Below are positions 1 through 34,844 of a stretch of DNA of 34,844 nt, in pieces. The position numbers and the translations under genes are program-made. Every line of letters begins with the position of its first letter. The stretch's first letter is position 1. The notes under the pieces are model-generated. The model did no database searches. It was not told where the DNA came from and saw nothing but the letters and a program-made list of their open reading frames with translations. The stretch is from a virus. The stretch covers positions 1 through 34,844 of the IMG/VR virus record IMGVR_UViG_3300035126_000624; one strand, given 5' to 3'.

Positions 1-121
1 GTTTTTTGGCGTCGCGTTCTACCATTAACGCGCCTTGAATGGCCGCAGATTCAAGGCTTCGTTCAAGGTTCTGAATAAATTTTTGCCCTTGAAAATTGTA
101 TTTAATTTTCTTGCGTATCAT
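1..121 (-). CDS. HK97 gp10-like protein, 5' fragment cut by the window edge
   Basis: The first 40 codons of the gene that is complete at 32870-33412. It starts with ATG at 121-119, overlapping the stop of the connector gene as ATGA. It is truncated only because the window begins here; the sequence is identical to the right-hand copy, so this is not a broken gene. Confidence 0.8.
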   Translation of the reverse strand, partial: MIRKKIKYNFQGQKFIQNLERSLESAAIQGALMVERDAKK

Positions 122-453
122 CCGACCGCCACAATCTTGTAAGGTGCCCACAACATCTGAATGGCGACCGGGATGCTGCCCGCTTCAGGCGTGGCATAAT
201 TGACGTCATAATCGCCGATCTTCTCTTTGATAATCGTTCCGCCTGCCGGGTTTGACGTGGCCATCCATTCGGCACACATGGCGATTCCTGCTTTTACGCT
301 ATCAGTCAATTCGGCACCTGTAAAAGTGCGGCCTGTGAACTGGTCAAGCATGGTCGATGCTGCTGTTAATAGCACGGTGGCACGCATGGCGGATACACTG
401 CCAAGCGTTTCAGCAAATAGGGCCGCTTCATTCTGTGTGATGTATGCAGGCAT
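118..453 (-). CDS. Head-tail connector protein (HK97 gp6-like)
   Basis: A 111-aa protein, mainly helical, of the size and position of the HK97 gp6/SPP1 gp15 connector that forms a ring under the portal after packaging. The assignment rests on length, on its place directly after the capsid gene and before gp10-like, head-closure and tail-terminator genes, and on the general character of the sequence (start MPAYITQNEAALF, Cys in the middle, C-terminal PYKIVAVG). Its stop overlaps the next start as ATGA, suggesting translational coupling. No clear Shine-Dalgarno sequence precedes the ATG. An identical copy lies at 33409-33744 because of the terminal redundancy. Confidence 0.7.
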   Translation of the reverse strand: MPAYITQNEAALFAETLGSVSAMRATVLLTAASTMLDQFTGRTFTGAELTDSVKAGIAMCAEWMATSNPAGGTIIKEKIGDYDVNYATPEAGSIPVAIQMLWAPYKIVAVG

Positions 454-493
454 AGTACAGTAGTCTTATTTCAGGTGGATAAACAAAGTAAGG

Positions 494-533
494 TAAAAAC
501 CGCCCCCGGCTGCCGAAGCATCTGACAACCGGG
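494..533 (-). terminator. Stem-loop with T-run after the capsid gene
   Basis: On the minus strand a 10-bp stem (arms 533-524 and 514-505, with G-U pairs) closes a 9-nt loop and is followed by GGCGG and five T (499-495). It sits in the 106-bp gap between capsid and connector genes. It looks like an intrinsic terminator or attenuator that could reduce transcription after the heavily used capsid gene. The few bases between stem and T-run make it weaker than a classic terminator. The second copy is at 33785-33824. Confidence 0.55.
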
Positions 534-559
534 AACGGCGAGGGGCACGCCCTCAAAAC

Positions 560-1984
560 TTAGACAAGTTCCTGAATAATCTGGAAGGCTCGCGGATCAC
601 GCACAGCACCGCCAAAGCGGTATTTGACCGCGATACGGACGCGGTTCGCATAGGCCATCGATACTTCGTCAATCGAGACCGTGAAGCCCTGCCGCAAGAG
701 CAAGATATATTCGTTGAAGTCACCCAGCACAATCGACTTAGGCGTTGATGCACCGGAAGCCGGCACGAAGCCGTTGAAATAGATCGGCTGCCCCATCAGT
801 GCCGGGGTGATGCCCTGCGTGTAACCAGAATCGGCAGAACCTAAGAACAGGCTTCTGTTGGTGCTGTCATTCAGGGCAACCAGCTTGCCATGAGTCGCGC
901 GACGCATGACCCATGAAAGGTTGGTGGCATACTGATCGGCCAAAGCGTAGAACCCGTCGATCACCTTAGACGCGACAAGCGTGTTATTGCTGCCGGTCTT
1001 GGTGATGCCAACAGAACTGTTGGAGATAACGCCTTCCGCTTCGGTCGATGCGGTCACACCGTTAATGACCTGATTATCAACCACAGCAGCGAACGCCTTG
1101 CTGGCCTCTGTCTGGATGTAGTTGGAAATCCCGGCCACATCAGCGAAGAAATCAGCCGAAACGTCAGTAAACATCGTGCCGGTGTTAACCGGAATCGTCA
1201 ACTGGGTAAACGGGCCGGTATCGATCTTTGAAAGCGTGGTATTGACTGTTTCACCCATGAACGGGCGGAACGTCGTACCATACTGTGGTGACGTGGTGAT
1301 ATTGTTCGTGTTTGAATCACGAGGGAAAGTCACCTGATTGACATTTGTATTGATCACGCGGCAGATGCGTGTCATTACAGGGGCAACAGTTCGCCCAACA
1401 ACCACATCAAAGCGGAAATCAGGCGTTACGGTGTTTGTGCCGTTGGTGGTGGTGCCGAGCGTCATATCCTTTGAGAAAGGCATATAAAACTCGTTCGATG
1501 GCAGGCCGAAGTCGCCGCCCTTACCATAGACTTCCAGCATGTTCCGCAGGCTTGAACTTTTCACAAGTTCAATGCGTCCGCGTGCCTGAATCAAAGCCTT
1601 GAATGCCGCATGATATTCAGGTGATGCAAGTGCCGACTTGTCAGACGGATCAGCAAGCCCGCCATTATCCAAGACCCGACCGTCGTATGAGACGCGAGCC
1701 GGTTGATATTGGACGTTAGCACCGTAAACCGTGGGCTCAGGCCGGGCCGGTTGACGGCTCATTTTTTCGATCATCTGATTGGCACGCTCAAGCGATGCGG
1801 CCAACTGATATTCGCTATCGCAGCGTTCAAGCTGGTCCATCAGGCTCGACAAGTCGGCTGATTTTTCAGCCCGAACTTCATCGGGAGCCGAAACCAATTC
1901 GTCACGCAATCCCTGAACCTGGGCAGCCAAGCGAAGACGGTCTTCAGCAATCGCCGAAGCCGTGCGAGTCTCTGTCAAAGCCAT
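560..1984 (-). CDS. HK97-fold major capsid protein
   Basis: A 474-aa major capsid protein. Residues 1-80 or so are charged and helical (predicted coiled coil), as in the delta/scaffold domain that the prohead protease removes in this family. The rest is the HK97-type shell domain, rich in Thr, Asn and Gly. It lies directly downstream of the prohead protease, the classic order. ATG is preceded by a good GGAGG. The residues corresponding to the last 326 aa are repeated at the other end of the window with one substitution (Ser to Thr in the motif ALND-S/T-TNRSLF). Family call is firm; domain limits are estimates. Confidence 0.9.
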   Translation of the reverse strand: MALTETRTASAIAEDRLRLAAQVQGLRDELVSAPDEVRAEKSADLSSLMDQLERCDSEYQLAASLERANQMIEKMSRQPARPEPTVYGANVQYQPARVSYDGRVLDNGGLADPSDKSALASPEYHAAFKALIQARGRIELVKSSSLRNMLEVYGKGGDFGLPSNEFYMPFSKDMTLGTTTNGTNTVTPDFRFDVVVGRTVAPVMTRICRVINTNVNQVTFPRDSNTNNITTSPQYGTTFRPFMGETVNTTLSKIDTGPFTQLTIPVNTGTMFTDVSADFFADVAGISNYIQTEASKAFAAVVDNQVINGVTASTEAEGVISNSSVGITKTGSNNTLVASKVIDGFYALADQYATNLSWVMRRATHGKLVALNDSTNRSLFLGSADSGYTQGITPALMGQPIYFNGFVPASGASTPKSIVLGDFNEYILLLRQGFTVSIDEVSMAYANRVRIAVKYRFGGAVRDPRAFQIIQELV

Positions 1985-1996
1985 GTTATGGCCTCC

Positions 1997-2680
1997 TTAC
2001 TTATGTCGCCGGTTTGGCGATTGGAAATCAGAAATGACACGGTCGGACAACTCGCACCGCTTCATTAGGGCGGCAAAATCGAGCAGCTTTCCGGCCACTT
2101 GCACGAAGCCAGTGGGTGGTGATGCCTGTACATCACAGTCGTCGTGAGACTTGACTGCGATCACTTCCGCGCCGGGGTTGGCAGGGATAGGCACAATTGA
2201 GACTTCCAAGACCTCGGCCACCTCGCTGATCAGGTTTGCACCTGACTTGGCGAGCTGCTTCTGGGCGTCGCTTGGCTTGTAGTTGTATTTCTGCCAGATC
2301 TCGCGGATTGCTGAGTCTGGGATGCGTGTGGGACGTTTGGCGTAAAAACTAATCGACATCTTGCGTAATGCCTTCTCTTTCAGTAATTGACGTACTTCCT
2401 GCCCTGATTTGGTGGCCGATAACGCCACGTCAACCATTAGGCCGCTTCGATCTTCGTGGGCGTCGATCAATGTGCCGATTACAGCGGATGTCTTATTTTC
2501 ATGATCTGCCAGCACCATCCCGCCATCGTCCATAAATGTCTGAATGGCACCGGAGAACGCACCGGGCAGTATGATGTCGCCCTGCCGGTCAATGTTGAGA
2601 AAGCGGGCGGCATAGCCCTTGAACGAGCCTGCACCGCCGCCATTGACAGTCGTTTCGACTGCCTTTGTGAGTTTTTCCAT
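1997..2680 (-). CDS. HK97-family prohead protease
   Basis: A 227-aa serine protease that matures the capsid by cleaving the scaffold domain. Family marks: DRQGDIILPGAF near residue 31, a catalytic-type His in LADHENKT (H60), a catalytic-type Ser in KMSISFYAK (S109), and the closing strand motif VLEVSIVPIPANPGAEV. These match the fold and order of herpesvirus/HK97 assemblins. The gene sits between the minor head gene and the capsid gene, 12 bp upstream of the latter. The last 40 residues are charged and lie outside the protease core. Confidence 0.9.
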   Translation of the reverse strand: MEKLTKAVETTVNGGGAGSFKGYAARFLNIDRQGDIILPGAFSGAIQTFMDDGGMVLADHENKTSAVIGTLIDAHEDRSGLMVDVALSATKSGQEVRQLLKEKALRKMSISFYAKRPTRIPDSAIREIWQKYNYKPSDAQKQLAKSGANLISEVAEVLEVSIVPIPANPGAEVIAVKSHDDCDVQASPPTGFVQVAGKLLDFAALMKRCELSDRVISDFQSPNRRHK

Positions 2681-2693
2681 TTGTCAGGCCCTG

Positions 2694-3956
2694 TTATTCA
2701 GTCAAAATAAAGGCGTTGATTGATTTGGCGTTGCCGATGGCGACTGACTCATAACCGCCTTCAATGGCGTTGGCAAAGTCGGCATCACTTGGCAGGATGT
2801 AACCGTTTTCCGCTGGCTTGACCGGCTTCGGCCACTCTTTCGGCACCTCGTCATCAAATACGACGACAGTAGTACAGCGGCAGCCGGGATGAAATGGCGG
2901 GAACTTCAGATTTTTGTACGTCTCATTCTTCCCGTTTTGGCCGAATGTGCCATCTTTGGGAATCACGGGGCATTGGCGTTTAATCGCATGGCACAAGGGG
3001 CAGGCGTCGGCTGATAACACCAACTCATACCCAGCCACGAAATCTAAGCCCTTTGTGGCTTCAAAGCGGCCTTGGTTGTAGGCTCGTGCTGATTCAGTGA
3101 CGGCAATGCGACGGGCTCGCCAGCGAGAGTTTTCATCCACCCAGCGAGAGACTCTGTTAACCGTGTCGCCAAGCGTTTCACCGGTGCGGATGGATTCGGC
3201 AATGTCGTCGCGGATCCCGTCAAGCGTGGTGTTCAAGTCAAAAATAAATGTGTTAATTGTCTCTTGGCATAAGTCCAGCGTGGCCGTTCTAGCCGCATCA
3301 ATCACATGCGGAGCTTTCACCAGCCAATCATCGGCGTCCTGCTGGTCAAGCTCTACCAGTGCCGCCCGGCCTGATTCGTCGATATACGATGTAATCGTCG
3401 GGATGAAACGGTTGCCCATCTCGATACTGCCAGCAAACGGGTCGAGCGGGTTGAACTCTTTGGCCTTTGGTGGCTCAATAAACCGCCGCCAAGTTTCAAT
3501 CTGCTGTTTGCCGATTGCCAGCAGAATCGAACGGGCCGCACGATAAAGCGGTTCGCCGTCCGGCATCGCGTCTAAAAGCTGTCTGGGTGTCTGCCGTGCC
3601 TTGACTGATTCACCACGGGCACGCTTGATTGTTTTGGCCTTGGCGTCTGCCCACGTTTTGCCAGCATCGCCGCCCCATGCGGCCCATGCCACTCTGCCGG
3701 GTGATGGGTAGCCCGCTTCACCAGGTCGAAAGCCGGTGGCCCGCTTATCAACCTCATGGCGTGCGAACCATGCCGACATCGTGATAACCACGTCTGGCGA
3801 CAGTTCACCTGCTGACAGAATCTGGGAGGCCCGTCGCCGTGCGGTGTCGGTTCCACCACGGCGACCGTCGGCCTTCCATTTTCGGTATCGTTCAGCCTCG
3901 GCCCGCATACCCTCGGTGGGTGTCAGGTCGATTGTTTTGCCGTTTACAGTTGCCAA
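2694..3956 (-). CDS. Minor head protein, Mu F/SPP1 gp7-like, with extra N-terminal domain
   Basis: A 420-aa protein. The C-terminal half (about 200-365) has the Mu gpF-like head morphogenesis pattern: RRIAVTESARAYNQGR, then ADACPLCHA (C319, C322) and FPPFHPGCRCTTV (355-363), a probable metal-binding end. Such proteins bind the portal and enter the prohead. The first 115 residues form a separate basic domain (RRGGTDTARRR, SPDVVITMSAWFARHEVDK, WAAWGGDAGKTWA) that I know from other phage virion or head-associated proteins but cannot name. It lies just upstream of the protease, as expected. Confidence 0.75.
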   Translation of the reverse strand: MATVNGKTIDLTPTEGMRAEAERYRKWKADGRRGGTDTARRRASQILSAGELSPDVVITMSAWFARHEVDKRATGFRPGEAGYPSPGRVAWAAWGGDAGKTWADAKAKTIKRARGESVKARQTPRQLLDAMPDGEPLYRAARSILLAIGKQQIETWRRFIEPPKAKEFNPLDPFAGSIEMGNRFIPTITSYIDESGRAALVELDQQDADDWLVKAPHVIDAARTATLDLCQETINTFIFDLNTTLDGIRDDIAESIRTGETLGDTVNRVSRWVDENSRWRARRIAVTESARAYNQGRFEATKGLDFVAGYELVLSADACPLCHAIKRQCPVIPKDGTFGQNGKNETYKNLKFPPFHPGCRCTTVVVFDDEVPKEWPKPVKPAENGYILPSDADFANAIEGGYESVAIGNAKSINAFILTE

Positions 3957-4349
3957 CTAATTTTTGATCGATTCAATCTGTTTAACAACTTCGTCAATCG
4001 TCGATACTTTCGCGAGCCGCTGAATTAGACCATCGGCCCCCTGAAAGATCAAACAAGGCGTGCCGACCGCTTCAACCATCGGCTTTAAATGCAGCTTGTC
4101 GAGGGCCGCATCATCGGCATTGATGAAGCTGATTTTCTGGCCCCGGCTGGTGGCTGCGGCCATGATCTTTTCATCGCCGATCCAGTCAATCGACCTGGGG
4201 CCGTAAACCAGCGTCAGCCATGCCGGTTTGATCGGCTCTGGCGTTGTCTGGGTGGCTTCGCCAAGCGTGCCAATCTTCTGACTTCCAAAGTACAAAGAAA
4301 GGCACGCGGCAAGCGACAAGATGGCCTTAGTTAGGCAGTCCGAAGGCAC
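3957..4349 (-). CDS. Small thioredoxin-fold-like protein with N-terminal hydrophobic segment
   Basis: A 130-aa protein from a GTG at 4349; a TTG at 4319 with AAGG six bases upstream is an alternative start and would begin at LSLAACLSLYFG, a signal or membrane segment. The body resembles a thioredoxin fold: a strand-helix-strand pattern followed by VGTPCLIFQGADGLIQRL, where the Thr-Pro would be the cis-proline. There is no CxxC, so it is not a working disulfide oxidoreductase. It overlaps the upstream 64-aa gene by 23 bp. Function is unknown; fold assignment is tentative. Confidence 0.5.
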   Translation of the reverse strand: MPSDCLTKAILSLAACLSLYFGSQKIGTLGEATQTTPEPIKPAWLTLVYGPRSIDWIGDEKIMAAATSRGQKISFINADDAALDKLHLKPMVEAVGTPCLIFQGADGLIQRLAKVSTIDEVVKQIESIKN

Positions 4350-4521
4350 TTTTTAAGGTGAGCAAAAGCTCGCCCTGTCCCTCCTTTTTGGCTGCTGCAA
4401 TCGCGGCATCAGTTTCGATCTTCACCGCATCAACGGCAGCCTGCTTTTCGGCTGCAAATTTGCTTGTTACCTCGGCAACCAGCGTATCAAGCTGGGTCTG
4501 GATCTCTGGGTCAAGAGCCAT
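4327..4521 (-). CDS. Small Ala/Lys/Glu-rich coiled-coil protein
   Basis: A 64-aa protein, ATG at 4521 overlapping the stop of the upstream gene as TAATG. Nearly the whole sequence is a predicted helix with heptad-like spacing (LDTLVAEVTSKFAAEKQAAV). The overlap on both sides and consistent spacing support a real gene. No family recognised; its neighbours suggest a structural or lysis-region helper. Confidence 0.55.
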   Translation of the reverse strand: MALDPEIQTQLDTLVAEVTSKFAAEKQAAVDAVKIETDAAIAAAKKEGQGELLLTLKSAFGLPN

Positions 4522-4736
4522 TACTTTACCTCATCTTTCTTGGTTTCGGCTGGAAGAATGAGAACGGGAACGGCATAAACCGGCCTAGGTTTGCGCAGGA
4601 TGCGTTGCAGTGGGTTAGGTCGATAGATTTCACCGATCACCACCGGCGACGCCACCACGGGCGAAATTTGGACGGGTTTCGAGCAGTCGCCCGTTTGACA
4701 TTGCAGACCGTAAAGAATCACTAGCTCGCCGAACAA
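4521..4736 (-). CDS. Small protein of unknown function with hydrophobic N-terminus and two Cys
   Basis: A 71-aa ORF with a probable TTG start at 4736 preceded by AGGTGA. It begins with a short hydrophobic stretch (FGELVILYGLQC) and two Cys spaced CQTGDC, followed by a Pro/Val-rich tail. A lipoprotein or spanin-like role is conceivable given the holin-like neighbours, but no lipobox is convincing. Coupled to the next gene by TAATG. Confidence 0.4.
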   Translation of the reverse strand: MFGELVILYGLQCQTGDCSKPVQISPVVASPVVIGEIYRPNPLQRILRKPRPVYAVPVLILPAETKKDEVK

Positions 4737-4775
4737 CAGATCACCTGCCTTTCCGGGACTGAGATTGGGACAGAA

Positions 4776-5006
4776 TTACTTGGTTTTTTCGGCCTGTTGC
4801 ATCTTGCGGTATGCAATCACGGCCTGAATTACGGCAGCAATGCCGATCAAGATGTTGGGTATGAGTCTGACAAACAGGTGCATGATAGATTCCTCTTGTG
4901 GATGGTTTACGACATATGCCGCCCCCCACACGGAACCTACACCGTAAAGAGCAGACTGGAGAAGTGACATCCCCGGCCCGGTGTCGTCTGTTGTTGCATC
5001 ATGCAT
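4776..5006 (-). CDS. Holin-like small membrane protein with two possible starts
   Basis: A 76-aa ORF from ATG 5006 (AAAGGTC upstream). A second ATG at 4883 has an even better site (AGAGGA, 7 bp spacing) and would give a 35-aa protein with one membrane segment (LIPNILIGIAAVIQAVIAY) and a charged tail (RKMQQAEKTK). The longer form adds a weakly hydrophobic N-terminal stretch. Size, topology and adjacency to another small membrane protein suggest a holin or holin/antiholin pair; no family match can be shown. Confidence 0.5.
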   Translation of the reverse strand: MHDATTDDTGPGMSLLQSALYGVGSVWGAAYVVNHPQEESIMHLFVRLIPNILIGIAAVIQAVIAYRKMQQAEKTK

Positions 5007-5010
5007 CAGC

Positions 5011-5220
5011 TTAGACCTTTATTTCTTTGCCTGACTTGAGAAATGAAATCGCTTGGCTAATGACGATTGCCAGCACCACGCCCGCCGGGGTCGAGGCTTC
5101 CACAATGGCAGGCAGGTCGGCTTCCACCACGATCAGAATTGCCAGCAGGCCAGCAAGGGCGGCCCGCTTGACGGTCTTGCTGATCTGCTGCTTATTGATC
5201 TGCCCGACAATGTCTGTCAT
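5011..5220 (-). CDS. Small membrane protein, holin-like
   Basis: A 69-aa protein with two hydrophobic segments (AALAGLLAILIVVEADL and AGVVLAIVISQAISFL) between a polar N-terminus and a short basic tail (KSGKEIKV). This is a plausible holin topology. Its ATG overlaps the stop of the upstream microprotein as ATGA. A holin role is inferred from size and neighbours. Confidence 0.55.
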   Translation of the reverse strand: MTDIVGQINKQQISKTVKRAALAGLLAILIVVEADLPAIVEASTPAGVVLAIVISQAISFLKSGKEIKV

Positions 5221-5339
5221 TTTTGGCCCCCCAGCTTGATGCCGCGTTTCTTCAGTTCGGCCACAATCTGCTCGAATGTCAGGCCCTGAGCCTTCAACTG
5301 TTCGACCAGTTCGCGAGGTGATTGGCTTGGTTCGCTCAC
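5217..5339 (-). CDS. 40-aa HTH-like microprotein, copy 1
   Basis: GTG start at 5339 overlapping the previous stop (GTGA), stop at 5217 overlapping the next start (ATGA), so it sits tightly coupled between two genes. It is clearly paralogous to the ORF at 7807-7926: both contain ELxxQLKAQG, then TFEQI, then EL-K/Q-KRGIKLGGQK and end at the same residue. The sequence resembles the helix-turn-helix of large serine recombinases (LRAQGLSYREIAEELNARG style), but is far too short for a recombinase. Function unknown; a small nucleic-acid- or protein-binding adaptor is possible. Confidence 0.7.
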   Translation of the reverse strand: MSEPSQSPRELVEQLKAQGLTFEQIVAELKKRGIKLGGQK

Positions 5340-5923
5340 AGGATCATGCCGCCAAATGTGCCGTTAGAAGTGCCGTTACCTGTTGGCGGTGGCTGAATAC
5401 CGCCCCAAAGCGGCGGGAATTGTGCCAGAAATTGGGCAACTGTCGGCAGCGTTGCGGTGCCTGCCTGCAAGTCTAGGGCAAGTTTTGTGTGAGCATTCCA
5501 GACAAGATCATAATAGGCGATGGCTTCCCGGCCTTCCTGCGACCAAACAGGGTTAGCGGAACTGGCCACCGCACGAGCCGAAACGTGGTTTTCATAGCGT
5601 TTTCGGGCAAATGTGGCGTTTAGGAATTGAGTGATCGCCGCCCCGATTTCTTCCATGCGGGCCGTTGCGAATGCCAGTTGCTCCGCCGGTGTCATCTGCA
5701 CGATTGACCATGATTGATTCACCATCATGCCGACCAGCGTAAGCGTTTCAATCAGCCGATGCGTTTGTTCGTTGTATGACGGTTTCAAGGCTGGCTTGAT
5801 CGGATACCAGCCATAGCGGGCCAGTTCTGATGGTGGCAACAGATGGAAGTTGCTCACATTGCCGAACGTTATGGGCAGGCTTCTCGGTGGCTGTGGAACG
5901 CCGTTGATGACTTGGCAATACAT
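5336..5923 (-). CDS. Tail fibre-associated or fibre-assembly-like protein
   Basis: A 195-aa protein. The N-terminus (MYCQVINGVPQPPRSLP, LARYGWYPIKPALKPSYN) resembles tail-fibre assembly or DUF4376-type phage proteins, which follow fibre genes and help folding or attach as a cap. The middle is helical with MTPAEQLAF; the C-terminus is Pro/Gly/Asn-rich (GIQPPPTGNGTSNGTF). It follows the LamG protein with a 3-bp gap, consistent with a fibre-assembly job. Assignment is by pattern only. Confidence 0.5.
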   Translation of the reverse strand: MYCQVINGVPQPPRSLPITFGNVSNFHLLPPSELARYGWYPIKPALKPSYNEQTHRLIETLTLVGMMVNQSWSIVQMTPAEQLAFATARMEEIGAAITQFLNATFARKRYENHVSARAVASSANPVWSQEGREAIAYYDLVWNAHTKLALDLQAGTATLPTVAQFLAQFPPLWGGIQPPPTGNGTSNGTFGGMIL

Positions 5924-5926
5924 GTG

Positions 5927-6643
5927 TCAGGAATCCGGGAATGCGGCTGTTGGTGCGGTGAAGTTGGCGGTATAGCGGGCCACACCTTTAGTAAATCTCA
6001 ATTCATCAACGTAGCCGTTGAAGAAATCGGTGTAACTGCCGGGCGTTGTCGTTTGGTCGGCACCGATCAGAAAAGCATGCGAATTGTCGATCAAAGTTGC
6101 TGATGTGGTCGTCGATGTGCCTGCCGTGCCGTTAAGGTATGGCGTTACGGTCGATCCGTTCCTGACAAGTGCGAGATGTGTCCATGTGTTGACGCTGACC
6201 GTGCCGCCAGAAACACCGCTGGCCACGTTCCAACTCGAGCCATTACTTGAAAGATAATAGACAAATGTGGTGCCATTAACTGCCAGCAGGTAAGGGCCGA
6301 GGCCAAGCAGCTTGGAAACAAACGACTTGAAGCCAACTGATGAACTGATATAAACCCACGCCTCGATAGTGAAATCACCTGAACCGACTTCCAAAACGGC
6401 ATTGTCGGCAATCGTGAGATAGCTATTACTGTTGATCGATGCACTGGCACCGCCGAATTTGCTTTGCGTTGTGCTGATTTGAGCCGTTCCAACCCTTGTC
6501 ACGCTTAATGCGTTGCTGCTGCTGTCCGTAAACGTGGTTGACCCGTTCGCCCCGTCCATGTGCAGCAGCAGCGAAACAGACGAGAAATAAGGGTCTGTTG
6601 CGGCCCCGTCAGGATTCAGCAGTGTTCTGAAAGCTGTTGGCAT
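5927..6643 (-). CDS. LamG/concanavalin A-like tail adhesin
   Basis: A 238-aa protein from ATG 6643 (one base after the upstream TAA). After a short N-terminal tag it carries a LamG-type beta-sandwich: SVSLLLHMDGANGSTTFTDSS, SKFGGASASINSNSYL, FTIEAWVY, WTHLALVRNGSTVTPYLNG and DELRFTKGVARY are typical strands. Such domains bind glycans and sit on phage fibres or neck appendages. The longer ORF beginning at 6691 would overlap the upstream gene and is less likely. Likely receptor or cell-surface polysaccharide binding. Confidence 0.75.
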   Translation of the reverse strand: MPTAFRTLLNPDGAATDPYFSSVSLLLHMDGANGSTTFTDSSSNALSVTRVGTAQISTTQSKFGGASASINSNSYLTIADNAVLEVGSGDFTIEAWVYISSSVGFKSFVSKLLGLGPYLLAVNGTTFVYYLSSNGSSWNVASGVSGGTVSVNTWTHLALVRNGSTVTPYLNGTAGTSTTTSATLIDNSHAFLIGADQTTTPGSYTDFFNGYVDELRFTKGVARYTANFTAPTAAFPDS

Positions 6644-6644
6644 G

Positions 6645-7295
6645 TTAGAAATTCTGCCCCGCCTTAAAGGCAAACCAGTTCGTCCCGCCATCAGTTGTCA
6701 GGAAACTGAACACGTCCGTTTTATTAGCGGTGGTTGTCAATGTCGGTGTGCTATTGGCGGCCCATTTCACGGCTGCTGGCCATGTCACTGAGAAAGCCGT
6801 ACCGTTGCCCCTCAACAGCAGCGTGAAGCTGCCTGCCGTACCGTTGGCAGGCGTGCCAGAGATGGTCAGATTGGAGATATTGGCCGTAAGGCTGATCGGC
6901 CCGAATACATTCCCATTTGCCAGATTCAGCGTGAGGTTATTACCCGAAATGGCGGGCGTGTTAGCCGTTTCGGTGTATGCCTGAAGTTTCGGGGCTGTGA
7001 CCAAGTTGCCATTGCAGGCGATGGTTGAATTGGCGGTTATGCCCCCGGTGGCTGTGAGCGTGCCGGAGACAGTGACCGAGCCGCTGAATGTGTTCGTGCC
7101 GCTGAAAGTGCTGTTGGCCGTGGTCAAATCAGGCACGGCATAAGGCAATGCCGACCAAGCCGGGCCGTTGCCAATCTTGAACTTGCCGGTGTTGGTTTCA
7201 AAGCCAATCTCGCCGGTGGCCAATGTGGTATTGGCACTGGTGAAGGCGGCAGCGGTGTCGCGTCTGACTTGTATCGTGACATTTGACGTTGCCAT
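6645..7295 (-). CDS. Fibre protein with Mtd-like N-terminal domain
   Basis: A 216-aa protein. The N-terminus matches the major-tropism-determinant-type domain found on many phage fibres: TIQVRRDTAAAFTSANTTLATGEIGFET-TGKFKIG-G-AWSALPYA. The middle is a repetitive Ser/Thr/Asn beta region (FSGTNTFSGSVTVSGTL), and the C-terminal 70 residues match a common fibre end (TLLLRGNGTAFSVTWPAAVKW, FSFLTTDGGTNWFAF). Positions that I usually see as Asp or Gly in these motifs are Asn here. Coupled to neighbours by TAATG overlap upstream. Confidence 0.75.
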   Translation of the reverse strand: MATSNVTIQVRRDTAAAFTSANTTLATGEIGFETNTGKFKIGNGPAWSALPYAVPDLTTANSTFSGTNTFSGSVTVSGTLTATGGITANSTIACNGNLVTAPKLQAYTETANTPAISGNNLTLNLANGNVFGPISLTANISNLTISGTPANGTAGSFTLLLRGNGTAFSVTWPAAVKWAANSTPTLTTTANKTDVFSFLTTDGGTNWFAFKAGQNF

Positions 7296-7807
7296 TATGC
7301 GCCGCCCCCATCGTAAACATTCGGCCCGCTGGCTGTTGCCGATCCGCCATCAATGGTCAGGACAGTGACGTCCAAAACACCGTTGGCAATCTCAAGCGTG
7401 GTGCCGACTTTGATCATGCCCAGCGTGGTATTCGTGGCAATCGGGGGCGTGCCGGTCAGGTTTGTATATGTCAGACACGATGGCGTTGCATAGCGTCCAT
7501 CGCCCCGGCCCTGTGTCAATATCGAATCACTGCCCCAGACTGTGACATTTGAGAGCGTGGCGTTATTGGCTGAAAGGGCCAGATTGCCCTTATTAACGAC
7601 TATCTCAGAGTAGTTGGCCCCGGCATCGTCTGACGAATAGAAGCCGATCTGAGTCGCAATGTCCACAACTCGAACTTGCCCGGTAAGCGGGTCAATCGTT
7701 CCAGTCGGATCATTAATCTGGTAGTATTCAAACGCCCCAATGCAGTGAACACCGTTGCCGGTGTAGTTGCTGACGTAGCCCTTATGTTTTGAAGATGAAA
7801 ACGGCAT
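7295..7807 (-). CDS. Asn-rich fibre or appendage protein
   Basis: A 170-aa protein starting at ATG 7807, overlapping the stop of the microprotein as TAATG. It contains typical fibre phrases (GSDSILTQGRGDGRYA, TNTTLGMIKVGTTLEIANGVLDV) and ends in Gly-rich NVYDGGGA. No enzymatic motif. Together with the flanking genes it forms a set of short fibre segments that may assemble into one appendage. Confidence 0.65.
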   Translation of the reverse strand: MPFSSSKHKGYVSNYTGNGVHCIGAFEYYQINDPTGTIDPLTGQVRVVDIATQIGFYSSDDAGANYSEIVVNKGNLALSANNATLSNVTVWGSDSILTQGRGDGRYATPSCLTYTNLTGTPPIATNTTLGMIKVGTTLEIANGVLDVTVLTIDGGSATASGPNVYDGGGA

Positions 7808-7926
7808 TATTTCTGGCCTCCCAGTTTAATGCCGCGTTTTTGCAGTTCGATCATGATCTGCTCAAAAGTCATGCCCTGAGCCTTTAGCTGATCGATCAGT
7901 TCTTTTGTCGTTTGCGGTTGACTCAT
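7807..7926 (-). CDS. 39-aa HTH-like microprotein, copy 2
   Basis: ATG at 7926 with GGTGA upstream, stop TAA overlapping the next start (TAATG). Paralogue of 5217-5339: the two share QLKAQG, TFEQI and KRGIKLGGQK with conservative changes between and near-identical length. Both copies are embedded in the adhesin/lysis-side gene block, 2.5 kb apart, which argues for a real gene family rather than chance ORFs. Function unknown. Confidence 0.7.
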   Translation of the reverse strand: MSQPQTTKELIDQLKAQGMTFEQIMIELQKRGIKLGGQK

Positions 7927-7928
7927 AA

Positions 7929-8768
7929 TTAATTCACCCGCCGGATCGGTTGATAAAGTCTATCGGCAGCACCTTTGGTTAATAGCTCAAAAGTGCCCGG
8001 TGAGATGTTATTGATACCTTGTGCAACGCTGTAAAAGAACACGCCTTCGGCGGCTGTCATTTCAAAGCTGGTGAACTGCGTGGCTGTCGTCAGCCCGAAA
8101 GTCAATCCTGCTGAAGAGGTGAAAAAGTAAATATCACTAACAAGTGATACATTTGCGGTCCATGTTGTGACCGAAAAATTTACCCCATAATCCAGATAAA
8201 GTGCCGTTTGTGATTCAGTCCCGTTGGTGTTTTTATGCCATTTCGCAATGTAAGGATTTCCACCAAAGCCACCACCATACCTTAATCCAATAAAATTAAT
8301 ATGGGTGCCATTTCCTAGCCCATAGTTATTTGGGGTTGAAATTGTCTGATTGCTAATTATGCCATATAAGGGAGCGGTTGCATTTCCAACAGGCCCAATT
8401 TCTCTGATTGGCAGTGGAACAAGGCCGTCGCCTAAATTTATGAAGTTCTGGCTTGATTCTTTGGCGTATAGGTCATTGGCGATAGTTGTCACATCATTCG
8501 CCGTTAGCGTGACATTCCCCGTCCTGTTATTGAACGTGCTGACACCGCCAGCCTGAGCCGATAGCAGCCCATTGGCGTTGATGGTCAGGTTGTCACCAAC
8601 GATAATCCCGCCCAATGTGTTCGCGGTGGCAGGTGGCAGAACGTAGCTATTCCCGGTCGTCTGCACGACCACCGTGTTATTCGGCTGTTGCCGCACCAGC
8701 ACCTGATTGCTTGACGACTGAATCGTCAGGCTGGTGGCGTTGGCTTGTCTAACGATGATATCAGCCAT
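7929..8768 (-). CDS. Large Asn-rich fibre protein
   Basis: A 279-aa protein. It opens with repetitive beta-strand sequence, then a proline hinge (YVLPPATANTLGGIIVGDNLTI), then the widely shared fibre motif seen here as FNNRTGNVTLTANDV (commonly FNGRTGAVTLTAADV in other phages). The C-terminal half is more globular and ends with a KGAADRLYQPI phrase typical of fibre segments. About 12 N-x-S/T triplets by hand count. Starts by TAATG overlap with the upstream gene. Confidence 0.7.
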   Translation of the reverse strand: MADIIVRQANATSLTIQSSSNQVLVRQQPNNTVVVQTTGNSYVLPPATANTLGGIIVGDNLTINANGLLSAQAGGVSTFNNRTGNVTLTANDVTTIANDLYAKESSQNFINLGDGLVPLPIREIGPVGNATAPLYGIISNQTISTPNNYGLGNGTHINFIGLRYGGGFGGNPYIAKWHKNTNGTESQTALYLDYGVNFSVTTWTANVSLVSDIYFFTSSAGLTFGLTTATQFTSFEMTAAEGVFFYSVAQGINNISPGTFELLTKGAADRLYQPIRRVN

Positions 8769-9118
8769 TATCGCGTGACTTCCGGCGTGACAGTGAGCGT
8801 GCCATAAAGCAGCCGATCAACCGTGGTGTCAGGCTTGACCAGTTCAAGATCATAGACATAGCTGCCCGCAGTCAGATTGGCCGTTTGGGCGGCTGTCTGC
8901 TGCAAGGTGAAAGTGCCGTTAGCGGCTGACGTGATCGTAATGTTACCGTTGGTTGTCGATAGGTCAAGTGTCGTATTGGCGGTATAAGCTGGCCGTGCCT
9001 GCATGCGGATGGTGTAGCCTGAGAGACTGATATTCGTCCCGTTGGCAGTCTGATATTGGATCGACTGTGACCAGGTGGCCCCTTGCTCTATTGTCAGATT
9101 GCAATTCCCGGCAGGCAT
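8768..9118 (-). CDS. Ig-like/BppU-type phage structural protein
   Basis: A 116-aa all-beta protein of a common phage family that begins with an NLTIEQGATWSQSI motif and ends with a YDLELVKPDTTVDRLLYGTLTV motif, found beside head or neck genes and fibres. Probably an immunoglobulin-like virion decoration or adaptor. The ATG overlaps the portal stop (TAATG), so it is the first gene of the appendage block and may link fibres to the capsid or neck. Confidence 0.65.
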   Translation of the reverse strand: MPAGNCNLTIEQGATWSQSIQYQTANGTNISLSGYTIRMQARPAYTANTTLDLSTTNGNITITSAANGTFTLQQTAAQTANLTAGSYVYDLELVKPDTTVDRLLYGTLTVTPEVTR

Positions 9119-10416
9119 TATTCAGCCTCGCCTTCTGCTTGATCTTCTGCCGCTTCGGCTGGCGTGTCCTGTGATTCAATTTCGGCATAGCCCATAATCT
9201 GCCGAGCTTCATTAAGTGACAGTAAACCGGATTGATACAAGGCCACGGCTCTATCTGACAAGGCTTTTGTGTCTGCTGCCAACTCTTCGATCTGGCTGGT
9301 GTCGAACCTGACTGTGAGCATGCTATCAGGCTGGGCAATCGCGCCGTCATAGCCGGTCGGAAGCGTTCGCACCAGTCGCGTCAACTGCATTGAAAGCAGT
9401 TCCAAGAATGGAATAATCGCGTCTCGCCAGCTTGCCCGATTGGCTTCGATCAAGTTGCTGTAGGTTTTGCCGGTGTCCGGTTGTTTCAGCGACATTGGCG
9501 ACCAGCCAAGCACACCGCAGACACGGGCGACTGCGATTTCGGTCATTTCCTGAACGGATAGATCTTTGGGGCTGAATCCCGGCGTTTTAATGTCAAGCTC
9601 ACCACCTTTGAAGATCAATGGCCTGCCGACGCCCTTGCCTGACACTGCTCGCTTGATGTCAGACTGTAAGACTGCGATGTTATCGCTGGTCATCATCTGC
9701 GCCCCGGTGCCGGTCAAGCTGACCAGCCATGAGGGCACGCCGGAACGGCTCAAGATTGTTGTTTCATAAATCGCTGTCAGCTTGATCAGTGCCAACTCTG
9801 CCCTGACCGCTTCCAGCGGTGAACGGCCCCTTGCGGCTGTGGTCGATGACTTGCCGACCCGGAAATGCAGCATTCGTTCGCGTGGCGTGGTGAACTGGAA
9901 GCCACGCCCGCCATCAAAGCCGACGAAAGGATACTCTGTGATCTCGCCGATGGCCTGCCCGTATGTCGGCACTTGCAGCCAACTGTAAGGGATCGGCTGA
10001 AGCTCGCGAATCGTGCCGCCTGTCTGGGTGTCCCGGTCAGAGATGGCGGGAACGTATGCGTTGCCATCTTCCAGCAACTGCTGATAAATGAACTCAACCA
10101 ACGTTGATTCAGTTTCACCTGGTGCGGGTTCACGCCAGATCTGGATGAGCGGATGATCTACCGGCTCAAATCCGCCCTCTTCGTCGTAGTAGCCGACCTG
10201 CAATATGGCCTTGCAGACGTTCCGCCTCATGGCTTCAATAGCGGCCCTGATAACAGGGTTGTCACAATACGGTCTGGCGAGATTGGCATAATCATCGCTT
10301 AGAGCGTTGATCACATCGACTGACCACGCCGAAACGTCAATCTCGGTGGAATCAGCAGTAACGCCCGTGCGAAGTGCTTTCGAGCGAAACCAGTTGAGGG
10401 GGTTGTATTCAGCCAT
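9118..10416 (-). CDS. Portal protein (HK97 family)
   Basis: A 432-aa portal that forms the dodecameric DNA gate. Family features: early helical core (NPVIRAAIEAMRRNVCKAILQV), the stem-forward segment with LLEDGNAYVPAI, RMLHFRVGKSSTTAARGRSPLEAVRAELAL, a central LIFKGGELDIKTPGFSPKDL, then CGVLGWSPMSLK and ANRASWRDAIIPFLELL. The acidic tail (AAEDQAEGEAE) is typical. It follows TerL by 5 bp, but is followed by fibre-like genes instead of the usual protease. Confidence 0.85.
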   Translation of the reverse strand: MAEYNPLNWFRSKALRTGVTADSTEIDVSAWSVDVINALSDDYANLARPYCDNPVIRAAIEAMRRNVCKAILQVGYYDEEGGFEPVDHPLIQIWREPAPGETESTLVEFIYQQLLEDGNAYVPAISDRDTQTGGTIRELQPIPYSWLQVPTYGQAIGEITEYPFVGFDGGRGFQFTTPRERMLHFRVGKSSTTAARGRSPLEAVRAELALIKLTAIYETTILSRSGVPSWLVSLTGTGAQMMTSDNIAVLQSDIKRAVSGKGVGRPLIFKGGELDIKTPGFSPKDLSVQEMTEIAVARVCGVLGWSPMSLKQPDTGKTYSNLIEANRASWRDAIIPFLELLSMQLTRLVRTLPTGYDGAIAQPDSMLTVRFDTSQIEELAADTKALSDRAVALYQSGLLSLNEARQIMGYAEIESQDTPAEAAEDQAEGEAE

Positions 10417-10421
10417 TTAGT

Positions 10422-11765
10422 TTAAGAGAACCACTGAAAAGAGCCGTTTCTGCTCAAGTAGTTGAAAGCGTCGGCTGCCGCATCCACCTGGTCATCATGC
10501 TGACCAGTGGGGAAGCTGCAAAGCTCATCGATGAAAGCCCTGTTCCAGTCGCCCCGCTCAAGCTCCACAAGGCCAGCCTCACAAGCTGCCGCAAACGGCA
10601 TGGCCCGCACTTCTTTTGAGCCTGTTGGACGTGCCGATACAGTCGCAAAGCCTGCAAGGTTGATTTTGTCCTGCTCCACTTGATCAACCCCCGCCGCGCC
10701 GGGATCTTGAGCAAGGTGGACGATTGTCTGAAGCCCGTCTATTTCTGCTGTCTGTCGCTGGATGGTTCGCCGTTGGGCTGGAGACCATTGCCCTCGTACA
10801 ACGTGACTGATTCGGTATCGATCACCGATTCGCTGCATTCTGACTCCGGCGGTGTAGTCACCCGCCCCCGGCGTCGCTGCTGTATCGTAAGCGCGGCAAG
10901 CCAGCCCTGAGCTATCGCACCGGTCACTAATAGGCAACCAATCGTGACGGAAAAAGCCACCCGATCTAGGAGAAGGTCGTTGTTGATAGAGAGCTGAGAA
11001 TGCATAACTACCAATGGCCTTTTTAATTCTGTCAAAGTCTGCGACGTTGTAACGATCTGGCCAGAGTGCCGCCCCCGGCTGTCTGCCGAGCGTGTCGTTC
11101 TCTTCGGCAATCGCTGGCAGGCTCACCACGTCCCACTTTTCGCCGCCGTTGTTTGCTTCTTCCAGTAACTGGCCTGCAAGGTCGAGCGAGTGCCAGCGGG
11201 TCATGATCAGCACGATAGCCGCACCGGGGTGTAACCGCGTGTAGAGGTCGTTTTGGTACCAGTCGAGAACTTTTCGCCTGAATGTCGGGCTTTCAGCTTC
11301 TTGACGGCTTTTGACAGGATCGTCGATGCAGCAGAGACTACACCCCTTGCCAGTTACCCCCGACCCGACACCGACCGCAATCAATCCGCCGCCATGAACT
11401 GAAAACCATTCATGCTGTTTATTTTGATCAGATTCAAACTGAAAACCGAATCGGCTTACCAGCCTTCGAGCCTGCCTGCTGAAGGTGCAAGCCAGTTCGT
11501 GATTATAGGCTCCAACAATTACCTTTGTCTGCTGATCGACCAGCAGTCGATAGGCTGGATAATGAATCGTAGTTTGCTCTGATTTGCCATGCCTGGGCGG
11601 CATGAAAATCATAAGGCGTTGAACTTCGCCTTTTGTTACTTTATCAAGATACCGGCGGCCTTCTTTAAGATGCTCAGGCTCCCACTCAAAAAGCGGATTG
11701 GCTTTATTCAGAAACCGATTAAATCCCCGTGGTATTAATTGAACGCGGGGGTGTGTCGCCTTCAT
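10422..11765 (-). CDS. terL: Terminase large subunit
   Basis: A 447-aa packaging motor/nuclease from ATG 11765 (a TTG at 11786 would add seven residues). ATPase: Walker A MPPRHGKSEQ near residue 56, adenine-contact region SRQARRLV, Walker B LCCIDDP near 145-150, coupling motif MTRWH. RNase H-like nuclease: AYDTAATPGAGDYT, AQDPGAAG and HDDQVDAAADAF supply the acidic residues. No signature visible here separates a cos from a headful packager. It overlaps the small-subunit gene. Confidence 0.9.
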   Translation of the reverse strand: MKATHPRVQLIPRGFNRFLNKANPLFEWEPEHLKEGRRYLDKVTKGEVQRLMIFMPPRHGKSEQTTIHYPAYRLLVDQQTKVIVGAYNHELACTFSRQARRLVSRFGFQFESDQNKQHEWFSVHGGGLIAVGVGSGVTGKGCSLCCIDDPVKSRQEAESPTFRRKVLDWYQNDLYTRLHPGAAIVLIMTRWHSLDLAGQLLEEANNGGEKWDVVSLPAIAEENDTLGRQPGAALWPDRYNVADFDRIKKAIGSYAFSALYQQRPSPRSGGFFRHDWLPISDRCDSSGLACRAYDTAATPGAGDYTAGVRMQRIGDRYRISHVVRGQWSPAQRRTIQRQTAEIDGLQTIVHLAQDPGAAGVDQVEQDKINLAGFATVSARPTGSKEVRAMPFAAACEAGLVELERGDWNRAFIDELCSFPTGQHDDQVDAAADAFNYLSRNGSFQWFS

Positions 11766-12045
11766 TGTCAAGTTCTGACCAATCAATCGATTCGGCAGTG
11801 TCAGTTTCTGGCGAGCTTGCCAGCTTGCCTTCAGTACGATCTAGCATTTCACGGAAAAACTGATAATTGCCAGATCTGATTTGCTCTACCCAAACATCTG
11901 TAAACATTTCATCAAGGTTAAACTCTTCCATCCTTTTCAGAAGAGTTGCCGTAGTTCTTCGGCCCTTGCTGTATCCGCCCGGATTACCAGATTCCCCCGG
12001 CTTCCAAGGCTTTAGATTGTTCCTGTTTGGGTTAGGATTAGCCAC
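11719..12045 (-). CDS. Terminase small subunit-like (DUF5681-type)
   Basis: A 108-aa protein with GTG start at 12045. The N-terminal KPGESGNPGGYSKGRR is the hallmark of the DUF5681-type proteins, commonly encoded next to TerL; the middle is helical (FTDVWVEQIRSGNYQFFREMLDRTEGKL) and resembles small-terminase DNA-binding ends. It overlaps the TerL start by about 47 bp. The small-subunit role is inferred from position and motif. Confidence 0.7.
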   Translation of the reverse strand: MANPNPNRNNLKPWKPGESGNPGGYSKGRRTTATLLKRMEEFNLDEMFTDVWVEQIRSGNYQFFREMLDRTEGKLASSPETDTAESIDWSELDNEGDTPPRSINTTGI

Positions 12046-12092
12046 ATTGATTTATCGCTATGTTTCACTACTCTATTCACTGCTTCAGTGAA

Positions 12093-12515
12093 TCAACTGC
12101 TTATCCGTCGCTGTAGATTGCTTAAAGCCGCATCCGAATCAATCGCCTGATGATTCTGTCGCCATCGCCCCTTGCGTCGCTGCATGGTGGCATTGCGCTT
12201 GATTCTGGCCTCTGCTATGACAGATTGCATGGCCAACATTCGCTGTTCCCACTTGGCAGACGCTTTCAAAACTCTGTCAAACTTCTTATCGGCTCGCAGG
12301 CACTTCAAGCAGATCGACGGCTTCAGCTTCTCAAGGCTCCTGCCATTGTCGCACACGCCGCAAGGCTGCGTTGCTGCTGATTCGTGCCATTGCCCATCAG
12401 GTGGCATCAGGCCGATGACTTCGACCTTTTGGCCGCCAAGGTAGGCTTTAATCTGGGCTTCGGCGCGTCGGATAATGTCCGACTCGGCCATCTCAAGTTC
12501 TGACAATGAATCCAT
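12093..12515 (-). CDS. Zinc-ribbon protein of unknown function
   Basis: A 140-aa protein with a four-Cys zinc ribbon (CGVC then CLKC, about residues 52-71) between an acidic helical N-terminus and a very basic, Arg/Gln-rich C-terminal half (NATMQRRKGRWRQNHQ). It lies just ahead of the terminase genes, a place often held by nucleic-acid-binding or HNH-type packaging helpers, but no HNH residues are seen. No clear ribosome site before ATG 12515; an ATG at 12491 is an alternative. Confidence 0.6.
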   Translation of the reverse strand: MDSLSELEMAESDIIRRAEAQIKAYLGGQKVEVIGLMPPDGQWHESAATQPCGVCDNGRSLEKLKPSICLKCLRADKKFDRVLKASAKWEQRMLAMQSVIAEARIKRNATMQRRKGRWRQNHQAIDSDAALSNLQRRISS

Positions 12516-12571
12516 AATAAAAGCAGCTTGACAAACTTTTTTTTGCGTTTCAATGCCAAAAAAACATTATT

Positions 12572-12769
12572 TTATTTGTTTGGGAAATCAACAATTCTCG
12601 GCTCGTTAATTTCACCCCATTTGTGGAACCGCTTCAGCGGTGTTATTTCCTCTTCGTAAATCTCTGAGATTCTGAAATTGCCGTCATCTTTACAAATAGC
12701 CGACACCACTCGCGTAACGAGTCGGTCTGGGTGTCGGTATTGAAAGTTGACGAATTTCTTTGTCGGCAT
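12572..12769 (-). CDS. Small basic protein of unknown function
   Basis: A 65-aa protein from ATG 12769 (MPTKKFVNFQYRHPDRLV). The longer ORF start at 12787 lies inside the rusA reading frame. Mixed alpha/beta, basic. It follows rusA immediately; the region just before its start forms a perfect palindrome with a TATAAT inside. Function unknown. Confidence 0.55.
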   Translation of the reverse strand: MPTKKFVNFQYRHPDRLVTRVVSAICKDDGNFRISEIYEEEITPLKRFHKWGEINEPRIVDFPNK

Positions 12770-12770
12770 G

Positions 12771-12785
12771 GTGCTATTATAGCAC
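12771..12785 (-). promoter_or_regulatory. 15-bp palindrome containing TATAAT, one base before a start codon
   Basis: GTGCTATAATAGCAC on the minus strand is a perfect inverted repeat around a central A. It contains the rusA stop TAA and a consensus -10-like hexamer and ends 1 base before the ATG of the 65-aa gene. No matching -35 box is visible at 17 bp. It could be an operator, a translational hairpin, or chance. Confidence 0.35.
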
Positions 12786-13229
12786 AACTTCGAGAGTAAT
12801 TTCGACGCCCGGAGCCTCGTTTACATTGCACCAATGTTTCTGGCAGAATCGTTCTGTCACCTGACAATCGTCCTTGTAAACAATCCCGGTCAGTGCATCC
12901 TCGGTGCAGCGGATCAGCTTTGTCAGGTCGGGTTTCTGGATGTGGTGTTTTGGGGCGGTGTCTTTAATCCTGGCTGCATTCTTCCCGCTCCCAAAATGGC
13001 ACTTAGGCCGAGGGAAGTAGAAATCAATGGTCATCGCCACGGCTTCATTGATCAGCTTGGCCCCGGCGTCAGTCATGGCCTGTTGAGCATGTAGCGACAC
13101 GATAGACTGCCAGCTTGTTTTCCGCTTGGCCGTGTCCATCACAATGATTCGGCCCGTTTTGGGATGCATGAAGGCTTTCTTGCTGCCGGATGGGCTGGCG
13201 ATGCCTGGGACAAAAAAAGAAAGTTTCAA
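12777..13229 (-). CDS. rusA: RusA-family Holliday junction resolvase
   Basis: A 150-aa endonuclease that cuts four-way junctions made during phage recombination or replication, clearing branched DNA before packaging. The family core is complete: a strand with FYFPRPK, KPDLTKLIRCTEDALTG and IVYKDDCQV, which supply the catalytic aspartates (KPD, EDAL, KDD). It overlaps the upstream gene as ATG-A. Length is a little above the E. coli protein (120 aa). Confidence 0.9.
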   Translation of the reverse strand: MKLSFFVPGIASPSGSKKAFMHPKTGRIIVMDTAKRKTSWQSIVSLHAQQAMTDAGAKLINEAVAMTIDFYFPRPKCHFGSGKNAARIKDTAPKHHIQKPDLTKLIRCTEDALTGIVYKDDCQVTERFCQKHWCNVNEAPGVEITLEVVL

Positions 13230-13633
13230 GGTTGTGCCTCAAGTTCTGCGATCTGCTTGCCACGTTCACTAACAGCCTTTGACAGATGGCGTGCAATCCA
13301 GATCGGTGAAATCCTCATATCTTTTGCCGATTCTCTTGGATCACTCAAAACACGAATACCGTCAACATACTGCGAATCACATTTAAGCGGACTTGCAATA
13401 AAATCGGCGACAAACTGCATTGAATCAGGTAGATCGCTTCTCGGATGAAATGTCACTTTCATTATGTAAGCTGGCAGAAAATGCTCTTTGTATTTGACCC
13501 AGTTAAATTCAATACATTGAATTGGAGTTGGAAATTCTGCCACTAAATATTCGTTGACCCAGTGGCCAATATTCCCCAGTTTTGACCCCGGAAAATATCT
13601 CATAAAACTATCGTCAAACATCTTAAACATCAT
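13226..13633 (-). CDS. Hypothetical protein, 135 aa
   Basis: Start ATG 13633 (or 13630, better spaced behind GAGGGGG). Mixed alpha/beta with an aromatic N-terminal half (IECIQ-like strand PIQCIEFNWVKYKEHFLPAYIMKVTF) and a helical end with IWIARHLSKAVSERGKQIAEL. Both ends overlap neighbouring genes, supporting a real gene in the early-middle operon. No family recognised. Confidence 0.6.
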   Translation of the reverse strand: MMFKMFDDSFMRYFPGSKLGNIGHWVNEYLVAEFPTPIQCIEFNWVKYKEHFLPAYIMKVTFHPRSDLPDSMQFVADFIASPLKCDSQYVDGIRVLSDPRESAKDMRISPIWIARHLSKAVSERGKQIAELEAQP

Positions 13634-13740
13634 CTCCCCCTCTTGATGGCTTGCATATACATCACCACCAATGCCGCCATCATGCCAGATAGCGTAAAAC
13701 AGGCCACAGCGGCGAGGATTGACAGGAAGGTTTCAGGCAT
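13630..13740 (-). CDS. 36-aa single-span membrane microprotein
   Basis: ATG 13740, stop TGA overlapping the next start as ATGA; AAGGA lies about 8-10 bp upstream. The product MPETFLSILAAVACFTLSGM and the following MAALVVMYMQAIKRGR is one long hydrophobic helix with a basic C-terminal end (inside-positive). Tight coupling supports a real gene. Function unknown; small phage membrane proteins often act in superinfection exclusion or host takeover. Confidence 0.6.
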   Translation of the reverse strand: MPETFLSILAAVACFTLSGMMAALVVMYMQAIKRGR

Positions 13741-13758
13741 CTTTTTTCATCCTTTTTG

Positions 13759-13995
13759 TTAAATGTCAGGCGAAACAATGATCGTTTTTGGCCCAAATTG
13801 CTTGGAACGCTCGGAAAACCTGTTAAGTCTTTCTGTTGCCTTGTCAATATGCTCTAAAACATATTTGTCTTCAAGTTTTACAGGCACTCCAAATGGTGAC
13901 ATTGTGTCGGCTTCTCTGCATTTTTGGACAAAATCCAAGTCATAAAACCTGACTGGAATCCCAAAAAGCAATTCTTCTTGCGTTGGCTTGCTCAT
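13759..13995 (-). CDS. Hypothetical protein, 78 aa
   Basis: ATG 13995 overlaps the upstream stop (ATGA). Sequence features: FGIPVRFYDLDFVQKCREADT, a Pro/Gly turn repeated as FGVPVKL, then a helical region and a C-terminal strand (KTIIVSPDI). The twin phrases FGIPVRF and FGVPVKL suggest an internal repeat. No family recognised. Confidence 0.55.
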   Translation of the reverse strand: MSKPTQEELLFGIPVRFYDLDFVQKCREADTMSPFGVPVKLEDKYVLEHIDKATERLNRFSERSKQFGPKTIIVSPDI

Positions 13996-14366
13996 GTTGT
14001 CCCTTCTAATCCTTCACCAATCAAGATTTCCTCTGATCTGAACTTGTCTTTCGCGATAAATTCCAGCCTTGCAATCTCCCGGTCAACGTACCACCGTGCC
14101 TTCCGCAGATCCTCAATTTCATCCCCCTTTTCACCCGCCCGCCACAGGTACTTGATCGCATTGCCCCGGCAGAAATTGAGGTGCTCAGTGATCTGGATGC
14201 ACTCTATGCCTGAAGGGTGGTTCTTGTAGTGGTCAGGGTTGATAGGATCGTCTGGGCCGCTCATTGTTTCTGCCATTGTGACTTTCATACTTTTTTCATC
14301 CAGCTTTCGTAGCGACTCCCGCAACTCTGGCGAAATTTGAAATGGCTTATATTCAGGCTTTTTCAT
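13992..14366 (-). CDS. DUF3310 protein
   Basis: A 124-aa protein with the DUF3310 signature PINPDHYKNHPSGIECIQIT followed by FCRGNAIKYLWRAGEKGD and ARWYVDREIARL. The family is widespread in phages, often called nucleotide-kinase-like from annotation of T7-type proteins, but its biochemical role is not established. Linked to neighbours by ATGA overlaps on both sides. The first 40 residues are an extra basic stretch. Confidence 0.85.
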   Translation of the reverse strand: MKKPEYKPFQISPELRESLRKLDEKSMKVTMAETMSGPDDPINPDHYKNHPSGIECIQITEHLNFCRGNAIKYLWRAGEKGDEIEDLRKARWYVDREIARLEFIAKDKFRSEEILIGEGLEGTT

Positions 14367-14653
14367 TCCGTTTGCCCCTTCCAGAGTTCGTATTCCCAGC
14401 CATCTACTAATGGCTCTCTTTTGTCGGGAACCAAATCTTTGAGTCTTGTCATTGGGTGCGATGCCAGTTTGCCTGTTTTAGTGTTGCGAACCGCCCACAC
14501 CGGCGGGCTGACAATGCCGGCCTCTATCAGTGCGTTGGCAAGTGTCGAAAGCTGAGAATTGTCTGGCATTAATGGCCAGCCAATCTGACTCTCCAGATAA
14601 TCTTTAACTTGCTTGATGTGGTTGTCGGTCACATCTTCAGGCTGAATCGGCAT
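14363..14653 (-). CDS. Hypothetical protein, 96 aa
   Basis: ATG 14653 behind a strong GGAGG (6 bp spacing). The N-terminal half is helical (NHIKQVKDYLESQIGW), the second half has WAVRNTKTGKLASHPMTRL, an embedded strand-turn pattern that resembles small phage beta proteins that read IRNTKTGKLA. Overlaps neighbours on both sides. No family name can be given. Confidence 0.55.
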   Translation of the reverse strand: MPIQPEDVTDNHIKQVKDYLESQIGWPLMPDNSQLSTLANALIEAGIVSPPVWAVRNTKTGKLASHPMTRLKDLVPDKREPLVDGWEYELWKGQTE

Positions 14654-14951
14654 TGCTGGCCTCCAGTTCCTTTGCCTTTAACTCAAGATGACGGACATAA
14701 AGAGCCACCTGCTGCAAGAGCCTTCCATTATTGTCAAGAATAAGATCATCTCTGCCCCAATACCTGATTAGTTGCTTGGCTTCCTTCCACGGATCATCCG
14801 TTTGTTTTTCAAGTCTGTTTATTTTTTCCTGAATGCGGACCGCTGCATCGTCCACAATCAAAGACGAATCATTACCATGCTTTCGCATGACAATTTGTGC
14901 AACTTCAAGTGCTGCTTTGTCAGACTTCAACTGTTCAATCTGTTCTCTCAT
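14637..14951 (-). CDS. Hypothetical coiled-coil protein, 104 aa
   Basis: Start chosen at ATG 14951, which overlaps the upstream stop as ATGA and follows a purine-rich AAGGGCGGG; the longer ORF to 15017 lies inside the upstream gene. Strongly helical: REQIEQLKSDKAALEV and VRIQEKINRLEKQ at the start, LYVRHLELKAKELEAS at the end. No catalytic motif. Perhaps a structural or partner-binding protein. Confidence 0.55.
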   Translation of the reverse strand: MREQIEQLKSDKAALEVAQIVMRKHGNDSSLIVDDAAVRIQEKINRLEKQTDDPWKEAKQLIRYWGRDDLILDNNGRLLQQVALYVRHLELKAKELEASNADSA

Positions 14952-15352
14952 TTTCCCGCCCTTTTCTGCTCTAGTTCTTTTCGCCTGTTCCGCCGTTTCA
15001 TCGCACACGACAAACATCGGGTGCTACCTTTTGCCACAATGCACTTACAATCAAGGCACTTGCCTTTCTCGGCACGCTCCCGGCAGATCTGACAAGTGCC
15101 CGTTTTGTTGTAATTTGAGATCGGCAAGCCGCAGACGCTGCACCCATAGAGACATTGAGTGCTTTTTGTGATGACCACCAGCTTTTCTTCAACCGTTTCA
15201 TAGCGGCCAATCAAAGCATCCTCAAAGTATTTTCTTGCCGATTCTTCCGAGACGTTTAACTCACTGATCACCTCGGCAAATGCCCGGCGAATCGTATTGC
15301 GTCTGACTGCTGATATGTCCCTTTCGTAAGGTTGCCAAGCCGCATCAGCCAT
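14948..15352 (-). CDS. Multi-CxxC zinc-ribbon protein, 134 aa
   Basis: An N-terminal helical half (AFAEVISELNVSEESARKYF) and a Cys-rich second half with CSVCG, CQIC, CLDC and CLSC, followed by basic KRRNRRKELEQKR. Eight or more Cys in four CxxC knuckles suggest two zinc ribbons stacked on a basic, probably RNA- or DNA-binding tail. TAATG overlap with the upstream gene and GAGGTG upstream of ATG. Function unknown. Confidence 0.65.
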   Translation of the reverse strand: MADAAWQPYERDISAVRRNTIRRAFAEVISELNVSEESARKYFEDALIGRYETVEEKLVVITKSTQCLYGCSVCGLPISNYNKTGTCQICRERAEKGKCLDCKCIVAKGSTRCLSCAMKRRNRRKELEQKRAGK

Positions 15353-15549
15353 TAAGGCACCTCAATGCTGATACCAAGATTCTTGCAATTCGTCTTCGCT
15401 TTTTGCTCAAGCTCGGTGGCTTTGGAAACCATGAAAGAATCTTCGTAGTTCAATCTGACGCATGGCTCCTGCTCTATTTTTTTAATCAGCAACACCAGCC
15501 TATTAACGGCATGGATTAATTGAACGTGTATTGATTCATTAACACTCAT
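15352..15549 (-). CDS. Hypothetical helical protein, 65 aa
   Basis: ATG 15549 overlaps the upstream stop (TAATG) and has AGGGAGGG before it. Helical throughout (VQLIHAVNRLVLLIKKIEQ), with a short C-terminal strand. No family recognised. Confidence 0.5.
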   Translation of the reverse strand: MSVNESIHVQLIHAVNRLVLLIKKIEQEPCVRLNYEDSFMVSKATELEQKAKTNCKNLGISIEVP

Positions 15550-15806
15550 TAAATCGCCCTCCCTGATTCCAATATCAAAGCCACCGGGAACACCCAGCCG
15601 CGTGTGGTGATTGACTTATCGCGGTTGATGAGAAAATTGTTCGCTCTGCCTATTTTCTGGCACTCAATCAGCCTGGCCGCTTTCAGTTCCTCGATTACAC
15701 GCCTAACGGTGGTCGATGTCTTATCGATCCTGACCGCCAGTTCTTCGATAGTTGCCATCGGGTCTCTGTTGATTTCACAGAGAACTTGAACATACAAGCT
15801 GATCAC
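15549..15806 (-). CDS. Winged helix-turn-helix DNA-binding protein
   Basis: An 85-aa protein with GTG start at 15806 (GTGA overlap). The pattern LCEINRDPMATIEELAVRIDKTSTTVRRVIEEL-AARLIE is a MarR/ArsR-like winged helix: helix 2 ATIEELAVRI, recognition helix TSTTVRRVIEELKAARL, then a wing. Probably a transcription regulator acting in middle or late phage expression. Targets cannot be seen. Confidence 0.7.
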   Translation of the reverse strand: MISLYVQVLCEINRDPMATIEELAVRIDKTSTTVRRVIEELKAARLIECQKIGRANNFLINRDKSITTRGWVFPVALILESGRAI

Positions 15807-16042
15807 GCCTCGACCCCCGTTTCTTTCGGGTGAATACTCTTGGCTTCCTTGATTAAATAAATCCGCTCAAAGTCGGCAGGCTTGATCGTGAAATATGCGT
15901 TATTGCGGAATAGAACGTCGATTGACGCAATGTTATACGCTTTGCCTTTGGCGTCGCGTTTGTATTCAATTTTTACAACCGTACCGACCATGACTGATTC
16001 TTTGGCCCGGATTGTGTCGCCGACTTGAAAGCGATTGATCAT
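15803..16042 (-). CDS. Small SH3/KOW-like beta protein, 79 aa
   Basis: ATG 16042 overlaps the CsrA stop. The sequence FQVGDTIRAKESVMVGTVVKIEY followed by YNIASIDVLFRNNAYFTIKPADFERI alternates strands with GD and VG turns as in KOW/SH3-like barrels that bind nucleic acids or proteins. It is coupled to csrA and may act with it. Fold call is tentative. Confidence 0.5.
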   Translation of the reverse strand: MINRFQVGDTIRAKESVMVGTVVKIEYKRDAKGKAYNIASIDVLFRNNAYFTIKPADFERIYLIKEAKSIHPKETGVEA

Positions 16043-16239
16043 GACACGCCATCCTTTTCTGCGTTTTTCAGCTTCTTTTCCCTGATTTCTGGCCTGTTTA
16101 TCTGTACCTTGTCAGATGCACGTATGCCGAGCTTGACCTTATCCCGCCTGATTTCGGCGATGATGACTTCGATCATTTCGCCATCGACATCGATGATAAC
16201 TGTCTCAAGCTGTTTTCGTGTGAGTACCAATAAACCCAT
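16039..16239 (-). CDS. csrA: Phage-encoded CsrA/RsmA-type RNA-binding regulator
   Basis: A 66-aa homologue of carbon storage regulator. CsrA dimers bind GGA in hairpin loops at ribosome sites and block or enhance translation. Start is ATG 16239 behind GGAGGT; the longer ORF to 16296 starts in the leader. Family landmarks: GLLVLTRK at the first strand (the R of LTRK is an RNA contact), a second strand IIDVDGEMIEVIIAEI, RDKVKLGI-AS-KVQINRPEIRE, with the second RNA-contact Arg in NRPEI. The C-terminal tail is basic. Encoded in the middle of the accessory block, coupled to the 79-aa protein. Confidence 0.85.
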   Translation of the reverse strand: MGLLVLTRKQLETVIIDVDGEMIEVIIAEIRRDKVKLGIRASDKVQINRPEIREKKLKNAEKDGVS

Positions 16240-16422
16240 CGTTGCAACCTCCATGATGATGAAATGACGGCCAGGCTGACCGTCCTTGTGTTCCATGCCT
16301 GCCGCCTGAAAGTTCAGCCTGATAACATCTCAGGCAGCCTTCCACCGCCCCGGCGTCGGACTGTGACGACCGAGGAAACCACCTGCCGAGAGTCGAACCC
16401 GGCTCATGCCGATAGGTGATCA
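16240..16422 (-). promoter_or_regulatory. Structured leader upstream of csrA
   Basis: 183 bp without a convincing gene, between the HNH-type gene and csrA. Minus-strand structures: (1) a tRNA acceptor/T-arm-like hairpin (16380-16418) with a TTCGA loop and a CACCT/AGGTG closing stem; (2) a hairpin GCCTGA/TCAGGC (arms 16335-16330 and 16322-16317) whose left arm can alternatively pair with 16309-16304; (3) several GGA triplets, one in GGAGG at the csrA ribosome site. This fits autoregulation by CsrA or a riboswitch-like switch between two folds. The ORF at 16205-16423 in another frame is probably a shadow. Confidence 0.45.
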
Positions 16423-16758
16423 TTAGTCTTTACTCATAATGTGATCCCAATAATCCCATTCTGCTTTTGCTTCCTGCGGGTCATGGTAATATTGACCACT
16501 TGGCCCACGGTGAAACGATTTCTGACAAGTCCAGCAAACCCAAAGCATTTCTTCTGGTCGCTCGTTACCCAGTACTGATTCTGTATGTTTTCCATAAGGG
16601 TAAATGTCTCTTTCATAAATTAAATGATGCAAAGAAAAACCAAGCGACCAATGATACTTGCAGTGACATTTTTCGCACTTGCCATTTGCACGTTTTAATA
16701 CTTCAGTCTTAGTTTTTTGTGGAATTGGCAGTCGCCCTTCTATGCGATAAAAAGACAT
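16423..16758 (-). CDS. HNH-like zinc-binding endonuclease candidate
   Basis: A 111-aa protein with CEKCH near residue 28-32, LHHLIYERD (probable HH of an HNH motif), and a second CxxC (CWTC) followed by H. This is the spacing of small HNH endonucleases with a structural zinc. It starts with TAATG overlap. It is too far from the terminase to be a packaging HNH by position alone; it might be a homing or host-degrading nuclease. Confidence 0.65.
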   Translation of the reverse strand: MSFYRIEGRLPIPQKTKTEVLKRANGKCEKCHCKYHWSLGFSLHHLIYERDIYPYGKHTESVLGNERPEEMLWVCWTCQKSFHRGPSGQYYHDPQEAKAEWDYWDHIMSKD

Positions 16759-17114
16759 TATTCAAACTCCCTCTGTAGCCGCTCCGCAAACTTGTCACCA
16801 GCTTTCACCCATCGCTGAACCTCGTGCTTGCTGGTGATCGTCACCCGCTGGCGTGCATAGTTGCGATTCCATTCCCGAACAAATGCCTCGCCGATTGCCT
16901 TTGACGAATTGGCGGCACTCTCTGGCGTTGCGCCTTTGTTCAGTGCCATGACAAACGCGGCTGATATGTGAGCCTCAAGTTCAAGCCCAAAATCAGCACC
17001 ACCTACGAGGCTTCGAGTTGGTGTGCGGATCTTGATAATTTCGTCCCAGAGCTGGCTGATGCGCTGCTCAATCTGACGCATCTTGGCGATTGTCTGCGGT
17101 GACAGTGTGATCAT
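16758..17114 (-). CDS. Hypothetical helical protein, 118 aa
   Basis: ATG 17114 with AGGA about 9-10 bp upstream. Mostly helical (IAKMRQIEQRISQLWDEIIKI at the start, VQRWVKAGDKFAERLQREFE at the end) with an Ala-rich middle. It follows a terminator-like hairpin at 17131-17162. No family recognised. Confidence 0.5.
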   Translation of the reverse strand: MITLSPQTIAKMRQIEQRISQLWDEIIKIRTPTRSLVGGADFGLELEAHISAAFVMALNKGATPESAANSSKAIGEAFVREWNRNYARQRVTITSKHEVQRWVKAGDKFAERLQREFE

Positions 17115-17130
17115 GTTGTTGATCCTGAGT

Positions 17131-17162
17131 TAAAACCCGCCCAAGCAACGCACCTGGGCGAG
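17131..17162 (-). terminator. Strong intrinsic terminator-like hairpin
   Basis: On the minus strand a 10-bp stem (arms 17162-17153 and 17145-17136, mostly G-C with G-U pairs), a 7-nt loop and TTTT at 17135-17132. It lies just before the 118-aa gene and after the 17163-17292 structured segment, so it could end an RNA transcribed across that segment, or end the replication operon. Confidence 0.6.
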
Positions 17163-17292
17163 TCGCAGAAGTTCCCGGCGTTTTGGACCACCGGCCAGGC
17201 ATAGCGAAAATCGACTAACTCTACGCCTGATTGCCGCGTCTGGGAATCGAACCCAGAAATTGGCCTATTGGTTCAGGTGTTTCAATATCCAA
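17163..17292 (-). ncRNA. Structured intergenic RNA candidate with tRNA-like T-arm
   Basis: No convincing gene here. On the minus strand three structures follow each other before the terminator at 17131-17162: a T-arm-like hairpin CTGGG-TTCGATT-CCCAG with flanking bases that resemble an acceptor strand, a 9-bp hairpin CAGGCGTAG/CTATGCCTG, and a short GCCGG hairpin. An 8-bp tandem repeat GATTGGAT lies just upstream. A full tRNA does not fold: I find no D-arm or proper anticodon stem. It may be a degenerate tRNA or a small phage RNA. Confidence 0.4.
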
Positions 17293-17520
17293 TCATCCAA
17301 TCGCAACATAACCCGCCATCCGTGGCGTTTGTCGCATCCCTGCTTGATTGCCCGCTCGCATGATCCACAGGGGCCGCGTGCCCCCGTTTTGCTCGACCGT
17401 GGTGGCACTAGGAGACTGCCGCCAGATCATGCTGTTTACCGCGGCGAATCCCTCAGCAACCTTCACCAGTCCGCCGAGGCATAACACGGGCAACCTTTTA
17501 CGATTCAATCGTCTCATCAA
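17293..17520 (-). CDS. Doubtful 75-aa ORF
   Basis: ATG 17520 lies inside the 64-aa gene and the ORF runs on to 17293. The product begins basic (MMRRLNRKRLPVLCLGGL) and shows no family motif. There is no clear ribosome site. The stretch may be noncoding and belong to the structured segment 17131-17292. Listed because it fills an otherwise empty 200 bp. Confidence 0.25.
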   Translation of the reverse strand: MMRRLNRKRLPVLCLGGLVKVAEGFAAVNSMIWRQSPSATTVEQNGGTRPLWIMRAGNQAGMRQTPRMAGYVAIG

Positions 17521-17692
17521 CTACTGACTCACGAAGCTTGCGAAGGCTGCGGATTGCATCGAGGGCATAACGCCGGATGTCGGCCTCATCTTCGGCAGTG
17601 CTAGGCTCGGCTTCATCCTCAAGATGCCGCTCTGCCATAGCAGCAAAGCGGCTGCATTCTTCGATGGCTGTTTCAATATCACGTTGTCGCAT
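17498..17692 (-). CDS. Hypothetical acidic helical protein, 64 aa
   Basis: ATG 17692 behind TGAGGA with 8-bp spacing, 11 bp after the SSB-like gene. Acidic and helical (RQRDIETAIEECSRFAAMAERHL, then AEDEADIRRYALDAIRSL). Probably a partner in the replication operon; no family recognised. Confidence 0.55.
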   Translation of the reverse strand: MRQRDIETAIEECSRFAAMAERHLEDEAEPSTAEDEADIRRYALDAIRSLRKLRESVVDETIES

Positions 17693-17703
17693 TGATTGGT
17701 TCC

Positions 17704-18324
17704 TCAGAATGGTGCATCTTCAGCCGTTGGGTCGATCTTGTGGCCACCGGGAGCCGGTGCCCGGTATTCCTTCGCAGGTGCCGACTGCCCTGTCAGTTCG
17801 TGGCACTGTGCAGCCTGTTTGATGATCCACTCAGGTACACCGTCACGGGGTGGGTCGTCATACGACCAGGCGAAGATGTCGCAGTTGGGGTCGAATGGCG
17901 CCATGCCTCGCGGCAAGCGGCCAAGGCTGGCGACATTGGCATAGGTTTTGTCGCCTTTAGCCGTGTGTGTGATTGTGACCATAACACGCAGATTCAGCAG
18001 CGTTTCAGGGTCAAGCGTTCCACCTTCCGGCGGCCACCCGCTGCCCAAAACTGGTTTGAACAGCTTGGTCAAACCAGACTTTTCCGACAGGCTAAATCCG
18101 ACCGTGGTTGATATTGAGTAAAACTTGTCGGACTGTTCACCCAGCGGCTCGTCAATGATGAATCGGATCACCAACTTTTGTGCTGGTTTGTACTTTGGAT
18201 TAAGGCTCGGCTGTGTGCCGATGAAAAACAGATTTTGAACAATCGCTTGATAAGTACCCTCAGGAACCGGGGTATAATCACCAGTGCCACTACCAGGATT
18301 GTTCTTTAACATCGGAATAGGCAT
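17704..18324 (-). CDS. Single-stranded DNA-binding-like protein
   Basis: A 206-aa protein, ATG 18324 behind AAAGGTC. It is a beta-rich domain (VPEGTYQAIVQNLFFI, QKLVIRFIIDEPLGE, VMVTITHTA) with a disordered Pro/Gly tail that ends in acidic KIDPTAEDAPF. The ED-x-PF end mimics the acidic C-terminal tip by which SSB proteins recruit replication partners. It lies in the replication operon with PrimPol, helicase and methyltransferase. The OB fold is inferred, not shown. Confidence 0.6.
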   Translation of the reverse strand: MPIPMLKNNPGSGTGDYTPVPEGTYQAIVQNLFFIGTQPSLNPKYKPAQKLVIRFIIDEPLGEQSDKFYSISTTVGFSLSEKSGLTKLFKPVLGSGWPPEGGTLDPETLLNLRVMVTITHTAKGDKTYANVASLGRLPRGMAPFDPNCDIFAWSYDDPPRDGVPEWIIKQAAQCHELTGQSAPAKEYRAPAPGGHKIDPTAEDAPF

Positions 18325-18361
18325 GTTTATGACCTTTCTTTGGTCGGATTGCCTGACAGAG

Positions 18362-18389
18362 AAAAACCGCCACCGGGCAACGTGCCCGG
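18362..18389 (-). terminator. Intergenic stem-loop with T-run
   Basis: On the minus strand CCGGGC-loop-GCCCGG (18389-18373) is followed by TGGCGG and TTTTT (18366-18362). The same GGCGGTTTTT tail follows the hairpin after the capsid gene. Located between the 121-aa and SSB-like genes; probably an attenuator or processing hairpin. Confidence 0.45.
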
Positions 18390-18408
18390 CAGCATCAACA
18401 AAGACAAC

Positions 18409-18774
18409 TCAGAGAGTTGCACGAATCGACAAGGCTTTAAGCTGCTCTTTTGGGTAGCCTAGAGCCTTGTCAAGCTCATCAGATGGCGAGAAAGCCAACT
18501 GGCGAGGCTGTGCCATCTTTTGATGGCTGCAATACAGCCGCATGTAGCAATGATGAATGGCGTTATTAATGGCGGCGGTGCGGTTGATGCCATAGCCAAC
18601 CCACCCGCTACCAGCAGCCCAGAACGTACAGTAATAACCGCGTTTGGGGTGTCTGGTCAGTTTGTGGCCAGTGAAGCCGCGATGTGAGTCGCGTCTAACG
18701 ATGCGGCTAAATTCAATGATGTCGCAGGTTTCTAAAACAAACTTCTCGGCGGCTGAAAGGTTGGCAATGCTCAT
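18409..18774 (-). CDS. Hypothetical protein, 121 aa
   Basis: ATG 18774 overlaps the upstream stop (ATGA). It has an N-terminal helix, then a strand-rich aromatic segment (KRGYYCTFWAAGSGWVGYGI) and a helix with AINNAIHHCYMRLYCSHQKM. The Cys and His residues do not form a classic zinc motif. No family recognised; it is the second gene of the operon after the operator. Confidence 0.55.
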   Translation of the reverse strand: MSIANLSAAEKFVLETCDIIEFSRIVRRDSHRGFTGHKLTRHPKRGYYCTFWAAGSGWVGYGINRTAAINNAIHHCYMRLYCSHQKMAQPRQLAFSPSDELDKALGYPKEQLKALSIRATL

Positions 18775-19112
18775 CGTGTCACCTCTTCCATCACTGCGAC
18801 AGCTTCGAGCATCCGAACAATGGCCTTACAGATTTCGCCATATTGATGATCTCGCTGGTCGATGCCGCGGGTCATCACTTGCAAGGCGTTGATTGACGTT
18901 TGCAGGCCCTTAATCGTGCCTGCGATCACTTCAGCTTGTTGTTTCATGTCTGCCTCATGCTGATCATCCAGCGATGATTCAACGTCCTGCTGTGCTTCTT
19001 GAATCGCGAAGCGATAGCCCGCTTCCCATTCAGCCGCTAATGCGTCTGTAAGCTGGTCGGGTCGCCAGCCAAGCTGTTGCAATGATTGAACTGACATCGG
19101 GGCTGCTGACAT
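18771..19112 (-). CDS. Hypothetical helical protein, 113 aa
   Basis: Start chosen at ATG 19112 behind AGGAGC; longer versions run through the operator. It is a long helical protein (SVQSLQQLGWRPDQLTDALAAEWEAG followed by QQAEVIAGTIKGLQTSINAL). It is the first gene after the second early promoter and shared operator. Function unknown; a replication accessory role is plausible from context. Confidence 0.55.
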   Translation of the reverse strand: MSAAPMSVQSLQQLGWRPDQLTDALAAEWEAGYRFAIQEAQQDVESSLDDQHEADMKQQAEVIAGTIKGLQTSINALQVMTRGIDQRDHQYGEICKAIVRMLEAVAVMEEVTR

Positions 19113-19149
19113 GCTGATTGCTCCTGTGTGGGTGGGTGGTGAATGATGT

Positions 19150-19169
19150 TTCATAGTTCGAACTATGAA
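19150..19169. promoter_or_regulatory. 20-bp palindromic operator
   Basis: TTCATAGTTCGAACTATGAA is a perfect 20-bp palindrome, 38 bp upstream of the 113-aa gene start and just downstream of a promoter-like sequence. A closely related imperfect copy lies at 24178-24198. The shared core AGTTCGAAC suggests one repressor binds both, blocking both leftward early transcripts. Confidence 0.65.
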
Positions 19170-19176
19170 GTACACT

Positions 19177-19208
19177 TTTATATTTACTTGTTTTATTCGA
19201 AATGTCAA
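19177..19208 (-). promoter_or_regulatory. Possible sigma70-type promoter for the 19112 operon
   Basis: On the minus strand TTGACA (19208-19203) and TATAAA (19182-19177) are present, but spaced 20 bp apart, longer than the ideal 17. The palindromic operator lies directly downstream, consistent with repression at the start site. Alternative shorter-spaced -10 hexamers are poor. Confidence 0.4.
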
Positions 19209-19259
19209 TAGTTATTATTATCTTTTTTTCAGAATATCTAAATGATGTAATTTCGACGT

Positions 19260-19451
19260 TTCTCAACTTTTCTCAAGGGGTATTTTCTCAAGCCATTTCT
19301 CAGAAGTTTTGAGAATTTCTCAACTTTTCATAAGTCTTTACTGTATAACATTCTCAACTTTTCTTTTCTCATTCTTACGGCAATTTCTCAAGATCAAGGG
19401 GGGTATATATATACCCCTTGAGAATTGAGCCTGAGAAATGAGAATTGAGAA
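19260..19451. other. Iteron-rich putative replication origin
   Basis: This gene-free stretch holds at least six TTCTCAA and three inverted TTGAGAA heptamers, plus near matches (TTCTCAG, TTCTCAT, TGAGAAA), several in the frame TTCTCAACTTTT. Near its right end (19394-19421) the inverted arms TCAAGGGG and CCCCTTGA enclose an AT-rich TATATATATA core. Repeats, an AT-rich core and the adjacent PrimPol replication gene are the hallmarks of an iteron origin. The repeats are not equally spaced, so this is not a CRISPR array. Confidence 0.6.
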
Positions 19452-19453
19452 AG

Positions 19454-21436
19454 TCAAAACTCTTCAGGAATGGAATAAAATTCGATGGTTTTGCCTGTGA
19501 AAGTTTGCTTTTCATCACGCTTGATTACGCCATCGGCAGTCATCTCTTTAATGACCCGGTAAGCCGTCTTTTCGGCGTGGCCTTTCTCGACAGCAGCCTC
19601 AACCAATGTCTTTAGGGTCGGCTGGGTGGAGCCGTACTGTCGAAGGTAAGCAATCACGGCGGCGGCTGTTCGCTCGCCTGCTGTCTTCAGGCTCGTATCA
19701 TTGCCAGCCGATCCAATGGAAGCATATTCCCAGCCACACTCTCCCTGAGTCCCGTGGATGGTTGGCAATACAAATCGATTCCAGCGGGCTTTGACTGATT
19801 TGATCTGAATCTGTTTCTCGTCACGCTCATCAGCTTCCATGCGGATCACATTGTCACACGCCCGGCCCATAGCACGGCCCCATGTCTCTCCCTGAGCGTT
19901 CAAGTGACCGACCAGCACGATTGCTACGTCAAGTTCACGGGCAATCTGTCTGAGCGGGCCAGCGATCTGGGCGACCTCCTGCGGGTCAACCAGCGGCCTG
20001 GTCGATGCCGCCATCAAAGTATCAATCACCACCATCGCGACTTTATATCGGCTGCACCAGTGGCGGATATGTGCCAGCGTTTTCGGGTCATCAATGCTGG
20101 TGAAATCGTAAGGGGCAGATTCCGGTCCGGTGAAAATTACATTTTCATCAGGTATGCCGAAAGCCTCTGATGTCATCGCGATCTGGTCCCAGTGCGAATC
20201 TGATGCGACAAATAAGACTTTGCTATGCTGATCAAGTTCACATGGCGAGCCATCAGGCCACGGCAGGTTATATGACCACCTTCTTACAAGATCGAGAATC
20301 CATCTGGTTTTCCCGGTGCCTTCTTTACCTTCCACAAGGTGCAAGCCACGGGTGATAAACCAGCCGACATTCGTGGCCGAATCACCCCAGAGCCATTCCC
20401 GGCGTTTCATCAGGGCGCGAATCGTTGCCACGTTTGCAGCCTCCTCCCAGTCATCCGGGAACTCTTGCACCTCATCCTCTTCAGATCGATAGACCGGGCG
20501 GGAAAGCGGTTCGGCAAATCCTTTCTTCCATGCCCATTTGAAAGTCTCGACCAAAACATAATCAGACACTTCCGGCTTGGCATCTTTGTGAGCTGTTGCC
20601 AGCTGTGTGTAAACGTGTTCGTATTTGCTTTCAAGGTTCATGCCAGCTGCATAACCGGCCATCGTGCGACATGCAGCCCGGTATGTGTCGTGCCTGGTAT
20701 TGATTGCGGCATTGACCACGTTCCCGGTCAGCTTGAGTAGTTTGTCTTCAAACCATGCCTCATCGTCGCCTGTGGCCGGCCCTGATTGTTTCTTGACTGG
20801 TTGCGGCTTCTCAGGCTGTGGGAAGATAAGATCAATAACAATGGATTCAACCGACTTCGGCAAATCTGCCGGAATGCGTTCATGGCTCACTGCCTTACCG
20901 GCAGATGGGGCGCATGCCACTTGAATCTGTGATTGATTGCCTGTGAAAAATTCAACCTTGCCGCCACATGGCAAGCGTAGTTCTTTCTTGCCGCCCGTCT
21001 TCCAAATGGCCGGAATTGCTGAATCAACGATCCTGAACCAGACATGGCACCCGCCTGCTGTTTTCACCACAAGCGTATCAGGCCAGTCCTCTGCCCCAAA
21101 CAGCAGCGTTGCGGCTTCTTTCCAAGCCTGCGGCAGTTTCGACCGATCTTTCATCGGTGGGTCAATATCCAGCACCAGATAACCGTCTGGCTGGCATCCA
21201 ATGCCGACCGGCACGCCCTGCTGAATCATCTTCTCCAGCCGGTCTCGTCGATGCTTTAATTCAGCATTGCCCCAGCCCCTGCCGCAAGCTGGTTTCTTGA
21301 GCGTGCCAGTGTTTTCGCACTCTCCTACAGGTAGCGGACGCATGCCAAGTGTTGCCATTGCGTCAAATGCCGCCAAAAGGTCGTTTCTCTTGGCGGCATC
21401 GAAATAAGTTTGCCAGTTGGTTTCTGTTGTAATCAT
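19454..21436 (-). CDS. PrimPol-RepA-like ATPase replication protein
   Basis: A 660-aa multi-domain protein. Residues 1-190: bifunctional primase-polymerase domain with LDID (D90, D92), GGCHVWF (H131) and a later KVEFF strand (E162). A linker follows, then a RecA/RepA-like ATPase with Walker A GKEGTGKT (370-377), LFVASD, and Walker B VVIDTLM (469-474), IVLVGHLNAQG. The last 80 residues look like winged helix (STQPTLKTLVEAAVEKGHAEKTAYRVIKEM). It should make primers and unwind DNA at the adjacent iteron region. It starts 10 bp after the methyltransferase. Confidence 0.85.
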   Translation of the reverse strand: MITTETNWQTYFDAAKRNDLLAAFDAMATLGMRPLPVGECENTGTLKKPACGRGWGNAELKHRRDRLEKMIQQGVPVGIGCQPDGYLVLDIDPPMKDRSKLPQAWKEAATLLFGAEDWPDTLVVKTAGGCHVWFRIVDSAIPAIWKTGGKKELRLPCGGKVEFFTGNQSQIQVACAPSAGKAVSHERIPADLPKSVESIVIDLIFPQPEKPQPVKKQSGPATGDDEAWFEDKLLKLTGNVVNAAINTRHDTYRAACRTMAGYAAGMNLESKYEHVYTQLATAHKDAKPEVSDYVLVETFKWAWKKGFAEPLSRPVYRSEEDEVQEFPDDWEEAANVATIRALMKRREWLWGDSATNVGWFITRGLHLVEGKEGTGKTRWILDLVRRWSYNLPWPDGSPCELDQHSKVLFVASDSHWDQIAMTSEAFGIPDENVIFTGPESAPYDFTSIDDPKTLAHIRHWCSRYKVAMVVIDTLMAASTRPLVDPQEVAQIAGPLRQIARELDVAIVLVGHLNAQGETWGRAMGRACDNVIRMEADERDEKQIQIKSVKARWNRFVLPTIHGTQGECGWEYASIGSAGNDTSLKTAGERTAAAVIAYLRQYGSTQPTLKTLVEAAVEKGHAEKTAYRVIKEMTADGVIKRDEKQTFTGKTIEFYSIPEEF

Positions 21437-21445
21437 GTCGCTTTC

Positions 21446-22318
21446 TCAAGCAAATAAAAGAGTGCTGTGGTTGTCATGTACAACAGCTTTTGACATGTTC
21501 TTCTGAGCTGCCAGAAAATATTCATCTTTCAGCTCGCAGCCGTAAAATTTGCGGCCAAGTTTTAACGAGACATAGCCTTCTGAGCCAATGCCTGTAAATG
21601 GTGAAAAAACAAGTTCGCCGGGATTGCTGTATAACCTGACGCATCGATCGATCACGTCAAGCTGTAACGGGCAAATATGCTTCGTGTCATCTTCGCCCCG
21701 ACCATCTTTTACATTAAGAGTGTTTGTTTCCTTAATGTCAGTCCAGCAGGCTTCAGCCCAATCAATCCATTGATTCCTGCTGACCTGGCCTTTAGAATTA
21801 ATAGGCACAGAGTTTTCACCTTTAGCCCTGAACTTGATAAGATAATCGCCAAGAGTTCCTCTCTGTTTGGCTCTATCAGACTCAAGGCCCGCAAACTGAA
21901 GCTCTCTTGATCGCGTCCTGATTGCTTGAGCTTGCGGGTTTTTTCTGACCAACCAATCATATTCGTATATCAATCCGGCTCTTTCGCCCAGCTTGATATT
22001 AAGCCCGCGAAAATCAAACAATCCAACTTCACCAGATCGCTTCATTCGCGGAATCTGCATTACATGGACAACAGCAGCCCGACCCGGCTTGAGAACTCTT
22101 GCCAGCCCACGATAAAAAAACGACAGATGTATTTTTGCATCTCCGTTTAATGATTCACTGTTTCCAATATCTTCGGCCCTGCTCGTATAAGCATAAAGGC
22201 TGGGAAATGGCGGCGAGAACACAGAAAAATCAACCGACTCCGCAGGCATGGCATTAAGCATATGCGGAATGCAATCAGTTTGAACTATCTTGTGAGTTTC
22301 AGTTGTTTTCAACAACAC
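21446..22318 (-). CDS. DNA methyltransferase (N6-adenine or N4-cytosine type)
   Basis: A site-specific methyltransferase of the group with motif IV SPPF (SVFSPPFPSLYAY) and motif I late in the protein (FSPFTGIGSEGYVSL). A 290-aa version starts at GTG 22318 behind GAGAGGG; the ATG at 22366 overlaps the helicase gene and lacks a ribosome site. No cognate restriction enzyme is seen, so this is an orphan, probably protecting phage DNA or regulating. Motif order is permuted (IV before I), as in beta-type methyltransferases. Base specificity cannot be decided. Confidence 0.8.
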   Translation of the reverse strand: MLLKTTETHKIVQTDCIPHMLNAMPAESVDFSVFSPPFPSLYAYTSRAEDIGNSESLNGDAKIHLSFFYRGLARVLKPGRAAVVHVMQIPRMKRSGEVGLFDFRGLNIKLGERAGLIYEYDWLVRKNPQAQAIRTRSRELQFAGLESDRAKQRGTLGDYLIKFRAKGENSVPINSKGQVSRNQWIDWAEACWTDIKETNTLNVKDGRGEDDTKHICPLQLDVIDRCVRLYSNPGELVFSPFTGIGSEGYVSLKLGRKFYGCELKDEYFLAAQKNMSKAVVHDNHSTLLFA

Positions 22319-23831
22319 GTGTAAGCCCTCTCTTGAAAAGCATTTCTTGAGTTTTGGAATCCTCATTTACGCGATGAGCTTTATCCAAAACATTCTGAAC
22401 CATCGGGATTTCTAATTCAGTCACGGGAATATGAACATTAAGCGGCCTTGTCGATCCGTACCGATTCGACCTTTTGACAGCCTGATAATATTCTTCGTAA
22501 CTATCTTGCAAGCCTGAAAAAACCTGCCTGGTTGCAATCTGTAAGTTTAATCCAAATCCTAAAATCTTGGGCTTGGATATTAAAACCTTGCGATTGCCTG
22601 ATTTAAATTCTTCGATTAATTGTAATCGATCATTGATCGGCGTTGATCCGTCAATATTGGCACAATCTGGAAACATTTCTGCGAGTGCAGATTGTTCATC
22701 ATTGTATTTGCACCAGATGATAGTTGATTCATCGGGCCACGATTCAACAAGCGATTTAATAAACTGAGGTTTTAAAGTCTCAATCTTTTTGCCGTTGTGT
22801 TTGCCTTTTGCAATCTGGCTGGCTTTCCCTCTGTTAATAAACGATCCTGCGGCACCAGCAAAAAGATTGCCTTGATCATAGATGCCTAGATCTCTTTGTT
22901 CGGATGTCAATTCAACGTCATGAATATGAACTTGAATTGATGGCAGAGGGTTTGAATTATCATTCCAGCCATAAACAGCCGGATCTGTCAGGAATATCGA
23001 CCAGTCGGCCATACTTTCAAAAAAAGCATTAACCGCATGCGGTTTTAATTCCCATCGTTCAGATGTCTGGCCACGATTAATAAAGTATTTCGCCAGAAAT
23101 GCGTTGATTGTTGGAAACGCATTACAAAAAACAGCATGGCTGGCATATTCAACTCGATCATTAGGTGCTGGCGTTCCAGTTAATGCCAGCTTGTAAGGCA
23201 GCCCATCGCCAAGCCGCAGGCACGTTGTACCCCATTTACCGTAATGACTTTTAAGCATTGATGATTCATCAAGTATCAAAGCACCAAGATTGCCTTGAGT
23301 GACTTCATCATCAAGAGCATCATAATTAACGATTCCGATTGAATCGCCTGTTGATCTTGTCCACCCCGCTAAATCTTTGGCTCGTATTTTTTCAAGTGCC
23401 ATTGCACCAGAATAAAATCGCTTGGCTTCAGATATTGTTTGATCAATCACCATTAGAGGCGAAACAATCAAAATTCTTTTCCTGACACCAATAACGCTTT
23501 GAATATGTCTGGCAAACTCAAGCATTATCAGTGTCTTGCCAAGCCCGCAATCAGCAAAAACCGCGAAATGCTTTTTCTCAATTGCTTTCCGAGCAATCGC
23601 AGCCTGATAATCAAAAAGCCCATGCACTGGCTGATATTTAACTGAATGATTTGATTCAACCGTTTGGCCAAATCTATTTAAATATTCAGCCGGAAATCTG
23701 ATGGTGCTGCCAATAGTTTGAAATCTTGGCAACTGCTTTGCTTGAATAAACAGCTTATAATCGTCTGGATTTCGATAATTCAGTGATATTTCAGCATAAT
23801 CATTTTTTATGCTGAATCTTGCTTGTTGCAC
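22299..23831 (-). CDS. SNF2-like DEAD/DEAH helicase
   Basis: A 510-aa superfamily 2 ATPase with GTG start at 23831. Motif I DCGLGKT (94-100), motif Ia ILIVSPLMVI, motif II ILDESS (DES at 188-190), motif III TGTPAPN (218-224), motif V GFGLNLQ and motif VI-like YYQAVKRSNRYGST. An N-terminal region before residue 75 is extra. Phage members of this family act in DNA replication or recombination as SNF2-type translocases. Overlaps both neighbours. The C-terminal region is unremarkable. Confidence 0.85.
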   Translation of the reverse strand: MQQARFSIKNDYAEISLNYRNPDDYKLFIQAKQLPRFQTIGSTIRFPAEYLNRFGQTVESNHSVKYQPVHGLFDYQAAIARKAIEKKHFAVFADCGLGKTLIMLEFARHIQSVIGVRKRILIVSPLMVIDQTISEAKRFYSGAMALEKIRAKDLAGWTRSTGDSIGIVNYDALDDEVTQGNLGALILDESSMLKSHYGKWGTTCLRLGDGLPYKLALTGTPAPNDRVEYASHAVFCNAFPTINAFLAKYFINRGQTSERWELKPHAVNAFFESMADWSIFLTDPAVYGWNDNSNPLPSIQVHIHDVELTSEQRDLGIYDQGNLFAGAAGSFINRGKASQIAKGKHNGKKIETLKPQFIKSLVESWPDESTIIWCKYNDEQSALAEMFPDCANIDGSTPINDRLQLIEEFKSGNRKVLISKPKILGFGLNLQIATRQVFSGLQDSYEEYYQAVKRSNRYGSTRPLNVHIPVTELEIPMVQNVLDKAHRVNEDSKTQEMLFKRGLTRVVENN

Positions 23832-23997
23832 GGATGATTATCCTTTTCTCTTCTTCTCGTTCAATTTCCTGAATAGCCCGCCGTTCATCACTTGCGTAAG
23901 GATCAACAAACAGCGGGCCAGGCTCCTCCAGATACCCACGTATGACACCTAGTGGCATTTCCCAGTAGTGCCGCTGTGGCTTATTTGCTTGACTCAT
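23800..23997 (-). CDS. Hypothetical protein, 65 aa
   Basis: ATG 23997 overlaps the RHH gene by 17 bp and its end overlaps the helicase by 32 bp. The product has an aromatic N-terminus (QRHYWEMPLGVIRGYLEEPG) and an acidic/basic helical end (AIQEIEREEEKRIII). No family recognised. Tight overlap indicates coupled expression with the helicase. Confidence 0.5.
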   Translation of the reverse strand: MSQANKPQRHYWEMPLGVIRGYLEEPGPLFVDPYASDERRAIQEIEREEEKRIIIRATSKIQHKK

Positions 23998-24139
23998 TTT
24001 TTTTCAGCCATTCATCAATGATGCGGTTGATCATGGCCGATCTGTTTTCATTGCGATCAATCGCAACCATGCTGATGCGGTTCCATGTCGTTTTGTCGAT
24101 GCGAACGCCTTTATTGATCTTTTTGGTTTCTGTTGTCAT
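23981..24139 (-). CDS. Ribbon-helix-helix DNA-binding protein
   Basis: A 52-aa protein from ATG 24139 behind GGAGAAG; the longer ORF to 24178 has no site. The pattern KGVRIDKTTWNRISMVAIDRNENRSAMINRIIDEWL matches a ribbon-helix-helix repressor: strand GVRIDK, helix A, turn ENRSAM, helix B. First gene of the leftward early operon, immediately downstream of the promoter and operator. Probably autoregulatory or a component of the lysogeny switch. Confidence 0.75.
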   Translation of the reverse strand: MTTETKKINKGVRIDKTTWNRISMVAIDRNENRSAMINRIIDEWLKKNESSK

Positions 24140-24177
24140 ATCGTTTCTTCTCCGATTGATAAAAAGAACACTGAACA

Positions 24178-24198
24178 TTCAGAGTTCGAACAAATGAA
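24178..24198. promoter_or_regulatory. Second copy of the TTCGAA operator
   Basis: An imperfect copy of the palindrome at 19150-19169: same TTCA...AGTTCGAAC...ATGAA framework with one extra base and one change. It lies directly downstream of the -10 of the leftward promoter and 38 bp before the RHH start, so binding here would block transcription initiation. Confidence 0.55.
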
Positions 24199-24225
24199 TT
24201 GTATCAGATTTGTTAGAAGTTTCAA
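24198..24225 (-). promoter_or_regulatory. Leftward early promoter
   Basis: TTGAAA (24225-24220) and TACAAT (24203-24198) are spaced by 16 bp, each matching five of six consensus bases. The operator overlaps the expected start site. This should drive the RHH-helicase-methyltransferase-PrimPol operon. Confidence 0.6.
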
Positions 24226-24245
24226 GTTATCAACATTCTGACTTT

Positions 24246-24273
24246 TTGATTTTCCGAACTTCAGATATATTAT
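24246..24273 (+). promoter_or_regulatory. Possible rightward promoter for the 24297 regulator
   Basis: TTGATT (24246-24251) and TATTAT (24268-24273), 16 bp apart, match four and five of six consensus bases. It lies back-to-back with the leftward promoter, in a divergent arrangement expected of a phage switch. Confidence 0.45.
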
Positions 24274-24296
24274 TAGAGATAGAAAGGAGGTGAAGC

Positions 24297-24536
24297 ATGG
24301 TGAAGCTATCAAACAAGTGGCGAGTTTCGGCAAGAATAACACCAGAGATGAATCGCAGACTAAACGAGCTTGTCGATTATTTCAAGGAAACCGACAAGTT
24401 TAAAATTCGTGGACGTTCCGCACGTCGCGAGCATGTGATTCAACTGGCCTTGCTTGAACTGATCAAGCTGGATCGCGAAGAGGTCATAGATCGGCTGTCA
24501 AAGCTGATTCCCGATCTTGAACAATCCTGTGATTAA
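24297..24536 (+). CDS. Putative ribbon-helix-helix regulator, 79 aa
   Basis: One of only two rightward genes. It has an excellent ribosome site (AAAGGAGGTGA, 5 bp before ATG). The sequence WRVSARITPEMNRRLNELVDYFKETD followed by SARREHVIQLALLELIKLDREEVIDRL fits a ribbon-helix-helix protein with an insertion, so it is probably a DNA-binding dimer. It is divergent from the leftward early operon and near the integrase, the position of a lysogeny repressor or antirepressor. Fold is inferred. Confidence 0.6.
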   Translation: MVKLSNKWRVSARITPEMNRRLNELVDYFKETDKFKIRGRSARREHVIQLALLELIKLDREEVIDRLSKLIPDLEQSCD

Positions 24537-24597
24537 CACCACCTGAATAAATGAGTAGAGCCTGTGACCGACGCGATAAAACAAGCCTTTCAACGCT

Positions 24598-24639
24598 TTT
24601 CTAATCCGTTTGTCGAAGGTTCGAATCCTTCCGGGTGTG
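24598..24639 (+). other. attP candidate: tRNA 3'-end fragment
   Basis: The stretch reads like the 3' half of a tRNA gene: TCTAA (possible anticodon-loop end), variable region, T-arm GAAGG-TTCGAAT-CCTTC (24615-24631), and an acceptor-like CGGGTGT. Upstream bases do not form a matching D-arm or anticodon stem, so it is not a complete tRNA. It lies 85 bp upstream of the integrase, the usual place for a phage attachment site. The TCT triplet suggests a tRNA-Arg(TCT) target; this is an inference. Confidence 0.55.
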
Positions 24640-24723
24640 TTTTTGCATGTCTTTATTTTTATGCTATTTTATTTTTGTCACCTGCCTACATGTACTCCCG
24701 TCAAAATGCCGAGTTTTTGAGTA

Positions 24724-25800
24724 ATGTACTCAGTTATCGATGTTTTTGCTGATATGGGACGCCCTAAGCACAACGTCCCAACTTTACGTCATCATGCTCA
24801 TTCCGGGCAGGCGTTCATACTCTATAACGGTGTCACAATTTATCTGGGTCATGCTGGGTCGGCTGAAGCGGCAGCGGCCTATCAATCGATTCTGGCAAAC
24901 ATTACCAAGAGCGGCGAGGCTGTGATTCTGCCTGTTGAGAATCGGCCAAAAATGACAGTAGCGGAGCTCGCCGGGGAGTATTTGAGTAACTTACCCAAAA
25001 ACTACCCTAAAGCCTCTGGCGAGCCGAAAATGATCAATCTCGCGATCCGATGGTTATTGCAACCAGAGTTCGCAGCTGGTCATGCTGAATCATTTACCCC
25101 AGCCAAGTTCCTTGAACTGCGTCAAGCGTGGGTTGATGCGGGCAAGTCGATACTGACCATCAACAAATGGCACAATTATATTTTGAATCTGTTTCGTTGG
25201 GCGGCGATGACTGACAGGCTCCCTGCGGGTGTCTGGCATTCACTCCAGACAGTGCCAAAACTCAAGCCAGGTCGATCACCTGCCAAGTCGGCAAAGAAGG
25301 TCGATCCCGTGCCGATTGCGGATGTTGAAGCGGTCAAGGCGGTGGTGTCGGATGTGATCCGTGATTTGATCGACCTACAGATTTATACCGGCATGAGGTC
25401 AGGTGAAGTGTTGAGCATGACCACCCGGCAGATTGCTGATAACGTCTATCGACCAGACAAGCACAAAAACAAATGGCGTGGTCACAAGCGAGAGATTCAC
25501 CTGGGGCCGCAGGCACGCGCGATCATCGCCAGAAGGTCGGCTGGATTGTCGCCAGATGATCGGCTCTTTCAGATGCGGGTTGATTCATATACGCTGGCCA
25601 TTGACCGTGCCTGTAAGCGGGCAGGGGTGGCACATTGGCACCCGCACCAGCTTCGGCATTTGGCCGGGTCGATGGTACGGGATAAATACGGGCTGGATGC
25701 GGCACAAGCGTTTCTAGGCCATGCCACGGCCAAGACAAGTGAAATTTATGCAAAGGTCAAAACTGATCTGTCAAAACAGGCGGCTGAGGAGATTGGTTGA
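24724..25800 (+). CDS. int: Tyrosine recombinase integrase
   Basis: A 358-aa site-specific recombinase. Catalytic residues are visible: R225 in TGMRSGEV, K in the hairpin near 249-255, H308-x-x-R311 in HPHQLRH, H333 in LGHATAKTSEIYAK and Y342 as nucleophile. A SAM-like core-binding domain precedes them. The N-terminal region (TLRHHAHSGQAFILYNGVTIYLGHAGSAEAAAAY) is the arm-binding type I associate with planctomycete integrases. Start may be ATG 24724 or 24757 (MGRPKHNV); neither has a clear ribosome site. It would integrate at the tRNA-like attP upstream. Confidence 0.9.
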   Translation: MYSVIDVFADMGRPKHNVPTLRHHAHSGQAFILYNGVTIYLGHAGSAEAAAAYQSILANITKSGEAVILPVENRPKMTVAELAGEYLSNLPKNYPKASGEPKMINLAIRWLLQPEFAAGHAESFTPAKFLELRQAWVDAGKSILTINKWHNYILNLFRWAAMTDRLPAGVWHSLQTVPKLKPGRSPAKSAKKVDPVPIADVEAVKAVVSDVIRDLIDLQIYTGMRSGEVLSMTTRQIADNVYRPDKHKNKWRGHKREIHLGPQARAIIARRSAGLSPDDRLFQMRVDSYTLAIDRACKRAGVAHWHPHQLRHLAGSMVRDKYGLDAAQAFLGHATAKTSEIYAKVKTDLSKQAAEEIG

Positions 25801-25826
25801 ACTATCCGGCAATTCCAGATAGTTCA
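25798..25826. terminator. Inverted repeat spanning both convergent stop codons
   Basis: TGAACTATC (25798-25806) and GATAGTTCA (25818-25826) are perfect inverted repeats. The integrase TGA lies in the left arm and the TGA of the minus-strand RHH gene in the right arm. A stem here would act on both convergent transcripts as a bidirectional terminator; there is no long T-run, so efficiency is unclear. Confidence 0.45.
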
Positions 25827-26081
25827 CTCCTCCGCCCGGTCAATCAACCTTCTGACCACCTCGCCCCGCGTCACGCGCCACTTTTGAGCAATCGCCGCCA
25901 GCTTGGCCGCCGTGGCCTGCGATAACGCGACGCTGATCTGTGCCCGCTCGCCCAACGATGCGACGCGCTTTTCTCTGGCGCGTGGCTTGGGCTTGCGGCC
26001 CGGCTTGTTGGCGCCGGGCTTGTTGCGGGTGCCGACTGGCCGGCCTCGCTTGGGTTTGTCTGCTGATTCTGAGTCTGACAT
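25824..26081 (-). CDS. Ribbon-helix-helix-like protein with basic N-terminus
   Basis: An 85-aa protein from ATG 26081; the longer ORF to 26138 begins through a hairpin and is less likely. The first 45 residues are Lys/Arg/Pro-rich (KRGRPVGTRNKPGANKPGRK), like an AT-hook. The rest, AQISVALSQATAAKLAAIAQKWRVTRGEVVRRLIDRA, is a ribbon-helix-helix pattern. A DNA-binding regulator at the 3' end of the accessory cassette, convergent with the integrase. May control int or excision. Confidence 0.55.
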   Translation of the reverse strand: MSDSESADKPKRGRPVGTRNKPGANKPGRKPKPRAREKRVASLGERAQISVALSQATAAKLAAIAQKWRVTRGEVVRRLIDRAEE

Positions 26082-26092
26082 TCTGGAGATTT

Positions 26093-26111
26093 GGCCAGCG
26101 TGAGACTGGCC
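26093..26111 (-). promoter_or_regulatory. GGCCAG hairpin before the 85-aa regulator
   Basis: A 6-bp perfect inverted repeat GGCCAG/CTGGCC around a 7-nt loop, 11 bp upstream of ATG 26081. Could be an operator for the encoded protein, or a translational hairpin. Confidence 0.3.
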
Positions 26112-26181
26112 CCAAAAAAGGAAAGTGTGAGACTCCATCCGGTCATTGTCGCGGCCTCCTGCCGTGGTGGCGTGGGGTTAG

Positions 26182-26394
26182 TTAGCCAATCGTTGCCTTG
26201 TGCCAGTCAACAAAGCCTTGCAGCTCCATGTTGCTCAATAGATGCGGCGTTTGCGGACGGGAAATCCACACGTCACCTTCCGCTGTAATCTCAGCGTCTT
26301 GGCAGTTGAAAAATTCTTTGACAAGATCAACTGTCTTGTAGCCGTTGTAATCCTCGTGGCTCACAAGCTCCAAAATGTATTCTTGAGGTCTCAT
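26182..26394 (-). CDS. Hypothetical acidic protein, 70 aa
   Basis: ATG 26394 behind AGGAGAGAG. Product has FNCQDAEITAEGDVWI and LLSNMELQGFVDWHKATI, a mixed fold without family signs. It lies in the cassette between the 26743-26771 promoter and the integrase. It could be a lysogenic conversion gene. Function unknown. Confidence 0.5.
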   Translation of the reverse strand: MRPQEYILELVSHEDYNGYKTVDLVKEFFNCQDAEITAEGDVWISRPQTPHLLSNMELQGFVDWHKATIG

Positions 26395-26422
26395 CTGTCT
26401 CTCTCCTATCTGCTGAGTGATT

Positions 26423-26443
26423 GCCCCGGCAATGAACCGGGGC
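26423..26443 (-). other. GC-rich hairpin in the accessory cassette
   Basis: GCCCCGG and CCGGGGC enclose TTCATTG on the minus strand, between the 77-aa and 70-aa genes. No T-run follows. Possibly an attenuator or mRNA-processing hairpin. Confidence 0.35.
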
Positions 26444-26459
26444 GGGGTGGTGGGTTAGT

Positions 26460-26693
26460 TTACTTGGTAAAACCTTGTTTTAATTTGCTACGGTAGTGAT
26501 TTCTGGCATCTTCAATCGTCATTGTTTCAGCTTTCTTCCAACCACTTGGCAGCATGTTCCATGAATCGTGAATATACTGTTGAACCTTAACCATGTCGCC
26601 AATTACGGTGTAGTAGAATGCGACATAAAAAGAGCCGCTCTTGCTGCCGTCTGTTAGCTTGAATGTTTTGGTTTCAGTTGCGGTTGCGTTCAT
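26460..26693 (-). CDS. Hypothetical protein, 77 aa
   Basis: ATG 26693 with AGGGGC about 7-9 bp upstream; the longer ORF to 26771 would start inside the promoter. The sequence FYVAFYYTVIGDMVKVQQYIHDSW is a beta-helical aromatic-rich region. First gene after the strong promoter at 26743-26771, so it would be expressed separately from late genes. Function unknown. Confidence 0.55.
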   Translation of the reverse strand: MNATATETKTFKLTDGSKSGSFYVAFYYTVIGDMVKVQQYIHDSWNMLPSGWKKAETMTIEDARNHYRSKLKQGFTK

Positions 26694-26742
26694 CTGTCTG
26701 CCCCTTGCTGAGTTGTTTTGTTTTCTCTGCCCTACGTTATTA

Positions 26743-26771
26743 TTTATATCGGGTTCATAGTACGATGTCAA
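26743..26771 (-). promoter_or_regulatory. Near-consensus sigma70 promoter
   Basis: On the minus strand TTGACA (26771-26766), exactly 17 bp, then TATAAA (26748-26743). This is the best promoter in the window. It sits between the late-operon terminator and the 77-aa gene and directs the three-gene accessory cassette, probably also in the prophage. Confidence 0.75.
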
Positions 26772-26820
26772 TATAAAAAATAGAAAATATAAAAAATATT
26801 TTTTGCCAGTCTATTCAAAC

Positions 26821-26847
26821 AAAAAAAGCCCGCCGACGAGGGCGGGC
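26821..26847 (-). terminator. Strong intrinsic terminator of the late operon
   Basis: On the minus strand GCCCGCC (26847-26841), a 6-nt loop, GGCGGGC (26834-26828) and seven T (26827-26821): a textbook rho-independent terminator, just after the 103-aa Cys-rich gene. It isolates the late block from the accessory cassette. Confidence 0.9.
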
Positions 26848-26876
26848 GGGTAGCGGTGGCGGGTGGGTGGTGAGAA

Positions 26877-27188
26877 TCAGGCGGGTGCGTATCTGTCGCA
26901 GCTTCTGGCGCGATCTTCGCGGACAGGTGCGCCGCTTGCGTCACACGTCCACCATAGCACGCCAGACGGGCGGGACAGGCCAGTGCAGCCGCAACCAGCT
27001 GAGCCGACCTGGTGCCCATTGGCGGCCAATATTGCGGCCCCTTGATACTGGCAACTTCGGCATGTGCGCGAGGGTGGTGGCGTGCCGGGGTCGCCGGTGG
27101 CTTGGCATTGCTCAATATCAGGTTGATACACCCGCCGCTTGTGCCTGGTGCAGATTTGCGGATGATCGCAGATGCATGGTCTGATCAT
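26877..27188 (-). CDS. Cys-rich small late protein, 103 aa
   Basis: ATG 27188 overlaps the upstream stop as ATGA. Around ten Cys (for example CICDHPQIC, CRSC, GCGC, WWTC) and motif CRSCQYQGAAILAANGHQVG, which resembles small cysteine-rich proteins I associate with planctomycete phages and prophages. It is the last gene of the late block and probably a virion or adhesin-associated protein that needs disulfides or zinc. The other-frame ORF 26768-27115 on this strand is rejected. Confidence 0.6.
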   Translation of the reverse strand: MIRPCICDHPQICTRHKRRVYQPDIEQCQATGDPGTPPPSRTCRSCQYQGAAILAANGHQVGSAGCGCTGLSRPSGVLWWTCDASGAPVREDRARSCDRYAPA

Positions 27189-28453
27189 GGGCAGTTTGCC
27201 GTTTCGCCGCTGGTGCAGCATTTCAGAACGATGGATGATGAATCAATGAAGTAATAGACCTCGGGCGGTGATTGCCCATTGCCGCAGCCGTCACACATAA
27301 CTACATTTGTGGGAGTGATCGACATCGTGCCGTTGCCCGTGGCACAATTTTCAATGAGTGCTTTCATATCACTGTACGAAAAATAGGCTGTGACGTGGCA
27401 ACCCGCGCCACAGTTGGGCTCGTTTCCGCCTGACACCAAGAAACAGATCTCAAATCGGCCAAAGGCCTCGCACGGTTCGCAAGGGTCGAATGTCGCAGGC
27501 CCCCAAAAGCATTCCGGGTCGGTGCGTGGTATTTCGGCAAAATCGATGTCGATTGTAAAAGTATTGTTTGCGGTCGTGCCTGAGAACGTGCATCCAGCCC
27601 GGCAGAGCGTTTGAGAGAATGCTTTGTCCCATTCATCATGGTTGTCCATGTGATTGACTGCCGATGAGCATTCCTGCGGATCTTCAGGCCGTTCGGTGGT
27701 GTTAAATTCAATTTTGAGGCAGTCAACATCAGACACCCAGTCAGGGCAACTACAAGATAACGCGCTGGCCCCCGTGCCGATAAACCGCACGCCCTCGCAA
27801 GCGTTGGCGGCAGTCGGCAAGCCTTCCGTGTAACTATCCCAGCCCCAGAAAGCCGGGTGAAATCGTCGCCATGCTGACGTGGTGCCGCCGTTCAGTTCAA
27901 GTGCCCATTTGCCCAGGTCGCGAGCGTCAAACAGTTTGGTATATGTGTAGCCACAAACTTTGTAAGCCGCCCACGCGTAGCCCTGCCAACAGCCGGGAGA
28001 GGCCGCCGGGGCGTTGGCACAGGTGTCGTATTCTTCTTCAGTGCCCAAAATCATCAGAACAATATCTTTGCCCTTGATGTCTGTGTTAAGCGTGCCGCCG
28101 ATTGCAGAGAATAGCAGGCTCCCAGTCTGCATGGATCGGGTCACATGATAGACCGTGTTTCCCGCTGAAAGATTGGCGTTATTGACTTCATAGGCTGGAT
28201 CGTTGGTGGCGTTGCCGTAGTGTGTGGTCAGGTTTGTCCAAGTGTTATTATCAAGTCTGATAACTTCCTGCCAGGCGTATTTGATCGGCGTATTGCCGGT
28301 ATCTTTACCGGTCAATCGAACATAGAAGTTTTCTTCAGGATTCAGCGCGAGTCCGTGCCGGTTGCCATTGCTGATTAAATCAATCCCATCTGGGAATGAA
28401 TTATCGAGCAGACTCTGCTGATCTCGCTTGCCGTAAAGGTCTATCAGGCTCAT
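27185..28453 (-). CDS. Cys-rich tail or adhesin protein, 422 aa
   Basis: ATG 28453 overlaps the upstream stop (ATGA). The first 140 residues are beta-rich and Asn/Thr-rich (NNTWTNLTTHYGNAT). The following 280 contain about 22 cysteines by hand count, in pairs such as CSCPDWV, CRAGC, CEPCEAF and CDGCGNG, which is unusual for a virion protein. It lies after the tape measure and one tail protein, where distal tail, baseplate or receptor-binding proteins are found. Disulfides or metal sites are expected. Confidence 0.6.
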   Translation of the reverse strand: MSLIDLYGKRDQQSLLDNSFPDGIDLISNGNRHGLALNPEENFYVRLTGKDTGNTPIKYAWQEVIRLDNNTWTNLTTHYGNATNDPAYEVNNANLSAGNTVYHVTRSMQTGSLLFSAIGGTLNTDIKGKDIVLMILGTEEEYDTCANAPAASPGCWQGYAWAAYKVCGYTYTKLFDARDLGKWALELNGGTTSAWRRFHPAFWGWDSYTEGLPTAANACEGVRFIGTGASALSCSCPDWVSDVDCLKIEFNTTERPEDPQECSSAVNHMDNHDEWDKAFSQTLCRAGCTFSGTTANNTFTIDIDFAEIPRTDPECFWGPATFDPCEPCEAFGRFEICFLVSGGNEPNCGAGCHVTAYFSYSDMKALIENCATGNGTMSITPTNVVMCDGCGNGQSPPEVYYFIDSSSIVLKCCTSGETANCP

Positions 28454-29310
28454 GTAAGGCTGAGAATCCGTGAGGTGTTCGGAAAAATGGCTGCGATGGT
28501 GATATTAGCCGTTGGATAGGGCAATGCACCGCTTTTGAATTTAATGCGACGCCATGAACCATTACGCGAGAGTTTGGTGTTCCAGCCAACACTAATCCAT
28601 TTGTAGGAGAGTGTTGCATCGACCGTCATTAAGCCTGATGCCACGACCCGCTTTCTGGTCGTGACGCCAGTTAAGCAGAGTGTTTCCGGGGCATAGCCCC
28701 ATAGCGTCGCGTTATTGGTTTTGCCGACCAGTCGCGAGGCTGCCACCCATGAATTATCTTTCACACCATGCACTGTGATATTGACGTTGGCCGTTGGAAT
28801 CATGATGGTCAGTTTTTCCGGCTGGCCTTCAGTTGTCAGATTGACCGATTGAGCCGATCCGCCCGCTTCGGTTGTGTGCCAGTCAAGCGAGCCGGTAGGG
28901 ACGTTGATCGTCTGAACTCCGATCTGTACATCAGATGTCATCAGTTCGGTTGAATCAACTTCAGTAGCGGTTCGTGAGTATTGCCCAAGGTTGTTATCAG
29001 GCGTTGTGAATACCAGTTCAATTTTTGCCTTGTCAAAGAACTGGCCGGGGTTCAGGCCGAAAGTGCCGTTGGCACTGGTTAGATTGGAAGTCAATCCGAC
29101 CGGTCTGACTGTCGCCTCAACTGCAAACATATTGGGGCTGGAAGGATTAGCCCACGCCTGCCCGTTCGGCATACCAAGAGCCTGATTAACAAAAGTATAA
29201 GCATCTGACCAAGCCGTCAGGAATTGAACAGATGCCCGCAAGCCTTGCGTGTTAGCCGACACGCTGTAGCTTTCGGGAATCATCTGGTATGTGACATTTG
29301 GGGCACCCAT
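28450..29310 (-). CDS. Tail protein, probably distal tail/baseplate type
   Basis: ATG 29310 behind GGGAAG. A 286-aa beta-rich protein (ATVRPVGLTSNLTSANGTFGLN, KLTIMIPTANVNITVHGV, ISVGWNTKLSRNGSW). Location directly downstream of the tape measure is the usual place of the distal tail protein; homology is not evident. Many N-x-S/T triplets. Coupled to the Cys-rich protein. Confidence 0.5.
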   Translation of the reverse strand: MGAPNVTYQMIPESYSVSANTQGLRASVQFLTAWSDAYTFVNQALGMPNGQAWANPSSPNMFAVEATVRPVGLTSNLTSANGTFGLNPGQFFDKAKIELVFTTPDNNLGQYSRTATEVDSTELMTSDVQIGVQTINVPTGSLDWHTTEAGGSAQSVNLTTEGQPEKLTIMIPTANVNITVHGVKDNSWVAASRLVGKTNNATLWGYAPETLCLTGVTTRKRVVASGLMTVDATLSYKWISVGWNTKLSRNGSWRRIKFKSGALPYPTANITIAAIFPNTSRILSLT

Positions 29311-29313
29311 TAT

Positions 29314-31071
29314 TTATCTTCCCGCCTGTTTTGCTCGCTCTTCTGAAATGGTTTCATTCAATCGGCTGATTTCGCCGTTTAATGATTTCATTTCATTAGA
29401 GAGTTCAATCATTGGATTTTGCTGAAAGTCTGCCAACAGGTTTGATTCAAAAGCGGTTGAGATGTCACCCATCATGGGCCGGAACATATCAGCCGTTGTC
29501 GATGCGATGCGGTCTTGCAGCTTGAATCGATCCATCATCTTTCGGTTGCGATCTTCTATTGCGCTATCAATCTTCTGCTGTCTGTCGATGCTTTGGCGGT
29601 CAAGTTCATCCTGTACCTGTTCATCCCACCAGGCTTTTTCTTTTGCGATCTCTTCGTTACGTTTCTTTTCGCGTTCTGCCATTTCATCGCGTAAGGAATT
29701 TAAACGATTATTGTATTCCTTCTCCGCTTCAAACTTCGCAATCTGCTCATCAAGCAGTTCAAGGCCCTGCTTTGGTTTGGCCTGCGGCTGCATGATGTCG
29801 CCACCAAGTTTCGGCACACTTCGCACCAGTCCGACCAGCTTATTAAACATTTCAATAAGGGCGGCAACCTTATTGACCATGAATGTAATAGGCTGCAACA
29901 GGGCCTCAATGCCTTTGGCCGCAGTCGGCATACCGCCGCCTAGAGTCTGCATGATTGCATTGCCAAGCCTGACAAATGCCGTAACAAGCGGCTCGAATCC
30001 CGAACCAAGTTCGGTGAATGTCTGTGAAATCTGACCTTTTAACCGCTCCATCTGCTGCGTCAGATTGCCCGATTCTTTGGCAATCGTGCCCATAGCGTCG
30101 GCTGACTGCTCTTGAATCAGCATCAACCGGGCTGTGGCTTTGGCGGCAAGCTCGTTTGTCTGGGCTAACTTTGAAAGATTGGCGTTGCCTTCAATGGTCT
30201 TTTTTACAAGGGCTTCATTGATTGAGATACCAAGCCGTTCAATCGGATCTGTTTCGCCACGAATTGCAGCCGAAACGGCATTTAAAGCCTGTTCAGTTGA
30301 CGTGCCACGCTGGGCTGCAAGTTCCATTGCAGTTCCAAGCATGTTGATTGAATTGGCTGCCGCTTCGGCTTCAGTGAATCCCTGAGATTTGAGAATTGCA
30401 CCGATTTGAACCGCTGAATCTAATACTTCTTTTTTTGACCTGCCAAGCGATGCAGAAACATCGTCGGCAAATGTCTTGATTGAATTTGATGAATCTTTAA
30501 AGATTGCATCAACAGCACCGATAGACTCTTTTAATTGTGCTGCCTTAAATGCACTGGCAATGCCAGCAGAAAATACGGCAACTGCTGCAACTACCGCCAA
30601 TATGGCCAGTTTAAAGGCCGCAAAAATAGCGATCAGTTTTGTCAATGGGCTTAATGCCATTGAAGCCACAGAGCCGATCTGGGCAAGGCCAGCACCAGCC
30701 GCAGCACCTGCCGCTTTGCCGATTGGCCCAAGGGCTTGCAGCTTGCCAGTGATGGCTGAAATAACGCCCAAGGTGGCAGGGCTGAAAGCATTACCCGTTA
30801 CCGGGTTTATGCCTGTTGCGGCTGTGGCCACCTGCTTATAAGCCGTTACGGCAAATGTCAAGGCTCTATAAGCAGTCACAACCTTCAAAACAGAACCGGC
30901 AAACTGAGCAAAGCCGGATTCTGAATTTCTGGATACCGCCGAAAGTGCGCCGGACGTACTGCCAGCGGCTCTCGTGATATTGCCTAGCGAATGCTCGACA
31001 CTCTTGAAAGCATCAAGGGCCGGTTGAGCGTTCGCCGAAATTGTAACAAATAAGTCGCCTACGCTTGCCAT
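29314..31071 (-). CDS. Tail tape measure protein
   Basis: A 585-aa protein. The N-terminal part is helical with VGDLFVTISANAQPALDAFKS, typical of tape measures. Two hydrophobic segments appear around residues 140-180 (ILAVVAAVAVFSAGIASAF). The middle contains SRLMLIQEQSADAMGTIA-like motif and a central charged coiled coil (EMAEREKKRNEEIAKEKAWWDEQVQ). Rather short, so the tail may be about 80-90 nm by the usual 0.15 nm per residue rule. Follows the tail chaperone gene by 3 bp. Confidence 0.85.
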   Translation of the reverse strand: MASVGDLFVTISANAQPALDAFKSVEHSLGNITRAAGSTSGALSAVSRNSESGFAQFAGSVLKVVTAYRALTFAVTAYKQVATAATGINPVTGNAFSPATLGVISAITGKLQALGPIGKAAGAAAGAGLAQIGSVASMALSPLTKLIAIFAAFKLAILAVVAAVAVFSAGIASAFKAAQLKESIGAVDAIFKDSSNSIKTFADDVSASLGRSKKEVLDSAVQIGAILKSQGFTEAEAAANSINMLGTAMELAAQRGTSTEQALNAVSAAIRGETDPIERLGISINEALVKKTIEGNANLSKLAQTNELAAKATARLMLIQEQSADAMGTIAKESGNLTQQMERLKGQISQTFTELGSGFEPLVTAFVRLGNAIMQTLGGGMPTAAKGIEALLQPITFMVNKVAALIEMFNKLVGLVRSVPKLGGDIMQPQAKPKQGLELLDEQIAKFEAEKEYNNRLNSLRDEMAEREKKRNEEIAKEKAWWDEQVQDELDRQSIDRQQKIDSAIEDRNRKMMDRFKLQDRIASTTADMFRPMMGDISTAFESNLLADFQQNPMIELSNEMKSLNGEISRLNETISEERAKQAGR

Positions 31072-31074
31072 TTG

Positions 31075-31287
31075 TTAAGCTCGAATCTTTGCAAGTGCTT
31101 TTGCGACATCATCACCACGATTGATCGTGACAACCTTTTTAGACGGGTCTTTCCCGTCATTGAGCAGAATACACGCCTGATCGACTGTCAGTTCTGCAAT
31201 CTGGTCTGGCGTGTACCCGAAGCGGTCAGCAAGGCCAGCAAACAAAACGCCCCAGTTAATTCCGGGTGCGTTCTTTGGCCCTGTTAT
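31075..31287 (-). CDS. gpT-like extension made by -1 frameshift
   Basis: From the A8 run at 31294-31287 the minus-strand -1 frame reads on for 70 codons to TAA at 31077-31075, with no start codon of its own near the junction. The product ITGPKNAPGINWGVLFAGLA followed by DRFGYTPDQIAELTVDQA resembles the T-domain of gpGT chaperones. The expected fusion is about 214 aa. The next gene starts 3 bp later. Frameshift is inferred from the slippery sequence and the open frame. Confidence 0.75.
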   Translation of the reverse strand: MTGPKNAPGINWGVLFAGLADRFGYTPDQIAELTVDQACILLNDGKDPSKKVVTINRGDDVAKALAKIRA

Positions 31288-31718
31288 TTTTTTTCAATAC
31301 CGTCCACGCCAGACAGTTTTCCGGTCGATGCAATTTCAATAATCTGGGCCAGCGTATCAAGGTCAAGGCTTTCAGTCACTGCATCACAATCGGCGTCTGT
31401 CATGTGATTCTGACATCGCTTCAAGGCGGCACGCATGAAAATGCGGGTTCCTTCCGGCCTGCCGATCATTTCCAGCCCCTTAGATGTGCCGTATTGCGGT
31501 GGCCAGGTGCGAAGCTCTTTTTGAGCCTCGATTAGTAGTGCCTTGCGTTCGTCCGGCGTTAGCCCCTCAAGATGCGTCTTGATGGTTGCCATGGGATTCG
31601 GCAGAGAATCAAGCCACGCCTGAATGCGTGATATTTCGCCAATTCGCAGTTGAGCGAATTTATAGCATGTATCGTTGATTTCAATTTCAATCGGTTGCGG
31701 AATCAGTCGCGTAATCAT
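31284..31718 (-). CDS. Tail assembly chaperone, short form (gpG-like)
   Basis: A 144-aa protein; start chosen at ATG 31718 behind AGAGGGG (a TTG at 31748 overlaps the tail-tube stop). Position between major tail protein and tape measure identifies it as the gpG-type chaperone that binds the tape measure during tail assembly. The frame ends with GAA AAA AAA TAA. A ribosome slipping back one base on the A-run would continue into the 31075-31287 frame. Confidence 0.75.
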   Translation of the reverse strand: MITRLIPQPIEIEINDTCYKFAQLRIGEISRIQAWLDSLPNPMATIKTHLEGLTPDERKALLIEAQKELRTWPPQYGTSKGLEMIGRPEGTRIFMRAALKRCQNHMTDADCDAVTESLDLDTLAQIIEIASTGKLSGVDGIEKK

Positions 31719-31744
31719 TTGAAGATTGCCCCTCTTCAATTCAA

Positions 31745-32164
31745 TCAAGTGTAAAGGTCGCCAGTGATTGCACCACGGCCCTGATAGTTCACGGTTGCTT
31801 CCACCGCGCCATCGATAGCCGCAGAGACTTCAACCGAACCGATTGTGACCGGCACGATATAAGACTTGGTGACGTTTGCCGCAGAATCGACAAACAATTC
31901 AAACTTGCCTTTTTCGCCGGGTTTGATCGGCAGGTCGGTTGCGTCCTCATGATAGAACGTCAATGATCCTTCAGACGATTTCAGGCCCGGTATGAAATAC
32001 CTGAATCCTGCGTCGCCTGTGGTTGTGACGTCGATGAGGTCAGTATTGATATTTAAATTCCATTCCCCAACGGAAAGCGTTGTCGCGTTGCCGTAGGTGC
32101 TGGGCGGTGTGGTCAGGAGCGACCATTTCACCGTTGTCTGATACGCTGCAATACGCTCAGCCAT
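31745..32164 (-). CDS. Major tail tube protein
   Basis: A 139-aa protein with AAAGGA before ATG. Beta-rich (TTGDAGFRYFIPGLKSSEGSLTFYHED, KPGEKGKFELFVDS) with the typical GLKSSEGSLTF strand pattern of siphophage tail-tube proteins, and a C-terminal VNYQGRGAITG. Position between tail terminator and tail chaperone confirms it. Confidence 0.8.
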   Translation of the reverse strand: MAERIAAYQTTVKWSLLTTPPSTYGNATTLSVGEWNLNINTDLIDVTTTGDAGFRYFIPGLKSSEGSLTFYHEDATDLPIKPGEKGKFELFVDSAANVTKSYIVPVTIGSVEVSAAIDGAVEATVNYQGRGAITGDLYT

Positions 32165-32175
32165 GCTTTATCCTT

Positions 32176-32550
32176 TCAGGTCGTCCATTCGACCACGAGA
32201 GAGACAGTTATTTGCCACAATGACCCATGGCCCTGATAATTTGCAGTTACGCTTGCATTTGTCACAACCATGTAATACCAGTTTGCAGACTTTGCACGAT
32301 TGAAGGTGCTTACAATCGTGTCAAGGTTTGAAATTGCGTCGGTATCAGACGCAAAATTTGCTTTGATTTCAGCGTTTAACCGCCATCCCTTTTTGGTAGT
32401 GGTTCCGCCAAACTGCTCTATCTGGCCTATTTCGAGAACGGCATTCGGAACGGCTTCGTTTTGGCCTGCAAGCTGTAAGCTGTAGGGAATCGACGGGAAA
32501 GCCGACTCCCAGAGAGCTTTGATCGAATTTAGCCTGGTAGTGATATTCAC
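32176..32550 (-). CDS. Tail terminator protein-like (gp17/gpU type)
   Basis: A 124-aa protein with GTG start, GTGA overlap with the closure gene. The alternating strands (GWRLNAEIKANFASDTDAISNLD, YYMVVTNASVTANYQGHG, WQITVSLVVEW) and position before the tail tube gene fit the tail terminator that caps the tail for joining to the head. Sequence alone is not diagnostic. Confidence 0.65.
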   Translation of the reverse strand: MNITTRLNSIKALWESAFPSIPYSLQLAGQNEAVPNAVLEIGQIEQFGGTTTKKGWRLNAEIKANFASDTDAISNLDTIVSTFNRAKSANWYYMVVTNASVTANYQGHGSLWQITVSLVVEWTT

Positions 32551-32873
32551 GAAATGAAATCCAGAACTCTTGCAGTAATTTTGACGTGATGATTGCCACG
32601 CGGCGAAAACTGCTGAATGACGCCCGTTATCTCGTATGTCTGCCCATCAAAAACAATGCGATCAGTTGCGGCTGCTGGTATCGTTGGTTCTGCGTAAATG
32701 TCAACGATCAGATTTCTACCGCCTGACGTGTTGATAATTGCCAGACTTTCTCGCTGCGGCTGCACAAAAGCACGATAAGATACTGAATCGGCAGCGTAAG
32801 ATTTGCTTACACCTCCGAGGCTTGATTCGTTTTCTGTGTGCTTTTGCAGTGTGATTGAATGCGGTAATATCAT
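32547..32873 (-). CDS. Head closure/head-tail joining protein
   Basis: A 108-aa protein of the SPP1 gp16/HK97 gp9 joining type: SITLQKHTENESSLGGVSKSY, YRAFVQPQRESL, GQTYEITGVIQQFSPRGNHHVKITARVL are the usual strand pattern of the family. ATGA overlap with upstream. It closes the capsid after packaging. Confidence 0.8.
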   Translation of the reverse strand: MILPHSITLQKHTENESSLGGVSKSYAADSVSYRAFVQPQRESLAIINTSGGRNLIVDIYAEPTIPAAATDRIVFDGQTYEITGVIQQFSPRGNHHVKITARVLDFIS

Positions 32874-33412
32874 GGCATTGTTCGTTTCACGGCATCAGCA
32901 AACAGTTTAAATATCTTCTTTTCATTCATCTTGAATGCTGGCGTCAGATACGGCCTTTCGGGCATTTGTGCCGACCCTAGCTCTTGCACTCTGGCATATT
33001 TAAGCTGTTGGGCGGGTCCGATTTTGGCTTCTTTTTTGGCCTTGGAATATTCATGAATGATCGACCGTTGCAGAGTGCCGGTCTGTTTATTTGGCGGGCT
33101 TCCCGGCATTGATGCCTGAACCCACCTATGAAGCGGCTCGCCGTACCAATAGACCCGCTGGGCCTTCAGTGTTTTCATGCTGATGCCCATATCGGCGGGC
33201 TTGGTTTTCCGCTCTGGCACGCCATCGCCTTTAAATATTGGCGAGTTGTAACCTGCTTTGGCCGGGAATGATTTGCCGGTATTATTCAAAAGTTTTTTGG
33301 CGTCGCGTTCTACCATTAACGCGCCTTGAATGGCCGCAGATTCAAGGCTTCGTTCAAGGTTCTGAATAAATTTTTGCCCTTGAAAATTGTATTTAATTTT
33401 CTTGCGTATCAT
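32870..33412 (-). CDS. HK97 gp10-like head-tail protein
   Basis: A 180-aa protein from ATG 33412, which overlaps the connector stop (ATGA); the longer ORF start at 33442 lies inside the connector gene. Features: N-terminal helix with QGALMVERDAKKLL, a central GSPPNKQTGTLQRSI turn, and YARVQELGSAQMPERPYLTPAF, all typical of gp10 family. It acts in neck or tail completion. Confidence 0.8.
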   Translation of the reverse strand: MIRKKIKYNFQGQKFIQNLERSLESAAIQGALMVERDAKKLLNNTGKSFPAKAGYNSPIFKGDGVPERKTKPADMGISMKTLKAQRVYWYGEPLHRWVQASMPGSPPNKQTGTLQRSIIHEYSKAKKEAKIGPAQQLKYARVQELGSAQMPERPYLTPAFKMNEKKIFKLFADAVKRTMP

Positions 33413-33744
33413 CCGACCGCCACAATCTTGTAAGGTGCCCACAACATCTGAATGGCGACCGGGATGCTGCCCGCTTCAGGCGTGGCATAATTGACGTCAT
33501 AATCGCCGATCTTCTCTTTGATAATCGTTCCGCCTGCCGGGTTTGACGTGGCCATCCATTCGGCACACATGGCGATTCCTGCTTTTACGCTATCAGTCAA
33601 TTCGGCACCTGTAAAAGTGCGGCCTGTGAACTGGTCAAGCATGGTCGATGCTGCTGTTAATAGCACGGTGGCACGCATGGCGGATACACTGCCAAGCGTT
33701 TCAGCAAATAGGGCCGCTTCATTCTGTGTGATGTATGCAGGCAT
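33409..33744 (-). CDS. Head-tail connector, second copy from terminal redundancy
   Basis: Identical 111-aa product to 118-453; here its downstream neighbours (gp10-like and so on) are complete. This copy belongs to the same gene, seen twice because the contig passes its own start. Confidence 0.85.
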   Translation of the reverse strand: MPAYITQNEAALFAETLGSVSAMRATVLLTAASTMLDQFTGRTFTGAELTDSVKAGIAMCAEWMATSNPAGGTIIKEKIGDYDVNYATPEAGSIPVAIQMLWAPYKIVAVG

Positions 33745-33784
33745 AGTACAGTAGTCTTATTTCAGGTGGATAAACAAAGTAAGG

Positions 33785-33824
33785 TAAAAACCGCCCCCGG
33801 CTGCCGAAGCATCTGACAACCGGG
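33785..33824 (-). terminator. Second copy of the capsid-connector stem-loop
   Basis: Identical to 494-533: 10-bp stem, 9-nt loop and a T5 run (minus strand). Confidence 0.5.
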
Positions 33825-33850
33825 AACGGCGAGGGGCACGCCCTCAAAAC

Positions 33851-34844
33851 TTAGACAAGTTCCTGAATAATCTGGAAGGCTCGCGGATCACGCACAGCAC
33901 CGCCAAAGCGGTATTTGACCGCGATACGGACGCGGTTCGCATAGGCCATCGATACTTCGTCAATCGAGACCGTGAAGCCCTGCCGCAAGAGCAAGATATA
34001 TTCGTTGAAGTCACCCAGCACAATCGACTTAGGCGTTGATGCACCGGAAGCCGGCACGAAGCCGTTGAAATAGATCGGCTGCCCCATCAGTGCCGGGGTG
34101 ATGCCCTGCGTGTAACCGGAATCAGCAGAGCCTAGGAAAAGGCTTCTGTTGGTCGTATCATTCAAGGCAACCAGCTTGCCATGAGTGGCACGACGCATCA
34201 CCCACGAAAGGTTGGTGGCATACTGGTCAGCAAGGGCATAGAAACCGTCAATCACCTTGCTTGCGACAAGCGTGTTATTACTGCCGGTCTTGGTGATGCC
34301 AACTGAACTGTTAGAAATCACGCCTTCCGCTTCGGTCGATGCGGTCACACCGTTAATGACCTGATTGTCAACCACAGCCGCAAAAGCCTTTGAGGCCTCT
34401 GTCTGGATGTAGTTGGAAATTCCGGCCACGTCAGCGAAGAAGTCAGCCGAAACATCGGTGAACATCGTGCCGGTATTTACCGGGATCGTCAACTGAGTGA
34501 ACGGGCCGGTATCGATCTTTGAAAGCGTGGTATTGACTGTTTCACCCATGAATGGCCGAAAAGTCGTGCCATACTGTGGTGACGTGGTGATATTGTTCGT
34601 GTTTGAATCACGAGGGAATGTCACCTGATTGACATTTGTATTGATGACACGACATATGCGAGTCATCACAGGGGCAACAGTTCGCCCAACAACCACATCA
34701 AAGCGGAAATCAGGCGTGACGGTATTCGTACCGTTGGTGGTCGTGCCGAGTGTCATGTCCTTTGAAAAAGGCATATAAAACTCATTGGAAGGCAGGCCGA
34801 AGTCGCCGCCCTTGCCGTACACCTCAAGCATATTCCGCAGGCTT
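33851..34844 (-). CDS. Major capsid protein, 3' portion cut by window edge, second allele
   Basis: The C-terminal 330 or so codons of the capsid gene, cut at the window end. Compared with 560-1553, the protein differs by one residue, but the DNA differs at about 76 sites, all between 34118 and the end. It therefore represents a different allele or strain. Confidence 0.85.
   Translation of the reverse strand, partial: SLRNMLEVYGKGGDFGLPSNEFYMPFSKDMTLGTTTNGTNTVTPDFRFDVVVGRTVAPVMTRICRVINTNVNQVTFPRDSNTNNITTSPQYGTTFRPFMGETVNTTLSKIDTGPFTQLTIPVNTGTMFTDVSADFFADVAGISNYIQTEASKAFAAVVDNQVINGVTASTEAEGVISNSSVGITKTGSNNTLVASKVIDGFYALADQYATNLSWVMRRATHGKLVALNDTTNRSLFLGSADSGYTQGITPALMGQPIYFNGFVPASGASTPKSIVLGDFNEYILLLRQGFTVSIDEVSMAYANRVRIAVKYRFGGAVRDPRAFQIIQELV

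Follow-up and report, generated by a model that had tools for sequence, protein, structure and literature searches.

Does the long stretch of DNA in front of a phage csrA gene act as a regulatory RNA, and does it control the amount of the CsrA protein encoded behind it? This question is raised by a locus on the minus strand of a virus record of 34,844 bases (the whole stretch that was analysed, hereafter called the window). For this locus the initial annotation had proposed a CsrA protein retaining its RNA-contact Arg residues, preceded by a 183-bp leader with a T-arm-like hairpin, several GGA triplets and an arm, GCCTGA, that could switch between two pairing partners.

The window carries genes for head, portal, terminase, tail, helicase, methylase and integrase proteins, and its terminase has at most 45% identity to an Acetobacter phage terminase. 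A repeat search found positions 1-300 to be identical to 33292-33591, and the ORFs at the two ends agree over about 1.5 kb; because its ends repeat, the window is probably a complete phage genome of ~33.3 kb. The terminal redundancy of ~1.5 kb (1-1553 versus 33292-34844) contains at least one base difference (NDSTN versus NDTTN in the major head protein), which possibly reflects two variants that were assembled together. A direct repeat of 94 bp, 82% identical, was also seen at 5219-5312 and 7809-7902, with a spacing of 2.6 kb.

To place the locus among its relatives, IMG/VR was scanned for the csrA gene, which gave 13 contigs with 71-100% identity; a wider scan added a fragment only. The leader comparison comprised 11 distinct leaders, i.e. 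that of the window and those of ten relatives, while L002 (a repeat of the window), L013 (a repeat of L011) and L014 (cut off) stood outside this set. The features of the locus are listed in Table 1.

Table 1. Features of the csrA locus, in window coordinates
Feature	Positions	Strand	Description	Basis
79-aa ORF	15803..16042	-	ATGA overlap with the csrA stop codon; follows csrA in every locus examined	No Pfam/PHROG match
csrA	16039..16239	-	66 aa, CsrA/RsmA-family RNA-binding protein; ATG at 16239-16237	
csrA leader (intercistronic region)	16240..16422	-	Noncoding, 183 nt, 4-5 stem-loops	Fold z, relatives in IMG/VR, indels
3' domain	16244..16305	-	GCGGC/GUUGC and CAUGG/UCAUG helices around H5 (16284-16266); Shine-Dalgarno (SD) GGAGG (16252-16248) at internal loop	Near-invariance, MFE fold
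ANGGA site 3	16250..16254	-	AUGGA, overlaps the SD; in all 11 leaders	
ANGGA site 2	16283..16287	-	AAGGA in the window; N is A, C or G among relatives, A and GGA constant	
ANGGA site 1	16292..16296	-	AUGGA; in all 11 leaders	
Second TCAGGC partner of GCCTGA	16304..16309	-	Pairing kept in 4/11 leaders only	
H3	16308..16343	-	GCCTGA/TCAGGC helix, invariant loop GAUGUUA, outer GGAAG/CUUUC helix	Comparison
H2	16348..16375	-	10-bp helix, one bulged U, invariant loop ACAGUCC	Covariation
H1, allele A	16379..16419	-	T-arm-like GCCGGG-TTCGACT-CTCGGC, closed by CACCT/AGGTG	Window sequence
HNH-endonuclease-like gene	16423..16758	-	Occupies the variable slot preceding the leader	PHROG HNH families, E ~1e-4

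With regard to the protein, the 66-aa ORF matched the PF02599 profile with 46.1 bits, above the curated cut-off of 27, and CsrA chains in the PDB were also matched (e.g. 5dmb, E = 1.2e-7). Judged by its sequence, it is a genuine CsrA-family protein for which RNA binding is predicted. L6, R8 (the Arg of LTR) and R49 (the Arg of NR) were invariant across all aligned relatives; the RNA-contact Arg residues were thus confirmed and their loss was not seen. These three residues correspond to L4, R6 and R44 in E. coli CsrA, of which L4 and R44 are critical (PMC7652899). The dN/dS values between csrA alleles (0.06-0.28) indicate purifying selection on the protein. The phage protein accordingly shares the profile fold family, the LTR motif and the critical residues with the CsrA/RsmA/RsmE family (PF02599; E. 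coli CsrA, P. fluorescens RsmE). It is nevertheless distant from the studied CsrAs, from which it differs by an insert of about three residues in the beta1-beta2 region (PDB-chain alignments) and by a charged C-terminal tail, KKLKxAEKDGVS. The CsrA family is characterised by a domain-swapped beta dimer with a C-terminal helix; an AlphaFold2 model of the monomer gave strands and a C-terminal helix at low confidence (pLDDT 60), too poor a model for a fold search. The nearest homologues in the annotated phage collection were 34-40% identical, and no csrA relatives were found on plasmids at the search sensitivity used. The 79-aa ORF that follows is likely to be translationally coupled to csrA.

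The leader was found as annotated and folds better than its shuffled versions (z = -2.44; 3/200 shuffles equally good). H1, H2, H3 and the 3' domain follow each other in this order in all 11 leaders. Since the alleles vary by indels of 1-4 nt that break every frame, and no reading frame is kept among relatives, the leader is noncoding, as judged from the alleles compared. In the RNAalifold structure 396/396 cells were paired, a count that comes from the same alignment as the structure itself and from leaders that are not independent sequences, their hairpin alleles being swapped as blocks by recombination. The covariation score was matched by 0/500 shuffles, and slid controls failed; covariation is limited to H2 and one H3 pair. 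The RNA nature of the leader is well supported, and we regard it as very probable. Among the Rfam 15 covariance models none reached gathering, with chance-level matches only (at most 17 bits at E up to 10), so that Rfam has no family for this leader; searches of open-access papers gave no description of a conserved multi-hairpin leader on a phage csrA. Relatives of the leader were not found among annotated phages, and when searched for away from csrA in IMG/VR it appeared only in the same phage group, save for one unrelated pattern match (L049). An exact genome-wide search with the leader core gave 10 matches, which had no flanking or structural similarity and were discarded as chance matches. 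No promoter or terminator match was found near the leader, which agrees with a leader that is transcribed by read-through.

The strongest evidence for a structured leader comes from H2. Its pairing was 10/10 in each of the 11 leaders (110/110 cells), several pairs being altered on both sides, but fell to 6-7 of 10 when the arms were swapped between the two main allele groups. Between the window and the L008 allele the 3' arm differs at five positions and the 5' arm at six; if the five changes in the 3' arm were drawn at random, only 1 of 243 outcomes would retain 10/10 pairing. The stem (20 positions) diverges by 0.255 differences/site, a rate that resembles that of the csrA third codon positions (0.288), and the loop and flanking linkers by 0.000. 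All non-Watson-Crick cells in H2 were G.U (14, against 0 A.C) when read on the csrA-sense strand, which argues that the selected molecule is the RNA of the csrA transcript and not a DNA palindrome. Taken together, these patterns indicate that the H2 helix is selected as RNA. The covariance that the initial annotation had asked for among related phages is therefore seen for H2 and for one pair of H3; H1 is replaced by another hairpin in 5/11 leaders.

In the window, the H1 hairpin at 16403-16385 has a 7-nt loop, TTCGACT, and matches the tRNA T-arm consensus G-TTCRAYY-C. This allele A occurs in 6/11 leaders, the others (L003, L007, L009, L010 and L011) having an unrelated hairpin B with the loop TCTGAAATTATGG. 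The T-arm-like hairpin is hence present and fits the consensus, but it is not conserved, and its T-arm likeness is dispensable. ARAGORN found neither a tRNA nor a tmRNA in the leader; a tRNA-like or tmRNA-like domain was ruled out by this empty result together with the replacement of H1. The 5' arm of hairpin A (ACCTATCG, 16410-16418) is also complementary to the csrA start (CGATGGGT, 16234-16241), a pairing used in the extended-leader MFE structure; it is probably not required, because hairpin-B leaders do without it. The GCCTGA/TCAGGC hairpin of H3 is retained among the leaders; one of its pairs is altered on both sides (T-A to C-G), and allele b has one A.C mismatch. GCCTGA (16335-16330) can pair with TCAGGC at either 16322-16317 or 16309-16304, and when the window segment is folded alone the second pairing looks strong, which explains the earlier impression of a switch. 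Both pairings are thus possible in the window, but the second partner is lost in 7/11 leaders, and the two-partner switch was rejected as a conserved feature.

The 3' domain diverges by only 0.032 differences/site, versus 0.288 for csrA third positions, and its MFE fold was identical in the window, L005, L009 and L010, with fold energies of z = -1.0 to -2.1. It should be underlined that this fold is based on energy, because there is too little variation for covariation; the sole varying pair lies in H5, where U-G, U-A and C-G occur at one position. The predicted fold places the SD at an internal loop. A competing fold, in which GGCGGCAGGC pairs with GCCUGGCCGUC, lies within 0.3-3.5 kcal/mol either way. 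Four GGA triplets are present in the leader, as had been pointed out, but their number is what chance predicts (3.97 expected); three of them form ANGGA sites, which are mildly enriched (3 observed versus 0.82 expected, p ~0.04) and conserved in 11/11 leaders. The SD-proximal site is partly accounted for by the SD itself. Hairpin loops are the preferred context of CsrA sites, and none of the ANGGA sites lies in a predicted hairpin loop, all being in linkers or partly paired. In terms of sequence, the layout with one site on the SD fits the pattern of a CsrA-repressed leader, though the loop context is absent.

The region upstream of the leader is a slot of changing gene content. An HNH gene fills it in the window and in L008, but most relatives carry something else there: L005 encodes a DUF6551 protein, L006 and L012 each have a 269-aa gene, L004 has a small gene of 74 aa, and in L007, L010 and L011 the slot holds two unknown genes. 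Across linkers of ~10 nt, the alleles of H1 (A/B), H2 (a/b) and H3 (a/b) were found in all four combinations for each hairpin pair among the 11 leaders; for H2/H3 these are aa (window), ab (L006), bb (L003) and ba (L009). The hairpins thus reassort between phages beside the variable slot, and the changing slot genes and hairpin combinations together indicate that the leader and csrA are the fixed edge of an exchange site.

Related elements were also observed elsewhere on these contigs. A 5'-half fragment of hairpin A (ACCACCTATCGGCATGA) lies at 5059-5082 of L008, after a small 76-aa ORF and upstream of another gene, which suggests that the fragment travels with cargo genes. In L010, and also in L007, L011 and L013, a set of hairpins forms a family in which the loop is constant (TCTGAAATTAYGG or TCTGAAACGATTGG) and the 10-bp stems differ. 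Copies in L010 are located at 4168-4205, 4265-4295, 4374-4411, 5721-5758 and 5826-5863, and the last copy of the array is hairpin H1B in the leader before csrA. Pairing is 10/10 in six copies of the array and averages 7.6 after arm swaps, and the non-Watson-Crick pairs are all G.U on the csrA-sense strand. Tracts of 6-13 head-to-tail GGYNN pentamers alternate with these hairpins around two genes (197 and 165 aa, no Pfam match), at 4226-4446 and 5764-5828 in L010, at 2407-2681 and 3934-3983 in L007, and likewise in L011 and L013. An exact-pattern scan of IMG/VR found the combined pattern of GGYNN tracts and hairpins in the L010 contig only.

What, then, might the leader do? The protein family, the noncoding leader, the selection of H2 as RNA and the conserved 3' domain with its ANGGA sites are established. 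In the reading we prefer, the 183 nt before csrA would be a conserved cis-acting structured RNA within the csrA transcript, in which the upstream hairpins H1-H3 may shield or insulate the intercistronic region. The near-invariant 3' domain would hold the SD at an internal loop, with a short helix on either side and the three ANGGA sites around it, one of them on the SD. CsrA, either that of the phage or perhaps that of the host, would bridge an upstream ANGGA and the one at the SD and so repress csrA translation, a negative feedback that would cap the dose of a global host regulator. SD occlusion, CsrA binding, feedback and an effect on host translation are steps that we infer. We give a probability of roughly 0.5 to a clade-specific cis-acting RNA that controls csrA translation, most likely via CsrA feedback. 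The proposal of a structured leader controlling its own csrA thus keeps the H2 covariation, the near-invariant 3' domain and the conserved ANGGA sites in its favour, but loses the two-partner switch and the T-arm hairpin.

A structured cis-acting RNA could also have a role unrelated to CsrA, as an insulator between cistrons, an element for processing or stability, or a switch that responds to a ligand or to temperature. The two 3' folds (the SD-occluding GCGGC/GUUGC and CAUGG/UCAUG helices with H5, and GGCGGCAGGC with GCCUGGCCGUC) would then be OFF and ON states, and the near-invariance of all segments of both folds, with energies only 0.3-3.5 kcal/mol apart, is consistent with this. So is the fact that the H2 loop ACAGUCC shows no variation, nor do the linkers GGUGG and GCGGUGGAAG, yet together they hold only 1/4 GGA; they may contact a partner other than CsrA. 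However, near-degenerate alternative folds are commonplace in 70-nt RNAs, invariant pairs allow no covariation test, and there is no similarity to Rfam riboswitches; we consider such a role rather unlikely. It is more doubtful still that the leader is mainly a recombination boundary, whose linkers and hairpins serve as landing points for cargo exchange upstream of csrA, with the hairpins as passengers. The pairwise combinations of H1, H2 and H3 alleles in the 11 leaders fit this, as do the differing slot genes, the fact that in most relatives upstream homology runs out at the leader, 140-188 nt ahead of csrA, and the reappearance of hairpin-A and hairpin-B fragments at other borders. Such a boundary leaves the complementarity of the H2 arms and the restriction of its non-Watson-Crick pairs to G.U on the csrA-sense strand unexplained, however, and csrA is equally mosaic, exchange being a general property of these phages.

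A trans-acting decoy RNA of the CsrB/RsmZ type, sequestering host CsrA, would account for the presence of several conserved GGA/ANGGA sites within a compact RNA of multiple hairpins, but the GGA density is at chance, the GGAs lie outside hairpin loops, and a promoter- or terminator-like site for a separate RNA is lacking, which makes a decoy improbable. Coding by the leader, with accidental hairpins, seems highly improbable: a 72-aa ORF (16423-16205) and an N-terminal extension of csrA from 16296 are both open in the window, and L008 has an open frame of 127 aa that spans the leader and continues into csrA. Against this, neither Pfam nor PHROG gave a match for the 72-aa ORF, and indels contradict a coding role, since length differences of 1 nt among the alleles of H2 and H3, and of 1-4 nt in the 3' linker and at the H3-3' junction, shift the frame between relatives.

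Phage csrA genes as such are already known, having been counted in 30/2517 phage genomes by Sobrero and Valverde (PMC7366521), and Burkholderia phage JC1 carries one as gp47 (PMC9144972); the window likewise has a small csrA on a tailed phage. The part that appears new is the conserved multi-hairpin leader on a phage csrA. In Vibrio phage VvAW1, csrA overlaps the preceding gene and has no leader, in contrast to the 183-nt leader of the window. E. coli CsrA binds ANGGA and represses its own translation, and the E. coli csrA leader also has CsrA-type sites, one on the SD (PMC7652899); the leader of the window differs in its conserved, covarying hairpins, whose loops lack GGA, and autoregulation here is putative. 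The plasmid regulator RsmQ is a mobile CsrA/RsmA homologue that redirects host translation (PMC9928087). Its effects were measured, whereas the csrA of the window is likened to it by analogy only, and by this analogy it is plausible that host translation is reprogrammed by the phage CsrA.

As a tentative and, at present, unlikely extension, the leaders may represent a new class of cis-regulatory RNA in phages, modular in build, in which hairpin cassettes that keep their loops constant (ACAGUCC, GAUGUUA and UCUGAAAUUAYGG) while their stems change are interchangeable, reassort between phages and, read by the phage CsrA or another factor, set the csrA dose in infection. Loop-constant, stem-variable hairpins provide a clean case of selected RNA structure in phages whose recombination acts over very short distances. 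A conserved leader with an ANGGA on the ribosome-binding site makes dose limitation of CsrA by mobile elements testable, for which a single short RNA and a 66-aa protein suffice. The preservation of the hairpins despite their changing letters suggests that the virus may control the amount of CsrA.
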